DNA of 64,000 nucleotides from an uncultured Erysipelotrichaceae bacterium (lineage in GTDB: Bacteria; Bacillota_I; Bacilli_A; RF39; UBA660): assembly GCA_902775285.1 (NCBI GenBank), contig CACYLI010000003.1:1-64000 (forward strand). Reading direction: 5' to 3'. Shown here one piece after another: positions 1-64,000 of this stretch (within the stretch, counting starts at the first letter, position 1; every line of letters begins with the position of its first letter). The notes beneath the pieces are model-generated. The model ran no database searches. It was given only the letters and a program-made list of their open reading frames with translations, and had not been told where the DNA came from. The position numbers were made by a program, and so were the translations under genes.

Positions 1-154
1 CATCTAATACTTCAGTTTCTTGTATTAGCATTGTTTCTTCTGTACTCTTTCTAAATAATTTCATTACATTTGGTAATGCTATTATCATAAGTATTGCAAT
101 TATTGCAACAACTGCAAGTAACTCTACAAGTGTAAATCCTTTTTTATTCTTCAT
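1..154 (-). CDS. Type IV prepilin-like protein, N-terminal part (runs off window)
   Basis: The first 51 codons are present and the gene continues past base 1. The protein starts MKNKKGFTLVELLAVVAIIA, the classic class III prepilin leader: a short basic leader, Gly before Phe as the prepilin peptidase cut site, Glu at mature position 5 and a hydrophobic helix. It is expected to be a pilin or pseudopilin (ComGC-like or a lineage-specific minor pilin) in the membrane. The start is the ATG at 152-154, preceded by a GTAGGTGATT ribosome site. The N-terminus is almost the same as that of the prepilin at 54601-55830, so the genome carries at least two. The ectodomain cannot be judged. Confidence 0.85.
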   Translation of the reverse strand, partial: MKNKKGFTLVELLAVVAIIAILMIIALPNVMKLFRKSTEETMLIQETEVLD

Positions 155-192
155 ATTTAATCACCTACTATATTAAGTATACAAAAAATATA

Positions 193-215
193 AAAAAAAA
201 GAAACATAAAGTTTC
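193..215 (-). terminator. Rho-independent terminator after yqeY
   Basis: On the minus strand a GAAAC/GTTTC stem with a TTTAT loop is followed by nine T residues. It lies at the stop codon of the YqeY-like gene and ends the rpsU-yqeY transcript. Confidence 0.75.
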
Positions 216-664
216 TAATTTAATTTTTCTTTTACAATAGTATTAACAATTTTCATATCAGCTTTACCATTAACTAATGGTTTAAGTTCTTTCATAATAG
301 TTCCCATATCTTTGATTGAAGTTGGCTTTACTTTATCAAATACTTCATCTATTACTTTATTTAATTCTTCATCACTTAATTGTTCGGGTAAATATGTACT
401 TAATAATTCAATTTCTCTATTAAGTCCATCTATTAAATCTTGTCTATTTCCTGCTTTAAATTGTTCAATACTTTCTTTATGAGTTTTTACTTGTTTGCTT
501 ACAACTTCTATTACAACTTCATCACTAGCTTCATGTCTTTCCATTTTATTATCAATAAGATATTTATCTATACCACTTTTTAATAGTCTTAAAGTACTAA
601 CTTTATCTTTATCTTTATTTTTCATGGCTTCAATCATATCTTTTGATATTTTATCGTATAGCAT
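215..664 (-). CDS. yqeY: YqeY / GatB-YqeY domain protein
   Basis: A 149-residue protein with the YqeY layout: an N-terminal helical part (DMIEAMKNKDKDKVSTLRLL) and a C-terminal part related to the tRNA-binding tail of GatB, with the signature ELLSTYLPEQLSDEEL near residues 86-101. The length is normal for the family (about 147-150). It lies 18 bp after rpsU, the gene order seen in many Firmicutes, and has a clear AAAGGAG ribosome site. The molecular role is not settled in the family; a link to tRNA or ribosome function is inferred from the GatB relation. Confidence 0.92.
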   Translation of the reverse strand: MLYDKISKDMIEAMKNKDKDKVSTLRLLKSGIDKYLIDNKMERHEASDEVVIEVVSKQVKTHKESIEQFKAGNRQDLIDGLNREIELLSTYLPEQLSDEELNKVIDEVFDKVKPTSIKDMGTIMKELKPLVNGKADMKIVNTIVKEKLN

Positions 665-682
665 ACTTTACTCCTTTATTAA

Positions 683-877
683 TTAAAAATTTCTTTGTTT
701 ATTATGTTTTTTAGCATTTCTAATAGCTTCTTTTTTAGCTTCTCTTCTAACAATGCCAGGTTTAGAGTATTCTCTTCTCTTTTTCATTTCAGTAGGGACT
801 CCGCTTCTTTGAACTTTCATCTTAAAACGTTTTAATGCACCCTCAACATTTCCGTCTTTAACATCTACGTGTGTCAT
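683..877 (-). CDS. rpsU: Ribosomal protein bS21
   Basis: A 64-residue, very basic protein with the bS21 pattern: VEGALKRFKMKVQRSGVPTE, then REYSKPGIVRREAKKEAIRN and a basic tail. It sits in the small subunit near the anti-Shine-Dalgarno region. The length is a little above the Bacillus form (57). The start follows a GGGAGGG ribosome site. It is first in an operon with yqeY and has its own promoter at 908-936. Confidence 0.96.
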   Translation of the reverse strand: MTHVDVKDGNVEGALKRFKMKVQRSGVPTEMKKRREYSKPGIVRREAKKEAIRNAKKHNKQRNF

Positions 878-907
878 ATTTCTTCCCTCCCTTCATGACT
901 ATAAGTA

Positions 908-936
908 ATTATAGTATAAAATTTGTCAAATTTCAA
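908..936 (-). promoter_or_regulatory. Promoter of rpsU-yqeY
   Basis: On the minus strand TTGAAA (931-936), a 17-nt spacer and TATAAT (908-913). It is about 30 nt before the rpsU start and divergent from the serpin promoter. Confidence 0.7.
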
Positions 937-975
937 GAGAATTATCAATAAAAATATTAAAATAAAAGACAATTA

Positions 976-984
976 TGTTATAAT
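976..984 (+). promoter_or_regulatory. Extended -10 promoter of the serpin gene
   Basis: TGTTATAAT is an extended -10 box (TGn-TATAAT). No good -35 is seen. The predicted transcript start lies just before the AAGGAGAG ribosome site at 993-1000, so the leader is very short. Confidence 0.55.
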
Positions 985-1003
985 CATATTATAAGGAGAG
1001 TTT

Positions 1004-2296
1004 ATGAAAAAGAATTATATTATTATTTTGATAGCAATTATTTTATTATTAGGAGGTGTTATTACAATTAAAATTATGAATAAGAAAGAAGTACCAAAAA
1101 GAATTGATCCAGTTAAATTTGATATAAGCACTGGGAGTGAAACAAATTTTGATTATAAAATGATAAAACAAGCTAGTAGTCATTATGATAAAAATTATAT
1201 GATTAGTCCACTATCTATTGCATATGCTTTATCTATATTAGAAAAAGGTAGTACTGATAATACTAAAACAGAAATTGATAATGCACTTGAAGATTATAAA
1301 TTATTGAATATTGTTAATGTTAAAGATAGAATTAGTCTTGCTAATTTATTATTCATTAATAAAAGATATGAAAGTGATATTAAAAAAACATATATTGATG
1401 AAATAAAAAAAGATTTTGATTCAGATTTAATAATAGATGAATTTAAAACACCAGATAAAGTTAATAATTGGATTAGTGATAAAACATTTGGAATGCTTAA
1501 AGATGTACTAGATAATATTAATCCAAATACTATGTTAGGAATAGCTAATGCTTTAGCAATAGATGTTGAATGGGATAAAAAGTTTGAATGTACAAATACG
1601 CGTAAAGAAGAGTTTACTTTATCTAGTGGAAGAAAAATAGATTCTGCTATTATGCATTCTTCAAATGATGTAAGTTATTTTAAATTAGATAATGCTGAAG
1701 GAATAGTAAAAGATTATAAAATATATAATTATAAAACTGGTGAAAGTTATAATTGGTTTGAAAGTGTTTATGCTAAAGATGATACTATTGCACTTGAATA
1801 TATAGCAATTCTACCAGATAATATAAATGATTTTATTAATAAATTTGATGCAAATACATTAAATAATATTAAATCTAATCTAGTTAGTTCAGACTCTAAA
1901 AGAGATATTAATTTAAGTTTACCTAAATATACATATGATTTTGATTATACTTATTTTAAAAATGATTTAATAAATCTTGGTATTAAAGATGCTTTTGATG
2001 CAGTAAATGCTAGTTTTAAAAACATTTCAGATAAATTAATGTATGTAAGTGATGCAATTCATAAATCTCATATAGAATTAAGTGAGAATGGAACTAAAGC
2101 TGCTGCTGTTACTGTATTTATATTAAAAGATAACGCAATGGCAAGAGAAGAAGAAAAAGAAATAATTAATATTAAATTTAATAAACCATTTATATATTTA
2201 ATTAAAGAAAAGAATTCAAATAATATATGGTTCTTTGGTACTGTATATGAACCTATGAAATTTGAAAACGATAAAATGGAATGTAATGTACAATAA
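1004..2296 (+). CDS. Membrane-anchored serpin (serine/cysteine protease inhibitor)
   Basis: A 430-residue protein. Residues 4-24 form an N-terminal membrane helix without a lipobox Cys, so the inhibitor is probably tethered outside the cell. Serpin landmarks follow: MISPLSIAYALSILEKGS (helix B), NALAIDVEWDKKF, LPKYTYDFDY and LINLGIKDAFD. The reactive-loop hinge is ENGTKAAAVT at 361-370, with Thr at P14 and a run of small residues as in inhibitory serpins. FNKPFIYLI and the C-terminal strand then follow. By hinge spacing P1 falls near Asn377, with Met379 and Arg381 close by; the cleaved bond is uncertain. It is monocistronic. Inhibition of host or rival proteases is inference. Confidence 0.9.
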   Translation: MKKNYIIILIAIILLLGGVITIKIMNKKEVPKRIDPVKFDISTGSETNFDYKMIKQASSHYDKNYMISPLSIAYALSILEKGSTDNTKTEIDNALEDYKLLNIVNVKDRISLANLLFINKRYESDIKKTYIDEIKKDFDSDLIIDEFKTPDKVNNWISDKTFGMLKDVLDNINPNTMLGIANALAIDVEWDKKFECTNTRKEEFTLSSGRKIDSAIMHSSNDVSYFKLDNAEGIVKDYKIYNYKTGESYNWFESVYAKDDTIALEYIAILPDNINDFINKFDANTLNNIKSNLVSSDSKRDINLSLPKYTYDFDYTYFKNDLINLGIKDAFDAVNASFKNISDKLMYVSDAIHKSHIELSENGTKAAAVTVFILKDNAMAREEEKEIINIKFNKPFIYLIKEKNSNNIWFFGTVYEPMKFENDKMECNVQ

Positions 2297-2320
2297 AAAA
2301 TTACCAATTAAGGTAATTTT
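2297..2320. terminator. Bidirectional terminator between serpin and Nudix genes
   Basis: AAAATTACC and GGTAATTTT pair around a short AATTA loop. T-runs lie on both sides, so the hairpin serves both convergent genes. Confidence 0.75.
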
Positions 2321-2707
2321 TTATTTTAATGTTTTAATTAGTTCTTTTTCTCTTAAATCTAAATTATCTATTGAATCGATATCAACAAATCTTATTTCAT
2401 AATAATTACTTTCACTTTGCTTATCTTTTTCTTCTCCACCTAATACTGGTCTACCATTAATAATATTACATAAGAAATAATTAGATATATCATTTTCATA
2501 TTCACTTTTTTTAAGAAACTTAACTATTTCTATATCTACTCCCATTTCTTCTTTTAATTCTCTTTTAACATTTTCTTCTAGTGTTTCATTTTCTTCAAGC
2601 CCACCACCAGGTATAACATAATACTCTTTATTATTTTTTCTTCTAAACATTAATAAAACTTTATTGTCTTCAATTATTATTGCTCTAGAACTAATTCTTT
2701 TATCCAT
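2321..2707 (-). CDS. Nudix hydrolase
   Basis: A 128-residue single-domain protein. The Nudix box is complete: G35, five residues, E41, seven residues, R49-E50-L51, E53-E54, G56-V57. This loop binds the metal and cleaves nucleoside diphosphates linked to another group. The substrate cannot be read from sequence; size and N-terminus resemble MutT/NUDIX housecleaning enzymes. Its first 8 bp overlap the end of the upstream unknown gene (2700-3017), so translation is probably coupled. Confidence 0.9.
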   Translation of the reverse strand: MDKRISSRAIIIEDNKVLLMFRRKNNKEYYVIPGGGLEENETLEENVKRELKEEMGVDIEIVKFLKKSEYENDISNYFLCNIINGRPVLGGEEKDKQSESNYYEIRFVDIDSIDNLDLREKELIKTLK

Positions 2708-3017
2708 TTTTTCTCCTTACTAAATTTAATCTTTCTTGATTTAATTCATTCATCATTTCAATATAAGCATAGCTAGGATTAGTATTAGACAAATATATAG
2801 CATAGAATAACCATTCATATTCATGATATAAGTCTATATTTTCATATTCTAGAGATTTAAACTTTTTATAGTTTTCTTTTGTCAAAATAGTATTAAAAAC
2901 CATATTGTTAAAATCTATTAAATTAAAACTAGCAAGTTCACTATCTGAATTATATTTAGAATTCATCCAGTCATATCCATTAGGCTTATAAATAGTATTC
3001 ATTTCTTCTTTTGTCAT
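2700..3017 (-). CDS. Small conserved-looking protein, function unknown
   Basis: A 105-residue protein that I do not recognise. It is acidic and rich in aromatic residues (MTKEEMNTIYKPNGYDWMNS, later YHEYEWLFYAIYLSNTNPSY), with no signal peptide or membrane helix, and looks mainly helical. The ATG at 3015-3017 is chosen because AAAGGAGGAG lies 5 nt upstream; an open frame extends 19 codons further up but has no ribosome site. It is first in a two-gene operon with the Nudix hydrolase, with an 8-bp overlap and its own promoter. Confidence 0.7.
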   Translation of the reverse strand: MTKEEMNTIYKPNGYDWMNSKYNSDSELASFNLIDFNNMVFNTILTKENYKKFKSLEYENIDLYHEYEWLFYAIYLSNTNPSYAYIEMMNELNQERLNLVRRKNG

Positions 3018-3045
3018 TAATACTCCTCCTTTCAAAGTATTTAAT

Positions 3046-3074
3046 ATTATATCAAAAAATAAAAAAAGAGTCAA
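3046..3074 (-). promoter_or_regulatory. Promoter of the unknown/Nudix operon, inside the tsf terminator
   Basis: On the minus strand TTGACT (3069-3074), exactly 17 nt, and TATAAT (3046-3051). The -35 box is formed by the descending arm of the tsf terminator hairpin, so one stretch ends tsf and starts the next operon. Confidence 0.75.
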
Positions 3075-3083
3075 AAGACTCTT
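3066..3083 (-). terminator. Terminator of rpsB-tsf
   Basis: An AAGAGTC/GACTCTT stem with a four-base loop, followed on the minus strand by a run of seven T. The hairpin overlaps the last codons of tsf. Confidence 0.85.
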
Positions 3084-3954
3084 ATTTTATTTGACTCATT
3101 ACTTCTTCAGCAAAGTTATCATTTCTCTTTTCCATACCTTCGCCTACTTCATATTTAACAAGTTTTACTAAACTACATTTATTATTTTCTAAATATTGTT
3201 TTACTTTCATACTAGAATCTTTAATAAATGCTTGTTCAACCAAAACAGTTTCTTCATAGAATTTTCTAATTCTACCTTCTACTATTTTATCAGCAAATTC
3301 AGGTTTACTTCCTTCATTTAAAACTTGTTCTTTAATTACAGATTTTTCATGTTCTAAATCAGAAGATGGAACACTATCAATTGTAGTATATAGTGGTCTC
3401 ATAGCTGCAGCTTGCATAGCAACATCTTTAGCTACTTCTTCATTGTCTCCTTCTACTACTACTAATGAAGCAATTTTTCCACCCATATGAAGGTAAGTTC
3501 CAAATACTTCACTTGATTTCTTAGTTATTTTTTCAAATCTTCTTAAACTAATTTTTTCACCAATTTTAGCAGTAGCATTAACAATTAAATCATTAACTGT
3601 ATCACTACCAACTTTTAATTCTAAAGCTTCTTCCATAGTTTTAGCTTTACTATCTAAAATAGCATTTCCTATTTTATCAAGTAATTCTTTGAATTCAGCA
3701 TTTTTAGCTACAAAATCAGTTTCAGAGTTTAATTCTAAAACAACTGCATCATTTTTCTTAGTATAAAAATTTGCAAGACCTTCAGCTGCGATTCTTTCAG
3801 CTTTTTTAGCAGCTTTAGAAATACCTTTTTCTCTTAAATAATCGATTGCTTTGTCCATATCTCCATTACTTTCAACAAGGGCTTTTTTACAATCCATCAT
3901 TCCAGCTCCAGTTCTTTCTCTTAAGTCTTTAACCATACTAGCACTAATTTCCAT
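3082..3954 (-). CDS. tsf: Elongation factor Ts
   Basis: A 290-residue protein, standard length. The N-terminal UBA-like part has LRERTGAGMMDCKKAL, and the EF-Tu-contacting core has the invariant SETDFVAKN motif. EF-Ts is the nucleotide exchange factor that recycles EF-Tu. It follows rpsB by 12 bp, the near-universal bacterial order. A TAGGAGGAAAG ribosome site precedes the ATG. Confidence 0.98.
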   Translation of the reverse strand: MEISASMVKDLRERTGAGMMDCKKALVESNGDMDKAIDYLREKGISKAAKKAERIAAEGLANFYTKKNDAVVLELNSETDFVAKNAEFKELLDKIGNAILDSKAKTMEEALELKVGSDTVNDLIVNATAKIGEKISLRRFEKITKKSSEVFGTYLHMGGKIASLVVVEGDNEEVAKDVAMQAAAMRPLYTTIDSVPSSDLEHEKSVIKEQVLNEGSKPEFADKIVEGRIRKFYEETVLVEQAFIKDSSMKVKQYLENNKCSLVKLVKYEVGEGMEKRNDNFAEEVMSQIK

Positions 3955-3966
3955 ATTACTTTCCTC

Positions 3967-4920
3967 CTAATTTAATGATGAAATAAGTTCATCTTTTTTC
4001 ATAGTAGAATAACCAGCAATACCTTTTTCTTTAGCAAGTTTCTTAAGTTCAGCAACTGTTAATTTAGAGTAATCTGTTTTTTCTTCTTTTTTAGTTTCTT
4101 TCTTAGTTTCTTTTTTTGCAGGTTTTTCTTCTTTTTTATCTTCTTCACTAAAATCATCAAGTTCAACTACTTTAGTTTCAACTTTGATATCTTTAGCATT
4201 TTTAGTATTTTCATCTTCTGTAACATAATCTACTAATTCTAGTCCATTACATTCACATACAGCATTAGCTAAAACACCTAAAACAACTTTAACACTTCTA
4301 ACAGCATCATCATTAGCTGGAATAACAAAGTCTACATCATCTGGATCACAGTTAGTATCAACAATTCCAAATACTGGAATATTTAATTTTCTTGCTTCTT
4401 TAATAGCATTAATTTCTACTCTAGGATCTACTACAATGATTGCTTTTGGAAGACTTTCCATTCCTCTAATTCCACAAAGAAGTTTATTTAGTCTATCATA
4501 TTCTTTTTGAATCTTAGCAACTTCTTTTTTAGGAAGTAATTCGAATTTTCCACTTTCTTCCATTTTTTCAATTTGAACTAGTCTTTTAACTCTTTCTCTA
4601 ATTGTTCTGAAATTAGTTAAAGTTCCTCCTAGCCATCTTTCAGTTACATAAAAACTATTACATCTTGTTGCTTCTTCGATACTTGCTTCTTTAGCTTGTT
4701 TCTTAGTACCAACAAATAGAACCTTACCACCATTTTCACATGCTTTAAGAAGTTCAGCGTAAGCTTCTTCTATTTTTTCAACAGTTTTTTGTAAATCAAT
4801 AATATGAATGTCATCTCTTGTAGTAAAAATGTATTCCTTCATTTTAGGATTCCATCTTTTAGCTTGATGTCCAAAGTGTACACCTGCTTCTAATAAATAA
4901 CTTTTTGCAATTACTGCCAT
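3967..4920 (-). CDS. rpsB: Ribosomal protein uS2 with a C-terminal SAP-like extension
   Basis: A 317-residue protein. The first 235 or so residues are ordinary uS2 ([58 protein letters not shown]). They are followed by an acidic stretch, a Lys/Glu linker rich in KKETKKE, and a final block of about 38 residues, [20 protein letters not shown] plus [10 protein letters not shown]. That block fits a SAP or Rho-N-like helix-extended-loop-helix. Usual uS2 is 230-260 residues. The tail may touch nucleic acid; that is inference. Confidence 0.96.
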
Positions 4921-4960
4921 ATATCTCTCTCCTTTCGTTAATTCTTCTGCTTATCTTTAA

Positions 4961-5003
4961 ATTAATATTCACTTAAAACTATTTTAAGCACTAGAATATT
5001 AAA
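4961..5003 (-). promoter_or_regulatory. Hairpin in the rpsB leader RNA
   Basis: The leader of about 120 nt holds a nested inverted repeat. The inner stem is CTTAAAA/TTTTAAG with a 3-nt loop. The outer stem is AATATTC/GAATATT with a one-sided bulge. It lacks a T-run and so is not a terminator. Many ribosomal protein genes are self-regulated through such leaders; binding of S2 here is inference. Confidence 0.5.
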
Positions 5004-5075
5004 TCAATAAGCATGTTTTTTTTCTTAAAGCCAACTTATTTTAACATAATTTTCTGCAAAAAAAAAGAGTTTTAT

Positions 5076-5486
5076 TTAAAAAAAGCATGTTGTATCAAAT
5101 TTAAATATATCTCCTATTAATTTTACTATACTTGGTAGTATAAATATAATTGCAAGTATTATTGCCATTGAAACGAGAGTTTTACTAGCTTTCTTAAGTC
5201 CATCTGCATCTTTTGATATAATAGCTGGTATTAATTTTATCATTCCATTTACTATAGCTATTATTGCTCCTAATATTTGAATTACCTTAATTGATGCTTT
5301 AACTATTTTAGTTAAATTAGACCCTAGTATTTCACTACATGTATTTGTTTTATTATTAAAATCTATTTGAGGTGCTTCTGGTGCATTACTTGAAGCTATT
5401 TTATAATTATTATAAGCAAGTATTTCTTGAGCACTAACAAAAAACACAAAAAAAACAACTAATATAATATATAATATTTTTTTCAT
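5076..5486 (-). CDS. Small secreted/membrane protein with VirB2-like two-helix module
   Basis: A 136-residue protein with an N-terminal signal or anchor helix (residues 1-24). After a short spacer come TCSEILGSNLTKIVKASIKV, a hydrophobic helix, the turn IPAIISKDADGLKKASK, a second helix and a final FDTTC. Size and topology (signal, two membrane helices around a basic turn) resemble VirB2/TrbC pilins, but this is only a fold-level likeness. The two Cys bracketing the module could form a disulfide. The ATG at 5484-5486 is chosen for its GGGGGA ribosome site. The next gene upstream carries the same module, so the two are paralogous. Confidence 0.75.
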   Translation of the reverse strand: MKKILYIILVVFFVFFVSAQEILAYNNYKIASSNAPEAPQIDFNNKTNTCSEILGSNLTKIVKASIKVIQILGAIIAIVNGMIKLIPAIISKDADGLKKASKTLVSMAIILAIIFILPSIVKLIGDIFKFDTTCFF

Positions 5487-5500
5487 AAAATCCCCCAAAT

Positions 5501-5530
5501 AAAAAGTATGCATATTATAGCATACATTTT
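5501..5530 (-). terminator. Terminator between the two module-sharing genes
   Basis: GTATGC/GCATAC pairs around the loop TATAATAT and is followed by TTTTTATTT on the minus strand. The loop itself has a TATAAT sequence, so it might also be a -10 box for the small gene downstream. Confidence 0.65.
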
Positions 5531-6852
5531 TAAACTATGCAAGATACATCAAATTTAAAGATTTTTCCTATTAAATTTAATACTGTTGGAAATAAGAATA
5601 TAATTGCAAGTATTATTGCCATCATAACTAAATCTTTACTAGCTTTCTTAAGTCCATCTGCATCTTTTGACATAATAGCTGGTATTAATTTTATCATTCC
5701 ATTTACAATAGCTATTATTGCTCCTAATATTTGTAATACTTTTATAGAACCTTTTACTACTTTTGTTAAATTTGTTCCTAAAATACTAGCACAATCATTA
5801 TTTTGATTAAAATCTAAATTAGGTACATTAGGAGCAGTTCCTCTACCTGTGGTTCTAAAATTATTTAAAGTTGATTGTTGATTATCTAGTTCACTACTAA
5901 CAGCATCACTTACTTGATCTTTTAATTCTTCTTCTTTCTTTTTAGCTTCTTCTGTATTAGAATTATCAGCTAAACAGCTAACAAGACTACTATTATTTGG
6001 AATTGCTTCTTCAAATAATGCTCTATCAGATTTTGATGGATTTTTTTCCTTTAAAACTACATATTTAATAAAATCTTGAGAATTTAGACCTGAACATTTC
6101 TGTTTTAAATGACAGAATAACGCAGCATTAGATATTGTATTGCCTTGTTTTATATATGTTACAAGTTCAGATTTAACTTTTTCAAATAAATCATTTGAAA
6201 ATCCAGTACTATTTTGTTTAATGCATTCACTAGCATATGTACTAGCAGCATCAGAAGAACTATTACTACAAAAACTTTCAGATAAAAATTTTTTTTCTAA
6301 ACATGTTTTCATTTTACCCAAAGTTTCGTTATCAACTGTTACTTCTCCTAAATTAGTTTCATCTACCCAATTATATGTTCCAGGATTTGAATAAGCAAAA
6401 TTAACATTTTGTAAATTATTGCTATCTAAACTAACATAAAAATATGGAGCACAACCACTATTTTCATCTAAACTACTTGGAACAGTAATAAATAATCTAT
6501 CACTATTCTTTTTTATAAGTATACCTGGATTTTTAGAATTATTAGGTGTAAATGCTTTATATTCTTGATAACATTTTTTTCCATTATCATGATATGCTGT
6601 ATAAAAATATCCTTTTTTAGCAGATGAATAATAACAAAGTCCATGAATTTTAACTTTTTGATCTTTTAATAAATAATCATGTTCATATACTTTTAATGGC
6701 TTTAAAGACGTATTTTTGCAACTTGAAGTACCTACACTAAAATTACAAACTTGATTAGAAAAATCTATTCCATCACAATTATCAGCATATACTTTATTAG
6801 TAAAAATTATAAAACTAAACATAATAAAAATATATATAAATAATTTTCTCAT
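5530..6852 (-). CDS. Cys-rich secreted protein with the same C-terminal two-helix module
   Basis: A 440-residue protein. Signal peptide 1-23 (cut after VYA), then an extracellular part of about 300 residues with some 14 Cys (ADNCDGIDFSNQVCNFS, GLCYYSS, SGCAPYF, SSSDAASTYASECIKQ), a Lys/Glu coiled stretch near 300-320, then the module DCASILGTNLTKVVKGSIKV to FDVSC in the last 88 residues. That module is nearly identical to the small protein downstream. I do not recognise the ectodomain. If the module acts as a pilin-like subunit or membrane anchor, this could be a capped or adhesive version; that is inference. Confidence 0.75.
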   Translation of the reverse strand: MRKLFIYIFIMFSFIIFTNKVYADNCDGIDFSNQVCNFSVGTSSCKNTSLKPLKVYEHDYLLKDQKVKIHGLCYYSSAKKGYFYTAYHDNGKKCYQEYKAFTPNNSKNPGILIKKNSDRLFITVPSSLDENSGCAPYFYVSLDSNNLQNVNFAYSNPGTYNWVDETNLGEVTVDNETLGKMKTCLEKKFLSESFCSNSSSDAASTYASECIKQNSTGFSNDLFEKVKSELVTYIKQGNTISNAALFCHLKQKCSGLNSQDFIKYVVLKEKNPSKSDRALFEEAIPNNSSLVSCLADNSNTEEAKKKEEELKDQVSDAVSSELDNQQSTLNNFRTTGRGTAPNVPNLDFNQNNDCASILGTNLTKVVKGSIKVLQILGAIIAIVNGMIKLIPAIMSKDADGLKKASKDLVMMAIILAIIFLFPTVLNLIGKIFKFDVSCIV

Positions 6853-6978
6853 TTTATTACCTACTTTCTATTAATAATAATAACATAATTATCATAAAAT
6901 AAAAATATACTTTACAACAAATTTTTACTATTAATGGAATTTTTATTATAAATATAGTATAATGATAATGGTGATTTT

Positions 6979-7506
6979 ATGTCAAATGCGACATACAAAA
7001 ATAGAGGTATGTTTCTTGAGAATATTATTAATGAATCTAATACTTATTATAATAGTATAGATAAATCATTAATATATAAGAAGCCTACACCTATTAAAGT
7101 ACTAAATGTTAGTTATCCAAATAATAAATCACATCTAATTGATAAAGCTGTATATTCTAGTATATCTACTCTTGATTATAATGGAATATATAGAGAAAAA
7201 TATATTGAGTTTGATGCTAAAGAATGTCATAATAAAACATCTTTTCCATTATCTAATATTAAATTTCATCAATTAGAACATATGAAAAAAGTAATTAAAC
7301 AAAGAGGAATTGTATTTTTAATAATATTTATGAATAATAATTTTTATCTATTAAAAGGTGAAGATATCATAGAATTTATAAATACAAGTGATAGAAAATC
7401 TATAGAATTTGAATATTTAGAAAGTAAAGGATATAAAATTAAAGAAAGTTATACCCCAAGGCTTAAATATTTAGATGCTGTAGATGAAGCATATTTTAAG
7501 GAGTAA
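6979..7506 (+). CDS. recU: Holliday junction resolvase RecU
   Basis: A 175-residue protein, shorter than Bacillus RecU (about 200). It has the family start YKNRGMFLENIINESN and the catalytic core STLDYNG with D66 then IEFDAKE with D79 and K81, the pattern of this restriction-endonuclease-like fold. RecU cuts four-way junctions in recombination and repair. It is 2 bp from the penicillin-binding protein gene, the conserved recU-ponA pair of Firmicutes. A TATAAT box lies at 6958-6963, 15 nt before the start. Confidence 0.94.
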   Translation: MSNATYKNRGMFLENIINESNTYYNSIDKSLIYKKPTPIKVLNVSYPNNKSHLIDKAVYSSISTLDYNGIYREKYIEFDAKECHNKTSFPLSNIKFHQLEHMKKVIKQRGIVFLIIFMNNNFYLLKGEDIIEFINTSDRKSIEFEYLESKGYKIKESYTPRLKYLDAVDEAYFKE

Positions 7507-7508
7507 AT

Positions 7509-10328
7509 ATGAAAAAAATTGTAAAGAAAAAGAATAAAATTGAAGAATTAGAAAAAAATATTAAACCAGAAAAAAAGAAAAAAGAAAAAAAGGAAAAAGT
7601 TAAAGGAAAAAGACATAAATTTAGATTTTTCTATTGGCTATGTGTGTTTATAATTATTTGTGCTTTGGGAGTATTTATTGCTGGATGTGGTTTTTGCTAT
7701 TATATAGTTAAAGGTGCTCCAGAATTTGATATTCAAAAAATGTTTGAAAAAGAAGCAACAAGAATATTTGATTCTAAAGGTAACTTAATTGCTACTCTAG
7801 GAACTGAACAAAGACAAAAAGTAACATATGAAGAGCTTCCTCAAGTATTAGTTGATGCTATTATTGCAACAGAAGATTCAAGATTTTTTCAACATAATGG
7901 ATTTGATGCACCAAGATTCTTAAAAGCATCTATTAGTCAAATACTAAGTCATGGTGGAGGTGGTGCTTCTACCCTAACAATGCAACTTTCAAAATTAGCA
8001 TTTACTAGTACTAATACTGAAGGTTTTGGAGGAATTGTTAGAAAGTTTACTGATATATATATGGCAGTATTCAAAATGGAAAAAAATCTTACTAAAGAAG
8101 AAATAATTGAATACTATGTAAATACTCCATGTATGGGTGGAAATATATATGGTGTTCAACAAGCTAGTCAATATTATTTTGGTAAAGATGCTAAAGATTT
8201 AAATTTAGTTGAAGCTGCTCAAATAGCTGGTATGTTTCAATCTCCTAATGGATATAATCCTTATGTAAATCCAAATGATGCAAATGATAGAAAAAATACT
8301 GTTCTTTATTTAATGAAAAGACACGGTTATATAACTGAAACTGAATACAATGCTGCTAAAAGTGTTGCTATTAAAGATTTTCTTAAAAAAGGTTCTACTT
8401 CTACTAATGAATATCAAGGATTTATTGATACAGTAGTACAAGCAGTTATTGATGATACAGGAAATAATCCATATGATGTACCAATGGATATTTACACAAC
8501 TATGGTTAAAGAAAAACAAGATGTAATTAATAAATTCTATAAAACATATAGTTTTAGTGCATTTAAAGATAAAGGTAGAAATTTAGAAGTTGGAATTGGA
8601 GTAATCAATAATAAAACTGGTGCTATTATAGCAGTTGGTGCTGGTAGAGATAAATCTAGTGCAATGACACTAAACGTTGCTACATTTAGTGGTCAAATGA
8701 AAAGAGCTCCTGGATCAACAGCTAAACCAATACTTGATTATGGTCCTGCAATAGAATATGCAAATCTTAGTACATATGGTCCATTTATAGATGATAAAAC
8801 ACCATATGGTGGTGGAAGTATGAGAAACTTTAATGGTTCTTATAAAGGGTTCATGACAATGAGAGATTGTTTAAAGAACTCAATTAATACTTGTGCTTTA
8901 CAAGCATTTAGATTAACTACTAATGAACAAAAGAAAGAATTTGCTTCTAAATTAGGTGTAACATTTAGTGAAGAAGTATTACCTGATTCATATGCAATTG
9001 GAACATTTAATGGTGTTAGCCCTGTACAATTAGCAAGTGCCTACTCTGCTTTTGGAAATAATGGTAAAAGAAGTACACCACATTGTTATACTAAAATAGT
9101 TTATAGAGAAACTGAAGAAGAAATAAAACCTGTTATTAAAACAGAACAAGTAATGAAACCAACAACAGCTTATATGATTACATCTGTTCTTACAAGTGCT
9201 ACAAGTGCAAGTGTTAAAGTATCAGGTACACAAGTTGCTACTAAAACTGGAACTACTTCTTATGATACATCAATGCTTAAAAAATTCGGATTAACAAGTT
9301 CAGTAATTCCAGACTCATGGACATCTAGTTATACTCCTGATTATGCAATGGCAATATGGCTTGGTTATACCGATGGTCTTACATCAAGTACAGTTAAAGC
9401 AGGACATTATTTAAAAAATGGTACTGCAACAACTCAAAGAATTAAAATTCAAGCATGGCTAGCTAGTAGAATATATGAAAAAAATTCAAAATTTAAGAAT
9501 CCTGGAGGAATATCTAGTGCTAAAGTTGAACTTGAAACAATACCAGCTCAATCACCAAGTGCATATACACCAAGTAAACTAATTGGAACATTTATGTTTG
9601 TTGGAAATACTGGGCCAAGTGAAACATCAGCAAGATTTGATAAATTAACTAATCCTCAAAATGTTACATATACTACTTCAGGAAAAGATTTAGTACTTAG
9701 TTGGACTTCTCCTGGAACTCCATCTGCTATAAATACTGAATACTTACAAAAATTCTTTAATGATTCATGGAAAATACAAGCTGATAAATACTATCAAAAG
9801 AGACTAACATATAATAAATCAAATATTGGTGACTTTGGATTTGCTATTTATTTAACACAAGGTACTTCATCAACATATGTTGGTTGGACAAAAGATACAA
9901 CATATACAATTGATACATCTAAATATACTGGAATTTATGATGGAGTAATTATTAAGAGTCAATATTCAATATTTAAATCTAATGCTAGTGATGGATATAA
10001 ACTTGTATTTACAATAAATAATGAAACTGAAAAAATAAATGATTCAGACTTTACTGTACAAATGAATGATACTAATAAAACTTATTCTGTAGGTGAAGCA
10101 TTTAGTGAACTTAATTCTTCATCTATTACTTCAATTAAGTATAAAAGAGAAGAAGTTAAACCAAATGTAACAAATTTAAATGTAACAACTTCATCTATTA
10201 GTAATAACTTAACTCCTCAGCAAATAACACAAACAGCAGGAAGTTATACAATTACATATAATATATCATTTACTTATAAAGGTACATCTATTACAAAAAC
10301 TATTAATCAAACTGTTACAGTACAATAA
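7509..10328 (+). CDS. ponA: Class A penicillin-binding protein (PBP1a type)
   Basis: A 939-residue bifunctional peptidoglycan synthase. A Lys-rich cytoplasmic head (1-45) and one membrane helix (about 46-72) precede the GT51 domain, with E122-D-S-R-F-F as catalytic Glu and GGASTLTMQLSKL. The transpeptidase domain has S403-T-A-K406, S458-I-N460 and K579-T-G581. A Ser/Thr-rich tail of about 260 residues includes a fibronectin III-like stretch (NPQNVTYTTSGKDLVLSWTS). The ribosome site AAGGAG overlaps the recU stop, so translation is coupled. It polymerises glycan strands and cross-links them at the membrane. Confidence 0.97.
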   Translation: MKKIVKKKNKIEELEKNIKPEKKKKEKKEKVKGKRHKFRFFYWLCVFIIICALGVFIAGCGFCYYIVKGAPEFDIQKMFEKEATRIFDSKGNLIATLGTEQRQKVTYEELPQVLVDAIIATEDSRFFQHNGFDAPRFLKASISQILSHGGGGASTLTMQLSKLAFTSTNTEGFGGIVRKFTDIYMAVFKMEKNLTKEEIIEYYVNTPCMGGNIYGVQQASQYYFGKDAKDLNLVEAAQIAGMFQSPNGYNPYVNPNDANDRKNTVLYLMKRHGYITETEYNAAKSVAIKDFLKKGSTSTNEYQGFIDTVVQAVIDDTGNNPYDVPMDIYTTMVKEKQDVINKFYKTYSFSAFKDKGRNLEVGIGVINNKTGAIIAVGAGRDKSSAMTLNVATFSGQMKRAPGSTAKPILDYGPAIEYANLSTYGPFIDDKTPYGGGSMRNFNGSYKGFMTMRDCLKNSINTCALQAFRLTTNEQKKEFASKLGVTFSEEVLPDSYAIGTFNGVSPVQLASAYSAFGNNGKRSTPHCYTKIVYRETEEEIKPVIKTEQVMKPTTAYMITSVLTSATSASVKVSGTQVATKTGTTSYDTSMLKKFGLTSSVIPDSWTSSYTPDYAMAIWLGYTDGLTSSTVKAGHYLKNGTATTQRIKIQAWLASRIYEKNSKFKNPGGISSAKVELETIPAQSPSAYTPSKLIGTFMFVGNTGPSETSARFDKLTNPQNVTYTTSGKDLVLSWTSPGTPSAINTEYLQKFFNDSWKIQADKYYQKRLTYNKSNIGDFGFAIYLTQGTSSTYVGWTKDTTYTIDTSKYTGIYDGVIIKSQYSIFKSNASDGYKLVFTINNETEKINDSDFTVQMNDTNKTYSVGEAFSELNSSSITSIKYKREEVKPNVTNLNVTTSSISNNLTPQQITQTAGSYTITYNISFTYKGTSITKTINQTVTVQ

Positions 10329-10358
10329 AAAAGATGGTATTAATTACCATCTTTTTTA
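10329..10358. terminator. Bidirectional terminator between ponA and nth
   Basis: AAAAAAGATGGTA pairs with TACCATCTTTTTT around a short loop. It has T-runs on both strands and ends both convergent genes. Confidence 0.9.
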
Positions 10359-10979
10359 GTTCTTATTTTTTTCTTTACATATACTAATAAGATTACAATT
10401 TTTACATTTAGGATTTCTACTTGTACAATTATATCTACCAAATAGCACTAATTGAGAATTTATCTTATTCCAATCTTTTTCATCAAAATATTTTTTTAAT
10501 TTCTTTTCTGTTTTTAAAACATCATCATTTTTATTAGAAATACCTAGTCTTTTAGATACCCTAAATACATGAGTATCTACAGCAAATGAAGGCACGTTAA
10601 ATAGATTTGCTAGTACTACACTTGCTGTTTTTCGACCAACTCCATTAAGTTTTTCTAAATATTCTCTATCATTTGGAACATACCCTATTTTATTTATTTC
10701 ACTAACTATAGATTTAAAATTTTTAGATTTATTAGATACAAAGCCAATTCTTTTTATATAATTTTTTATATCTTCTATACTAAGAGTATTTAATTTATCA
10801 AGAGTATCATATTTCTTATATAATTCTTTAGTAGCAATATTAACACTTTTATCAGTTGTTTGAGCAGATAACATAACTGATAATAATAATTCATAATCAT
10901 GACTATACTCCAATTCACATTTTGGATTAGGAAATAGTATATCTAACTCATTTTTAATTATTTCTTTATTCATTATCAT
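10356..10979 (-). CDS. nth: Endonuclease III
   Basis: A 207-residue DNA glycosylase/AP lyase for oxidised pyrimidines. The helix-hairpin-helix LNGVGRKTASVV carries the catalytic Lys117 and is followed by the catalytic Asp135 in VDTHVFR. The C-terminal iron-sulfur loop has C-x6-C-x2-C-x5-C (CTSRNPKCKNCNLISIC). Length is usual. The start overlaps the end of dnaD by 14 bp; a second in-frame ATG two codons later is also possible. The dnaD-nth order is as in Bacillus, but here ponA-recU is convergent. Confidence 0.96.
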   Translation of the reverse strand: MIMNKEIIKNELDILFPNPKCELEYSHDYELLLSVMLSAQTTDKSVNIATKELYKKYDTLDKLNTLSIEDIKNYIKRIGFVSNKSKNFKSIVSEINKIGYVPNDREYLEKLNGVGRKTASVVLANLFNVPSFAVDTHVFRVSKRLGISNKNDDVLKTEKKLKKYFDEKDWNKINSQLVLFGRYNCTSRNPKCKNCNLISICKEKNKN

Positions 10980-11562
10980 CTAACCAATCATAATCAAACA
11001 TTTCCTCTGATTCTTTTTCTTCCTTAATACGCTTTTTAACACCCTTTTTAGACCATTCATAGATTATTTTATCAATATATTTGAAATTCCTTACATTATT
11101 TAAAATAGCTTCTTTAAGAGCTTCTTTTATTGTGCTTTCTTCTACTCCATTATCTATCCATTTATTAATAAGTTCATATTCAAAAGAAGATAAAGTCCTT
11201 CCTAATTCTTTTTCAAATAAAGCATAAATATCACTTTCATTCTTTTCTATTTTTTTATTTAATGCAAGTCTATCATATAATGGATCTAAAATAACTTTTT
11301 CTATAACATTACCATTATTATTACTTACATTCATTTCAATATATTTCTTATTAACTAAACTACTAAATGTATTAAATGCTTTTTCATCATCAAAACCAAG
11401 TTTCTCTTTAATATCATTAGTATCTAATAAATCAGATACATTTATAAAATATAATATTAATAAAAACTCATCCAATGTAATATCTAGTTCACCAATACAT
11501 TTTACTATATTACTATTTATAACAAAATCTTTAGTTTGAAAAACACTTCTTAAATCACTCAT
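10966..11562 (-). CDS. dnaD: DNA replication protein DnaD
   Basis: A 198-residue primosome protein. The N-terminal winged-helix part (DITLDEFLLILYF, LGFDDEKAFNTFSSLVNKKY) is followed by the DnaB_2 domain (FEKELGRTLSSFEYELINKW to NFKYIDKIIYEWSKKGV). The last residues are acidic, with a Trp (DYDWLDDNE). DnaD remodels DNA at oriC and helps load the helicase in low-GC Gram-positives. It is 2 bp after cca and overlaps nth. Confidence 0.93.
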   Translation of the reverse strand: MSDLRSVFQTKDFVINSNIVKCIGELDITLDEFLLILYFINVSDLLDTNDIKEKLGFDDEKAFNTFSSLVNKKYIEMNVSNNNGNVIEKVILDPLYDRLALNKKIEKNESDIYALFEKELGRTLSSFEYELINKWIDNGVEESTIKEALKEAILNNVRNFKYIDKIIYEWSKKGVKKRIKEEKESEEMFDYDWLDDNE

Positions 11563-11564
11563 AA

Positions 11565-12614
11565 TTACAAATTCCTTAAATAATCTTCTATATCTCTTTC
11601 GTTATTTTGAATGTTCCCCTCCATAATATTCTTCTCAACTAATTTATATGTTTTTTTAATTTCTTCCAGTTTACAATATTTAAATAATAAATCTGGATCT
11701 AATTCAATATCTATTATACTATGTAAATCTAATATTTCTTTATAAGCTTTTACTTTTTTATCTAATTTAAGAATAAAAGCTGCATTATAAATAATTTCAT
11801 CACTATACATTCTTACATCAGATAAATGTATATCTTTTTTCTCAACTATATTTTTAATACTATCTATAATATTTTTTTCTTTATTAGAAAAAGGTAAACT
11901 AGTTTCAATTTGACTCCATATACCATATTTATTATATGATGGTACTAAATCATTATAATCAATATTAAAATACTTTTTTAAATTATATCTATTTACTATA
12001 AAGAAAAACTTATATGCATTTGGACTATCAAATATTAAATCAAGTTCTTTTCTTTTATATTCTTTACTTACTTCATTTATATAATGACCATTTTTAGAAA
12101 TAAAATCAATAATTTCTGGATCTAAATCAAAATCTAAAGTACAAGCAAATCTTATAGCTCTAACAATTCTAGTTTTATCTTCAGTTAGTTTTTTATTAGT
12201 ATTTCCTACTACTTTTATAAGTCTACTATTTAAATCTTTTTTTGCTCCTAGTAAATCTAAAAAATTATTATTACTATCTATTGCAAAAGTATTAATAGTA
12301 AAATCTCTTCTTAATAAATCTGTTCCAAAATCTTTAGCTACACTTAATTCAACGGGTTTATTCTTTTTATATTTTCCTTCTTTTCTATATGTAGTTATAT
12401 TATATGTATAACCATTTTCTTCTATATGATAAGAAAAGTATTGCTTAAAGCATACTCCTCTACCCTTAAATATTTTCATAATCTTTTCAATTGGACAATT
12501 TGTTGAGATATCTATATCAGTAGAACTATTACCAAGTAAGTAATCTCTTACATAACCACCAACTATAAAAGCTTCATACCCATTTTCATTTAACAAATTT
12601 ATTATTTCTTTCAT
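11565..12614 (-). CDS. cca: CCA tRNA nucleotidyltransferase
   Basis: A 349-residue class II nucleotidyltransferase. The head domain has FIVGGYVRDYLLG and the catalytic DIDIS aspartates. RRDFTINTFAID, EDKTRIVRAIRF and the neck and tail follow. It adds or repairs the tRNA 3' CCA. I choose the ATG at 12612-12614, giving MKEIINLLNENGYEAFIVGG, the family's usual N-terminus. The frame also opens 12 codons further up inside the hup terminator. Neither start has a ribosome site; a GATAAT box ends 9 nt before the chosen ATG, so the mRNA may be leaderless. Confidence 0.93.
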   Translation of the reverse strand: MKEIINLLNENGYEAFIVGGYVRDYLLGNSSTDIDISTNCPIEKIMKIFKGRGVCFKQYFSYHIEENGYTYNITTYRKEGKYKKNKPVELSVAKDFGTDLLRRDFTINTFAIDSNNNFLDLLGAKKDLNSRLIKVVGNTNKKLTEDKTRIVRAIRFACTLDFDLDPEIIDFISKNGHYINEVSKEYKRKELDLIFDSPNAYKFFFIVNRYNLKKYFNIDYNDLVPSYNKYGIWSQIETSLPFSNKEKNIIDSIKNIVEKKDIHLSDVRMYSDEIIYNAAFILKLDKKVKAYKEILDLHSIIDIELDPDLLFKYCKLEEIKKTYKLVEKNIMEGNIQNNERDIEDYLRNL

Positions 12615-12651
12615 AATATTAATATTATCACAAACAATAAAAAAAGTCATT

Positions 12652-12676
12652 AAAAAAAGAGCTATAAGCTCTCTTT
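12652..12676 (-). terminator. Terminator of hup
   Basis: AGAGCT/AGCTCT with a TAT loop, then seven T on the minus strand, directly after the HU stop codon. Confidence 0.85.
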
Positions 12677-12678
12677 TA

Positions 12679-12951
12679 TTAATTTAAAGCATCTTTTAAT
12701 TTACTTCCAGCTTTAAATCCAGCAACAACTTTTGCAGGAATTTTAATAGCTTCTTTAGTTAATGGATTGATTCCTTCTCTAGCAGCTCTTTTTTTAGCTG
12801 TGAAAGTTCCAAATCCAACTAGAGCAACTTTTCCTTCTTTTTTAAGTCCAGTTGTAACTCCTTCTAAAACAGCATCTAATGCTCTTCCTGCATCAGCTTT
12901 AGTTAATCCGGCTTTAGCAGCAACGAATTCTACTAATTCAGTTTTACTCAT
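12679..12951 (-). CDS. hup: DNA-binding protein HU
   Basis: A 90-residue histone-like protein of normal length: MSKTELVEFVAAKAGLTKAD at the start, VALVGFGTF in the core, and the DNA-arm INPLTKEAIKIPA. It bends and compacts DNA as a dimer. Transcribed alone, with a GGGAGGT ribosome site, promoter at 13007-13034 and its own terminator. Confidence 0.98.
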   Translation of the reverse strand: MSKTELVEFVAAKAGLTKADAGRALDAVLEGVTTGLKKEGKVALVGFGTFTAKKRAAREGINPLTKEAIKIPAKVVAGFKAGSKLKDALN

Positions 12952-13006
12952 CGTAAATTACCTCCCATATTTTATTACACCGCACAAGTACGATGCTTAC
13001 ATATTA

Positions 13007-13034
13007 ATTGTAGCATAACTACTTAAAAATGCAA
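13007..13034 (-). promoter_or_regulatory. Promoter of hup
   Basis: On the minus strand TTGCAT (13029-13034), 16 nt, and TACAAT (13007-13012) with a TG extension (TATGCTACAAT). Confidence 0.75.
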
Positions 13035-13068
13035 GTAATTTAAGCTTTTTTTTACAAAAAATATATAT

Positions 13069-14337
13069 TTATTTTAAAAATAAAGTTTTATTTATATTTT
13101 CAAAAGTATTTACATAATCATTGTAATATTTTTTTATAACATACATGTTCATAATAATTTTAGTTAATTCAATTTGATATGTACTAAAATACTCTTTGAA
13201 CCCTATTAGTTTATCTTTATAAGTAATTTCTTTATCATTATATATTGAACTAACTAGTATATTATTATTAATTCTATTCTTAACATCAAACACACTTAAA
13301 CTACCAGTATATCCTTGAGACGCAAATGAAAGATTAGAAAACTCATTTGGTGTATAAGTATATTCCCACCCTTTTTCATGTTTAACATAATTTCCAAGAT
13401 TACCTTTGGATGAAAAGGGAAAAGTTTGTTCACAAAGTTTATTAATATGATAACTATTTAAATATCCATTATATAAAACATCTGATAATTTAAATAAATC
13501 ACCACTATTTGTAAAAAGCCCAGCATGAGAAGATACTCCACCTAATACTCTTGATTTAGGATCATGAGCAAAATTATCACTTCTTTCATTTCCAGTATAA
13601 TTTGACTCTGGTAAAAATAAAGTATTATTTATATTATTTGGATTAAATAAAAACATCTTTAGTATTTCATCAAAACTTAAATCCTTATTTAATCTGGATG
13701 ATACAACTTTACATATAGTATCCCCTATTATTAAAGCACCAAAATCATTATATTTATTTTTAGTCCTATCACTTGAATAAAGATATGCTGTTTTTAAAAT
13801 ATTTTTAGCTTCATTTATAGATTTACAATCAGCTATATTTCCAAGTGTTTTAATTTGTCCATGAAGTCTAACTAAATCATTAAGAGTAAAGTCATCTAAA
13901 CCTAAAAAGTCTTTATTTAATGAACTAACTTTATCATTTAAATTAATTAATCCTAATTCTTCTAATTTATAAAGAAGAATTAATGTATATAATTTAGTAA
14001 TAGATGCTACATCAAAAACAGTATTTAAATCTATTTTATTATCTTCTCCTCTTTTTTTTACTCCACCTAAAACTATTAGTTTATAAAAACTATCATTATC
14101 ACTAAAATATATACCAGTAGAAATAGCATTAATAAGTGGAATATTTAATGAATTATTTTTATATAAAAAATTTGACGTTAAATCAACTACTTTATTTGAT
14201 AATTCATTTAATGAATCTTCTAAGCCTAAATCTTTTTTGATAAGTGAAATAATGTTACTTCTTAATTCTTTTAAATAACTAATACTACTTCCATTATTAA
14301 TTAAATCATTTAAAATACCATCTATATAATTATTCAT
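13069..14337 (-). CDS. Serine hydrolase of the beta-lactamase / PBP4* family
   Basis: A 422-residue protein. The active-site motif is S112-I-T-K115 in FDVASITKLYTL; YNDFGALIIGD gives the Tyr-x-(Asn/Asp) motif and GGVSSHAGLF follows. This is the PF00144 fold of class C beta-lactamases, esterases and DD-peptidases. The first 90 residues are helical and unrelated to it. No clear signal peptide is seen from the ATG at 14335-14337, which is chosen because GAGGG lies just upstream; a longer frame to 14391 would add a hydrophobic stretch (IYKVYFFLYNI). It follows topA by about 57 bp. Substrate unknown. Confidence 0.83.
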   Translation of the reverse strand: MNNYIDGILNDLINNGSSISYLKELRSNIISLIKKDLGLEDSLNELSNKVVDLTSNFLYKNNSLNIPLINAISTGIYFSDNDSFYKLIVLGGVKKRGEDNKIDLNTVFDVASITKLYTLILLYKLEELGLINLNDKVSSLNKDFLGLDDFTLNDLVRLHGQIKTLGNIADCKSINEAKNILKTAYLYSSDRTKNKYNDFGALIIGDTICKVVSSRLNKDLSFDEILKMFLFNPNNINNTLFLPESNYTGNERSDNFAHDPKSRVLGGVSSHAGLFTNSGDLFKLSDVLYNGYLNSYHINKLCEQTFPFSSKGNLGNYVKHEKGWEYTYTPNEFSNLSFASQGYTGSLSVFDVKNRINNNILVSSIYNDKEITYKDKLIGFKEYFSTYQIELTKIIMNMYVIKKYYNDYVNTFENINKTLFLK

Positions 14338-14394
14338 TTTTCCCTCACATGAGCAAATATTATACAAAAAAAAATAAACTTTGTAAATCAAAGT

Positions 14395-16413
14395 CTATTT
14401 ATCACAATTTGGACAATATTTTTCGTCATTTTTAATAACTATTAAACCGCCACATTTATCACATATTTCACCAGTTGGTTTATCCCAAAGTGCATAATTA
14501 CATTTTGGATAGTTATTACATCCATAAAATATTTTTCCTTTTTTTGTTTTCTTTTCAATAATCTTATGACCGCATTTTGGACAATCACATATCTCAACTA
14601 TTTGTTTTTCTTCTTTTTTTATGTACTTACATTCTGGATAAGCAGAACATGCTGTAAATTTTCCAAATTTTCCATTTCTAATTACAAGTGGTTTACCACA
14701 TTCAGGACACATTTCGCCAGTTTCGCTAGGAGCATCCTTTTCCATTTCTTTAAATGCAACGTTTAATAATGGTTCAAAGTCTTTATAGAAACGATCTAAA
14801 ACATTATACCAAACTAATTTTCCATCTGCTATTTCATCTAAATCCTTTTCCATTCTTGCTGTATAATTAACATTTATAAATGATGAAAAGAATTCTTGTA
14901 ATTTATCTGTTACATTAATACCAACTTCAGTTGGATAAAATTTCTTATCTTTTAAACTAACATATTTTCTTTCTTTTAATACACTTATTATTTTAGCATA
15001 TGTACTAGGTCTACCAATACCAAGATGTTCTAATTCAGCAATTAATTTTGCTTCAGTAAATCTAGACTTTGGTTCAGTAAAATGTTGAATCTTTGATATT
15101 TTATTACAAACTATTACCTTAGATTTATAGTTTGCAAAATCTGGTAGTATTACATCTTCTGTGTCTTCAAATTCTTTATATACTTTTAAATATCCATCAA
15201 AAACATATACTTGACCAGTTACTCTAAATAGATAATCTTTATTTTCTAAATCTACACTTGTTTGTTCAACTTTAGCATCTGCCATTAAAGAAGCTAATGT
15301 TCTTATATATATAAGATTATATAATTTATATTCTTCTGGCTTTAAATATTTTTTAATACTTTCTGGTGTCCTATTAATACTAGTAGGTCTTATAGCTTCA
15401 TGCGCATCTTGTACATTATCATTATTTTTTACAGTCTTAGTATATCCAATATATTCTTTTCCATAATTAGAATTAATGTATTTTTTTGTATCGTTTACAA
15501 ATACATCTGATAATCTTATTGAATCTGTTCTCATATAAGAAATTAAACCAACTGTTTCACTACCAATATTTATACCTTCATATAATTTTTGTGCAATAGA
15601 CATTGTCTTAGATGCAGGATATCCTAAACGATTAGATGCCATTTGAGTTAATGTACTAGTAGTAAATGGAAGTTTACTTTGTTTATTTTTAAGTTTCTTT
15701 TCAACATTTTCTATATTAAATGCATTAGATAACTTAGATAGTATTTCATCTGCTTCTACTTTACTTTTAATCTCAATATCTTTTCCTTTGTATTTTTTAA
15801 GCTCTGCTTTGAAATCTTTAAAATCAGCTTCAATTGTATAATATTCTTCAGGAACAAAAGCATTTATTTCTCTTTCTCTATCAACAATTAATTTTAATGC
15901 AACACTTTGAACTCTACCAGCACTTTTACCATCAGTTTTATATTGCATTAATTTACTTAATCTAAATCCAATTATTCTATCAAGTATTCTTCTAGATTCT
16001 TGACTATGAACTAAATCCATATCAATTTTCCTTGGAGTTTTAAAAGCTTCTTTAATAGCATTTTCAGTAATTTCATTAAATACAACTCTTCCATAATTAT
16101 TATCTTTTAAACCAAGTGCATCTTTTAAATGCCAACTAATAGCTTCTCCTTCTCTATCAGGGTCTGTTGCTAAAATAACATTATCGGAAGACGAAGCTTC
16201 TTTTTTAAGTTCACTTACTAATTTAGATTTTCCTTTCATTAATATGTAATTTGGTTTAAAATTATCCTCTAAATCTATTCCAAGGCCATATTTACCAGAA
16301 GTAGCTAAATCACGAATATGACCTTTAGAAGATAATACTTTATAATCTTTACCTAAATACTTTTCAATAGTTTTACTTTTACTTGGACTTTCTACAATTA
16401 CAAGATTTTTCAT
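14395..16413 (-). CDS. topA: DNA topoisomerase I
   Basis: A 672-residue type IA enzyme that relaxes negative supercoils. The TOPRIM part starts LVIVESPSKSKTIEKYLG and has ATDPDREGEAISWHL. The active-site Tyr is Y293 in SYMRTDSIRLS. Three C-terminal four-Cys zinc ribbons are visible (CPECGKPLV to CKYIKK; CPKCGHKI to CNYALW; CDKCGGLIV to CPNC). The ATG at 16411-16413 has AAAGGTG 8 nt upstream; a GTG three codons earlier is less likely. Confidence 0.97.
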   Translation of the reverse strand: MKNLVIVESPSKSKTIEKYLGKDYKVLSSKGHIRDLATSGKYGLGIDLEDNFKPNYILMKGKSKLVSELKKEASSSDNVILATDPDREGEAISWHLKDALGLKDNNYGRVVFNEITENAIKEAFKTPRKIDMDLVHSQESRRILDRIIGFRLSKLMQYKTDGKSAGRVQSVALKLIVDREREINAFVPEEYYTIEADFKDFKAELKKYKGKDIEIKSKVEADEILSKLSNAFNIENVEKKLKNKQSKLPFTTSTLTQMASNRLGYPASKTMSIAQKLYEGINIGSETVGLISYMRTDSIRLSDVFVNDTKKYINSNYGKEYIGYTKTVKNNDNVQDAHEAIRPTSINRTPESIKKYLKPEEYKLYNLIYIRTLASLMADAKVEQTSVDLENKDYLFRVTGQVYVFDGYLKVYKEFEDTEDVILPDFANYKSKVIVCNKISKIQHFTEPKSRFTEAKLIAELEHLGIGRPSTYAKIISVLKERKYVSLKDKKFYPTEVGINVTDKLQEFFSSFINVNYTARMEKDLDEIADGKLVWYNVLDRFYKDFEPLLNVAFKEMEKDAPSETGEMCPECGKPLVIRNGKFGKFTACSAYPECKYIKKEEKQIVEICDCPKCGHKIIEKKTKKGKIFYGCNNYPKCNYALWDKPTGEICDKCGGLIVIKNDEKYCPNCDK

Positions 16414-16452
16414 TTTATTCACCTTTTATTATTTTTTCTTTCACATTAATTA

Positions 16453-16481
16453 ATATTATAAGTTATATTTTATTTTGTCAA
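16453..16481 (-). promoter_or_regulatory. Promoter of topA
   Basis: On the minus strand TTGACA (16476-16481), 17 nt, and TAATAT (16453-16458). An overlapping TATAAT two bases earlier would give a 15-nt spacer. The rest of the gap back to 16560 holds no other gene. Confidence 0.7.
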
Positions 16482-16559
16482 GTTAATTAATAATACTTAT
16501 ATGTAAAGAAAATATTCCTCTATTATATAAATATTCCATTTAAAAAGAAAACACTTTTT

Positions 16560-19217
16560 TTATTCTAAATATCCTATTTCAAATTTATAATCAGGATTTT
16601 GAGAATTATATGTATATCCAACGAATATTTTATTATCATATATTTTTATTCCCTCTGCTTCATAATAATACATAATTTTTTTAAAATCTTTTTTCTCTTC
16701 TACCCTACTATAATATAATGATTCTCCATTTAAATTAAATACTTCAATAAATGAAGGGAATCTATAACAGCCACTATATTTATAAATATATCCATCTTTA
16801 AATGCATATCCTTGCACTGGTAAAGTAACATGACTATAATCAGATCTCTTTGAATATGCTGCATTTATTTCACTATCATTAAAATCTATATATTTAGTTG
16901 GTTGCTTAACATTTAGTTTTGTTTTATATAATAAAGTTAATTTTCCATTTTTAAAATCATTTAAATCATATACTTTAACTAAACTACCACTAAATATTAA
17001 AGCAATCATATTGTTTTCTTCATCTATACATGGTGTTGGACCTTTTAATTCTTTATTATCTGCTGAAATTTCTATTTCATTTAAAGGGTTTATTATTGTA
17101 TCTTTTTTATTTTCTTTAAACTTTATTCTTTGAATAGCATAATGAGTAGACCAATACCTTTTTTTATTTTTATCTAATACATAGTATGGACTTCCTTTTG
17201 CATTTGTCCATATAGTATCATCTGCCTCTATATCAAAATCTTGACCATGACCGGAACCTTCTAAATACATGGTTTCTACATTATCATTAGTTATTTTATA
17301 TACTATTCCTCTTAATAAATCTTCATGTTCTTCTTTTGTTAAATCTTCAGAAAGTAAAGTTCCTTTAGCAACAGTTGATAAAAATATTGTTTCATTTTCT
17401 GTAAATATATTAGATATTGCAAAATTTTGTATATGTTTTTGATTTCCTTCATAAAACACTTCAATATTTTTCTTATATGTTTTATATTTTTTACCTCTTA
17501 TATCTATTAGATCTTTGTCTGGAACAACTTTTAAAACAAAACTTGCACTTTTATTACTTCCATCTTGAGCATTAGCACTAATGATAACTTCTCCAAGACC
17601 TACTCCAGTAACAACACCATCTTGACTAACTAAAGCAATCTTACTATTACTACTTTTATAACTAATATTATTATTTGTTACATTTAATGGGAAAATTGAA
17701 GTATCAAGTTTAAAAGTTTCATTTTGTTTTATTAATGATTTAGTATTAGATAATACTATAGATTTTACTAAAACATTATTTACTCTAACATTAGATTTAC
17801 TTTCTTTTCCATCAACATAAGCACTAATAATTGCATTTCCTTTTTCTAAAGCAGTTATATTACCCTCATTATCAATACTTACAACTTTATTATTATTACT
17901 TGTATATGTTATTGTTTTATTAGTTGAATTATAAGGATTAACTAATACATCTAATTTATAAGTATCTCCCACATCTAAATTTAAAAAAGCAGGACTTATA
18001 CTAATACTTTGTATTTCTACCTCTCTTTCACTTACATTAACTTCACAATGTTTAATGATTCCACTATCACTAATAGCACTAATAATTGCATTTCCTTCAC
18101 TTAGAGCTTTTATTAATCCAGTAGAATCTACTGATACTATTTCTTCATCACTACTAGTAAATACTATATTTTTATTAATAGCATCATTTGGAAAATAATC
18201 TATATTAAGTTTAAAAGTATCTCCTACTACTAAACCAACTTTATTTTTATTAAGATTAAATGTTTCTAATTGATTTTCTCCAACAACATTTATTCTTACA
18301 AAAGAAGATTTATTTCCATCTTCACTTCTAACAATAATATCTGTAACTCCTGGATTTAAAGCAGTAATTAAACCAGCAGATGATACAATAGCTATATTTT
18401 CATCATTACTTTTAAATAATACATTTTTATTAGTAGCATCATTTGGAAATAATTCATAATTAACTTGAACACTATCATTTACTTTTAATATATTATTAAT
18501 TACATTTAATTTTATATCATTAACATGAATATAATCATCTATTTCTTTTTCACTTGTTAATGCATCATTATCTTTTTTATTAATTAATAATTTAGAATCA
18601 TTTTTTTTAATAATAGATTTTTTCTTTAAAACAGTTACTCTTACTCTACTATAAAATAAAGAATCTTTTGCTTTAACACTAATATAACATACACCTTCAT
18701 TTAATGCAGTAAGCATTCCATCATCAACACTTACCACTTCATCATTTGAAGAAGACCACTCTAAAGAAACATCATATTTTTTACTATCATTTATATTAGG
18801 TTTTAATAAGAGTTTTTCTCCTTCAATCATATTAAAATCTAAATTATCAAAACTTAAATTATATAATCTATTTTCATCAACTCTTACATTTATAACTTTA
18901 GTTTTATTGCTAGTTTTAGATTTAACTATAATACTTGCACTACCCTCATTATATGTTTTTATTGTTCCATCAAGCGTAACATATGCAATATTTTCATTAC
19001 TGCTTGTATATATATAATCTGTATTCTTTTTATTTCTTTTTCCATCTATTTTAATATTATAATTACTATTATTAAGTAAATATAAATTTTCTTTTTTTAT
19101 ACTAAATTTTTCACTTTCATTCCAAAAAAACATAAATAAAAAAATAATAGTTATAATTAAAAAGCAATAAAAAAAAGATAAATTTTCTTTAATTATTAAT
19201 AAAGCTTTATTAATCAT
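16560..19217 (-). CDS. Membrane-anchored protein with six Ig-like (BIG2) domains and a beta-propeller-like end
   Basis: An 885-residue protein. A single membrane helix near 12-32 is followed by about six BIG2-type repeats of 80 residues (roughly 35-570), each with a pattern like ITYTSNNNKVVSIDNEGNIT then AL-x-x-G-x-AIIS. The last 300 residues differ: GHGQDFDIEADDTIWTNAKG, then YWSTHYAIQRIKF, LPVQGYAFKDGYIY and EAEGIKIYDNKIF. That pattern resembles the propeller of helveticin-J/TagC-like proteins; I hold this loosely. It faces outward and may bind glycans or host surfaces. It is monocistronic. Confidence 0.8.
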   Translation of the reverse strand: MINKALLIIKENLSFFYCFLIITIIFLFMFFWNESEKFSIKKENLYLLNNSNYNIKIDGKRNKKNTDYIYTSSNENIAYVTLDGTIKTYNEGSASIIVKSKTSNKTKVINVRVDENRLYNLSFDNLDFNMIEGEKLLLKPNINDSKKYDVSLEWSSSNDEVVSVDDGMLTALNEGVCYISVKAKDSLFYSRVRVTVLKKKSIIKKNDSKLLINKKDNDALTSEKEIDDYIHVNDIKLNVINNILKVNDSVQVNYELFPNDATNKNVLFKSNDENIAIVSSAGLITALNPGVTDIIVRSEDGNKSSFVRINVVGENQLETFNLNKNKVGLVVGDTFKLNIDYFPNDAINKNIVFTSSDEEIVSVDSTGLIKALSEGNAIISAISDSGIIKHCEVNVSEREVEIQSISISPAFLNLDVGDTYKLDVLVNPYNSTNKTITYTSNNNKVVSIDNEGNITALEKGNAIISAYVDGKESKSNVRVNNVLVKSIVLSNTKSLIKQNETFKLDTSIFPLNVTNNNISYKSSNSKIALVSQDGVVTGVGLGEVIISANAQDGSNKSASFVLKVVPDKDLIDIRGKKYKTYKKNIEVFYEGNQKHIQNFAISNIFTENETIFLSTVAKGTLLSEDLTKEEHEDLLRGIVYKITNDNVETMYLEGSGHGQDFDIEADDTIWTNAKGSPYYVLDKNKKRYWSTHYAIQRIKFKENKKDTIINPLNEIEISADNKELKGPTPCIDEENNMIALIFSGSLVKVYDLNDFKNGKLTLLYKTKLNVKQPTKYIDFNDSEINAAYSKRSDYSHVTLPVQGYAFKDGYIYKYSGCYRFPSFIEVFNLNGESLYYSRVEEKKDFKKIMYYYEAEGIKIYDNKIFVGYTYNSQNPDYKFEIGYLE

Positions 19218-19286
19218 ACTACCACCAAAATTAGTATATCATATATAAAATTTTTTTAAAATAACTAGCTCATTAACTTAACATAA

Positions 19287-19325
19287 AAAAAGAAATTATA
19301 TACACTCTAAAATGTATCAAATTTC
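19287..19325 (-). terminator. Probable terminator after the 19-20 kb paralogue pair
   Basis: An imperfect stem (AAATTTGATACA with TGTATATAATTT) is followed by CTTTTTTT. It overlaps the stop codon of the gene at 19307. Confidence 0.6.
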
Positions 19326-19936
19326 TTGTTTAATTTTTTTTCTTCTTCAAGAAGATTATCAATATTTATTGATTGAATACTTCTTATTTCATCTTCTAGA
19401 TTAATAAGTATATTCAAATATTTTCTTCTTATTAAAAGTTCATTACTAGAATAATTATTATCATTGTTTTTAAGAAGTTTTAATTCATTTATATAATTAC
19501 TTAATATATCTTTTAATTTTATTATATAATTTGATTTAATTTCTCTTTTTAAATTTAAACTAATTATAAACTCATATGTTTCATTAATACAATTTAAAAT
19601 TATATCTTTTGAAATAAATGATTCTTTTTTAACCTCTATTCCATTAAATCTATTTTTTAATTCATTTATTTCATCAATAGTTAAATATTCTTTAAAACTA
19701 TCTAAATGTGTTTCTAATTCATCATAAGATATTACTCCATGAAGATTTTTTTCATAGAATAAAACACTAGGGGCAGTCTTACTAACAATATAATATTCTC
19801 TTCTAGTAATTACATCTGTTGCTATATTATCATTTACACTAACAATTATATATTTATTAGTACTGTCAAAATCAAAAGCTGATTTTATTATACATAATTT
19901 AGCTAAATATAAATCTCTAACTCTAAATTCAGTCAT
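19307..19936 (-). CDS. Unknown protein, paralogue of its upstream neighbour
   Basis: A 209-residue cytoplasmic protein that I do not recognise. The N-terminal 60 residues look like a small beta domain (VRDLYLAKLCIIKSAFDF, then NIATDVITRREYYIV). The rest is helical, ending with IRRKYLNILINLEDEIRSIQ and a Lys/Glu coil. It matches the upstream gene along its whole length, and the stop of that gene abuts its ATG (TAAATG), so the two are probably made together. The strand DVITRREYYI recurs in the terminal genes of the operon at 51-53 kb. Confidence 0.7.
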   Translation of the reverse strand: MTEFRVRDLYLAKLCIIKSAFDFDSTNKYIIVSVNDNIATDVITRREYYIVSKTAPSVLFYEKNLHGVISYDELETHLDSFKEYLTIDEINELKNRFNGIEVKKESFISKDIILNCINETYEFIISLNLKREIKSNYIIKLKDILSNYINELKLLKNNDNNYSSNELLIRRKYLNILINLEDEIRSIQSINIDNLLEEEKKLNKKFDTF

Positions 19937-20587
19937 TTACAAAACCATCCTACTCTCTAATTTTTTTTCATCCATTTTAAGATTTCTAAGATTAATATTA
20001 TCTAAATGTCTTAATTCATCTTCAATCTTTATAATAGATGTTAAATATTTAATTCTAATAGATTGTTCACTTATCTCAAAATTAGAATTAAAACTATTAT
20101 TTTTCTTTAAAATACTTATTTCTTTTATATAATTTCTTGATAATTCTTTTAAAGATATTATATATTTATTTTTTTCATCTAATTCAATATCTAATGAATC
20201 TAAAAATAAATATGTTTCATAAATACACTTTAATATTAAATCTTTTGGATATTCATTTTTATCTTTATCTTTATTAACTGCCCTATAATATACCATTTCT
20301 AATTCATCTAAAGAAACTTTTTCTTTTTGTTCATATAAAAATTTTTCAATTGGCATAAAAGCATCTATTGCTTGGTATCCACATTTATCTGCAACATCTT
20401 CAAATTCACATTGTTTCCATATAAGATATTCTCTTTTAGAAAAAACATCTACAGCAGTTTTATTATCAGTTAAGTAAAAAATACTATAAGCTTTCTTTTC
20501 TTCAATATATCTTGTTAAAGGATCTTTATCATTATAATAAATTACTCCAAGCGTACCAATATATATATCTTTTGTATCAAATAACAT
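19937..20587 (-). CDS. Unknown protein, first of a paralogous pair
   Basis: A 216-residue protein without signal or membrane helix. The N-terminus DIYIGTLGVIYYNDKD leads to NKTAVDVFSKREYLIWKQ; the helical second half has LKELSRNYIKEISILKKNN and IRIKYLTSIIKIEDELRHLD. It is the same design as the next gene. The family is unknown to me. Two copies in tandem with no gap suggest a heteromer, but that is inference. The start has a weak GGTGG-type ribosome site. Confidence 0.7.
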   Translation of the reverse strand: MLFDTKDIYIGTLGVIYYNDKDPLTRYIEEKKAYSIFYLTDNKTAVDVFSKREYLIWKQCEFEDVADKCGYQAIDAFMPIEKFLYEQKEKVSLDELEMVYYRAVNKDKDKNEYPKDLILKCIYETYLFLDSLDIELDEKNKYIISLKELSRNYIKEISILKKNNSFNSNFEISEQSIRIKYLTSIIKIEDELRHLDNINLRNLKMDEKKLESRMVL

Positions 20588-20641
20588 TTTTCCACCTCAA
20601 ATTAGGCTATATTATATCATAAAACTCATATAAAGTAAATT

Positions 20642-20662
20642 AAAAAAGGCTTATAGCCTTTT
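20642..20662 (-). terminator. Terminator after the wall-protein remnant
   Basis: AAAGGCT/AGCCTTT with an ATA loop, then TTTT on the minus strand. Confidence 0.8.
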
Positions 20663-21356
20663 ATATATTCATTATATTTTTAGATTTTGAAACAAAATAT
20701 ATTGATGCAAATATTAATGCAGCTAGAATAATTCCTAATGTTACACTACTTTGTCCAGTCTTTGGATTATTAGCAACATTATTATTTGTTTTTGGTTTTT
20801 CTACAACTACTGTTTCTTCATTACTACTATTATTAACTGTTGGTTCAGGTTCACTAGTAGATTCTGAAACATAATAAATATTTAATACATTATTTTCAGT
20901 TGAAGATATAACCATAGATGTACTCTTTGTATTATTTGCATCAATTACATAACCTGTTTGTGTTGTATTTGTTGATGTTACTGTTTTACCCTCTTCAGCA
21001 GTTCCATTAACAGTTTGTGTATCATTTTTAACTCCATCATAATAATAATTTATAGTATATTCATACGTTTGTGGAGTTTCAGGTGTAGTAGAAGAAGTAT
21101 TTTCAATATAATCTTCTAAATTCAATACTAAATCAAAACCATAAGTTTGACCTGAATTTCCTTCACAATGATTATTTTCTTCTTTAAGAACTATATCCAT
21201 AGTCTTTTCAACTGTTTTAGTTTCATAAGTAAAATTAATTGTAATTCTTACAGTATCATTTTCATGTAGACCAATAGAAGTATTTCTACTATGACCTATT
21301 ACACTTTTATATTCTTGAGCAGAAGTATCATATTCATCATTTGAAAGTTCTTTCAT
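20661..21356 (-). pseudogene. 5'-truncated cell-wall protein with MucBP-like repeat and NPKTG anchor
   Basis: 231 codons are open. The tail reads NNPKTGQSSVTLGIILAALI followed by FASIYFVSKSK, a sortase-type anchor with NPKTG in place of LPxTG. Before it lies a MucBP-like repeat (YEYTINYYYDGVKNDTQTVN to NVLNIYYVSES). No signal peptide is present and the first ATG has no ribosome site. Upstream in frame there are about 13 more coding-looking codons (FNVYNCSEAELE) and then a TAG near 21399-21401. The piece is most likely the 3' part of a decayed surface-protein gene. A short cytoplasmic protein is the less likely reading. Confidence 0.65.
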
Positions 21357-21436
21357 CTCTAATTCTGCTTCACTACAATTATATACATTAAAACTATATT
21401 AAAATTATCAATTTATATTTTTTCACATAAAAATAA

Positions 21437-21460
21437 ATAACCCCATTATTTGGGGTTATT
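21437..21460 (-). terminator. Terminator of the kinase-like operon
   Basis: AATAACCCC/GGGGTTATT hairpin followed by T-rich sequence on the minus strand. It overlaps the last codons (VNNPK) of the gene at 21446. Confidence 0.85.
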
Positions 21461-23254
21461 TACACTTATCCTTTTAATTATTTTATCAAGGCTCTTTAAA
21501 CTTACTGGTTTTGATAAATAATCATCATAATTAATTAATAATCTAGATTTATCATTTTCATTTTCAACTTGTGAAGTCATACATACTAATAAAGGTATTT
21601 TAACTAAATCTTTTAAATACTTTAATAATCTTGCTATATCCAAATATGAAATATCTTTAACACTTTCATCTATAATGATTAAATCATATTCTTCTCCTTC
21701 TTTAATCATATTAATACCTTCTCTTCCACTACTAATATGAATAATAGTTAAATTATATTTTTTTAGAATATTTATTAATCTATTAGATGAATTATCTCCA
21801 TTATCAATTAGTAATACTTTCTTATTAGCACAATCATTTATTATTACTCTATCATCTTTCATTGGAACTTGTGATATAGGAGCATCATTTATTATTTTTT
21901 GAACAACATTAACATAAAAAATACTTCCAGAAGCATAATTGCTTTCAAATGATATATCACCATTTAAAGAATCTACATAAGATTTTGTTAATGCTAAATT
22001 AGCATTTTTACTACTATTAAAATCTAAATCAAACACTTTATCAAAATCTTCTTCTTTGATTCCCATTCCTGAATCAGATATTTTTATATGTAATAATATA
22101 TTATCTCTTTGTCTTTCACCTGTTATATTTAAAACAACTTTACCTACATCAGTATTATCAATAGCGTTTACAAGCAAGTTACTAATTATTCTATGAATAC
22201 TTATTCTATCACCCATTAATAAACTTGGAAGATTTTGATCAATATGAAATTCTACTTTAATTGATTTTTCTTTTATAGTTGGTTCTAATATTTTTTCAAT
22301 ATTTAATACCAGTTTATCAATACGATATTTTAAAGTATTACTAATAGTTTGATTTTTAGAAATACTTAGTAAATTATTACTAATATAATTTAAATCAATA
22401 AGATTTTCTTTCAAAGCTTCATCTGTTAAATTACTACAATTCTCAAGTTCTTTAGTTAATAAAGTAAAAGCATGTAAAGGACTCTCTAAATCACTTATCA
22501 AATCATGTAAATATTTTAATTTCAAATTATTATTATTAAACAATGCAAGTTGAGATTTTTGTAATTCATCTATCATAATTAAATCTTCATTTTCTTTAAA
22601 ATAGTATATCAAAATTAAAACTAATGTAAACACAGTTGAATATATTGAAACAGCTGGATACATATATTCAATAATTATTGCAAAAATCAATAATAGAAAT
22701 ACACCAAATAATACAATATAATCATTTCTATCAAAAACATTTTTTCTAGTTTTTAAATATACAATATACATGTTGTATAAAAAATATATTACATATAATA
22801 GTAAAATAAAATATAATGAGTCATTAGTATAAAATAGAAACTTTGTAGAATCAACGTATTCAACTAAAACTATTGAAATAATAGAAATAACAATAAAAAT
22901 TATTGTAAAAAGATTCTTTATAGAAAGTATTTTATTATTATCCCATAATAAATCTATTAAGCTATTATATTTTTCATCTGCTATAGATAATAAATAATAA
23001 TAAAATAATGCTGCTATATATAAAGAAATAATAATAGTATGAACATACCATAAAATTTTTGCTAATGTATTAAAATTATATGCAAATGAAACACCTTCAA
23101 CAATTTCTATTATTGATAAAAAGGTAGCCAAAAAAATCATGCAAATATATTCTTTACTTCTTAAAGAATGAGAATTTTTGTATGAAAAATAAGTGGCTGT
23201 AAAAATAATTATAAAAATTAACGCCGATATACTAAATAATAAATGTGAAAGCAT
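21446..23254 (-). CDS. Hybrid histidine-kinase-like membrane protein lacking the phosphoacceptor His
   Basis: A 602-residue protein with six to seven membrane helices (1-220), a dimerisation region, an HATPase_c domain and a receiver. In the H-box, YLHDLISDLESPL aligns with the usual FLANMSHELRTPL, so Ser254 stands where His should be. The ATP site keeps N359-LLVN-A and D394-S-G-M-G, but the G2 box is poor. The receiver (480-600) keeps D484, D529, T560 and K582. It may bind ATP and accept phosphate without autophosphorylating. It is last in an operon with a second, similar protein 22 bp upstream. Confidence 0.85.
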   Translation of the reverse strand: MLSHLLFSISALIFIIIFTATYFSYKNSHSLRSKEYICMIFLATFLSIIEIVEGVSFAYNFNTLAKILWYVHTIIISLYIAALFYYYLLSIADEKYNSLIDLLWDNNKILSIKNLFTIIFIVISIISIVLVEYVDSTKFLFYTNDSLYFILLLYVIYFLYNMYIVYLKTRKNVFDRNDYIVLFGVFLLLIFAIIIEYMYPAVSIYSTVFTLVLILIYYFKENEDLIMIDELQKSQLALFNNNNLKLKYLHDLISDLESPLHAFTLLTKELENCSNLTDEALKENLIDLNYISNNLLSISKNQTISNTLKYRIDKLVLNIEKILEPTIKEKSIKVEFHIDQNLPSLLMGDRISIHRIISNLLVNAIDNTDVGKVVLNITGERQRDNILLHIKISDSGMGIKEEDFDKVFDLDFNSSKNANLALTKSYVDSLNGDISFESNYASGSIFYVNVVQKIINDAPISQVPMKDDRVIINDCANKKVLLIDNGDNSSNRLINILKKYNLTIIHISSGREGINMIKEGEEYDLIIIDESVKDISYLDIARLLKYLKDLVKIPLLVCMTSQVENENDKSRLLINYDDYLSKPVSLKSLDKIIKRISVNNPK

Positions 23255-23276
23255 ATTATCCCTCTTTTATCTCTTT

Positions 23277-24719
23277 TTAATTTGTTTTATATAATTCATT
23301 ATTTACAAGTTCCTGTAAAACAGAAAAAGTATATATATAATTATTATTTTCATTTTTAATATCAACTTTTGAATTCAATATTTCAAGTATTCTATCTGAT
23401 ATAATCATATTTAAGTCAGAATAATCGAAAATATTTTTAACATTATTAGATGTATTATCATTTATATTCTCTACATTTTGATTAGTATTTTGTATTACAA
23501 AAATAATTTCTGCATTTTTAGAATCTATTTGTTTACTTGAAACTGATAAACTAACATTTTCTCCTACATTACTATTATTTATAATCTTAGTTAAAACATT
23601 AACTATAACTTTTTCAATTTTATATAAATCACCTATATAATTTAGAAAAGTTTTATCATTTATTATTATATTAAAATTCGTTTTTTTATAATTCACTAAA
23701 TTAGTCATTCTATATTTAATATCATTAGTAAGCATATTAATCTGATATTTAGAATTTAAAGGTAAGTCATTAAACTCTAGCATAAAAGCATCTTTAACAT
23801 TAGCAAAGTAATTTATTAAATAATTTGTTTTATCAAACATAATTTTACTATCATTTTGAATTAATTCTTTATTTAAATTATTTGATAAATATAATTCATC
23901 ATTATACAAAACTATTTCATTTAAAGAATTCTTTAAATCACTTGACACAACATTAATTAGATTACTTCTTCTATTATTAATAGTAGTTAATAAATCTTTA
24001 TTTATATTTAATTTATTTACTGTTTCTTTATCTTGATTTGACGTAGTATTAAAAAGAACTAATACTAATAAAGAATAAATAAATACAGATTCTTTAACAG
24101 TAAAATGGGTAAGTCTAACAAAAATATATATAGCTACATATAGAAAGAAAATTAAAAGGCACAATTCAAAAAAGCTTTTAGGCATTTTCTTTCTATATTT
24201 ATATATAATACACAGTAAAACAAAATTAGATACAACAGCAAAAATATTATAAACTGTATTTAGTGCCCCAGCTAGTGAAAGTACGTTATTTGACCATTCA
24301 TTAGATGTATCAATTCCTAAAAAGATACAACATAATGCACTAGCTAAAATTAAAAATATATAAATGTATTTAGAAAATCTAGATTTAATTTTTACATAAT
24401 TAAGTACATATATTATTACTGCAATGTTCCATAAGAATCCGAAAAATATATATAATCTAAAAACTGGAGAAACATATGCAGGAGCTTCACTAATCTTAGT
24501 AAAACCATTTTCATTTATTATTATATATATTACATATTCAAATATGTTTAAAACAAGTGTTAAAATATAAACATATAAGAAATGAGATTTACTAAATGAA
24601 TCATGTTTTTCTTTAATTTTAGTAAAGTAAACTAGCCCAATCATTATTAGAACGATAGAAGATGCCCAAACTAGCGCAGTAGTTGAAATAAATTGATCAA
24701 TTTGTGAACCCTCCAACAT
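23277..24719 (-). CDS. Degenerate histidine-kinase-like membrane protein
   Basis: A 480-residue protein with about seven helices (16-225), then a kinase-like cytosolic part. The H-box region is NVVSSDLKNSLNEI, with Ser260 in the His position. An N-box remnant (KVIVNVLTKIINNSN) is seen but the glycine boxes are gone, so ATP binding is doubtful. There is no receiver. The membrane part resembles that of the downstream gene, so they are probably old duplicates that sense as a pair. It follows the flavodoxin gene by 21 bp. Confidence 0.75.
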   Translation of the reverse strand: MLEGSQIDQFISTTALVWASSIVLIMIGLVYFTKIKEKHDSFSKSHFLYVYILTLVLNIFEYVIYIIINENGFTKISEAPAYVSPVFRLYIFFGFLWNIAVIIYVLNYVKIKSRFSKYIYIFLILASALCCIFLGIDTSNEWSNNVLSLAGALNTVYNIFAVVSNFVLLCIIYKYRKKMPKSFFELCLLIFFLYVAIYIFVRLTHFTVKESVFIYSLLVLVLFNTTSNQDKETVNKLNINKDLLTTINNRRSNLINVVSSDLKNSLNEIVLYNDELYLSNNLNKELIQNDSKIMFDKTNYLINYFANVKDAFMLEFNDLPLNSKYQINMLTNDIKYRMTNLVNYKKTNFNIIINDKTFLNYIGDLYKIEKVIVNVLTKIINNSNVGENVSLSVSSKQIDSKNAEIIFVIQNTNQNVENINDNTSNNVKNIFDYSDLNMIISDRILEILNSKVDIKNENNNYIYTFSVLQELVNNELYKTN

Positions 24720-24740
24720 TATTTATCACCTTCTTACATT

Positions 24741-25691
24741 CTATTTTAATTTATAGCCTAAATCCTTTTCTAACCACTTTTTAATTTTATCATCTGAAGA
24801 TTCAACTTCAGTACCATTTAAAGGTAAACCTGTTAAACATTTATCTTTTGAAACTTCAATTAAATTACATAATTTATCAAAAGTTCCAGCACTACCTGAA
24901 CCTGCATGAGTATTAAATGGAACAATTTTTTTATTCTTTAATGTATTTTTGTTATCTCTTACAAAAGTTTTTATAATTTGAGGATAACTTGAATGCCATA
25001 TTGGATAACCAATGAATATTACATCATAATTATCTATATCGATATTACTTTCTTTAATATCTGGATAAACATCATTGTTTTTTTCTTTTCTTGTAACAGT
25101 TTCTAATTCTTCTAAATCTGAAGGATAAGCTATTTTTGGTTCTATTTCATAAAGACTTGCATCAATAAACCCAGCAATCTTTTTAGATAATCTTTTTATA
25201 TCTCCTTCATCTAAATCACGTTTATCATCTGTATGTAAATTCTTACCATAATTTTCACCATTTTTAGAAAAATATACAATTAATGTTTTAAGATTCTCAT
25301 TTGTTTCAGATTTTGGTTCTTCTTTATCTTTTTTTAGAAAAACAATTGCTACAACTATAATTGCAGTCAAGAAAATAACCCCAAATATTATTAATGGACC
25401 ATTATTTTTTTTATTATTATTTTGATTTTCACTTATATTATTATTAATCCCATTAACTGAAGATTGATATTGTCCATACATTTGATTTGGTGAATACATT
25501 CCCATAGTTTGATTAATAGAGGTATTAACATTAGGATTATTGTTAACTTGTGTTTGATTATAACTTGCACTTGCATTTTGGTTTAAATTATTAACACCAA
25601 CATTTTGTGGATTATTGGCATATGTATTTTGATTTAAACTATTATTGCTTTGATTTGAATTATTACTTTGATTTAAATTATTATCTTCCAT
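24741..25691 (-). CDS. Membrane-anchored flavodoxin-like protein
   Basis: A 316-residue protein. Residues 1-95 are Asn/Gln-rich low complexity. A membrane helix (IIFGVIFLTAIIVVAIVFL) follows, then a flavodoxin_4-like domain of about 180 residues: TLIVYFSKNGENYGKN as the phosphate loop, DVIFIGYPIWHSSYP and VPFNTHAGSGSAGTF as flavin loops. Flavodoxins carry electrons through FMN. The Lys on both sides of the helix make topology unclear; an outside domain would be unusual. It is upstream of the kinase-like pair in the same direction. Confidence 0.82.
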   Translation of the reverse strand: MEDNNLNQSNNSNQSNNSLNQNTYANNPQNVGVNNLNQNASASYNQTQVNNNPNVNTSINQTMGMYSPNQMYGQYQSSVNGINNNISENQNNNKKNNGPLIIFGVIFLTAIIVVAIVFLKKDKEEPKSETNENLKTLIVYFSKNGENYGKNLHTDDKRDLDEGDIKRLSKKIAGFIDASLYEIEPKIAYPSDLEELETVTRKEKNNDVYPDIKESNIDIDNYDVIFIGYPIWHSSYPQIIKTFVRDNKNTLKNKKIVPFNTHAGSGSAGTFDKLCNLIEVSKDKCLTGLPLNGTEVESSDDKIKKWLEKDLGYKLK

Positions 25692-25706
25692 AAATTCTCC
25701 TTAGAA

Positions 25707-25736
25707 TAAAAAAGTTGGTTTTAATCAACTTTTTTT
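25707..25736 (-). terminator. Terminator after the repeat-rich membrane protein
   Basis: AAAAGTTG/CAACTTTT stem with an eight-base loop, then T-rich sequence on the minus strand, just past the stop of the gene at 25735. Confidence 0.7.
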
Positions 25737-26985
25737 ATTCTTCTAAATTACTACAGAATGGAGTCCATCCAGCATCCTTTTTACCATTTGACATATAAAT
25801 TCCATTATTATCGTCATCACCATCAGTTAATAATTTATAATCTCCAATACCCCATCCTTTTCCTTCAGTATTTGAACCAAATATTTCACCATTCATATAT
25901 TGATAATTTGATCCATTTCCATTTGTTACAACATCTTTTACTGTTAAATCTGTTGATTTAATTCCATTATCAGTTCCTCTATCTACAATATAAGTAGTTC
26001 CATCTGATAAAGCAACATAATAACTATTATCTTGCTTTCCAATTCTAACCCATCCAGCAACATCAGTGTCATTTTCAACATCTAATTTCATTTCACTATT
26101 ATTTTTAGTATCAATAAATACATAATAATATGCAGGTCCATCATAAGCATCTTTATCAGATAATTCAGATGGTTTCATTTTCTTCTTTTGATCTTTTCCA
26201 TCTTGACATAACATTTTATCTTCTTTCCATAATTTATCAACTGCTGAAACATATACATTTGCTAAATCAAGAAATTGTTTTGCAGCATTATCTGATACTG
26301 TATTATCGTCATCATTTTTGTTATTACTTTGATTGTTGTTTTCACTAGATTTATTATCATTATTATTTTCTTTTTCGTTATCTTTTCCACTTAGAATGAA
26401 ATATAAGCCTGCTGCTAATCCAATCAATACAACAACAGCTATAATAATAATTAATGTAGTATTACTTTTCTTTTTTGGTTCTTCTGGTGTTTGTGAAGCT
26501 TGATTTCCATCAGGAACTATAGTTGGATCAGTCATATTAGGTTGTGGATTCAAACTTGGAACATCAGGAATAACTGGTGTAGTTACTTCTGGTGTAACTT
26601 GTGAAACAGGTTCAACAGCTGCTGGTTGTTCCACAACACTTGGTGTAACGTTAACTTCTGGTGTTACTGGTGGTACAGCATCTACTGTAGGTTGCGCTGT
26701 AGTTGGTTCTACTGTTACATTTGGTGTTTCAGGTGTAACCTCAGCATTTACTTCTGGTGTTACTGGTGGTACAACATCTACTGTTGGTTGCACTGTGGTT
26801 GGTTCTACTGTTACATTTGGTGTTTCCGGTGTAACCTCAACATTTACTTCTGGTGTTACAGGTGGTACAACATCTACTGGTGCATCCACTGTAGTTGGTT
26901 CTACTGTTACATTTGATGTTTCAGGTGTAACTGTAGAATTTGTTTGCCCTTCTAGGTTATTCATTTCATTATTTTCATTATTCAT
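25735..26985 (-). CDS. Pro/Thr/Val repeat membrane protein with small ectodomain
   Basis: A 416-residue protein. Residues 1-170 are low complexity and hold three near-identical 33-residue units (VTPETPNVTVEPTT, then VDVVPPVTPEVN). KKKSNTT precedes a membrane helix near 178-200, so the repeats are probably inside and the C-terminus outside. A Glu/Asn linker leads to a domain of about 180 residues (VYVSAVDKLWKEDKMLCQDG to WTPFCSNLEE) with two Cys. I do not recognise it. The same layout (low-complexity head, helix, ectodomain) is seen in the flavodoxin gene downstream. Confidence 0.75.
   Translation of the reverse strand: MNNENNEMNNLEGQTNSTVTPETSNVTVEPTTVDAPVDVVPPVTPEVNVEVTPETPNVTVEPTTVQPTVDVVPPVTPEVNAEVTPETPNVTVEPTTAQPTVDAVPPVTPEVNVTPSVVEQPAAVEPVSQVTPEVTTPVIPDVPSLNPQPNMTDPTIVPDGNQASQTPEEPKKKSNTTLIIIIAVVVLIGLAAGLYFILSGKDNEKENNNDNKSSENNNQSNNKNDDDNTVSDNAAKQFLDLANVYVSAVDKLWKEDKMLCQDGKDQKKKMKPSELSDKDAYDGPAYYYVFIDTKNNSEMKLDVENDTDVAGWVRIGKQDNSYYVALSDGTTYIVDRGTDNGIKSTDLTVKDVVTNGNGSNYQYMNGEIFGSNTEGKGWGIGDYKLLTDGDDDNNGIYMSNGKKDAGWTPFCSNLEE
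26643..26947 (-). repeat. Three 99-bp coding repeats
   Basis: Three tandem units encode the 33-residue Pro/Thr/Val repeat. They differ by a few bases and conserve reading frame, so length change by slippage or recombination is likely. Confidence 0.8.
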
Positions 26986-27014
26986 TTCTTTTACCTCTAT
27001 TCTATTCTAAACTT

Positions 27015-27044
27015 ATTATACTATATTAATAATTGTATTGTCAA
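27015..27044 (-). promoter_or_regulatory. Promoter of the repeat-rich membrane protein
   Basis: On the minus strand TTGACA (27039-27044), 18 nt, and TATAAT (27015-27020). Confidence 0.8.
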
Positions 27045-27109
27045 TTTGTAAATTAATATTTTTAATTTTTATATATTTTTTATATTAAAATGCTAAATAA
27101 ATAAAAAGA

Positions 27110-27274
27110 TTAATTACTTTTATTTACATTTAATATAATTCCAATACTAATCATACTAACAAGTAAACTACTACCACCATAACTAATAAATGGTAGAGTT
27201 ACCCCCAGTAAAACTATAGCAAGTGGTACGATTTGACTAGGTAACTCCCTAACCAATGGTACTTTTTTATAAAA
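27110..27274 (-). repeat. Displaced ftsW 3' end, copy 1, with upstream 60-nt module
   Basis: On the minus strand 27110-27200 or so encodes GVTLPFISYGGSSLLVSMIS then IGIILNVNKSN and a stop, matching the end of FtsW (29403-30479). Codon-level differences are mostly silent. A block of about 60 nt follows upstream (about 27205-27274) that real ftsW lacks but copy 2 shares. There is no start codon or ribosome site, so it is not a gene. Between 27045 and 27110 I see only AT-rich sequence. Confidence 0.85.
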
Positions 27275-27278
27275 GGAT

Positions 27279-28139
27279 CTATATTTTTATCTTTTCTAAT
27301 AACTTATTTAAATTATCTTCTTCAATAATTCTATTAATGCTAAAACATTTATTACCTAAATCCTTAAATGAAGCGCCACAATGATATAAAACACTTCTAT
27401 CCATTATTATAAATCTATCGTGAAAAGTATTATTTATTATCATTTTAACGTTTGAATATTCTTTCCTATATTTTAAATAATCTTCATTATTATATTTGTT
27501 TGTTATAACTATTACTTCCTTATTAGTTTTACTTAATATATCAAAAAGACTTTTGTCTACATAATTATCTATTATAATTATTTCACTTTTACTTTTATTA
27601 AATATATCTACCATTAACGAATAGGCATCATATATTTGTCCTTCAAAAAATATATGATTATTTTTTTCTTTAAAACTATTAAATGTTTCTTCTAAAACAT
27701 CAATTCTTTTGGAATCTTTTATTACTAATTCATTTATATACTTTTGCTCTATCAAATTATTAGAAATATACTTTCTCATTTCTACAAAAGCATCCATTAT
27801 ATTAATGCTTACTTGAACAGCTACTTTGCTTTTTAATATCGTAGAAAGCATTGCCACACCTTGTTCTGTAAACACTCTTGGGTTTTTATATTTTCCACCA
27901 CGTTTATCTATTATTCTATTTTGGTCAAAAATTTTGACCAAAAGGAACTCACTTTCATCATTTGTTAATTTCCATGAGTATCTTTCAGGAAACTTTTCAA
28001 TATTATTTTTTACAGCCTGATTAATTTCTTTAGTACCATTCTTACACTGATATAGTTTTGCAAAATCAGAGTCAATCATTACCTGTTTTCCTCTTATCTC
28101 ATATATTATGTTTTTTATATCTAATTTATCTTCTAACAT
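27279..28139 (-). CDS. ORF6N domain protein with C-terminal PLD-like half
   Basis: A 286-residue protein. Residues 5-115 are an ORF6N domain (IRGKQVMIDSDFAKLYQCKN, FPERYSWKLTNDE, NPRVFTEQGVAMLSTILKSK), a DNA-binding-type module of phages and mobile elements. The C-terminal half (about 160-286) has HDRFIIMDRSVLYHCGASFK, one HKD-like motif with Arg in the Lys position, as in half phospholipase-D nucleases. ORF6N-PLD-like fusions occur in gut bacteria; the function is unproven. The ATG at 28137-28139 has AGGAGG upstream. It is bracketed by two displaced ftsW ends. Confidence 0.85.
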   Translation of the reverse strand: MLEDKLDIKNIIYEIRGKQVMIDSDFAKLYQCKNGTKEINQAVKNNIEKFPERYSWKLTNDESEFLLVKIFDQNRIIDKRGGKYKNPRVFTEQGVAMLSTILKSKVAVQVSINIMDAFVEMRKYISNNLIEQKYINELVIKDSKRIDVLEETFNSFKEKNNHIFFEGQIYDAYSLMVDIFNKSKSEIIIIDNYVDKSLFDILSKTNKEVIVITNKYNNEDYLKYRKEYSNVKMIINNTFHDRFIIMDRSVLYHCGASFKDLGNKCFSINRIIEEDNLNKLLEKIKI

Positions 28140-28192
28140 ATTAGTCCTCCTAATAATATAATTAGACATAAAAATATAAAACACTTCTTTTT

Positions 28193-28352
28193 TTAATTAT
28201 TTTTACTCACATTTAATATTATTCCAATACTAATCATACTAACAAGTAAACTACTACCACCATATGAAATAAAAGGAAGTGTTACACCTGTAATACCATA
28301 GCAAGTGGTACGATTTTGATAGGTTACCCCTAACCAAATGTACTTTTTATAA
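28193..28352 (-). repeat. Displaced ftsW 3' end, copy 2, with upstream 60-nt module
   Basis: On the minus strand 28193-28285 or so encodes the same FtsW ending (NVSKNN and a stop). The upstream block (about 28290-28352) matches that of copy 1, including AGCAAGTGGTACGATTT and CTAACCAA. In this copy it holds the inverted repeat GGTTA-CCCC-TAACC. The frame is shifted just before the FtsW part. It lies directly after the toxin gene stop region. Confidence 0.85.
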
Positions 28353-28372
28353 AAAAAATGAACTAAATAACA

Positions 28373-28837
28373 CTATAGTTCACTTAACATTATTTCTTTT
28401 ATTTTATCAATATCTGGAAAGAATAAATTTATACCTTTCTTTTTCATAGCTAATAATGAATTAAAATTAGCTAATATTTCCTTCTTTAGATTGTCAGCTA
28501 CTCTTACTGGTACACCATTTTTCATGTGAGGATGATCTATATATTTTTCTAATGTTGGAAAAGCATTTTGAATTAATATAACAGAAGGCTTGCTTGCAAT
28601 TTCACTTATCATAATAGATTTACATAATCCATATTTATTAATTTTTTGTTCAATAATTGGTTTATATTTACTAACTCTACTACTAAGTGGAATAAACCAT
28701 AATATATCTTTATCTTTAATTGTAAAATATGTTGGTCTTGCTTTGCCATTTTCATGATTAATCATTAATCCTTTATCATTTATTTTATCAAAGAATTCAT
28801 CTTTTATATGATAAATATATCCTGTTTTAATTTCCAT
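28373..28837 (-). CDS. Type III toxin, ToxN/AbiQ superfamily (TenpN-like)
   Basis: A 154-residue protein. It has the family pattern I know from TenpIN-type toxins: GYIYHIKDEFFD at the start, GKARPTYFTIKDKDILWFIP followed by LSSRVSKYKPII, then SVILIQNAFPTLEKYI, PVRVADNL, and a helical end (LLAMKKKGINLFFPDIDKI). Such toxins are RNA endonucleases held inactive by their own repeat RNA. The ATG at 28835-28837 follows AAAAGGAGGA. Directly upstream are a terminator hairpin and two tandem 49/50-nt repeats under a consensus promoter, the exact layout of type III systems. The subfamily is my best estimate. Confidence 0.85.
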   Translation of the reverse strand: MEIKTGYIYHIKDEFFDKINDKGLMINHENGKARPTYFTIKDKDILWFIPLSSRVSKYKPIIEQKINKYGLCKSIMISEIASKPSVILIQNAFPTLEKYIDHPHMKNGVPVRVADNLKKEILANFNSLLAMKKKGINLFFPDIDKIKEIMLSEL

Positions 28838-28879
28838 ATTATAAATCCTCCTTTTAAAACATTTTATCATAAGATAAAA

Positions 28880-28907
28880 GAAAACTCTATCCTAAAATAG
28901 AGTTTTC
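28880..28907 (-). terminator. Terminator between antitoxin RNA and toxin
   Basis: GAAAACTCTAT pairs with ATAGAGTTTTC around a six-base loop, then CTTTTATC on the minus strand. In type III systems such a leaky terminator sets the ratio of antitoxin RNA to toxin mRNA. Confidence 0.9.
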
Positions 28908-28922
28908 ATACATTTTCCTTCG

Positions 28923-29021
28923 GGATTACTTATAACTCGCACCACCCGTAAGCGACTAACATTTCACGATTGGAATCATTTATATCCCGCACCATCCATA
29001 AGCGGCTAACATTTACAATTG
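28923..29021 (-). repeat. Tandem antitoxin repeats, 2 units
   Basis: Unit A is 28973-29021 and unit B is 28923-28972. They abut with no spacer, which sets them apart from a CRISPR array. Confidence 0.9.
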
Positions 29022-29036
29022 AACAGCGTTCAATGT
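28923..29036 (-). ncRNA. Type III antitoxin RNA (two tandem repeats)
   Basis: The RNA should start near 29036 and run to the terminator at 28880. It opens with a hairpin (TTGAAC-GCT-GTTCAA, 29018-29034), then two contiguous repeats: 28973-29021 (49 nt) and 28923-28972 (50 nt), about 80% alike. Both have AAATGTTAG, CGCTTA, GGTGCG and TATAA in the same places. By family knowledge each repeat is cut out by the toxin and folds as a pseudoknot that blocks it. The repeats are much richer in GC than their surroundings. Confidence 0.85.
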
Positions 29037-29042
29037 AATTAA

Positions 29043-29071
29043 ATTATACAATTGACTCATTATTTTGTCAA
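29043..29071 (-). promoter_or_regulatory. Consensus promoter of the toxin-antitoxin locus
   Basis: On the minus strand TTGACA (29066-29071), exactly 17 nt, and TATAAT (29043-29048). A perfect sigma-A promoter fits the need for an abundant antitoxin RNA. Confidence 0.92.
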
Positions 29072-29098
29072 TTATATATATTTATTATATGCTAATAA

Positions 29099-29335
29099 TT
29101 ATTTTAATTGTAATGATTGTTCATCATTTGATTTGCCTAATACATTAGCATCTACATACTCAAGTAATAAATCTGCTTTTGTTTGTAATTCATCAAGCTT
29201 TCTACTATCAAAAATATTTGTATTATTTCCAAAATAAATACTATATACTTTAGCAATTAAATATCTATTTTGTTCAATAATTAATTGATTTTGTTTTACG
29301 ATAGTTTCCATATATTTTTTGATATCAAAATCCAT
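29099..29335 (-). CDS. Small coiled-coil protein, unknown
   Basis: A 78-residue protein, mostly helical (IKKYMETIVKQNQLIIEQNR, later KLDELQTKADLLLEYVDAN). It has no membrane helix and I do not recognise it. A GAGGAGGTAAAATT ribosome site and a perfect promoter show that it is a real gene. It lies between ftsW and the toxin-antitoxin locus, in the same direction, so it is probably part of the inserted cassette. Confidence 0.75.
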   Translation of the reverse strand: MDFDIKKYMETIVKQNQLIIEQNRYLIAKVYSIYFGNNTNIFDSRKLDELQTKADLLLEYVDANVLGKSNDEQSLQLK

Positions 29336-29362
29336 AATTTTACCTCCTCAAAATGCGAACAT

Positions 29363-29400
29363 ATTATAACACAAAAACTCTTGTGTGTCAAATTTGATAC
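29363..29400 (-). promoter_or_regulatory. Promoter with operator matching that of the XRE gene at 62 kb
   Basis: On the minus strand TTGACA (29386-29391), 17 nt, and TATAAT (29363-29368). The -35 box is overlapped by GTATCAAATTTGACAC (29385-29400), which matches 14 of 16 bases of the palindromic operator in front of the XRE regulator (61969-61984). The spacer holds ACACAA..TTGTGT, a second inverted repeat. Confidence 0.75.
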
Positions 29401-29402
29401 CC

Positions 29403-30479
29403 TTATTTTGATACATTTAATATTATTCCAATACTAATCATACTAACTAAAAGAGATGAACCACCATAAGAAATAAATGGTAAAGTTACCCCTGTAATTG
29501 GTACAAGTCCTACTACAACGCATAAATTTAATAAAGTTTGAAATAATAATAGAAATAAAAATCCAAATATTAAATACTTTCCAAATAAATCAGTTACTTT
29601 AATAGCATTCTTAATTATTGAATAATATAGAATAAAAAATAATAATATTAAAACTGTGCAACCAAGAAATCCAAATTCTTCACTTATTATTGAGAAAATA
29701 AAATCTGTTTGTGGTTCTGGAAGATAAAAATGCTTTTGTCTTGAATTTAAAAAGCCAAATCCTAAAAGTCCACCAGGTCCAATTGCATATAAACTTTGTA
29801 TCATTTGAAAACCACTACCAAGTGGATCAGTCCAAGGATTTAAAAATGAAGTTATTCTTTGTAATCTATATGGAGCAATTAAAATAAGTATTATAATTCC
29901 TGCTATCCCAAATAATCCCAATTTATAAAAAATTGATACATTACATCCTGATACAAATATTAATCCAATTAAAGATACAACTATTACCATACCTGTTCCA
30001 AAATCTGGTTCTAATAATATTAATCCAAAAAATAAAACGATAATTAAAAGTATTGGTATCATAAATTTATATGTATTTCTTTTAATACTATCATTTTTTG
30101 ATAAATATTTTGATACAAATATAATTAAAGATATTTTAGTAAGTTCACTTGGCTGAAATCCAAACCCTAATATTCCAAACCAACTTCTACTACCATTTCT
30201 AATACTACCAATACCAGGTATTAATACCAAAATTAATAATAAAAAACAAATACCTAAAAAAGTATTTGCATATTTTTTGTAAATATTATAATTTATTTTA
30301 GAAAAAATAATCATTAATACAATTCCTATTATTAAGAATACTCCTTGTTGTAAAGTATATTTATAAGGATTATTGTATTTAAATGAAGAATAAATATAAC
30401 TACTTGAATAAATCATTATTACTCCAATTAAAGATAAGACTATTGTTGTAATAAATATTATTCTATTATTTTTTGTAAT
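29403..30479 (-). CDS. ftsW: FtsW/RodA-family peptidoglycan glycosyltransferase (SEDS), ATT start
   Basis: A SEDS protein of about 358 residues with ten membrane helices: GSIRNGSRSWFGILGFGFQP, EPDFGTGMVIV and the signature GVTLPFISYGGSSLL near the end. It polymerises lipid II into glycan. The first ATG (30416) would remove helix 1. Upstream in frame is a full first helix (ITKNNRIIFITTIVLSLIGV), closed by a TAA just before GGGGG at 30487-30491. The only start in reach of that ribosome site is ATT at 30477-30479 (spacing 7) or 30480-30482. It follows mraY. Confidence 0.85.
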   Translation of the reverse strand: MTKNNRIIFITTIVLSLIGVIMIYSSSYIYSSFKYNNPYKYTLQQGVFLIIGIVLMIIFSKINYNIYKKYANTFLGICFLLLILVLIPGIGSIRNGSRSWFGILGFGFQPSELTKISLIIFVSKYLSKNDSIKRNTYKFMIPILLIIVLFFGLILLEPDFGTGMVIVVSLIGLIFVSGCNVSIFYKLGLFGIAGIIILILIAPYRLQRITSFLNPWTDPLGSGFQMIQSLYAIGPGGLLGFGFLNSRQKHFYLPEPQTDFIFSIISEEFGFLGCTVLILLFFILYYSIIKNAIKVTDLFGKYLIFGFLFLLLFQTLLNLCVVVGLVPITGVTLPFISYGGSSLLVSMISIGIILNVSK

Positions 30480-30503
30480 AATATAACCCCCTTTTTATAA
30501 TTA

Positions 30504-31496
30504 TTACATCCATACACCATAGTATACAGCTACCATACCAAGCATAAATCCTATTATTAAAAACATTTTAACTATATCAGTTTCAAGCCATCCCAATTTT
30601 TCAAAATGATGATGTATTGGTGTCATTAAAAATACTTTTTTATGAAATCTTTTAATAGCAGTTAATTGAATAATTGAACTCATCGTTTCAATAACAAATA
30701 CTCCTCCAATAACAGCTAAAGATAGTTCGTGTTTTGTTAAAATTGCAATAGCAGCAAGAGTTGCACCTAATGAAAGTGATCCAGTATCTCCCATAAATAC
30801 TTTAGCTGGATGTGTATTAAATACTAAAAATCCAAGTAAACTTCCAACTAATATAAAACAAAATATTGCTATTTCTTGGTTACCCTCAATCCATGTAGAA
30901 CCCCATGTGATTATTCCAAAACATAAAAATGCTATGAATGATAATCCTGCAGCAAGTCCATCAAGCCCATCTGTAAGATTAACTGCATTAGATGATCCAA
31001 CAAGTAAGAATAATATAAATATTCCATAAAACCACTCTAGATCAACATCGATTCCTAATGATGTAATTGTTAAATTTGCATTTCCTCCACCTTGCATATA
31101 AATATAGAAAAAAACTAATGCTATTAAAACTTGTACAAGAAGTTTTTGTGGTATAGATAATCCATCATTATTTTTATATTTTATTTTTAAATAATCATCT
31201 ACAAAACCTAATAAAGCATATGAAATAAATACAAATATTATTATAAGTAAACTATGTGTTATTTCTAAACTCCCCCTCATATACAGAAATAACATTGTAA
31301 GAAGTGTTGGTATAATAAATATTATTCCTCCGATAGTAGGAGTACCATCCTTTTCAGCATGTCTGAATGCAGTAAATAAACTTATATTTTGTTTTAAATT
31401 CATCTTTCTTAAAAATGGAATAATTATTAAACCAAAAATAACTGATACAAAAAATCCAAGCATCAATCCTAAAATACTTTTTGCTAGAATTAACAT
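30504..31496 (-). CDS. mraY: Phospho-MurNAc-pentapeptide transferase
   Basis: A 330-residue membrane enzyme, standard length. It makes lipid I from UDP-MurNAc-pentapeptide and undecaprenyl phosphate. Motifs: DGTPTIGGI, FVDDYLKIK (catalytic Asp pair), NLTDGLDGLAAG, VFMGDTGSLSLGA and MTPIHHHFEKLGW. About ten helices. It is followed by ftsW; murD, usual between them in Bacillus, is absent. Confidence 0.98.
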   Translation of the reverse strand: MLILAKSILGLMLGFFVSVIFGLIIIPFLRKMNLKQNISLFTAFRHAEKDGTPTIGGIIFIIPTLLTMLFLYMRGSLEITHSLLIIIFVFISYALLGFVDDYLKIKYKNNDGLSIPQKLLVQVLIALVFFYIYMQGGGNANLTITSLGIDVDLEWFYGIFILFLLVGSSNAVNLTDGLDGLAAGLSFIAFLCFGIITWGSTWIEGNQEIAIFCFILVGSLLGFLVFNTHPAKVFMGDTGSLSLGATLAAIAILTKHELSLAVIGGVFVIETMSSIIQLTAIKRFHKKVFLMTPIHHHFEKLGWLETDIVKMFLIIGFMLGMVAVYYGVWM

Positions 31497-31578
31497 TCTT
31501 CATCACTCCTTAAATTAATTATACTTTATTATTCTAATTACTACATAATTTTTTCATTTATCACGTGTAAAGTATACG

Positions 31579-32505
31579 TTATAAAGAAATAAAAAACAAT
31601 TCCATTGTTCTTTTTTTATCATATCCATTTATCTTTATATCACTGTCTACTTCACTTAGTTTATATAAAATATCAGCTATTTGTTCATCTTTATATTCAT
31701 TCAAATATGGATATAGTTTTTTTAAAACATAGGGATTTACTTCTAATTTTTTTGATAATGTAAATTCATCCATTGTTCCTTTTAAATGTTTTAATTGAAA
31801 TAAAAGTCTAAATTGTTTTTCAATTTGATCTATAATAATTGTTTCATCTATATTACTAGATGATAATACATTATATGATTTTAACATTCCATTTAAATCT
31901 TTTTTCATTATATTTTCTATTAAACTAAACATTTCTTTTTCATGATTTTCACTAATTACATTGTCTATATCTTCATCTAATAATTCTTTTTCATTATATT
32001 TATATATTAATAATTTTTCTACTTCACTAATAGTATAATCTGGATTATATTCACATAAATCTAATATTTTTTTTACTTGATTATAAGTCGAACTAATATT
32101 ATTTTCTTTAAACATATTTGTGACATATTCATGTAAATTTTTATAATCTAATTTTTCTATATATTCTACCTTACATTTGCTTTTTAATAATTTAACAATA
32201 CTCTTTCTTTCATCTAATGCTTCATCTATACATTTAAAAATTATCACATTATCATCCATATTTTCAATGTATTTACTTAGCATTTCTTCTTCATCTTTTT
32301 TTAACTTCTTTAATGAAAAATCTGATACTATTAGTAATTTTTTTTCATTAAATAAATCAACATAATTAACTTCTTCTAAAATATTCTTTAATCCAACTTC
32401 ATTAAAATCCAATTTAATAATATTACTAATATTTAATTTATTTACTAAATCATCTATTCTTTTTTTTACAATATTAAAATCTTTTCCTAAAAATACATAT
32501 ATCAT
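31579..32505 (-). CDS. holA: DNA polymerase III delta subunit
   Basis: A 308-residue protein of the clamp-loader wrench family: MIYVFLGKDFNIVKKRIDDL in place of the Walker A region, LLIVSDFSLKKL, and a C-terminal helical collar (QLKHLKGTMDEFTLSKKLEV, LYKLSEVDSDIKING). It opens the sliding clamp. The length is normal (about 340). It abuts the RnfC-like gene upstream. Confidence 0.93.
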   Translation of the reverse strand: MIYVFLGKDFNIVKKRIDDLVNKLNISNIIKLDFNEVGLKNILEEVNYVDLFNEKKLLIVSDFSLKKLKKDEEEMLSKYIENMDDNVIIFKCIDEALDERKSIVKLLKSKCKVEYIEKLDYKNLHEYVTNMFKENNISSTYNQVKKILDLCEYNPDYTISEVEKLLIYKYNEKELLDEDIDNVISENHEKEMFSLIENIMKKDLNGMLKSYNVLSSSNIDETIIIDQIEKQFRLLFQLKHLKGTMDEFTLSKKLEVNPYVLKKLYPYLNEYKDEQIADILYKLSEVDSDIKINGYDKKRTMELFFISL

Positions 32506-32506
32506 A

Positions 32507-33367
32507 CTATTTTTCCTTTATTGTTACACTTCTAACATTAGAGTCTATTACAAAACTAGATAGATTATTTACCTTTTTTCCATTAACTAACACTTCTTTT
32601 GACTTGAACGTTATTTTTAATGCTTTCAAAAGTTCTGTAAGAGATGAATATAATTTAACTTTAACAATTGTTGTTTTACCATCATTTATAGTAATAATAG
32701 TATTATCATACATATAATCTAAATGTATCGCTTTATGAATAGCTAATATTTCTTCTATACTATAGAAAACACAATTACTATCTTTAAACTTTTTATTAGA
32801 ATGAACTATACATATATTTAAAAAAGCATTTATATATTTTTCATATGCATTTTGAGAATACAAATCATTTCTATCTAAGCATATATAACAATTTTTCATA
32901 TTAAAAATATTCATGAATTCATCTATTGCTTCTAATATTTCTTCATAAGATTCATAATTAATCACAACATCTTTTAAATCATTATTTTTATCATATAAAG
33001 AATTAACAACCAAAGTTGTTTTACTATTCATTTTTTTATTTAAACCATATTTATCTAAAGAAGCAATAATGTCACTTTTTTTCATTTTATTCATATTTCT
33101 ACTAGGATTTAATACTTCTCTTTTATCCATAAAATTATTTTCTATTACTAAACTACTACTAGTATATCCATAATATTCATTATTACTAATACCAAGTATA
33201 TTTCCACTAACTGGACTAAATATTTTTTGCCCATTATTAAGTGTCCCAACACACATATTATGAAATACTTCCATATTTTTAGGTATACTTAATAATTTTT
33301 GATTATCAAAAGGTATATAAATATACTCAGGTGTTAAAAAAGTTATATATTCTTGTATTTTTTTCAT
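32507..33367 (-). CDS. RnfC N-terminal-like protein without Fe-S clusters
   Basis: A 286-residue soluble protein. The start matches the barrel-sandwich part of RnfC/NqrA (EYIYIPFDNQKLLSIPKN, IFSPVSGNILGI). Next comes an RnfC-like flavin/NADH-type fold (SDIIASLDKYGL, TTLVVNSLYD, SYEEILEAIDEFMNIF), and last a small beta part (EVLVNGKKVNNLSSFVIDSN). The Cys-x2-Cys-x2-Cys ferredoxin block of real RnfC is missing and no other Rnf gene is near. A redox role is therefore doubtful. The assignment is from pattern memory. It is 1 bp from holA, so they are probably coupled. Confidence 0.6.
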   Translation of the reverse strand: MKKIQEYITFLTPEYIYIPFDNQKLLSIPKNMEVFHNMCVGTLNNGQKIFSPVSGNILGISNNEYYGYTSSSLVIENNFMDKREVLNPSRNMNKMKKSDIIASLDKYGLNKKMNSKTTLVVNSLYDKNNDLKDVVINYESYEEILEAIDEFMNIFNMKNCYICLDRNDLYSQNAYEKYINAFLNICIVHSNKKFKDSNCVFYSIEEILAIHKAIHLDYMYDNTIITINDGKTTIVKVKLYSSLTELLKALKITFKSKEVLVNGKKVNNLSSFVIDSNVRSVTIKEK

Positions 33368-33446
33368 ATTACTAACTCCTTAAATAATTATATATTATAT
33401 TTCATTTTTTTTAAAGAAAAATATTTATGAAAAATAATCTGTATGT

Positions 33447-33452
33447 TATAAT
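33447..33452 (+). promoter_or_regulatory. Extended -10 box of the WG-repeat gene
   Basis: TATGTTATAAT is an extended -10 box, 24 nt before the ATG, with AGAGGT as the ribosome site between. Confidence 0.5.
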
Positions 33453-33476
33453 TATCATAATAGAGGTAAAAAGAAT

Positions 33477-35018
33477 ATGAAGAATAAAACTATATATATT
33501 AGAATACTATTAGCTAGTGCAATATTATCTATTTTTATAATTAGTGTATACGTATACTTAACAAATATTAAAAATGGAGAAAAAAAGCATAAATTTAACA
33601 CACAACCACAAATAACTGTTAATTATACAAGTGCCACTTTAGAAAGTATTAAAAAAACTAATGGTTATTATTATTTTAATAAAGAAAACAATGAAATATT
33701 AGAATATTTTGATGATGATGTAAATTATAATATAATTGGAAAATATGGAAAAATATACGACTCTCCTATTAAGTTAAAAGAAAAAGAAACTAATGAAAAT
33801 GATGGATATGAAGAAAATAGAACTTTTGGAAATTATACTATAAAAACAGATGAAGAAGATGGTCTTGATTATTTAGAAGATAATAAAGGTAATAAATCAA
33901 GAAAATATAAATATATTTATTCTATATATTATGTTGAAAATGATATTTTTAAATCTGATTACTTAGCTTTAGAAAGTGACAATACGGTTATTTTATTTAA
34001 TTATAAAACTACAAAAGAAACAAATTTAAATGCATATTATGATGATTTGTGTATTTATAGTAACACAACTCAAAATGGAAATTATAAAAACTATATAATT
34101 GCAAGTACATATGATGTAAATGATGAAGATGAAAAATATGGATTAATTGATTACGATGGTAATGTGATATTAGATTTAATATATGATGATTTGGTGAATT
34201 ACAAAAACGACGATGCATATATTGCTTCTAAAAATAATAAATATGGAATTATAAATTCTAAAGGTGAAATAATAGAAGATTTTATATATGAATATATATA
34301 CAATTATTATAATTACACTATATTTGTAAAAAATAATAAAATAGGTATTAAATATAATGATAAATTAATAGTTGATTATACTATTCAATATAGTGATTCT
34401 AATAATTATACATTAGATTATGATTTAATAGATGGAAACTTATATTTATTTAAAAGAATAACTAGTAATAAAAACAGTCAAACATATTGGAATAAATCAG
34501 TAGTTTATAGAATAACTAAAAAAGGAATTGATAAAACACTTGAAAATAATTTGGAAACAATTACTTCTTATGATGAAAATGATGATGAAATTAAATATTT
34601 TTATAAAGTAAGTGAAAATAATAATAAACTATTAATTACAATATATGACACATATTTAATTGAATACTATTCATTTAGTATTCCTTATCAAAAAGCATAT
34701 GATTATAATATAGAATTTAGTAAATATAATAATTCAGAAATTTATGAACTATATTTATCCTATGATGTAGAAGGTGTTAAACATAAATACTATTATATAG
34801 ATTTATTTAATTCAAAAATGATTAAAGAAAAAGATGCTTTAATAACTTATTTAAAAAATGGATATAGTTTTGTACTTGATAATGATAATAAATTAACTAT
34901 TTATAAAAAAGATGAAATAATAGCTGAATTTAATAATATAGAATATTATTTAGGTGATTATTATTTTGCTAGTGAAAATGAAATATTTAAATTGGTTTTT
35001 AAAACAGACTACAAATGA
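33477..35018 (+). CDS. Membrane-anchored WG-repeat-like protein
   Basis: A 513-residue protein with one N-terminal helix (8-30) and a large extracellular part rich in Tyr, Asn and Asp. The middle has repeats close to the WG/KWG type: EKYGLIDYDGNVILDLIYDD, then NKYGIINSKGEIIEDFIYEY and a degenerate NKIGIKYNDKLIVDY. Such repeats form beta-sheet or propeller surfaces. The rest is not recognised. It is one of few plus-strand genes and is divergent from the RnfC-like gene. Confidence 0.75.
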   Translation: MKNKTIYIRILLASAILSIFIISVYVYLTNIKNGEKKHKFNTQPQITVNYTSATLESIKKTNGYYYFNKENNEILEYFDDDVNYNIIGKYGKIYDSPIKLKEKETNENDGYEENRTFGNYTIKTDEEDGLDYLEDNKGNKSRKYKYIYSIYYVENDIFKSDYLALESDNTVILFNYKTTKETNLNAYYDDLCIYSNTTQNGNYKNYIIASTYDVNDEDEKYGLIDYDGNVILDLIYDDLVNYKNDDAYIASKNNKYGIINSKGEIIEDFIYEYIYNYYNYTIFVKNNKIGIKYNDKLIVDYTIQYSDSNNYTLDYDLIDGNLYLFKRITSNKNSQTYWNKSVVYRITKKGIDKTLENNLETITSYDENDDEIKYFYKVSENNNKLLITIYDTYLIEYYSFSIPYQKAYDYNIEFSKYNNSEIYELYLSYDVEGVKHKYYYIDLFNSKMIKEKDALITYLKNGYSFVLDNDNKLTIYKKDEIIAEFNNIEYYLGDYYFASENEIFKLVFKTDYK

Positions 35019-35025
35019 GTCTGTT
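35003..35025. terminator. Bidirectional terminator holding both convergent stop codons
   Basis: AACAGACT/AGTCTGTT with a seven-base loop, then T7 on the plus strand and TTTT on the minus strand. The plus gene stops at 35016-35018 and the minus gene at 35009-35011, both inside the hairpin. Confidence 0.85.
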
Positions 35026-35563
35026 TTTTTGTATGTTTTAAATATAAATTATATAATTCTTTTTTATTTAATACTTTTTCTCCTTCTTTGGAAAGTTTTT
35101 TAAATACATCTTCTAAATAATCTTTTAATTTATCATTTAATACCATCATTTTTTCTTCTTTATAAAAATAATCTAATGGATCTGATTTTTTATAATTACC
35201 TTTATTATATGTTTTAGAAGCAGCTATTCTATCACAAATCATTTCTAACATATATTTAAAAGGTATTATTGGTGTTTTATTTGGTGATGCATAATCATAC
35301 CAATATTCATAATGATGCTTGTTTCTACCCTTATGATGTAGCCAAGCTCTAGAATAACCAATGTCTTTTTTGCATTCAACTATTGGACTATACTTTCCTT
35401 TTGATTTTTTATAATATTTAACAGATTCGCTAAATTCTTCATATGAATATTTAGATAAATCATGTAAAAGTCCTCTAAAAGGAATTCCAACTTTACAACA
35501 TAATTTAAAAACTTCCCATCTATGAGTGTTTACCACATTTAAATGTTTAAAAAAATACTTCAT
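35009..35563 (-). CDS. DUF5662-like protein
   Basis: A 184-residue soluble protein with a His/Asp pattern like metal-dependent phosphohydrolases: VNTHRWEVFKLCCKVGIPFR then GLLHDLSKYSYEEF, AWLHHKGRNKHHYEYWYDY and EMICDRIAASKTY. This arrangement fits the DUF5662 family, whose activity is not known to me. Its last 10 bp overlap the convergent WG-repeat gene. Confidence 0.75.
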   Translation of the reverse strand: MKYFFKHLNVVNTHRWEVFKLCCKVGIPFRGLLHDLSKYSYEEFSESVKYYKKSKGKYSPIVECKKDIGYSRAWLHHKGRNKHHYEYWYDYASPNKTPIIPFKYMLEMICDRIAASKTYNKGNYKKSDPLDYFYKEEKMMVLNDKLKDYLEDVFKKLSKEGEKVLNKKELYNLYLKHTKKQTHL

Positions 35564-35594
35564 AAAAATCTCCCATTAAAAAATCAATAAATAA

Positions 35595-35804
35595 TTATTG
35601 ATATTTTTGCATTTGTTTCATTAATTGATTAACTTGTTTTTGACTAGGATTTCTACCCATTCCTCTCATTAATGTTTTAATCATTTCTTCATTTATAGGT
35701 GGGTTTTCTTTCAATTGTTTAGTAAATACTTTCTTTGCAATAAAGAATCCTGCTATTACTCCTAAAACTAATCCTAATAGTACATATAATATATCTGAAA
35801 GCAT
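35595..35804 (-). CDS. yneF: YneF family (UPF0154) membrane protein
   Basis: A 69-residue protein: one helix (LYVLLGLVLGVIAGFFIAKK), then FTKQLKENPPINEEMIKTLM and RGMGRNPSQKQVNQLMKQM, the UPF0154 signature. The function is unknown. The ATG at 35802-35804 has AGGAGG upstream. It follows the SirA-like gene by 34 bp, as yneE(sirA) and yneF are neighbours in Bacillus subtilis. Confidence 0.92.
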   Translation of the reverse strand: MLSDILYVLLGLVLGVIAGFFIAKKVFTKQLKENPPINEEMIKTLMRGMGRNPSQKQVNQLMKQMQKYQ

Positions 35805-35838
35805 ATCTATTCCTCCTAGAGGTAATTTTATCATATTA

Positions 35839-36273
35839 TTATGCATTTATGCAAGAAGTATAAAAACTTTCTTCTAAAACAAAATAATCTTTATTTTCAA
35901 AATCACATACAAATAGATTTTTAAAATTCTTTAAATTATAAAAAAATGATGGTATATTCTTATTTGTCTTAATTTTTATATGAGTATTATTTATAGTCAT
36001 TTTTGTAGATTCAGAAAAGTAAAAATCATTAATTGTATGGGTATAATTATAACAAATATAGTTTTCACTATCTAAATTTTGTCTCTTTATATATTCATTA
36101 TACTCATCTTTATTTATAGGAATAACTAAACTATTAAATATACTAAAACCAAGTACTAAATCTTCATCTCTTAAGTAATGAATTCTTTCAATTAAATTAT
36201 ATAATTCTTCATAATTATACTTATAATTTTTTAAAACATTTTCTTTTATTTCAAATATATAAAATTCTCTCAT
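35839..36273 (-). CDS. SirA-like protein (sporulation inhibitor of replication family)
   Basis: A 144-residue soluble protein. The start MREFYIFEIKENVLKNY and the end FFYNLKNFKNLFVCDFENKD then YFVLEE fit SirA (YneE) of Bacillus, which binds DnaA and blocks initiation in sporulating cells. Middle similarity is weak. The place next to yneF supports the call. The ATG at 36271-36273 lies within GGTGAAAGATATG; a GTG four codons up is possible. Whether it acts in sporulation here is open. Confidence 0.65.
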   Translation of the reverse strand: MREFYIFEIKENVLKNYKYNYEELYNLIERIHYLRDEDLVLGFSIFNSLVIPINKDEYNEYIKRQNLDSENYICYNYTHTINDFYFSESTKMTINNTHIKIKTNKNIPSFFYNLKNFKNLFVCDFENKDYFVLEESFYTSCINA

Positions 36274-36321
36274 ATCTTTCACCAATATAATATTAATATA
36301 TTTTAAATATAAAAAATGTCG

Positions 36322-36350
36322 AAAAAAAGCTTTTTTAAAAAAAGCTTTTT
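36322..36350 (-). terminator. Terminator of the mraZ-pbpB operon
   Basis: AAAAAGC and GCTTTTT arms repeat around an A/T loop, followed by T-rich sequence, just after the pbpB stop. Confidence 0.65.
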
Positions 36351-38505
36351 ATTCAGTATCAATATATTTTGGTTCTAATACTATTTGTAATGTCTCACTT
36401 GTATTAATAGGTTTATCTTTTTCAAAGGAATAAGATTTAACATAACCACTTCCTTCAAAAGAAACATTTACTCCAATTAAATTTGCATACGTTAAAGCAT
36501 CATTTCTACTCCATCCTGTAATATCAGTCATTATAAAATCATTAGAATTTGAAAGTAAAAATACTTTATTTCCTTTATTTAATATAGTATTTTCACTAGG
36601 ATATTGTTTAATTACTTTATTTCCAGAGCCTAAAACTATTGGATTTAAAGTACTTGATAATGATTCCTTAACAGAATTTATATCTTTATTAATATAATTA
36701 TTAATAGTTATAGTTGCACTTTCTACTTCATTACTCTTTCCAACTATATTTAAATAAGTACCAACGTTTCTAACTAAATCTTTTACGCAAGTTTTTAAGT
36801 ATTTTGATTGTTTCATTTTTGAAGCAGCTACATATACAATTATTTGTGGATCATTTCCTGGGAATACACCTGCAAAACTTCTTACATAATTAGTACTTCC
36901 TTTCAAATAACCTCCAGTTGGAGATGCAATTTGTGCTGTACCAGTTTTACCAATTAAATCATATCCTTTTAAGTAGTAATCAGTACCAGTTGACATTTTT
37001 GCACTTCCATCAACTACTCCTCTCATTAAACCAATCATTTTATCTACAGTTTCTTTACTAAATACTTTTCTTATTTCAGTTCTTTCATTTTCTAAAACTG
37101 TATTTCCTTCGCTATCAACTATTTTTTTGATTAAATAAGGTTTTACTATAGTACCTTCATTTCCAATTGCACTTAGTGCTTGTAACATTTGAATCGCTGT
37201 AACTGTCATACCTTGACCAAATGAAGCAGATGCAACTTCAGTATTATATTTAAAATTAATAATACCATTGCTTTCATTAGGAAGACCAATATTTGTTTTT
37301 GTACCAAATCCTAAAGAACTATAGTAGTCTTTTAATTTGCTTCTACCAAGAGTAAGTGCAAGCTTAGTAGCTGCTACATTAGATGAACCCATAAATCCTT
37401 CATCATATGTAATATTTCCCCAACCATATGTATTCCAATCTTTTATAGTAGCATCATCTACTTTAATAGTTCCACTTTTATATGTTTTTGTTCCATCATA
37501 TTGTCCCGCTTCCATTGATGACATAAAACTAAATATTTTCATAGTTGATCCTGGTTCATAAGTACTTGCAACAAATGGATCATAATATGATTTAATAATT
37601 AATGTATTATTATTAAAACTAGGAGATGATGATATTCCAAGTATTTCTCCTGTTTTGGCATTCATAACAGAAATTGTTGCCCATTCAGGATTAGATTTTT
37701 CTAATTCTGTTCTAGCTTGTTCAGTAAACATTTGAATATTAGTATCTATTGTCAAATAAATATCATTTCCAGGAGTAGCTTTTTTTTCTATATTTGGTGT
37801 ACTAGTAATTTGATAACCATAAAGGTCTGATTGATACTCAATATATCCATTTTCACCAGTTAATTCATCATTATATGATTGTTCTATTCCTAATTCTCCA
37901 ACATAATTACCACTATCATTTCTTTTTGCATAACCAAGAGTATAAGATAAAAAATCTCCATTAGGATAATATCTTTTAGAACTTGAAATAAAATCAATAC
38001 CTGGTAAGCCTAAAGCATCTATTTGATCTTTAATAAGTTCAGTAATACCTCTACCACCAGGTCCTAATTCAACTTGATAAGGAACTGTTTCTTTACAATT
38101 GTTATCATTATCACATGTTTTAATTTTAGAATTTAATAATTTTAGAATAGTTTCTTTTTTCATATTAATAATTGGACTTAATTTTTCAGCTGTCATTTCT
38201 TTATCTACTACATGATATGGATTATTTTCATCTTTAGTTCTAGATGGTTCAAGATATGCAATCACTGTATAACTATTAACATCTTTTGCTAGAACTTCTC
38301 CTCCACTAGAATAGATTGTTCCACGTCTTGCTACTGTTGTTTTTTTAACTGTATCTCTTTCATCAGCAAAACTAGCTAAAGTTTTACCTTTAACTACAAT
38401 ATGTCCAGTTCCAATATAAACAAGTTTAAAAATAAGACATAAAAAAATAAAAACAATTGTAATAACAAATATAATATTTATCTTAATTGTTCTTATTCTT
38501 TTCAT
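36349..38505 (-). CDS. pbpB: Class B penicillin-binding protein 2B/FtsI with PASTA domains
   Basis: A 718-residue division transpeptidase. One helix (9-29), a pedestal dimerisation part (TTVARRGTIYSSGGEVLA), then the transpeptidase with STMK in YEPGSTMKIF, SSN in GSSNVAATKLA and KTG in LIGKTGTAQIAS. The last 140 residues form two PASTA repeats (INSVKESLSSTLNPIVLG; MTDITGWSRNDALTYANLIG). It cross-links septal peptidoglycan with the SEDS partner. It lies 12 bp after ftsL. Confidence 0.95.
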   Translation of the reverse strand: MKRIRTIKINIIFVITIVFIFLCLIFKLVYIGTGHIVVKGKTLASFADERDTVKKTTVARRGTIYSSGGEVLAKDVNSYTVIAYLEPSRTKDENNPYHVVDKEMTAEKLSPIINMKKETILKLLNSKIKTCDNDNNCKETVPYQVELGPGGRGITELIKDQIDALGLPGIDFISSSKRYYPNGDFLSYTLGYAKRNDSGNYVGELGIEQSYNDELTGENGYIEYQSDLYGYQITSTPNIEKKATPGNDIYLTIDTNIQMFTEQARTELEKSNPEWATISVMNAKTGEILGISSSPSFNNNTLIIKSYYDPFVASTYEPGSTMKIFSFMSSMEAGQYDGTKTYKSGTIKVDDATIKDWNTYGWGNITYDEGFMGSSNVAATKLALTLGRSKLKDYYSSLGFGTKTNIGLPNESNGIINFKYNTEVASASFGQGMTVTAIQMLQALSAIGNEGTIVKPYLIKKIVDSEGNTVLENERTEIRKVFSKETVDKMIGLMRGVVDGSAKMSTGTDYYLKGYDLIGKTGTAQIASPTGGYLKGSTNYVRSFAGVFPGNDPQIIVYVAASKMKQSKYLKTCVKDLVRNVGTYLNIVGKSNEVESATITINNYINKDINSVKESLSSTLNPIVLGSGNKVIKQYPSENTILNKGNKVFLLSNSNDFIMTDITGWSRNDALTYANLIGVNVSFEGSGYVKSYSFEKDKPINTSETLQIVLEPKYIDTE

Positions 38506-38517
38506 TGTTTACTCCTT

Positions 38518-38805
38518 TTATTTAGATACAACTCTAATATTACTATTATTATACTCCAAACCAAAGGTATCTGCAACTTCTAAAGCATTATCAAGTGATG
38601 ATAATTCATTTATTTTCATTTGAATACTAGCATTTAATTCTTCTTGTGTATTTATTTTTTGTTTTAATCTTTGTAGTTCTGAGTTATGAGATTGAATCAT
38701 AGCTTGTCCAATAAAATTAACAAACAAAGTACCTACTATAAATATACATATAATAGCAGTCATTGTATTTTCAATTTTTAATTTTATATACTTTTTCTTT
38801 TTCAT
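38518..38805 (-). CDS. ftsL: Cell division protein FtsL
   Basis: A 95-residue bitopic protein: basic cytosolic head, one helix (MTAIICIFIVGTLFVNFIG), then a leucine-zipper-like coil (LQRLKQKINTQEELNASIQM) and a short end with VADTFGLEY. It bridges FtsB/DivIC and the septal synthases. Identification rests on layout and place between rsmH and pbpB; it overlaps rsmH by 4 bp. Confidence 0.88.
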   Translation of the reverse strand: MKKKKYIKLKIENTMTAIICIFIVGTLFVNFIGQAMIQSHNSELQRLKQKINTQEELNASIQMKINELSSLDNALEVADTFGLEYNNSNIRVVSK

Positions 38806-39704
38806 TTTACCCTTTCTATTACTCTTAACTTCGAACTTCTACTCCTATTATTATCATCTAGTTCTTCATTACTAGGTGTTATTTTCACTATTTTTTTAGC
38901 TCTTGCTTTTAAATGTTCTGGTACAATTGGAAGCTTTTTAGCACTTTCATCATCACTACACAAATCTTTAAAAACATTAGCTACTATTTTATCTTCTAAT
39001 GAATGAAAACTTATAACACAAAGTCTTCCTCCAACATTCAATAAATCAAATGCATTTCTAAGTGAACTTTCTAAAATATCTAGTTCATGATTCACTTCTA
39101 TTCTAATTGCTTGAAATACTCGTCTAGCTGGATGCGATTTATTTCTATAACTTATCGGTACATTATTTTTTATTAGTTCTGCTAATTCTAAAGTTGTATT
39201 AATTGGTCTATTGTTAACTATAGCTTTTGCAATATTTTTAGAATATTTTTCTTCCCCAAATTTATAAAATATCTCTACTAATTTTTCATAACTATAATTA
39301 TTAACCACATAATGTGCATCTAATTCTTGTGAAGTATCCATTCTCATATCAAGCCTAGCATCTTTATGAAAACTAAAACCTCTTTCTTCTTCATCTAATT
39401 GTGGACTAGATACACCTAAATCAAATAATATACCATCAACATTTTCATTAATATAATCTTTCATATTAACAAAATTGCTTTTAATAATTTTAAAGTTATC
39501 TGATATTTTAGATAACTTTTCTTGTGAATACTTGATAGCTTCACTATCTTGATCAAAGGCGAATAGAAACCCCTTTTTATTCAATTTCTTTAATATCTCG
39601 CCTGAGTGCCCTGCGTATCCAACAGTAGCATCTATGTAAGTTTTACCCTCTGATACATTTAAATATTCTATTACCTCGTCTAACAAAACACTTTTATGCT
39701 TCAT
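38802..39704 (-). CDS. rsmH: 16S rRNA m4C1402 methyltransferase RsmH
   Basis: A 300-residue SAM-dependent enzyme, normal length. MKHKSVLLDEVIEYLNV opens the protein, YIDATVGYAGHSGEIL is the SAM site, FDLGVSSPQLDEEERGFSFH is the family signature, and VISFHSLEDKIV and SRSSKLRVIERV close it. It overlaps mraZ by 11 bp and ftsL by 4 bp. Confidence 0.98.
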   Translation of the reverse strand: MKHKSVLLDEVIEYLNVSEGKTYIDATVGYAGHSGEILKKLNKKGFLFAFDQDSEAIKYSQEKLSKISDNFKIIKSNFVNMKDYINENVDGILFDLGVSSPQLDEEERGFSFHKDARLDMRMDTSQELDAHYVVNNYSYEKLVEIFYKFGEEKYSKNIAKAIVNNRPINTTLELAELIKNNVPISYRNKSHPARRVFQAIRIEVNHELDILESSLRNAFDLLNVGGRLCVISFHSLEDKIVANVFKDLCSDDESAKKLPIVPEHLKARAKKIVKITPSNEELDDNNRSRSSKLRVIERVK

Positions 39705-40131
39705 AATTACTATCGAATATATCTTCAGTTATTTCTTCTAAAGACTCTTCATTAACTTTCATATAATTATTAAATTCTTCTAAGCTCCATATTTCTAGTC
39801 GTTCATTTACGCCAATAATCACACATTCTTTTTGAATATTGGCGTAATGAACTAACGGTGAGGTAATATTAATTCGACCTTGTTTATCGAATTCGGTAAT
39901 GGAAGCTCCACCTATAAAAGCTCTTTCAAATGCTCTTACATTTTTCTTTGTAAATTGTAGGTTACTTACTTTTGCCATTATTTTATTCCATTCAACTTCT
40001 GAATAGACAAATAAGCACTTATCAAGTCCTTTAGTGATAATGAATCTTTCTCCTAATTCACTTCTAAACTTAGAAGGAATTATTAATCGACTCTTCTCAT
40101 CAATATTATGATGAAATTCACCCATTAACAT
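39694..40131 (-). CDS. mraZ: Transcriptional regulator MraZ
   Basis: A 145-residue protein with two SpoVT/AbrB-like halves: MLMGEFHHNIDEKSRLIIPS with KFRSELGE, and ITEFDKQGRINITSPLVHYA. DKSR- and DKQGR-type loops bind the repeats ahead of the operon. The ATG at 40129-40131 matches the family start and has GGGGTG upstream; the open frame reaches 12 codons further. It leads the division operon and should regulate itself. Confidence 0.96.
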   Translation of the reverse strand: MLMGEFHHNIDEKSRLIIPSKFRSELGERFIITKGLDKCLFVYSEVEWNKIMAKVSNLQFTKKNVRAFERAFIGGASITEFDKQGRINITSPLVHYANIQKECVIIGVNERLEIWSLEEFNNYMKVNEESLEEITEDIFDSNYEA

Positions 40132-40141
40132 GATCAAAGCA

Positions 40142-40178
40142 CCCCACTTTCTACCACTTTGTTTCACTTCCTACCACT
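40142..40178 (-). promoter_or_regulatory. MraZ operator: four GTG boxes at 10-nt period
   Basis: On the minus strand GTGGTAGGAA, GTGAAACAAA, GTGGTAGAAA and GTGGGG follow each other at exact 10-nt steps, giving (A)AAGTG boxes with four-base gaps. This is the arrangement reported for MraZ targets. It overlaps the predicted transcript start. Confidence 0.85.
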
Positions 40179-40207
40179 ATATTACTATTTTTATTGATTT
40201 TTGTAAA
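40179..40207 (-). promoter_or_regulatory. Promoter of the mraZ operon
   Basis: On the minus strand TTTACA (40202-40207), 17 nt, and TAATAT (40179-40184), directly before the MraZ boxes. Confidence 0.7.
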
Positions 40208-40246
40208 TACCCTTTTAAAATATTTTTGTAAATTTTTTGTCAAATA

Positions 40247-40272
40247 AAAACACATTTTTATAAATGTGTTTT
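40247..40272 (-). terminator. Terminator of hemW
   Basis: AAAACACATTT/AATGTGTTTT hairpin, then TATTT on the minus strand. Confidence 0.85.
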
Positions 40273-40280
40273 GTATTCTT

Positions 40281-41363
40281 TTACATAATCATATTAATTA
40301 TTTCATTCATAACGTATATTTTACTTTCAGGAATATACAAATAATCATTTTCAAGAATCAAATATTTCTTTTTTAAAGCTTCTTCTATATTAAAAGCATC
40401 AAATATATCTTTATTATATTTTTCTTTAAACTTAACTATATTTATACCTTTTAATTTTCTAAGCCCCAATATTATTTCATTTTCCATTTCTTCTTGATTA
40501 GATACAAGTAATTCATTAAATCTATATTTACGTTCTAAATATTTATTAAAGTTTCTTGTATTTTCATATCTCATACTATTAATATATCCACTAGCTCCAA
40601 GTCCAAAACCATAATATTCTTCATTATTCCAATATGTTAGATTATGTTTGCTTTCATATCCATCAAGAGCAAAATTACTTACTTCATAATGAATAAAACC
40701 TTTTTTCTTTAATTTATTACAAATATATGTGTACATTCTATAATCAAGTTCTTCTTCTACTGGTTTAACTTTATCATTATATATTTTAGTATGTTCTTCT
40801 ATAATTAAAGAATATGTACTAATATGTGTTACATCTAGTTTTAAAATATTTTTTAAGTCATTTTTAAGTGTACTTAGTTTCTCAACAGGTAATGCATACA
40901 TTAAATCTACATTAATATTTTTAAACCCATATTTTTTACATAAAGCAATATTTTTATATATTAATTCTTTATCATGTTTACGATTTAAAAACTCCAAGTT
41001 CTTTTTGTTAAAACTTTCTATTCCAATACTTAATCTATTAACTCCATTTTCCTTTAGAATACTGAGTAGTTCTACACTAATATCATTAATGTTACATTCA
41101 AATGTAAATTCTATATCTTTCATCACATCAAATTTTTTAATTATTTTAAATAGTCTAATTAAATTGCTTGTACTAAGACAAGATGGAGTTCCTCCACCTA
41201 TATAAATTGTCTTAATTTTATCGTTTTCATAGTATTCATCTATTTCCTTAGATAGTATTTCTAAATATGCATGAGCCCATTTCTCATTATTTAAAAATTT
41301 ACAAAAGTCGCAATAAGAACAAATGCTATTACAAAATGGTATATGTATATAAACACTTCTCAT
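40281..41363 (-). CDS. hemW: HemW-like radical SAM protein
   Basis: A 360-residue protein. MRSVYIHIPFCNSICSYCDF gives the radical-SAM C-x3-C-x2-C cluster motif; TIYIGGGTPSCLS, RLSIGIESFNKKNLEFLNRK, INVDLMYALP and EVSNFALDGYESKHNLTYW follow, all HemW/HemN-type. HemW is a heme chaperone; no heme synthesis genes are in view. Nothing else of note is close by. Confidence 0.93.
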   Translation of the reverse strand: MRSVYIHIPFCNSICSYCDFCKFLNNEKWAHAYLEILSKEIDEYYENDKIKTIYIGGGTPSCLSTSNLIRLFKIIKKFDVMKDIEFTFECNINDISVELLSILKENGVNRLSIGIESFNKKNLEFLNRKHDKELIYKNIALCKKYGFKNINVDLMYALPVEKLSTLKNDLKNILKLDVTHISTYSLIIEEHTKIYNDKVKPVEEELDYRMYTYICNKLKKKGFIHYEVSNFALDGYESKHNLTYWNNEEYYGFGLGASGYINSMRYENTRNFNKYLERKYRFNELLVSNQEEMENEIILGLRKLKGINIVKFKEKYNKDIFDAFNIEEALKKKYLILENDYLYIPESKIYVMNEIINMIM

Positions 41364-41402
41364 AAATTATTACCTCAGTATAATTATATAAATATTTTTA
41401 AA

Positions 41403-41963
41403 TTAAATCAATTTATTATTTTTTAAATACTCTATTAATTGTTGATATCCAGTATCATTCCATAATTTAAGTCTCTTTTCATCTTTAAAACTAGCAAGTG
41501 TTTTAGTTTGTCCATCTGGAATAAATATAAAATCCCAACTCCATCCATATTTTCCACTTTTTCTTTTAGCAATAGTTCCTTTAGTAACTGATTTAAAGAC
41601 TACTGGTTCTTTTCCATATTCACAAAAAGATAAAGCTTGAACAAATTCTGCTTTTCTATTTTCTACACCTTTCATAAGTTTTAATATTCCATCTACATCA
41701 ATAGTATCTGAAATATAATGGGTATAAGCAGCTGGGAAACCATTTAATGCATCAATTGAAATTCCTGTATCATTTTTTACAATATTACATTTTAATTTAT
41801 CACTTGCCCATTTAGCTGAATAAAGTGCTACTTCTTCTACACTATCTGCTTGAATTTCTACAGTATCCATTTTTATATTGTCAACTTCAATATTTAAAGG
41901 TTCTAAAAACTGCTTTGCTTGAGCAAGTTTTGCCCAATTTCCTGTAACTAATGTTATTTTCAT
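41403..41963 (-). CDS. Ham1/RdgB-type non-canonical purine NTP pyrophosphatase
   Basis: A 186-residue protein. The start KITLVTGNWAKLAQAKQFLE corresponds to the family TGNxxKxxE-type loop, and NDTGISIDALNGFPAAYTHY to the catalytic Asp loop. GWSWDFIFIPDG and FKDEKRLKLWNDTGYQQLIE complete the Ham1 fold. Such enzymes remove dITP and XTP from the nucleotide pool. It diverges from Bacillus RdgB and resembles a separate Ham1-like branch. Confidence 0.85.
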   Translation of the reverse strand: MKITLVTGNWAKLAQAKQFLEPLNIEVDNIKMDTVEIQADSVEEVALYSAKWASDKLKCNIVKNDTGISIDALNGFPAAYTHYISDTIDVDGILKLMKGVENRKAEFVQALSFCEYGKEPVVFKSVTKGTIAKRKSGKYGWSWDFIFIPDGQTKTLASFKDEKRLKLWNDTGYQQLIEYLKNNKLI

Positions 41964-42018
41964 AATAATACCTACCTTTCATTTCTTATATTATTATAAA
42001 TTTATTTTTTTGTAAAGA

Positions 42019-42043
42019 AAAAATAGTTCAAAACTGAACTATT
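42019..42043 (-). terminator. Terminator of the sigma factor gene at 42039
   Basis: AAATAGTTCAG/TGAACTATTT hairpin, then a T-run on the minus strand. It overlaps the stop region. Confidence 0.85.
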
Positions 42044-43343
42044 TAAAACTTGTATGAGTATAATTTGAAAATTTTAAACTTTTAGCATTTTCTCTTTCTT
42101 GTTGTTTTTCATATCTAGTAAGAGGATCAATATATTCTTCATTTGGATTAAATGATCTTACTTGTCTATCTATTTTTAATTTTCTTAATGCTTTTGCTTC
42201 TATTTGTCTAACTCTTTCACGAGTAATACCATACATTTTTCCTACTTCTTCTAAAGTATATATTTGTCCATCAACAAAACCATATCTATATTTAATTACT
42301 TCTTTTTCTCTATCAGTTAAGATTGAATTAAATACAGCTTCATTAAATTCTTTTCTTATTGTTCTATCTTCAAATATACCATTTGATTCATCTATATCTT
42401 CTAAAAAATCACCAAGTTCACTTTCTTCTCTTCCATCATCTTTATGTAATGTTTGATTTAAAGATACTACTTCTTCTATAGATAAACAAAACTCTACTTT
42501 TTCAACTGAAATATTTAAAATATCTGCAATTTCATAATTTGATGGTGTCTTTCCAGAATGCATCATTTCATATTCTTTTATTGTTTTATTAACTTTATTA
42601 ATAATTTCAACCATATGAACAGGTATTCTTATAACTCTACTATTATCAGCAATTGCTCTAGTTATAGATTGTCTAATCCACCAAGTAGCATAAGTACTAA
42701 ATTTATATCCTTTAGTATAATCAAATTTTTCAATAGCTCTTAATAAACCAATATTACCATCTTGAACTAAATCACCTATATTATCATTAATTCTAGAATA
42801 TCTTTTAGCAATACTAATAACTAATCTTAAATTATGAAATGCTAATTCTTCTCTAGCATTTTCTTTTTGAGATTCATTTCCATTTTCCATGATTTTAAAT
42901 AGTTCAATTTCTCTTGCTTGAGTTAATGGTTCAGATCCATCTAAATCATTTAAATATATTCTAAATAAATCTAAATCATTAGTTCTATTATCTATAGGAA
43001 TTAACTCTTCTTCATAATCATTATCATCTTCTTCAGGTTCATTTAAAACATCATCAAAAATAAATCCATTCTTATTTGCATATGTAGTAGCTAAAGTATA
43101 AAATATATCATTTTCTTTTAAATATTTATTATTTTCTACATCAATAAGAATAGAAATCATGTTATTAATCTTACTATTTTCTAATAATTCTTCTGCTTCG
43201 TTCAAATCAATACTAACTCTATTTTTTCCATTTAAAAACTTAATTAATTTTCTAAAATTCTTCATTTGAACTATAGAATTATTCTTATCTTCAAAATTTT
43301 CTTCAACATAAGTAAATATGCTTTCTAATGTTTCCTTTCTCAT
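42039..43343 (-). CDS. RNA polymerase primary-type sigma-70 factor
   Basis: A 434-residue protein. The first 100 residues resemble a region 1.1-like helical head. Region 1.2 is [20 protein letters not shown]; region 2 has [31 protein letters not shown] and [20 protein letters not shown]; region 3 follows; region 4.2 is [20 protein letters not shown]. All core and promoter-reading parts are intact, as in SigA. Neither dnaG nor rpoU flanks it, so it could be the main sigma or a close extra copy. The start has an AGGGGG ribosome site. Confidence 0.9.
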
Positions 43344-43422
43344 ATTTAATCCCCCTTTTTGAATTGTTTTAAATTATAGCACATTTTATTAAAAAAGTCA
43401 ATTTTTTACTTTTAAAAAGCAA

Positions 43423-43450
43423 AAAATTAGTTTATTTTAAAACTAATTTT
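43423..43450 (-). terminator. Terminator of the second sigma gene
   Basis: AAAATTAGTTT/AAACTAATTTT hairpin and T-run on the minus strand. It overlaps the last codons (RKLVLK) of the gene at 43432. Confidence 0.8.
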
Positions 43451-44196
43451 CTTAAATTTCTTATTCCATACTGATATTTTACATAAACAGTTTGTCTAGA
43501 TGTATTATCTCTATTTGCAATTTCAATAAAGTCTAATTCTTCACTATCTTTTAAACCAAAAATACTTTTAATTACCATTTTTTGTTTATCACTAATAGAA
43601 GAATCTTCTATTATTTCATCTACATATAAATTATCTATTAATCTATCTTCAAATGTATAAAGAAGTGTTCCTTCATTTAATTGATTTAATGAAATAATAT
43701 TATTACTTCTTAAAATACTATTAAGCATTTTAATATCTATATCAAATACTTTTGATAATTCTTCCATACTAATATTTTTATTATATTTATTATAATATGC
43801 GTGAATATATCTTTTGATTTTTACTAATAATGCTGATTTATGTTCAGGCAAACGTATTAGATTATAATTTCTAACAAAGTTAATTAAGTGAAAGTCTATC
43901 ATATGTCCTACATATTTTGAAAAAGATGAGTTTTTATTTAAATCAAATGAATCAATACATTCTACAAGCGCTAAATTACCTTCTGCTATTAAATCATCAA
44001 ATGGGATATTAAAGTTAATATATTTTTTTGCTATATGTATTACAAGTCTTAAATTATGATTGATTAATTCTTCTCTAGCTTTATTATCTCCATTTTTATA
44101 TGATTTTATTAGTTTGTTGGCTTCTTCATCGCTTAAAACTTCATAACTATATAAATTATCTATATAATTTCCAATAAAATCACTTTTATTTGCCAT
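43432..44196 (-). CDS. Sigma-70 family factor, shorter alternative type
   Basis: A 254-residue protein. Region 2 is present (ELINHNLRLVIHIAKKYINF, DDLIAEGNLALVECIDSFDL), but the 2.3/2.4 part reads FSKYVGHMIDFHLINFVRNY and lacks the Trp pair of SigA, so it should read other promoters. Region 3 follows (ISMEELSKVFDIDIKMLNSI), and region 4.2 is DFIEIANRDNTSRQTVYVKY. Size is near that of sporulation sigmas F/G, but no specific match is claimed. The ATG at 44194-44196 has GGGGG upstream. It lies directly upstream of the larger sigma, behind its own terminator. Confidence 0.85.
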   Translation of the reverse strand: MANKSDFIGNYIDNLYSYEVLSDEEANKLIKSYKNGDNKAREELINHNLRLVIHIAKKYINFNIPFDDLIAEGNLALVECIDSFDLNKNSSFSKYVGHMIDFHLINFVRNYNLIRLPEHKSALLVKIKRYIHAYYNKYNKNISMEELSKVFDIDIKMLNSILRSNNIISLNQLNEGTLLYTFEDRLIDNLYVDEIIEDSSISDKQKMVIKSIFGLKDSEELDFIEIANRDNTSRQTVYVKYQYGIRNLRKLVLK

Positions 44197-44314
44197 ATAT
44201 ATCCCCCTTTTTAGCGCGTATATAATAGCAAATTTTAGTAATTTTGTCAATTTTCATATCATTTTAAAATATTTAATGCAATATTTATATAATCGACAAT
44301 TAACAATATACCCC

Positions 44315-45508
44315 TTATCTATTTAATCTATTTTCTTTATTTAAAGATACATCTAAATATGTTGTATCATCAAGAGGAATCGCATTTATATTTAAAGAAC
44401 CAATACTCTCTAAAAACATAAATAAATTTGCAAGTCCTTCACTTTTTGATTTACTTATAAAGTCTTCTTTATCTACGACATGATCATACCATTGCTTTTC
44501 ATAATTGTATTCTTCTAATAAAGCTGCATATTCTTTTTTATCTAATCTATTATCACTTGTTCTTAATCTCTCCATTTCAAGTAATTTTTCTTTATTCCAT
44601 CTTTTATTAAAATCTTCTTTTGATTTTTTTGATAAAAGTACATGATAATCATATGATAATACTTGATATAAAGGAACTTTTATGTGATCAATATTATGAC
44701 TTTTTAATAATTCTATAAAAAATAACATTGGTAATGAAAAGTTTGGATGAACACTACTTTTTCCATCACTAGATAATGAATTCACTTTATATATAAGTCT
44801 TTCTAATCTCTTTGACTTCTTTGAAATTTTAGGTTTTTGTACTGCATAAATATAACACACATTCTCATGATTTTCTTCTCTTATATCATATAAAATATTA
44901 GCTAAATCATGTCTTTCATTTCCATCATACAAATAAAATCTTACCACTCTACTAGTTTCATAATATGATTCTTGTGGACTTACTTTATAATAAACATTAA
45001 TACCATTATATTGAGTAAATATACTATCTTTTTTAAAAGTATCTAATTCTCTATTTTTAATAAAATCTCTTTGTTTCATAAGAAAATTTTCAACTGAATA
45101 AAAATCTGTACTATCCATTCTAAGCCAAATTCTTCTTAACATTAATAATGCTTTATATCTTGCATTATTAAATCCATGATATTCATATTCCAAGCGAACT
45201 TGTTCATTAACTATCTCAGTCAAAAGAGTAAAAAAAGTATCAGCATCATTAATTTTAATATTATAAGCATTTTCACTAATTTTATTTTGACTTAATAATA
45301 ATTCATAATCTTTATCACTTATATCAGGAGTAAAATAATCTTCTTTTTTAAATGGTCTTTTTTTAACACTTTCTATTAATGATAAACCATTTTCATCAAA
45401 TATAAAATTTATTCTAGGAATTTCCCTAGTTTTTTGTATTTCAAAAATGGTACTATTTACAAATAATTCTATAATCTCTCTTTTAGTAACAAAATCAATT
45501 TCTTCCAT
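44315..45508 (-). CDS. Unknown soluble protein
   Basis: A 397-residue protein without signal or membrane helix. I do not recognise it. It begins MEEIDFVTKREIIELFVNST and has a charged middle (RYKALLMLRRIWLRMDSTDF, RVVRFYLYDGNERHDLANIL) and a Lys-rich C-terminal part (LLSKKSKEDFNKRWNKEKLL, NYEKQWYDHVVDKEDF). The ATG at 45506-45508 has GAGGGG 4 nt upstream. It lies 17 bp after the membrane protein at 45526, so the two are probably one transcript. Confidence 0.65.
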   Translation of the reverse strand: MEEIDFVTKREIIELFVNSTIFEIQKTREIPRINFIFDENGLSLIESVKKRPFKKEDYFTPDISDKDYELLLSQNKISENAYNIKINDADTFFTLLTEIVNEQVRLEYEYHGFNNARYKALLMLRRIWLRMDSTDFYSVENFLMKQRDFIKNRELDTFKKDSIFTQYNGINVYYKVSPQESYYETSRVVRFYLYDGNERHDLANILYDIREENHENVCYIYAVQKPKISKKSKRLERLIYKVNSLSSDGKSSVHPNFSLPMLFFIELLKSHNIDHIKVPLYQVLSYDYHVLLSKKSKEDFNKRWNKEKLLEMERLRTSDNRLDKKEYAALLEEYNYEKQWYDHVVDKEDFISKSKSEGLANLFMFLESIGSLNINAIPLDDTTYLDVSLNKENRLNR

Positions 45509-45525
45509 TTTACCCCTCACATCTA

Positions 45526-46650
45526 TTAATTAAAGAAATAATCATATGCTAACTCTTCTGTTTTATTATCAACGTAAGTAATAATCACTTTCTTAGAAAC
45601 ACTATTATTTTCAATATTTTTTACTTTAATATCTTTATATTTTGTGTATGTTCCATTACAATCTTTTAAATCAATATAAATTATTTCATCATCACTATTT
45701 ATTAAATACAGAATATAATCATACATAATAAAATATTTTAAAACTAATTCTTTGCCATTATATTTTTCAAATTCATGATTATCTTTAATAAATGTCCTAT
45801 TTAGATTAGGGCTATATTCAATAAATACATCAAAACTATCATCATTTGAAGTTTCAGATGAATATATTGAATAGTATTTAACATCATTTATATTTTTAAA
45901 ATTATATTTTTTTCCATTTGAATTATATAAATTAGAAAACAAAGTTTTACCATCTTCAGTATTAACAGCAATATAATTACCATAAGAAACTGCTGGTTCA
46001 ATATCACGTATAACCTTTCCACTAAATACAGAAAAATCCATTATATTAGAAGATAATAATTGATGATTTGTTAATGATGTATCATTTAATTCTATATAAT
46101 GTAAATTACCAGATTTATCTAAAAAAACAATTGTTGGACCAAATTCAACATTAAAAATAGCTTTTAGTGATATAACATTAGACACTTTATCATATTTAAT
46201 TGTTTTATTTTCTGTTTTTACATTAACAATTCCATCTTTTATTTCAAAAACATAGTTTGAAAAATCACTTGTTTTATTAGAATCAGGATATTCTTCTTTA
46301 TAGTAATCATATAAATCTTCTTCTTTTGAAGAACATGCATCTTGAAAGCAATAATATTTTGTTGTAAGACTAAAATCAACATCATTTAATAAATACGCGT
46401 AATCTGCACTGATTTTATGATCAGCTTTATAATATAATTCTAAAGCTTCATCATCTTCATCAGATATATGTTTTTTAAGACAACTTAAACTTCTATAAAC
46501 ACCATAATTTTCATTATCATCTTGTTTTTCAGTATTTTTAATATCTTCTTTATTATTACTCACATTTTTATTATGTAATCCCAAATACAATCCTAAAAAA
46601 ACAACTATAATACAAATAATAGTTAATAATATTATCTTATTTCTATTCAT
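45526..46650 (-). CDS. Unknown membrane-anchored protein
   Basis: A 374-residue protein with one N-terminal helix (residues 4-24) and an acidic linker, then a beta-rich extracellular part with repeating GxIxxxxT-like strands (IVFLDKSGNLHYIELNDTSL, YILYLINSDDEIIYIDLKDC). Cys pairs (SLSCLKKH, YYCFQDACSS) may form disulfides. The pattern suggests a propeller, as in the WG-repeat gene at 33 kb, but I cannot name the family. Confidence 0.65.
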   Translation of the reverse strand: MNRNKIILLTIICIIVVFLGLYLGLHNKNVSNNKEDIKNTEKQDDNENYGVYRSLSCLKKHISDEDDEALELYYKADHKISADYAYLLNDVDFSLTTKYYCFQDACSSKEEDLYDYYKEEYPDSNKTSDFSNYVFEIKDGIVNVKTENKTIKYDKVSNVISLKAIFNVEFGPTIVFLDKSGNLHYIELNDTSLTNHQLLSSNIMDFSVFSGKVIRDIEPAVSYGNYIAVNTEDGKTLFSNLYNSNGKKYNFKNINDVKYYSIYSSETSNDDSFDVFIEYSPNLNRTFIKDNHEFEKYNGKELVLKYFIMYDYILYLINSDDEIIYIDLKDCNGTYTKYKDIKVKNIENNSVSKKVIITYVDNKTEELAYDYFFN

Positions 46651-46714
46651 ATATTTACACCTCTATTATTAATTATAAAACTTAAATGGTAAATTGCAAT
46701 TTTTTATTATTATT

Positions 46715-49222
46715 TCATAATAATTTACTTGTGGTTATATAATTTTCTTGGCCAGGTATATAAACTGAAATACAATTAAATAAAATGTTTTTACATTCAT
46801 TTATTAATTCATAATCTTGAACTAATATATTAGATGAAATCAATATATTTATGATATATGAATCTATATTATCTATTATTTCCTTGATATTCATATTTGA
46901 AAAATCTATTAATGAAAAGTATATTTTAATATATTCAATAACAAAATCTTTATTATTTCTTAATTCCTCACTTGCATATTTAATTGCATTTACATTATTT
47001 TTGACTACTTTTAACATAAAATCAATATCATTTTTTAAACTTTCATTTACATTTTCTAAAACTTTATCATTTATTTTAATTAAGTCCAAAACAAAATTTT
47101 TATCTTTTTTTAAGTCATCATCTATAAAAGAGAATACATCTGCATTTTCTTTTATAGCTTTAGTCAATACTTCCTTATCTCTTTTTAATTCTTTAGTTAA
47201 ATTTATAATTGCATATCCATTTTGCTTTACAGCTTCTAATGCTATTTGTTTATCATTTCTTATTTCTTTACTTAAATAAAAAAGTACATTGCCATCTTTC
47301 CTAACTGCTTCTAATACTATTTGCCTATCTCTTTTTAATCTTTCACTTGCATAACTTATAGCTGTTGGATATTTTTTTATTGCTTCTAATACTATTTCTC
47401 TATCATTCTTTAGTCTTTCACTTGCATATTGAAGAGATTTTCCATTTTGTTTTATTGCAGATAATACAAATTCTCTATCATCTTTATATTTTTCACTTGT
47501 AGCCCCAAGATTAAGTCCATTTTTCTTTACAACTTCTAATGATATCTCTCTATCATTCTTAATTTCTTCACCAGCAAATTGAAGTGCATTTCCATTTTGT
47601 CTTATAGCTTCTAATATTACTGTTTTATCATGTTTTAATTCTTCACTTACAAATTCTAGTACAAGTCCATTTTCCTTTACCGCAGATAAAACAAAATCTT
47701 TATCATTTTTAACTTTCTCACTTACAAATTCAAATGAATATACATTTTCTTTTAAAGCTTCTAGTATTATTTCTCTATCATTCTTGAATTCATTGCTTAT
47801 ATATTTAAATACCAGTCCATTTTGTTTTACAGCAGATAAAATAAAGTCTCTATCATTTCGAAATTTTTCATTTAAAGATTTAAAATTAGAGGCTTTCTTG
47901 TTTATCAAACTTAAAACAATTTCTAAATCATTTTTTAACTCTTCATTTCCAAATTGGAATGCATGAATATCATATTCTAGTAATCTTAACATAAATTGTT
48001 TGTCATATATAACAAAAGTTTTTGGAATAATATTTATATTTTTTGAAAATATTCTACATTTATCATCTAAATTCTTGATTCTATCAAGATCAATTATAAT
48101 ATCTCTTAAATCAATTGTTTTCATTACCATTGGATCATTTTCCCATCCAAATCCATATTTCTTAGTATATAATAAAACAATTTCATTTTCGTTTAAATCA
48201 ATCTTATAAACTGTTTTTTTATGTATTTTATACAATTCTTTTAAATCATTTATTATTGTTAATTGATTATTTCTCTCTTCATCACTTAAAAAAAGCATTT
48301 CGTTTAGCTTTGATTCTAAGGGATTCATCATTTCTTCTTCTAAATTTTGATTTTCTGCTACACCTCTTATTTCTCCAATACTTTTTGTTTCATTCATTCT
48401 AATAGCTATTCTTGGTATAGTATATTTATTTTCATCATCTAGTGTATAATACACATAAAAATCTCCACCTAAATAACCTCCTCCACCACAAATTTGATTG
48501 ATTGCCATTGATTCATTTGCTGTACACCATTTTGTACCTTTATTTTCTAAAGAGAAAGCTAGTTTATTCGCATCATCTTTATTTTTGTAATTATATTTTA
48601 TCCAAATGCCTTGTGTTGAATTAGTCTTTTGTTTATTAGCTAAATTAAATTTATTTTCATAATATTCATATAGTTTTTTAAAGCTTCCTGACTCTAGTAT
48701 TGGTTTTATTTCTAAATTAAGAGTTTCTTTGCTTTCTAAATAATTCATCATATTAAATATGCAATTAGATATTATTTCTGGATTAGCATCTACAAAAGGA
48801 GCTAATGTATTATCACTTCTTCTTTGATATACATTTCTTGCTTCATCATATGTTCCTAATTTTAGCATTCCTTGAAATGCCCAATACTTTGCCCACATTG
48901 GGTACATTGCATCATCATCTGTTAAATAATCTATCCACATTGAAAGTCTTTTCTTTTGTGAATCTATTATTTCTTTTTTATTTAATCCATAAGGAATATT
49001 TTCTTCTTTTATTATATATTTTCTGAAATAAAAACTTTTAAGTAAGTTTTTTTTGCTTTCTGTATTAGCTAAATTATGTACTTTTTTAAGTCTATCCATA
49101 TATTTTTTTATAGCTTCTTCTTTTTTATCATCTTTTTCACTTGTATGTTGTACTTCTTCACTTAAATACAAATCTTTATACAATCTATTTAAAAACTTTT
49201 CTCCTAAGTAATCTTCTTTCAT
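46715..49222 (-). CDS. DUF4116 repeat protein with N-terminal WCTA-type domain
   Basis: An 835-residue protein. The first 300 residues contain YPMWAKYWAFQGMLKLGTYD, GTKWCTANESMAINQICGGG and GDFYVYYTLDDENKYTIPRI followed by AIRMNETKSIGEIRGV. This block resembles a family of small-substrate or toxin-like folds, but I cannot name it. From about residue 405 to 760 come 14 DUF4116 repeats of 25 residues (pattern EELKNDREIVLEAIKQNGNA), a helical solenoid. No signal is seen. The ATG at 49220-49222 is preferred over a GTG three codons up because GAGGG lies just before it. Its role may be protein binding. Confidence 0.78.
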   Translation of the reverse strand: MKEDYLGEKFLNRLYKDLYLSEEVQHTSEKDDKKEEAIKKYMDRLKKVHNLANTESKKNLLKSFYFRKYIIKEENIPYGLNKKEIIDSQKKRLSMWIDYLTDDDAMYPMWAKYWAFQGMLKLGTYDEARNVYQRRSDNTLAPFVDANPEIISNCIFNMMNYLESKETLNLEIKPILESGSFKKLYEYYENKFNLANKQKTNSTQGIWIKYNYKNKDDANKLAFSLENKGTKWCTANESMAINQICGGGGYLGGDFYVYYTLDDENKYTIPRIAIRMNETKSIGEIRGVAENQNLEEEMMNPLESKLNEMLFLSDEERNNQLTIINDLKELYKIHKKTVYKIDLNENEIVLLYTKKYGFGWENDPMVMKTIDLRDIIIDLDRIKNLDDKCRIFSKNINIIPKTFVIYDKQFMLRLLEYDIHAFQFGNEELKNDLEIVLSLINKKASNFKSLNEKFRNDRDFILSAVKQNGLVFKYISNEFKNDREIILEALKENVYSFEFVSEKVKNDKDFVLSAVKENGLVLEFVSEELKHDKTVILEAIRQNGNALQFAGEEIKNDREISLEVVKKNGLNLGATSEKYKDDREFVLSAIKQNGKSLQYASERLKNDREIVLEAIKKYPTAISYASERLKRDRQIVLEAVRKDGNVLFYLSKEIRNDKQIALEAVKQNGYAIINLTKELKRDKEVLTKAIKENADVFSFIDDDLKKDKNFVLDLIKINDKVLENVNESLKNDIDFMLKVVKNNVNAIKYASEELRNNKDFVIEYIKIYFSLIDFSNMNIKEIIDNIDSYIINILISSNILVQDYELINECKNILFNCISVYIPGQENYITTSKLL
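46950..48010 (-). repeat. About fourteen 75-bp coding repeats (DUF4116)
   Basis: The 25-residue helical repeat recurs with period 75 bp. Bases vary more than amino acids, so the array is old and under selection. Confidence 0.8.
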
Positions 49223-49267
49223 AACCCTCACCTATTATAAATTAATTATACAACAAAAGTATCAAAA

Positions 49268-49294
49268 AAAACATAAGATATTTCTTATGTTTTT
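49268..49294 (-). terminator. Terminator of the gene at 49326
   Basis: AACATAAGA/TCTTATGTT hairpin with an AATA loop and T8 on the minus strand. Confidence 0.85.
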
Positions 49295-49325
49295 TAACCT
49301 TACTACATAAAGCCCATCTGTTATA

Positions 49326-50906
49326 TTAAAAATTTAATTTTCTTTCTATTCCTCTATCATTTATCATTGTTTCTAAATATGGATATTCTTTAAATAATTC
49401 ATTATATTTTTTAATTAAACTTTCTAATTCATTTTTAACTTCTTTATAATCTCTATGTGCATCTCTATAATCATTTGGATTATAACTTACACGACCCTTA
49501 TCTCTATATAATTTTATAGCTTTATTAATTTTTTCTACTGGTTCATCTACATCAAATCCACATTCATCTAAAAAAGCATATTTAAACCCTACTAATATTA
49601 CGAGTAATATATTTATAAAACCAAAACTAACTATTAAAAATAAAATATTTAATATTGTAAATGCATTAACTGGACCATCACTACTAGTAGCTATTTTATA
49701 TTCTGTAATATTTGGAATACCTGCTTCATCAAATGATAATTCTGTTGTATCAATTAAATTATTTGGATCAAGTTCAATATTTGTATAATCTTTTAACTCA
49801 AGATTACTATCTTTTACTATATATGTATTAATAGTCCAAGTTTTTGTTTCTTCATTTGGAATAAAATGAGTAATTTTAACTTTTCCTCTATCTACTTCAA
49901 AAGTATCCTCTAGATAAAAATCTCCATCAATTTCACTATAACCTGTTGTATCATAATTTCTTTCAATTATATGTATATCTTTTTTATTTAATCCTTTAGC
50001 AAACAATCCATTAGCACCAATTATTACTGCAAGAGATAATCCAAACATGGTAATATTAAATGTACCTTGAACGATACCACTTAATAAATTTTTAGTAGCT
50101 TTACCAAAGTATGCAGAAGTTGTATGTTTAATATCTTTTTGTCTTTTTAATTCAAGTTCACATGATGATAATTCACTTTTTTTCTTATCAATTGAAAATA
50201 AATCATCATTCATTTCTTTAATTATCTTTTCTAGATAATTATCATCATACACAGAAGCAAGTAAAAATATCTTATTTCTATTTTCTTCATCTATTTTCTT
50301 ATAATTAATATCTCTTAAACTTTGTAATAAATCTTTATTACTAGACATATTATCTATATCATTAATAGCTAGTTCGTTTAAAATACTAATATCAATATTC
50401 ATATCATATATATGATTTAAAATCGTAGAACTTCCATATTTTCTAAATTCATATTTGATAAATGGATAAATAGTTTCATAAACATTATCTAATACATTTT
50501 TATTTAATTTACCAAATGATTGAGCTTTTTCTAAATTTAATAAATTATAATTAATTTGTTTTATTAAAGACTCAAATTCACCATCAGATAATTCTCTTTT
50601 TTCTTTTATTTTTTTTATATCTTGAACAGTTTCAAATATACCAAAAAAAGAATAAATTTTATTAACTAAAGCTTCAAGTTCATCTATAAATTTATATGTC
50701 TTTTCTAATTTTTTACTTTCTTGTGATAAAGTAGATGAATTTGAAAGTGAATTTGGGATAAAATTATTTAAGTTATCAAAACTCTTATCAATAGATTGTA
50801 AATCTTTTTCTAAATAATCACTACTTAAACCAAAACTACTAATAATTTTAATCTTTTCATAAATTGATTCTAGTTTAACTCTAGCAGTATATACATCTTC
50901 TAACAT
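49326..50906 (-). CDS. Unknown coiled-coil membrane protein
   Basis: A 526-residue protein. Residues 1-270 are helical and charged (KTYKFIDELEALVNKIYSFF, SSCELELKRQKDIKHTTSAY). A helix near 287-307 (GTFNITMFGLSLAVIIGANG), a beta stretch of about 100 residues (EIDGDFYLEDTFEVDRGKVK) and a second helix (ILNILFLIVSFGFINILLVI) follow. A cytosolic coil (DYKEVKNELESLIKKYNELF) closes it. The layout is coil, helix, outside domain, helix, coil. I do not recognise it. It follows the six-gene operon after a terminator. Confidence 0.7.
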   Translation of the reverse strand: MLEDVYTARVKLESIYEKIKIISSFGLSSDYLEKDLQSIDKSFDNLNNFIPNSLSNSSTLSQESKKLEKTYKFIDELEALVNKIYSFFGIFETVQDIKKIKEKRELSDGEFESLIKQINYNLLNLEKAQSFGKLNKNVLDNVYETIYPFIKYEFRKYGSSTILNHIYDMNIDISILNELAINDIDNMSSNKDLLQSLRDINYKKIDEENRNKIFLLASVYDDNYLEKIIKEMNDDLFSIDKKKSELSSCELELKRQKDIKHTTSAYFGKATKNLLSGIVQGTFNITMFGLSLAVIIGANGLFAKGLNKKDIHIIERNYDTTGYSEIDGDFYLEDTFEVDRGKVKITHFIPNEETKTWTINTYIVKDSNLELKDYTNIELDPNNLIDTTELSFDEAGIPNITEYKIATSSDGPVNAFTILNILFLIVSFGFINILLVILVGFKYAFLDECGFDVDEPVEKINKAIKLYRDKGRVSYNPNDYRDAHRDYKEVKNELESLIKKYNELFKEYPYLETMINDRGIERKLNF

Positions 50907-50992
50907 TATTACACCCCTTTTGAGTGTGATGTATTATATCATAAAATGGTATAAATGTAAATTAATATTCTTATAAAAATTTTGTACAAAAT

Positions 50993-51017
50993 AAAAATAC
51001 CTATTTCTAGGCATTTT
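50993..51017 (-). terminator. Terminator of the six-gene paralogue operon
   Basis: AAATGCCTA/TAGGTATTT hairpin with a GAAA loop, then TTATTTT on the minus strand. Confidence 0.85.
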
Positions 51018-51018
51018 A

Positions 51019-51477
51019 TTATCTTAAATGTATTTTTAATTCCATGAATGATTCATTTAAATCTTCAATTGCGCTCATATAAGCTTCATAATCTTTTATA
51101 TTTTTATTTAGTATTTCTTGTAAACATTCATCATAACTTTTTAAAGTATCATCTTCCATTAAATTTTCTAATAGATATTGTTTTTTTATTTTTCTTTGTT
51201 GATTTAAATGAGATACTTTAGTTAATTCTTTTAATGTTGGTTCTCTTTTTCCTATATAAGTTAAACATGGATCACATCCACATTCACTTATTTTATATAT
51301 TTTTCTACCAGTGAAAAATTCAATCATTACATCTTCATTAATTTCATCTGGTATTCCAATTACTGGAACAAATTCCCATTCATAGTCATTTTCAGTATAC
51401 ATATGTGCTTGCACGGAATCTATATATCTATTATTATTTAGTTTTAAAACATAAAACTTTAACATTTTATTAGTCAT
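51019..51477 (-). CDS. Unknown protein, last gene of the overlapping operon
   Basis: A 152-residue soluble protein. The first half is beta-like (MLKFYVLKLNNNRYIDSVQA, EDVMIEFFTGRKIYKISECG), and the second half is helical and charged (NKNIKDYEAYMSAIEDLNES). It has the same plan as the first gene of the operon (52888-53343), including the strand DVMIEFFTGRKIYK, and similar strands occur in the pair at 19-20 kb. Two Cys (CGCDPC) are close together. Its ATG shares a base with the stop of the gene before (TAATG). Confidence 0.72.
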   Translation of the reverse strand: MTNKMLKFYVLKLNNNRYIDSVQAHMYTENDYEWEFVPVIGIPDEINEDVMIEFFTGRKIYKISECGCDPCLTYIGKREPTLKELTKVSHLNQQRKIKKQYLLENLMEDDTLKSYDECLQEILNKNIKDYEAYMSAIEDLNESFMELKIHLR

Positions 51478-51857
51478 TATAAAGTCCTTTCTTGAATGTT
51501 TTCATTTAATCTTTCTATTTGATTTCTTTCATCTATTAAATGCATATGTAAAATATTTTTATCAATTACTTCAACTAGAAAAGAAAAATACATATCTCCA
51601 TATTGACTAGTTCCACCAAAAGGATACACACTTAATATTTCAAGCTCTATGTATTCATCTTTATTATAATTAGCAGGATCAATAACAATAGAATTGTCGC
51701 TTTTAGATAAATATATTTTGTGTATTTCTTCAGTGGAAAAAATGCAGGTAGCATATTTTGAATCAAGCATTATAATTCTACTTTCTTCATATGTTTTATT
51801 TAGTCCACCAGAACCATTATTAATTTTACCAAGTATAATGCTATTACTATCTACCAT
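51477..51857 (-). CDS. Unknown small paralogue B4
   Basis: A 126-residue protein. NSIILGKINNGSGGLNKTYE with ESRIIML opens it; KIYLSKSDNSIVIDPANYNK, ELEILSVYPF and FLVEVIDKNILHMHLIDERN follow. The last part is a charged helix. The same motifs recur in the three genes upstream. A small beta domain followed by one helix is likely. The family is unknown to me. The start overlaps the previous gene by 11 bp. Confidence 0.75.
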   Translation of the reverse strand: MVDSNSIILGKINNGSGGLNKTYEESRIIMLDSKYATCIFSTEEIHKIYLSKSDNSIVIDPANYNKDEYIELEILSVYPFGGTSQYGDMYFSFLVEVIDKNILHMHLIDERNQIERLNENIQERTL

Positions 51858-52233
51858 AAGTTAATCCCTCTAATAATTGTCTATTTAATTCAACTTGCAT
51901 TCTTTCATCTACTAAGTGAGCATGTAATAATTTTTTATCAATTACTTCTATTAGAAATCTATATACAGTTCCATAACCATTATCAGCTTCAAATGGTGTA
52001 ACTCCAATTACTTCACACTCAGTAAATTTATCTTTCATACTTTCATATAAATCAATATCTACTACCTTAAGTAAATTATTTTCATTTAAACATACTTTAG
52101 TATTTTCTGGATGATTTATTATTTCTTCCAATAATTGAAAACGAATAATAGCAGTAACACTATCTTCATATGTTTTACTAAAAGTACTTTTTGCTCCTAT
52201 TTTACCTAATATTAAACTATTATTTTCTTCCAT
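51847..52233 (-). CDS. Unknown small paralogue B3
   Basis: A 128-residue protein with MEENNSLILGKIGAKSTFSK then TYEDSVTAIIRFQLL, ECEVIGVTPFEADNGYGTVY and FLIEVIDKKLLHAHLVDERM. It is of the same family as its neighbours. I choose the ATG at 52231-52233, which gives the shared MEENN start and a 14-bp overlap with the gene before. A frame five codons longer has no ribosome site. Confidence 0.75.
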   Translation of the reverse strand: MEENNSLILGKIGAKSTFSKTYEDSVTAIIRFQLLEEIINHPENTKVCLNENNLLKVVDIDLYESMKDKFTECEVIGVTPFEADNGYGTVYRFLIEVIDKKLLHAHLVDERMQVELNRQLLEGLTYGR

Positions 52234-52573
52234 AACTACCCTCCTCAATTACACGTCTTAATAATTCAACTTGCATTCTTTCATCTCGTAAATGTCTATA
52301 TAAAGCATCTTTTTTAATTACTTCAACGAAATATTCATTTTCACAATTATATATCATATTTAAAATTTCTAATTCTTTACACATATCAGTGTCTTTATCA
52401 CTTATAAATATTTTACCAGAAGAAGTTATATATAACTTTTCTCTATCTGTTTTTCTAGTTAATTTATAAATATCTATAGAACTTAAAGTAATAATCATAC
52501 TTTCTGAATAAGTTCTACCAATTCCACCTCTTCCATTAGTTATTTTTCCTAATATTAAATTATTTTCTTCCAT
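52220..52573 (-). CDS. Unknown small paralogue B2
   Basis: A 117-residue protein: MEENNLILGKITNGRGGIGR with TYSESMIITLSS, LYITSSGKIFISDKDTDMCK, NEYFVEVIKKDALYRHLRDE and a last helix ending EEGSYGRK. The last codons (SYGRK and stop) lie in the same DNA as the MEENN start of the next gene in another frame. The overlap with the gene before is 14 bp. Confidence 0.75.
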   Translation of the reverse strand: MEENNLILGKITNGRGGIGRTYSESMIITLSSIDIYKLTRKTDREKLYITSSGKIFISDKDTDMCKELEILNMIYNCENEYFVEVIKKDALYRHLRDERMQVELLRRVIEEGSYGRK

Positions 52574-52901
52574 AACTATCTCCTAATTCAGTTAATCTTA
52601 ATTTCTCATCTACTAAATGTCTATGTAATATTTCTGGCTCTATAAATTCACACATAAAATATACATCACTAGAGATTGGATAAACATTTAATAATTCTAA
52701 TCTTTTCCAACTATCAGAATCTGGTTCATCAATTGCCAATATACTTCCATTATCTGTTAGATATAAATTTGTTTTTTTATTAAAAATGTCATATATTAAA
52801 GTTCGATTATGTAAAACTATAAAAAAACTTTCTTCATATGTTTTATGTATTCCATTCTCATTTCCAGGAATACGACCAGTTATTATACTATTTGTTTCCA
52901 T
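52560..52901 (-). CDS. Unknown small paralogue B1
   Basis: A 113-residue protein: METNSIITGRIPGNENGIHK then TYEESFFIVLHNR, NLYLTDNGSILAIDEPDSDS, RLELLNVYPI and EFIEPEILHRHLVDEKLR. The C-terminus is DSYGRK, again read from the start of the following gene. It is the first of four B paralogues and overlaps the A-type gene before it by 14 bp. Confidence 0.75.
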   Translation of the reverse strand: METNSIITGRIPGNENGIHKTYEESFFIVLHNRTLIYDIFNKKTNLYLTDNGSILAIDEPDSDSWKRLELLNVYPISSDVYFMCEFIEPEILHRHLVDEKLRLTELGDSYGRK

Positions 52902-53343
52902 TTTTTCTCCTTAATTCAATACAATAATTACTAAATTCATCCATTTCTTCTAAATAAGTTAAATAAGTTGCATAATCTCTAGTTATTATTCTTTCAAGTT
53001 CATTTAGTGTATTAATATATTGTTTAATATGTTCTTCACTAAGTTCTTTAAATCCATTAATAAAGTAACCCATATTACTCGGATCAATTAATACCGCATC
53101 ATGATATGTTATATACGGAACATAACTATTTTCATTCTTTCTATATTTTCTTCTACTAATAATATCAATCATAGTATCTTCTTCAAATTCATCTTTAACA
53201 CATATAATATTTACTTGTTTCTTATCAACACAATATTTATCATCTTTACTACCATAAACTCTAGTTTCAATATATCCATATGTGATATCAGATTCACAAT
53301 CTCTAGATTTATTAAGGTAAACTCTATAATATTCTTTTTTCAT
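52888..53343 (-). CDS. Unknown protein, first gene of the overlapping operon
   Basis: A 151-residue soluble protein: MKKEYYRVYLNKSRDCESDI, a beta strand EDTMIDIISRRKYRKNENSY, then a helical tail (HIKQYINTLNELERIITRDY, YLEEMDEFSNYCIELRRKNG). It matches in plan the last gene (51019-51477), so the operon reads A-B-B-B-B-A. The ATG at 53341-53343 follows TAGGAGG; the frame extends seven codons further up. Not recognised. Confidence 0.75.
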   Translation of the reverse strand: MKKEYYRVYLNKSRDCESDITYGYIETRVYGSKDDKYCVDKKQVNIICVKDEFEEDTMIDIISRRKYRKNENSYVPYITYHDAVLIDPSNMGYFINGFKELSEEHIKQYINTLNELERIITRDYATYLTYLEEMDEFSNYCIELRRKNGNK

Positions 53344-53366
53344 TAAACCTCCTAAAATTGTCACAT

Positions 53367-53395
53367 ATTATATCATAAAAACAAATCCTAGTCAA
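53367..53395 (-). promoter_or_regulatory. Promoter of the six-gene operon, inside a terminator hairpin
   Basis: On the minus strand TTGACT (53390-53395), 17 nt, and TATAAT (53367-53372). The -35 box is in the descending arm of the hairpin at 53387-53410, the same design as behind tsf. Confidence 0.75.
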
Positions 53396-53410
53396 TTAAA
53401 TGACTAGGAA
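53387..53410 (-). terminator. Terminator upstream of the six-gene operon
   Basis: TCCTAGTCA/TGACTAGGA hairpin with a six-base loop, then TTTGTTTTT on the minus strand. It may be the old terminator of a tRNA remnant just upstream (53411-53455). Confidence 0.75.
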
Positions 53411-53455
53411 TCTATTTCTTTAATACTTAAATTTTTATGAGATTCTAATTCGAAA
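53411..53455 (-). other. Possible third tRNA 3'-end remnant (weak)
   Basis: CTTAA and the T-loop heptamer ATTCGAA are 21 nt apart, as in the intact tRNA-Arg region, and a terminator follows. The acceptor part between them does not match. The rest of the gap to 53621 shows nothing I can name. Confidence 0.35.
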
Positions 53456-53621
53456 GTATAGATAAATAGTATTATTGCATTACTATGTCCACATCTAACA
53501 CTAGTAGTCTTTTACAACCATACAAATACTTTTAGACAAAAATTATTAAAAGTTACTATTTTTATGTTAAATAATCAAATATTATTATTTTAAAATTTCT
53601 ATACTATAGAACCACTTTAAT

Positions 53622-54401
53622 CTACATTTTTATAAGTTTTTTTATATATTTTATATTTATTAAAAAATATAAAGCTATACTTACTACTATTAGAATAGCA
53701 AAACTTGTTATACTAAGTACTCCATAATCTAATTTATTAGGTAATTTTGATATTTCATAAGCATTAACTTTATAACTACCTAAATAATTAATTGCTTTTT
53801 CTTCTAACATTACAGCTATAATATTACAAAAGAATACCATTATTAAAGCTATAATATATTTTATAATATCTTTTTTTAATGATTTTTTATCAAATTTTTT
53901 AAGTAATACAAAACCAAGAGCAATGAATGTATAAATTAATGAAAATAATAAAGATATAACCACTTCACTTATTTCATCAAGTATCATTAAACCTTCAGCA
54001 ACATTTTTATCATGCAATTCATCATTAAAACTTTCAAGAGTAGAAACAGCTATTTTATGATAATCTAAATCACTAGGATAATTTTCAGTACTATAGTTTT
54101 CATTAACTATTTTATCAATATAATCACTAATGCTTTCTTCATTTGAAAAATAATAATAATGATCATTTTGACTATTTAACAAATGAAATATTATCATTTG
54201 TCTAATCTCTTCTTTAGAATATTCTTTTTTCATATATTCTTTTAAAAGATATTCTAAATCAGATATTTCTTTCTCAGTGTAATAGTTTTCCTTAACTTCA
54301 ATATCAATTTCTTTCTTTTTATTATAAAACACACTTATTCCAAAAATAATAATACCAAATATTATTATAGAAAAAAATATTACTAATCTTTTTTTATACA
54401 T
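53622..54401 (-). CDS. Unknown membrane protein
   Basis: A 259-residue protein. One N-terminal helix (5-24), an outside part of about 110 residues with charged helices (EKEISDLEYLLKEYMKKEYS), then three helices (VISLLFSLIYTFIALGFVLL; IIKYIIALIMVFFCNIIAVM; LSITSFAILIVVSIALYFLI). Not recognised. The ATG at 54399-54401 follows AAAGGAGGAG. It stands alone between two tRNA-end remnants. Confidence 0.7.
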   Translation of the reverse strand: MYKKRLVIFFSIIIFGIIIFGISVFYNKKKEIDIEVKENYYTEKEISDLEYLLKEYMKKEYSKEEIRQMIIFHLLNSQNDHYYYFSNEESISDYIDKIVNENYSTENYPSDLDYHKIAVSTLESFNDELHDKNVAEGLMILDEISEVVISLLFSLIYTFIALGFVLLKKFDKKSLKKDIIKYIIALIMVFFCNIIAVMLEEKAINYLGSYKVNAYEISKLPNKLDYGVLSITSFAILIVVSIALYFLINIKYIKKLIKM

Positions 54402-54490
54402 ATTTATCTCCTCCTTTATCATATAAATAAAGAAACAAAAAGAATTTAACGTGACATTTTACATTTAATTATTTATAATTAACTATTTAA

Positions 54491-54543
54491 TAGGCATCTA
54501 TTATATGTAGCCAGTGCCATAGAACAGTTAGATTCAATTTTCT
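54491..54543 (-). other. Decayed tRNA-Arg 3' end, remnant 2
   Basis: On the plus strand GGCATCTATTATATGTAG-CCAGTGCCATAG aligns with the terminator arm, spacer, CCA and acceptor of the intact tRNA-Arg (56744-56774) and with remnant 1. The T-arm is worn to ATTCAA. The remaining gap 54402-54600 has nothing else I can name. Confidence 0.65.
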
Positions 54544-54600
54544 TCTATTACTAATACTAGCTAATCAAATAATTATAATTAATGCTACCATACATGCTCA

Positions 54601-55830
54601 TTAAAAACTTATGTTATTTGTATTTATTTCTAATACTGGTCTTACGCCAGAAGCAAATTTATAATATGTATTAGAAGTCATTTGTCCTCTATTAATAATT
54701 CTTGGACCATTTTTATCAACTAAACCATTAATCCAATAAGAACCACGTAATAAATGACGAGCAGTACTTGGACAGCGAGCTATATTTGGATTCATTGTTG
54801 AGCATCCAGCTTCAACTGCTTCACTTTCATTTAATAATCTACCAGTTATAATAGGTACACCTAAATTTCTTAATCTCTCTACATATTCATTAACATAATA
54901 AGCAACTGAATAATTATTATCAGAAGCTAAACAATTCATAGAATGACAAGAAGAAACATTATTTGTGTATTCACTAGATATTTGATAATTTTCTTGGTCT
55001 CTTGTTGATTCATAAATACTAATTCCCTTTAATGGCCAAGAATTACTAGAACCATATTGAGGTAAAATATTATTTGAATTATCAAGCCAGTATGCTTTAC
55101 TAGAAAAAGGAACTAACGCATAAGATATTGAAGCACCATTTGATGTTAAATAACTTTGTAATCCATATCTACTATCAGAAGTAGAAATAAAACCCTCTGT
55201 TACATCAGAATTTGATAAAAAATTGTATCCAACAAACAAATTTTCTTCAGCTATCAAAACAGTAACTTCTTCATTACTTTTAACTATATAAAAGTTTTCA
55301 TCAGTATGAGATACATTAATTCTATCTCCTACACTTAATTGTCCAGGTACTTTTTGGCTTAAAACTTTAAAAGGTTTTCCATCTACTACATTTTCACAAT
55401 TTATGACTAATTTATCACCATCATTAAGTTCTGATACTGGAATTACATCTCCAATATTTTCAATACTAAGTTCATTTCCATGATATGAATATTGATAAGT
55501 TCCATCAGTTGTATAGAATTCTACTACTTTTCCTGCCTTGTTAATTTTAATATAGTATTCCAAATTATTTCGCCCACTTAGATTTAATGATTTATTACAT
55601 GGTGAAGAATTAGTTCTAGAATAAACCACTTCACCAGTATTTAACATTGAATCATTTATCCATTGCTGTTCTGCTACTTTATATATTTCTTTTATTTCAG
55701 TTGTAAAAGAGTTTTTCTTAGCTTCATTAAACATATCAATAACATTAGGAAGTGCAATAATCACTAAAATTGCTAATATGGCAATTACTGCAAGTAATTC
55801 CACTAATGTAAAACCTTTTTTAATTTTCAT
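54601..55830 (-). CDS. Type IV prepilin-like protein with large ectodomain
   Basis: A 409-residue protein. MKIKKGFTLVELLAVIAILA is a class III prepilin leader with Gly-Phe cut site and Glu5. After the stalk helix comes an ectodomain of about 350 residues, with Cys pairs and an end YYKFASGVRPVLEI, the type of ending seen in DUF6273-like surface domains. It is much larger than a major pilin, so it may be a tip or minor pilin or a pseudopilin. The gene stands alone between two decayed tRNA-Arg ends. It is nearly identical at the start to the fragment at 1-154. Confidence 0.85.
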   Translation of the reverse strand: MKIKKGFTLVELLAVIAILAILVIIALPNVIDMFNEAKKNSFTTEIKEIYKVAEQQWINDSMLNTGEVVYSRTNSSPCNKSLNLSGRNNLEYYIKINKAGKVVEFYTTDGTYQYSYHGNELSIENIGDVIPVSELNDGDKLVINCENVVDGKPFKVLSQKVPGQLSVGDRINVSHTDENFYIVKSNEEVTVLIAEENLFVGYNFLSNSDVTEGFISTSDSRYGLQSYLTSNGASISYALVPFSSKAYWLDNSNNILPQYGSSNSWPLKGISIYESTRDQENYQISSEYTNNVSSCHSMNCLASDNNYSVAYYVNEYVERLRNLGVPIITGRLLNESEAVEAGCSTMNPNIARCPSTARHLLRGSYWINGLVDKNGPRIINRGQMTSNTYYKFASGVRPVLEINTNNISF

Positions 55831-55930
55831 TTAATCACCTCTATATTATTAATTATTCATTAAATATAGTATACTATATTTATTAAACAAAAGAAATATA
55901 ATTTAAATCAATATAAAATATTATTACATT

Positions 55931-56013
55931 TAAAAAGCCTATTTCTAGGCATTTATTAACATAAGCAGTGCCCTCTGCACAATTCAAACATGTGATTGAC
56001 TCTTTAAAGTCAC
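55931..56013 (-). other. Decayed tRNA-Arg 3' half plus terminator, remnant 1
   Basis: On the plus strand 55966-56013 reads CAGTGCCCTCTGCACAATTC and onward, matching the CCA end, acceptor and T-arm of tRNA-Arg (56765-56800), then a worn anticodon arm (GACTCTTTAAAGTC). The 5' half is missing. The spacer and the GCCTA/TAGGC hairpin with T5 (55932-55950) are also kept. In 56014-56109 and 55831-55930 I see only AT-rich sequence. Confidence 0.8.
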
Positions 56014-56109
56014 AAAAATATTTTAAGATTATTTTCATTTTTGTTGATATTACAAGTTTATAATTGAACAGTAAATTAATATGTGTGATAAAAAGTAATA
56101 TATGTCATT

Positions 56110-56568
56110 CTATTTTTTATCAAACTCTACATATCCTTTTACAAATATCACTTTATCTAAAATAGATACATCAAATGAAGAATCATCACTTTTAATAATA
56201 GAAACTTTATAGTTATCTATTATTATATCATCTTTCTCTTTTATATAAAAATTATTTAATTTATCTTCTATCCACAAATTAGCAATATCGTTTTTGTTAG
56301 AATTATATACATCAATTAATTTAATAGCATATATTTTTTTATTTTCATCTTCAAATAAGTAATAATAAACAGTCCATTTTCCATCATCTTTATTTGGTCT
56401 AAAAACATCATAATAAATTTTATATAAATATTTCACTTTTATTGGAATTATAGTATTCTTAATTTTTATTATATGTTTTTTGTCCGAATGTCTTACAATT
56501 AAAAACATAATTAATGGAATACATAAAAAAACAATTATAAAAATAAAAACAAAATATTTGTAAAACAT
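56110..56568 (-). CDS. Unknown small membrane-anchored protein
   Basis: A 152-residue protein with one N-terminal helix (4-25) and a beta-rich domain (KVKYLYKIYYDVFRPNKDDG, KWTVYYYLFEDENKKIYAIK, DDIIIDNYKVSIIKSDDS). No family is recognised. The AGGAGGTGATAAA ribosome site is strong. It has a promoter 110 bp upstream and a structured leader. It stands between the intact tRNA-Arg and remnant 1. Confidence 0.7.
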   Translation of the reverse strand: MFYKYFVFIFIIVFLCIPLIMFLIVRHSDKKHIIKIKNTIIPIKVKYLYKIYYDVFRPNKDDGKWTVYYYLFEDENKKIYAIKLIDVYNSNKNDIANLWIEDKLNNFYIKEKDDIIIDNYKVSIIKSDDSSFDVSILDKVIFVKGYVEFDKK

Positions 56569-56591
56569 TTTATCACCTCCTAATAAAAATA

Positions 56592-56669
56592 TTAGAGCAT
56601 ACTCTCTAATCTACTTTTTTAATTGCCACTTAAGGCTGGCTTCACCTACTTTTTTTATGTTACCTATGT
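56592..56669 (-). promoter_or_regulatory. Structured leader RNA before the gene at 56110
   Basis: The leader of about 100 nt has GCCA/TGGC arms (56625-56640) flanked by two AAAAAAGTAG repeats, then TTAGAG/CTCTAA (56592-56609) followed by TATTTTTATT, like an attenuator right before the ribosome site. I match it to no known riboswitch. Confidence 0.45.
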
Positions 56670-56675
56670 AAAAAT

Positions 56676-56704
56676 AATATAGCACATTTTATTATAAAAG
56701 TCTA
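56676..56704 (-). promoter_or_regulatory. Promoter of the gene at 56110
   Basis: On the minus strand TAGACT (56699-56704), 17 nt, and TATATT (56676-56681) with a TGC extension. Confidence 0.5.
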
Positions 56705-56720
56705 TTATATCTCAAATTAA

Positions 56721-56754
56721 AAATGCCTTATAGCAGTATATACAAGGCATTTTA
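56721..56754 (-). terminator. Terminator of tRNA-Arg
   Basis: AAATGCCTT/AAGGCATTT hairpin with a long loop, then T-rich sequence on the minus strand. Confidence 0.85.
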
Positions 56755-56764
56755 TTATCTTAAG

Positions 56765-56841
<77 letters not shown>

Positions 56842-56895
56842 AAATCAAAAATTACTAATAAAGTATACAACACTTTTTAGTAATTTTCAAGAGTT

Positions 56896-58635
56896 TTATT
56901 CATTTTTTATTGATAAACCTAGTTCTTCTAGTTGTTTTTCATCAACAGAATTTGGACATTCTGACATTAAATCACTAGCACTTGCTGTTTTAGGAAATGC
57001 TATTACATCTCTAATATTCTCTGTACCAGTAAGAAGCATTGTAAGTCTATCAAGTCCAAGTGCAAATCCACCATGAGGAGGACAACCATATTTTAATGCA
57101 TCTACAAAGAATCCAAATTTTTCTTGAATTTGTTCTTCTGTTAATTCTAAAGCTTTAAACATAGTTTCTTGAACTTTTTCATCATGAATACGAATAGATC
57201 CTCCTCCAGCTTCATATCCATTTATTACAATATCATATGCTTTAGAATAACAATTAGCTTTATCAGTTAAAAGTTTACTTACATCTTCATCTTTAGGCAT
57301 TGTGAATGGATGGTGGCATGCCATAAATCTATTTTCTTCTTCACTCCATTCAAATGATGGAAAATCAACAACCCATAATAGTTTATAATCATCCTTATTA
57401 ATTAAATCTAAATCACGAGCTATTTTACATCTAAGTGCGCCCAAAGAAGTTTTAACTATATTCTTTTTACCACTAACTATTAAAACCAAATCATTATCTT
57501 CTATTTTTAATTCATTATGAATATTATTTAATTCTTCATCACTTAATACCTTTACAACAGAACCACTTATTTCATTTTGATATTTTATATAAGCTAATCC
57601 ACCTGCTTTATATGTTTTTACAAATTCAGTTAATTTGTCTAAATCTTTTCTAGAATATTTATCAGCAGCATTTTTAACAACAATAGCATTAATAATTCCA
57701 TCTTCATCTATTACACTTTTAAATAAGCCAAAACTAGTATTTTTGAAGATTTTAGTTATGTCATTTATTTCCATTTCAAATCTTAAATCTGGTTTATCAC
57801 TTCCATATTTATCAATTGCATCATCATATTTCATTCTAATTAAAGGTAATTTTATATCAATATTTTTAACTTCTTTAAATATAGATGCAATTAAATTCTC
57901 TCCTAAAGTCATAACATCATCTTCATCTACAAATGACATTTCTACATCTATTTGAGTAAATTCTGGTTGTCTATCTGCTCTTAAATCTTCATCTCTAAAA
58001 CATTTAGCTATTTGAAAATATCTTTCAAATCCACTAACCATTAAAAGTTGTTTAAATATTTGAGGAGATTGAGGAAGTGCATAAAACTTACCCTTATTTA
58101 CTCTACTTGGTACTAAATAATCTCTTGCTCCTTCTGGAGTAGATTTACATAAAATTGGTGTTTCTATTTCTAGAAAATCTAAATTATTTAAAAACTTTCT
58201 AGTAGCATAAGTTATATTATTTCTTACTACAAATTTTTCTTTTAAACTTTCTCTTCTTAAATCTAAATATCTATATTTAAGTCTTGTATCTTCTAAAGCA
58301 GTAGTATCATCACTTATTTGAAAAGGTATTTCTTTAGAAGTATTAATTAATACTAATTCTTCAGTTTCTACTTCTATTTCTCCAGTTTGTAATTTAGTAT
58401 TTTTACTTTCTCTTTCTACTATTTTACCTTTAACATTAATAACATATTCATTTTTTAATGTATTAGCTAAATCATAATACTTATTATCAGGTCTTACTAC
58501 TACTTGTATTATTCCACTTCTATTTCTTAAATCAATAAATACTAATCCCCCTAGATTTCTAACCTTTGATACCCATCCATTAATATTTACTTTTTTATTT
58601 ACATCTTTGATGTTATAAATTTTAAACTTTTCCAT
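56896..58635 (-). CDS. aspS: Aspartyl-tRNA synthetase
   Basis: A 579-residue class II synthetase. The anticodon-binding OB fold has [20 protein letters not shown]. Motif 2 is [20 protein letters not shown], and motif 3 is [21 protein letters not shown] bacterial insertion domain lies in the middle. Length is normal (about 590). It charges tRNA-Asp (and perhaps tRNA-Asn; the residues that decide this were not checked). It is under T-box control. Confidence 0.97.
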
Positions 58636-58651
58636 ATATCCTCCTTAAAAT

Positions 58652-58859
58652 AAAAAAACAGTGTTCATCCACAAAGGACGAATCACTGTATAATCCGCGG
58701 TACCACCTTAATTACTTATTAGTCTCTCTTATTATATAACGGTTAATCCGGCTATAAAGCACTCTATGGTGTCTTCAGTTTAATTTTATACTAATTTCCA
58801 TCAACCATTAGCTTTCTATAATATACATTAAACTTACTCTTCCACTTCAACGTTTTTAT
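58652..58859 (-). promoter_or_regulatory. T-box leader of aspS
   Basis: The leader holds the T-box AAGGTGGTACCGCGG (58695-58709), which can pair with the uncharged tRNA end, and a terminator ACAGTG..CACTGT with GTCC/TGGA arms (58658-58689) and T7. Stem I runs from about GAAGTGGAAGAG at 58850. A GAC triplet at 58771-58773 in the Stem I 3' side could be the Asp specifier. Uncharged tRNA-Asp should favour read-through. Confidence 0.92.
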
Positions 58860-58865
58860 GTATAA

Positions 58866-58894
58866 ATTATATTACTACTTTTTTTAAAAATCAA
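58866..58894 (-). promoter_or_regulatory. Promoter of aspS
   Basis: On the minus strand TTGATT (58889-58894), 17 nt, and TATAAT (58866-58871), just before the T-box leader. Confidence 0.7.
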
Positions 58895-59775
58895 GATTTA
58901 TTTATAAAATCAAAATTTATTTCATTAACATCATAATTTTCATAAACTGACTCAGTTATTAATAATTTACTTGCTTCATCTATTTTTTTATTAAAAATTA
59001 AATTCATACTTTTATTTTCTATATTAAAATTTACTAATTCTATTTCTTCTTTTAAATCACTATATAAATTATTTTGAGAATTAAAACTACTTTTTAATTC
59101 GTTTATTATTATGTTTATTTTATCTTCATTACTATTTTGTATTTTAGTTACTGGTACATAATATTTTAAATCATCCATTATTTTAGAGAAAACAATAGTT
59201 GTTTTATTAATATTATTAAATGAATCTATATCATATTTCTTATTAATACCATATTTTCTTGTTAAAGGATAATCTATTTCTTTATTAGATATAGGAAGAT
59301 GATTTAGTTCTTTATTTTCTACACTTATATATACTTCATTTATTCCATTTATTTCAGTCAATGAATAAATAATTGATTCTATCATTTGTTCTTCTAAATA
59401 TTTATTAGTATTTAAAAATTCTTTACTAAAATCTAAATACACTTTATTTTTATCTATTTTAACACTTTTTAATTCTGTTTTCTTAGGTATTAAACCATAA
59501 AAGTTTTCTAGATCTACACAACCATTTATCAATATATCTATTTTATTTTTAATTTCTTCTTCTATGTTATTATAATCAAAATAAACATTAACTTTAGATA
59601 AATAATTATCTTTATCCAATAAATAAACTACATCTTTTTTAGAACTAGTATTTGTTTTAATTACCTCCGTATTAAAATTTTCATGTGAAGGAAAGAAATA
59701 AAATAACATAAGTAAAAACAAGCACAATGAAGAAATAACAAATTTATTAATTGCAAACCTTTTTATTCTATTCAT
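58891..59775 (-). CDS. GerMN-domain protein (GerM-like)
   Basis: A 294-residue protein with an N-terminal helix (10-28), then two GerMN-type units. The first is clear: KNKVYLDFSKEF, EEQMIESIIYSLTEINGINE and VYISVENKEL. The second (about 190-290) is worn. GerM of Bacillus is a sporulation and germination protein with two such domains; other GerMN proteins exist. Here a GerE-like gene lies 47 bp upstream, as gerE and gerM are close in Bacillus. The start has no good ribosome site. Confidence 0.8.
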   Translation of the reverse strand: MNRIKRFAINKFVISSLCLFLLMLFYFFPSHENFNTEVIKTNTSSKKDVVYLLDKDNYLSKVNVYFDYNNIEEEIKNKIDILINGCVDLENFYGLIPKKTELKSVKIDKNKVYLDFSKEFLNTNKYLEEQMIESIIYSLTEINGINEVYISVENKELNHLPISNKEIDYPLTRKYGINKKYDIDSFNNINKTTIVFSKIMDDLKYYVPVTKIQNSNEDKINIIINELKSSFNSQNNLYSDLKEEIELVNFNIENKSMNLIFNKKIDEASKLLITESVYENYDVNEINFDFINKS

Positions 59776-59799
59776 ATTAAAATATATGTTAAATAAAAT

Positions 59800-59824
59800 T
59801 AAAAATGACTATAAAAAGTCATTT
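59800..59824 (-). terminator. Terminator of the GerE-like gene
   Basis: AAATGACTT/AGTCATTT hairpin, then TTTAATTTT on the minus strand. Confidence 0.7.
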
Positions 59825-60029
59825 AAATAGTTATTTCTCCTAGTTTTAATAATTCGATTACAGCTCCAGCTCTTCCTTTACATCCAAGTTTTTGCATTGC
59901 ATTCGATACATGATTTCTAACAGTTTTTTCACTTATTTTTAATATTGAAGCTATTTCTTTAGTAGATTTATTTTTAATTAAAAGCATAAACACATCTTTT
60001 TCTCTTTTGGTTAAAATATTTCCTGTCAT
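59823..60029 (-). CDS. Stand-alone LuxR/GerE-type HTH regulator
   Basis: A 68-residue protein made only of a LuxR HTH: LTKREKDVFMLLIKNKSTKE, then IASILKISEKTVRNHVSNAM and QKLGCKGRAGAVIELLKLGE. Size and lack of other domains match GerE (74 residues), the late mother-cell regulator of Bacillus. The neighbours (GerMN and SpoIIIAH-like) fit a sporulation link, but a general regulator is possible. Confidence 0.82.
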   Translation of the reverse strand: MTGNILTKREKDVFMLLIKNKSTKEIASILKISEKTVRNHVSNAMQKLGCKGRAGAVIELLKLGEITI

Positions 60030-60090
60030 ATATTCACCATAAATTACCCTTTCTTTAGTAATTTATGATAGTTATATAAAAAAGTGATTA

Positions 60091-60576
60091 CTATGATTCA
60101 AATTTTATAGTTATATTTTTCTTATCTTCAAATTCTTCTTGAATAGATCTCATTAATTCATTAGCAAGTCCACTATTATGTTCTTTAGCAGCAATTGTTA
60201 CAACAATATTATCATTATTGATTTCTATAAATGAGTTTATTTGAAATTCATTTAATAATTTGTCTTCCAAATAAGTTTCTTTACCTTTAGCCAGATTTAA
60301 TACTTGAAGTTCTTCAAATGCACTATTTTTTTCATTAGTATCACTAGAATTAATTATTTTATCTTTAAGTTCACTCATTACATCCATAATTTTTTCATCT
60401 CTTTCTACTCTAAGTGCCACTAGTTTATTTGATTCACTAACTGTAACATCTATATTTTTATTCACTTCTTTTGTAGTAGTATCTTTAAAAATATCACTAG
60501 GTAAAGTTATATAATATACTCCAAGAATTAGTATTAAAGAAAATAATGTTAAAAACCATAAATTTTGTTTATTCAT
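60091..60576 (-). CDS. SpoIIIAH-like protein
   Basis: A 161-residue protein: NLWFLTLFSLILILGVYYIT is the membrane helix with the SpoIIIAH start pattern, RVERDEKIMDVMSELKDKII the helix, and NDNIVVTIAAKEHNSGLANE then LMRSIQEEF the ring-forming fold (compare VTVKAKEHSKSEANEIMRLV in the family). In Bacillus it pairs with SpoIIQ to form the channel between mother cell and forespore. Other spoIIIA genes are not beside it. A GAGGTG ribosome site is present. Confidence 0.85.
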   Translation of the reverse strand: MNKQNLWFLTLFSLILILGVYYITLPSDIFKDTTTKEVNKNIDVTVSESNKLVALRVERDEKIMDVMSELKDKIINSSDTNEKNSAFEELQVLNLAKGKETYLEDKLLNEFQINSFIEINNDNIVVTIAAKEHNSGLANELMRSIQEEFEDKKNITIKFES

Positions 60577-60623
60577 GTTTTCACCTCAATATAATATATT
60601 AAGCATTTAAAAAAAATATGCAT

Positions 60624-60649
60624 AAAAAAAAGGAGTTATATAACTCCTA
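60624..60649 (-). terminator. Terminator of the Hpt-receiver gene
   Basis: AGGAGTT/AACTCCT hairpin with an ATAT loop, then T8 on the minus strand. Confidence 0.88.
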
Positions 60650-61894
60650 AAAGTATGCTGCTAAACATTTTTCTACTACTCTTTGTACATCTCTTTCATT
60701 AAATGGTTTTGCAAGTATATCAATAATTGGATATTTATTAACTTTATCAATTGATTCCATATCCTCTACACCACTTATAACAGCAATTGGCATTTTAACA
60801 AAATATCCTTTTTTATAAAAATCTTCTAATACTTGATATCCATCTACATTTGGCATATTTAAATCTAATAAACATGCTTTAATTTTAGATCTAAAATTAT
60901 CATCTAAACATAATTCAATAGCCTTTGCTCCATCATTAGCTATAACAACATCATAATTAACATCAAAGATTTTTTTAACAAAATTTGCAACTAAATTAGA
61001 ATCATCTACTACTAAAATTGTTCCTTGTTTAGGAGCTAAAGAAGTTGGCATTTGATGATTTGCAGATTGTTGTTGATACAATGCTTGACTCATTGGATCC
61101 ATGACAGGAGCTTGTTGTTGCATAGGATTTTGTACTTGAGTATATTGAACATTTGGATTTGAAACTGGTTGAGTAATCATTTGTCCAGAACTTAAATCAT
61201 ATATTTGTTCTGTTTGAACTTGTGGTTGACTCATAGTATTCATTTGTGGTTGCATCCCCATTTGAGGAGTTTGTACTTGCGCTGGCATTTGTGGTTGCAT
61301 AGCTTGTGGTTGTACAGGATTTTGTACTTGATTTGCAACATTCATTTGAGGATTAACAGCTTGTGGTTGAGAGTTCACAACAGGTGATTGTACTTGAGGA
61401 GGCACTTGTTGTTCTGGAGAAACACTCATTTGTGGTTGTGGAGTTTGTGCTACAGTAGCTTGTACTGGAGCTGGAGAAGCAACAGTTTGTGCTTGTGGTT
61501 GTTGAGGTGAAGGAGTTGTAGCACGACCTAAATATGTATTTGCAACATTAATTGCTTTATTTACTTCAGTCATAATTGTTGGATGATTTGCAGTAACTCC
61601 TGCAGAATCTCCTGCTTTAGCTTTTAATTCAGAATCATAACATAAATCTCCTAAACCTAAAAATCCTAAATATCTTGCATCACTTTTTAAAGCATGTACT
61701 TCAATTGCATAATTAGGCATATCATTTGCAGCTAAATGTTTCTCTAAATTAGCTATTTTTTCTCCAACCATATCTACAAAGTCAGTTAAAGTTTCATCAT
61801 ACATTTCCATATCTCCAAGTAGTTCTAAACTTGCTTGAACATTAACTCCATTATTAGTTAAAATATTTACATCTTTCATATCTAACTTCTCCAT
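60647..61894 (-). CDS. Hpt-receiver fusion protein with Gln/Pro-rich linker
   Basis: A 415-residue soluble protein. Residues 1-120 form an Hpt domain with the phosphoacceptor His67 in EVHALKSDARYLGF. A linker of about 150 residues is rich in Gln, Pro, Val and Met. The last 125 residues form a receiver: GTILVVDDSNLVANFVKKIF, the phosphoacceptor Asp in ACLLDLNMPNVDGY, and the Lys in ILAKPFNERD. No output domain. It could pass phosphate within a relay; no active kinase is in the window. It stands alone. Confidence 0.92.
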   Translation of the reverse strand: MEKLDMKDVNILTNNGVNVQASLELLGDMEMYDETLTDFVDMVGEKIANLEKHLAANDMPNYAIEVHALKSDARYLGFLGLGDLCYDSELKAKAGDSAGVTANHPTIMTEVNKAINVANTYLGRATTPSPQQPQAQTVASPAPVQATVAQTPQPQMSVSPEQQVPPQVQSPVVNSQPQAVNPQMNVANQVQNPVQPQAMQPQMPAQVQTPQMGMQPQMNTMSQPQVQTEQIYDLSSGQMITQPVSNPNVQYTQVQNPMQQQAPVMDPMSQALYQQQSANHQMPTSLAPKQGTILVVDDSNLVANFVKKIFDVNYDVVIANDGAKAIELCLDDNFRSKIKACLLDLNMPNVDGYQVLEDFYKKGYFVKMPIAVISGVEDMESIDKVNKYPIIDILAKPFNERDVQRVVEKCLAAYF

Positions 61895-61959
61895 TCTATT
61901 TTTCTTAACTTATACTACTTTTGATTATACCATATTGAAAAAAGGAAGTAAATTTTAAT

Positions 61960-61987
61960 TTGACATTGGTATCAAATGTGATACAAT
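61960..61987 (+). promoter_or_regulatory. Promoter and palindromic operator of the XRE gene
   Basis: TTGACA (61960-61965), 16 nt, TACAAT (61982-61987). Between and over the -10 lies GTATCA-AATG-TGATAC (61969-61984), a perfect 6+6 palindrome, as expected for an autorepressor. The -10 box ends 7 nt before the ATG. Confidence 0.8.
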
Positions 61988-61994
61988 AATACAT

Positions 61995-62279
61995 ATGAAG
62001 AAGATGTATGAATATATAAATTATATCGAAGTAGAAAAAACACCTGAAGAATTAGAGCGTGAATTCTTAAATGATTTTATTGCATTTAGAAAAGAAAATA
62101 ACTTAACTCAAGAATTACTTGCTTTATATTCTAAAGTTAATAGAGTTAAAATATCTAGAATAGAATCTGGTATGCACTCTCCTACTATTAAAAACCTTTT
62201 ACAAATATTGGGTCCTCTTGGGTATACTATTAAAATAGAAAAAGTTAAAAACAAATATAAAAAAAATGATTGGTATTAA
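61995..62279 (+). CDS. XRE-family HTH regulator
   Basis: A 94-residue protein. The HTH covers residues 26-80: FLNDFIAFRKENNLTQELLA, LYSKVNRVKISRIESGMHSP then TIKNLLQILGPLGYTIKIEK, close to HipB/antitoxin-type repressors. No toxin gene is next to it. There is no ribosome site, and the -10 box is so close that the mRNA should start at or next to the ATG. Its stop overlaps the convergent rel stop by 4 bp. A near-copy of its operator precedes the small gene at 29099. Confidence 0.88.
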   Translation: MKKMYEYINYIEVEKTPEELEREFLNDFIAFRKENNLTQELLALYSKVNRVKISRIESGMHSPTIKNLLQILGPLGYTIKIEKVKNKYKKNDWY

Positions 62280-62292
62280 TTCCAATCATTTT
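62263..62292. terminator. Bidirectional terminator between XRE gene and rel
   Basis: AAAATGATTGG/CCAATCATTTTT hairpin with T or A tracts on both sides. It contains both stop codons. Confidence 0.85.
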
Positions 62293-63721
62293 TATATTTT
62301 CTTAACATCATTCTGGCATAACTAGTTTTTGCTAATTTTTCCCATTCTTCTTTTGGTCCATAGCTTAAACTATCAGTTAATAAAACCACTCTATCATTAT
62401 TTTGAAGTAAATAATTAGGAGAAACAGATTTACCATTGACTACTCCATATACTAAAGAGTCTCCAATAGTTTTATCTAATCTATATGCGTAATCAATTAG
62501 TGTAGATCCATAAGGAAGTTCAATTTTTTTACCATCACTTGAATAAACATATATTTGTTTAGCAAATAATTCTTCTTTTATTTTATTAATAAAATCTTTA
62601 TCATCAGTATATAAATTATCTAAATCTAATAATGACTTATAAAATTGAAATTTATCCTTAAGTTCTTCCTGCATTATAATTCTACTTTCTCCTTTTTTTA
62701 TATCCCAATATGCAGGCAAACCAAATGATGCAACTTTATCCATATCAAATGTTCTTATTTGAGTTTGAACAAGTCTATCATCAGGTGCAAATACTGTTGT
62801 ATGTAATGACTTATAATTATTTGTTTTTGGATTATGAATATAATCTTTAAATCTACTATTAAAAGGATTATAAATACTATGAATGCATCCCAGTGTTATA
62901 TAACAATTGTCTATCGTATCAACCATTATTTTTAGAGCAAGTAAATCATGGATGTTTGACATTTTATATCCCTCATTTATTTTTTTATAAATACCATAAA
63001 TATTTTTAGTTCTTATTTTAATTTCATTTGGAATATTTTTATCATTTAAAATACATTTTATTTTATATTCCATTTCTTTTAATATATCAAAATTTTCATC
63101 TTCAATTTTTAATTTTTGATTTAATAATTCATTGTATATTTTAGGATTTAATATTTTAAAACTAATATCTTCAAGTTCACTTTTAATTCTATAGCAACCT
63201 AAATAATAAGCAAGTGGAACAAATATCTCAAGTGTTTCATATGCATTTTCTTTTTGTTTGAATTCACTTTTAAAATTAATTGTTCTCATATTATGAAGCC
63301 TATCAGCTAGTTTTATAATAATAATTCTAACATCAGAAGTTATACTAGTTATAATTTTTCTGGTATTAGCAAGTCTTTGTTCTTCTTTTGAAGTGAAATT
63401 CATTTTACTAATTTTAGTAACTCCATCTACTAAAGTAGATATAGATGTATTAAATTCATGAGCAATATCTTCTTTTGTAATATTTGTATCTTCTAATGTA
63501 TCATGCAAAAGTCCTGCACAAATCGTGTCTGTATCAGCATGCATACAAGCAAGAATATAAGCAACATTTAATGGATGAATAATATATTTTTCACCACTTT
63601 CTCTAAACTGATTTGAATGTAAATAATCAGCATAATTATATGCTTTTATAATAATATCAGTATCAGTGTCATTATATTCTTTAACTTTTTTTAATAACAG
63701 ATCTAAAGTTATACTATTCAT
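62276..63721 (-). CDS. rel: Short RelA/SpoT-type (p)ppGpp enzyme without ACT domain
   Basis: A 481-residue protein. The HD hydrolase domain is complete (YIIHPLNVAYILACMHADTD, LLHDTLEDTNIT, KLADRLHNMRTI). The synthetase domain follows (KNIYGIYKKINEGYKMSNIH then DLLALKIMV; NPKTNNYKSLHTTVFAPDD; ASFGLPAYWDIKKGES), and TGS is present (YVYSSDGKKIELPYGSTLID). The protein ends after TGS; the helical, zinc-finger and ACT parts of long Rel (over 700 residues) are missing. The ATG at 63719-63721 follows GGAGGT. A leader-peptide attenuator precedes it. Confidence 0.92.
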   Translation of the reverse strand: MNSITLDLLLKKVKEYNDTDTDIIIKAYNYADYLHSNQFRESGEKYIIHPLNVAYILACMHADTDTICAGLLHDTLEDTNITKEDIAHEFNTSISTLVDGVTKISKMNFTSKEEQRLANTRKIITSITSDVRIIIIKLADRLHNMRTINFKSEFKQKENAYETLEIFVPLAYYLGCYRIKSELEDISFKILNPKIYNELLNQKLKIEDENFDILKEMEYKIKCILNDKNIPNEIKIRTKNIYGIYKKINEGYKMSNIHDLLALKIMVDTIDNCYITLGCIHSIYNPFNSRFKDYIHNPKTNNYKSLHTTVFAPDDRLVQTQIRTFDMDKVASFGLPAYWDIKKGESRIIMQEELKDKFQFYKSLLDLDNLYTDDKDFINKIKEELFAKQIYVYSSDGKKIELPYGSTLIDYAYRLDKTIGDSLVYGVVNGKSVSPNYLLQNNDRVVLLTDSLSYGPKEEWEKLAKTSYARMMLRKYKNDWN

Positions 63722-63740
63722 ATTTACCTCCAAAATAAAA

Positions 63741-63763
63741 CGTCTTTAATCATATTAAAGACG
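63741..63763 (-). terminator. Attenuator hairpin in the rel leader
   Basis: CGTCTTTAAT/ATTAAAGACG with an ATG loop, then TTTTATTTT, only 20 nt before the rel start. The stop codon of the leader peptide is in the loop region. Confidence 0.85.
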
Positions 63764-63842
63764 CGTTAAAATCAATTTTATTTGAGCACATGGAAATAAT
63801 GTAATAACGTTTAATTAAATTATCTATTACTATTCTTTTCAT
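63750..63842 (-). CDS. Leader peptide of rel (30 residues)
   Basis: ATG at 63840-63842 has a very strong AGGAGGGTGT ribosome site. The peptide is MKRIVIDNLIKRYYIISMCS followed by NKIDFNASLI, with seven Ile among 30 residues and a YYII run. It stops inside the attenuator hairpin, 28 nt before rel. A ribosome that translates it through would cover the hairpin arm. It is too short for a normal gene, and its placement points to attenuation. The signal is inferred. Confidence 0.72.
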   Translation of the reverse strand: MKRIVIDNLIKRYYIISMCSNKIDFNASLI

Positions 63843-63872
63843 ACACCCTCCTAAAATTAGAATAATAATATA

Positions 63873-63901
63873 AATTTACACTTATTATTTAATTTTGTCA
63901 A
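63873..63901 (-). promoter_or_regulatory. Promoter of the rel leader
   Basis: On the minus strand TTGACA (63896-63901), 17 nt, and TAAATT (63873-63878) with a GTG extension. Confidence 0.72.
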
Positions 63902-63905
63902 CATT

Positions 63906-64000
63906 TTATCTATAAAATCCCATTTTCTTTTTAGCATCTTCATATTTTTTAGAAGCTAAATTAGTAGTTATTTCTTTTCCATTATCTAAAACTTTATCAA
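63906..64000 (-). CDS. C-terminal end of an unknown gene (runs off window)
   Basis: The last 30 codons of a minus-strand frame: DKVLDNGKEITTNLASKKYE then DAKKKMGFYR and TAA. The tail is basic and helical. Too little is present to name it. It ends right before the rel promoter with no clear terminator between them. Confidence 0.55.
   Translation of the reverse strand, partial: DKVLDNGKEITTNLASKKYEDAKKKMGFYR

Follow-up and report, generated by a model that had tools for sequence, protein, structure and literature searches.

An array of overlapping genes from two families of small paralogous proteins in an uncultured, presumably gut-dwelling bacterium

Homogeneous polyimmunity loci and polyimmunity proteins were described by Zhang et al. 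(2012; PMC3482391). The proteins are fusions of several copies of a domain within one chain, and the loci usually occur once per organism. A second type of gene organization is relevant here: in E. coli, a spacing of -8 to +10 nt is found for 30% of the genes of heteromeric complexes versus 7% (Huber et al., 2023; PMC10666635). We have analysed a six-gene array in the 1.44 Mb draft genome of an uncultured Erysipelotrichaceae bacterium, contained in a 64,000-nucleotide stretch of DNA that is referred to below as the window. The organism is presumably a member of the Bacilli that lives in the gut or the rumen. As in the homogeneous polyimmunity loci, its genes are closely spaced, distant paralogues arranged in tandem on the same strand. 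Their products may form a set of interchangeable binding or protective proteins. We tentatively propose, as a possible rather than a probable reading, that the array works like such a locus, with a bank of differently specific protective proteins.

The genes belong to two families, A and B, and are transcribed from the minus strand in the order A, B4, B3, B2, B1, A with no intervening genes. The first A gene (52888-53343, with its ATG at 53343) encodes 151 amino acids, or 158 if an alternative GTG start at 53364 is used. It is followed by B4 (52560-52901; 113 amino acids), B3 (52220-52573; 117), B2 (51847-52233; 128), B1 (51477-51857; 126) and the final A gene (51019-51477; 152). A preliminary description had proposed a six-gene A-B-B-B-B-A unit at 51019-53343, and all six reading frames are confirmed on the minus strand. 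The overlaps that it gave (14, 14, 14, 11 and 1 nt) are exact. All five junctions thus overlap, compared with four of the 46 pairs of codirectional neighbours in the window outside the array, and this difference together with the dN/dS values of B orthologues discussed below (0.29-0.55) shows that the array is not due to chance. An unbroken series of five is unusual for the window, although isolated cases of 11 nt and 14 nt are present at other places in it (38802-40131 and 10356-11562). The four B proteins are 31-39% identical in pairs and the two A genes are homologous to each other (BLASTP E = 3e-6). The B identities and the overlaps support the earlier view of a tightly packed, operon-like unit of diverged paralogues.

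The start signals of the B genes, all on the minus strand, lie inside the preceding gene. The Shine-Dalgarno sequence of B4 (AGGAG, 52907-52911) is found within the upstream A gene, that of B3 (AGGAG, 52580-52584) within B4 and that of B2 (AGGAGG, 52240-52245) within B3, each at 4-6 nt from the ATG, and B1 has a Shine-Dalgarno-like GAGGG (51866-51870) within B2. The A/B4 overlap (52888-52901, minus strand) is ATGGAAACAAATAG. The B4/B3 overlap on the same strand (52560-52573), ATGGAAGAAAATAA, provides the beginning of B3 and, when read one frame over, the GRK-stop of B4. It recurs as the identical 14 bases in the B3/B2 overlap (52220-52233, minus strand) and belongs to an exact 20 nt repeat with 52219-52238. 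The B2/B1 overlap (51847-51857, minus strand) comprises the 11 nt ATGGTAGATAG. In one frame AGTTATGGAAGAAAATAA encodes S-Y-G-R-K-stop, while in the other, from the ATG, it encodes the M-E-E-N start. A B-B pair on contig C13 of this genome is joined in a similar way, with RRK-stop over EEN, and M-E-E-N-N/S starts hold an out-of-frame TAA or TAG within 14 nt.

The preliminary description had also pointed to SYGRK and MEENN as read from the same repeated bases in two frames. This part is correct, but SYGRK is not a shared protein feature. The tail is missing from B1 and from every B member outside the array, and since each B start is preceded by its own Shine-Dalgarno sequence in the upstream gene, SYGRK corresponds to start-site DNA read in another frame. 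We therefore rejected it as a protein motif: the repeated DNA is the ribosome-binding and start region of the next gene and the tail is a by-product. Translation of neighbouring array genes would be coupled.

The first A gene is preceded by a promoter-like sequence, TTGACT-17-TATAAT (53367-53395, minus strand), which has an extended -10 element and agrees with the consensus in 11 of 12 positions. It is a consensus match only; shuffled sequences contain promoter-like sites as often as this region does. A terminator-like inverted repeat on the same strand (53386-53409) overlaps the -35 element of this promoter and would isolate the operon from the upstream gene. The operon end is marked by a terminator-like hairpin with a U-rich tail (50985-51025, minus strand; z = -4.5, with none of 200 shuffles equally stable), which is missing from the sites reported by the scan that gave the promoter-like sequence and the inverted repeat.

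The array adjoins a gene for a 526-residue membrane protein (49326-50906) that matches no recognized family and is encoded a second time elsewhere in this genome. Relatives of this protein occur in tandem in two other genomes of the genus, four in G003 (contig C18, 31911-38070) and three in G007 (contig C16, 3402-8007), and the best ones are found in genomes that also carry B. An 838-residue protein encoded nearby (46715-49231) contains 11 DUF4116 repeats. The interval between aspS and hemW, which in the window is occupied by the A-B array together with two sigma-like genes, contains in G013 (contig C26, 4142-10339) an unusual run of sigma-70-like genes. There are five of these in tandem; four encode 392-472 residues and one encodes 300. 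Within the genus, aspS (56896-58635 in the window) comes in two very unlike versions, with 82-85% identity in five genomes and 41-45% in most others. A protein encoded at 1004-2296, read by eye from its translation, is presumably serpin-like.

Neither family could be named. Profile searches of Pfam, NCBIfam and PADLOC bear out the earlier statement that no known family applies, and no convincing match was found in the PDB. The PADLOC-DB profiles of known anti-phage defence proteins gave no match for both A proteins, B1, B3 and their relatives, and Pfam, including its immunity families, yielded no noteworthy match for either family. A YopX match for one B-family row (E = 0.013) is too weak to count.

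Conservation within B is focal. Over 11 B domains, the mean pairwise identity is 64% for the NSIILGKI motif, 72% for LNKTYEES and 54% for the EVID..L..HL region (VEVIDKNILHMHLIDE), compared with 15% for the 42 residues that follow the KTYEES motif. On these identities, the B domain consists of a constant N-terminal motif and the EVID..L..HL motif with a variable middle. Between G003 and G007, the dN/dS values of B orthologues are 0.29-0.55, compared with 0.09 for alaS and 0.03 for tuf, which indicates that the B genes encode real proteins that are under purifying selection and evolve faster than alaS. In two single-domain B genes, synonymous changes between these genomes affect 6% of codons, compared with 19-23% in the flanking genes (p = 1.5e-4 to 3e-3, in a post hoc test picked after seeing the data). 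This may reflect recent exchange or a constraint at the RNA level.

An AlphaFold2 model of B1 (mean pLDDT 79) shows a small alpha-beta domain, a long C-terminal helix and a low-confidence N-terminus (pLDDT 46 for residues 1-10 and 60 for residues 11-20). Fold searches gave a best VIA Z of 3.7 for B and 3.2 for A, and no Foldseek E value was below 0.001. The models rest on few sequences (20 for B and six for A), and the lack of a confident match indicates neither a new nor a known fold.

The A proteins share a MIDLLTGKKIY-like motif followed by P..[IL][TS]Y. Their C-terminus is helical and forms a 47-residue helix in the model. Homologues of the array A proteins are encoded on contigs C13 and C15 of this genome and in G003, G007 and G004. 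The family is somewhat wider, as other genera also gave matches, although weaker ones (best E = 9.6e-9). In G322 a 252-residue protein (1357-2115) appears by eye to contain two A-like units in one chain. A is not homologous to B (hhalign probability 0.2%), and no significant homology was found with the 258-residue protein that follows a B gene in G003 and G007. The same applies to a pair of adjacent paralogues in the window (19307-20587; 209 and 216 residues, 36% identical), despite a DVITRREY motif that resembles that of A.

The profile of the four B proteins identifies seven copies at three loci in this genome, while G003 and G007 each have B at two loci. B is thus found in three of the 18 genomes of the genus. 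The other 15 gave no good match, four very weak ones in G001, G009 and G015 (E = 0.02-0.04) not being counted. An enriched profile run against 386 genomes of the family returned G000, G003, a prophage gene in G219 and a weak match within a large frame in G187, while G007 was not among the results. The B family is very rare by these searches, in which absences of A or B are soft as draft genomes can lack copies.

The slot between tgt and a small membrane protein illustrates how these genes turn over. It is empty in G016, G010, G001 and G017, holds one A directly after tgt in G004, A-A in G003 and G007, and B-B-A in this genome, where the 59 nt gap after tgt supplies its own TATAAT and AGGAGG. 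In G003 and G007, tuf is followed by two BB two-domain fusions and one B, and a single B follows alaS, ahead of the gene for the 258-residue protein. B also stands alone before a gene read as a HAD-type phosphatase. The arrangements thus comprise A-B-B-B-B-A, B-B-A, A-A, A alone, B alone and BB+BB+B fusions. Among the genomes examined, an A, four B genes and an A in succession are found in this genome only. The relatives examined have no counterpart of the array: the aspS-hemW interval of G013 holds sigma-factor paralogues instead, and the stretch after aspS in G016 contains unrelated genes. As number and order are variable, the array is, from this comparison of species of one genus rather than strains of one species, one state of a varying module.

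This variation bears on the two readings offered by the preliminary description. A hetero-oligomer with fixed ratios is not supported, as number and order differ between loci and species, and the alternative of a diversifying set fits better. The same description had set random variation of copy number and order against its proposal, and the variation found is not far from that outcome. A hetero-oligomer in which the B proteins assemble together, perhaps with A, and overlapping starts keep the amounts of subunits matched, is the strongest competitor of the polyimmunity-like reading, and we consider it rather unlikely. The enrichment of short overlaps among genes for heteromeric complexes (PMC10666635) is in agreement with it, as are the natural B-B fusions of G003 and G007, which place two B domains in one chain. 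A common interface could be formed by the constant motifs at the N-terminus and in the helix, and the long C-terminal helix of the A model is also compatible with assembly. Against this, both the number of copies and the A:B ratio differ widely, some loci have B without A and others A without B, and the three 14 nt overlaps and the 11 nt overlap exceed the -8 to +10 nt band in which enrichment for complexes was tested.

The B family is, as judged by homology, shared with phages. A B profile built without phage members finds one gene in a prophage of G219, a genome of another genus (E = 8.1e-9 as calculated for a single genome, with 386 searched), and this homologue is more distant than the copies within the genus. 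Two IMG/VR phage contigs carry relatives that are 57-58% identical to the prophage gene, and alignment of the phage set with the B set by hhalign gives a probability of 93.6% (E = 2.2e-7). The prophage spans 1077-13703 of contig C41, with the B homologue (6742-7101) among small genes between those for SSB and terminase; in one IMG/VR contig it precedes the terminase genes (names in both cases read from translations). The prophage also has genes for a YopX-like protein and for a vWA-type protein (read by eye). The phage-side relatives match phrog_30355, a phage family without functional annotation (E = 1.7e-7 and 4.3e-6), which was matched by none of the bacterial B proteins scanned, including those of the window. 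In 295 genomes of the phylum, phrog_30355 gave weak matches only, within long frames or frames with stops. A Vibrio phage match of the prophage homologue (E = 0.09) lies inside a predicted P-loop ATPase gene and was judged to be due to chance. No B was found in named phages and plasmids.

These homologues raise the alternative that B was taken from a phage and multiplied by this lineage, or the reverse, and acts on machinery of the phage or the host, for instance in superinfection or counter-defence. Detection of the prophage gene by the bacterial profile, the hhalign match and the position of the homologues among small phage genes all favour this idea, which we nevertheless regard as unlikely. 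With three phage-side members only, the direction of transfer cannot be told, and the B tree, which has long branches and weak inner support, settles neither the order of duplication nor the direction of the phage link. No phage genes were recognized beside the bacterial copies, and the match of the phage members to the unannotated phrog_30355 gives no function. An equally unlikely possibility is plain tandem duplication, in which near-redundant copies spread and drift. The overlaps would then arise incidentally from AT-rich B starts, whose out-of-frame stop readily ends the upstream gene. Other tandem families in relatives (four copies of a 520-residue protein in G003 and the sigma factors of G013) might suggest this, but B is under purifying selection, a ribosome-binding site and the two constant motifs have been retained in every copy although the sequences have diverged by 60-70%, and overlaps are uncommon elsewhere in the window.

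The polyimmunity-like reading remains our preferred one. The array proteins are apparently cytosolic, small and diverging members of a lineage-specific operon. In the mechanism that we envisage, one mRNA would yield the whole set of small diverging paralogues and coupled translation of neighbours would ensure that all members are present together. The constant parts of each B would fold or bind a common partner, while the variable middle would recognize its own particular variant of an incoming protein. The bank would be functionally equivalent but differently specific, with toxins of rivals or phage proteins as targets. Recruitment to this operon would have added A as a second family, and its long C-terminal helix could oligomerize.

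Several observations point this way: the tandem same-strand arrangement of distant paralogues with no other gene between them, the variation of number and neighbours within the genus with B in three of 18 genomes, the two-domain B fusions after tuf in G003 and G007, the focal conservation of B combined with its dN/dS, the low synonymous change in two single B genes, which is consistent with recent exchange, and the presence of related genes in one prophage and on two phage contigs. On the other side, no toxin or secretion gene was recognized beside any copy and no catalogued immunity or defence family matches, and for want of a catalogued immunity family we do not file the array as a polyimmunity member. 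The most conserved N-terminal segment would suit a docking tail for one partner equally well. A more elaborate version is improbable: a new kind of protective array shared with phages, in which a small domain combines an invariant N-terminal tag with a variable middle. Its copies would have been multiplied, exchanged and fused in the chromosome to give a bank of differently specific binders that are co-expressed through embedded ribosome-binding sites.

Two families without named relatives, one of them shared with phages, expand and turn over in uncultured gut Bacilli with small genomes. A protective set would provide a compact and testable model for the diversification of a bank of binders; if it is a complex, it would be a paralogous assembly of variable stoichiometry. 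In either case the A and B families deserve names.

Compared with homogeneous polyimmunity loci, the array is likewise uninterrupted by toxin genes, its gene number and type differ between related genomes and multi-domain fusions exist for B. It differs in that its proteins have no catalogued immunity domain or known toxin partner and in that the genes overlap rather than merely lie close together. It also differs in that there are three loci in this one genome, which counts against the likeness given that one per organism is usual (PMC3482391). The resemblance to phrog_30355 is found in the phage-side relatives of B, and the link runs through these phage members only. With the translationally coupled operons for heteromeric complexes (PMC10666635) the array shares gene starts inside the previous gene, but here the overlaps are 11-14 nt, each B gene has a Shine-Dalgarno sequence and the genes are paralogues of variable copy number.
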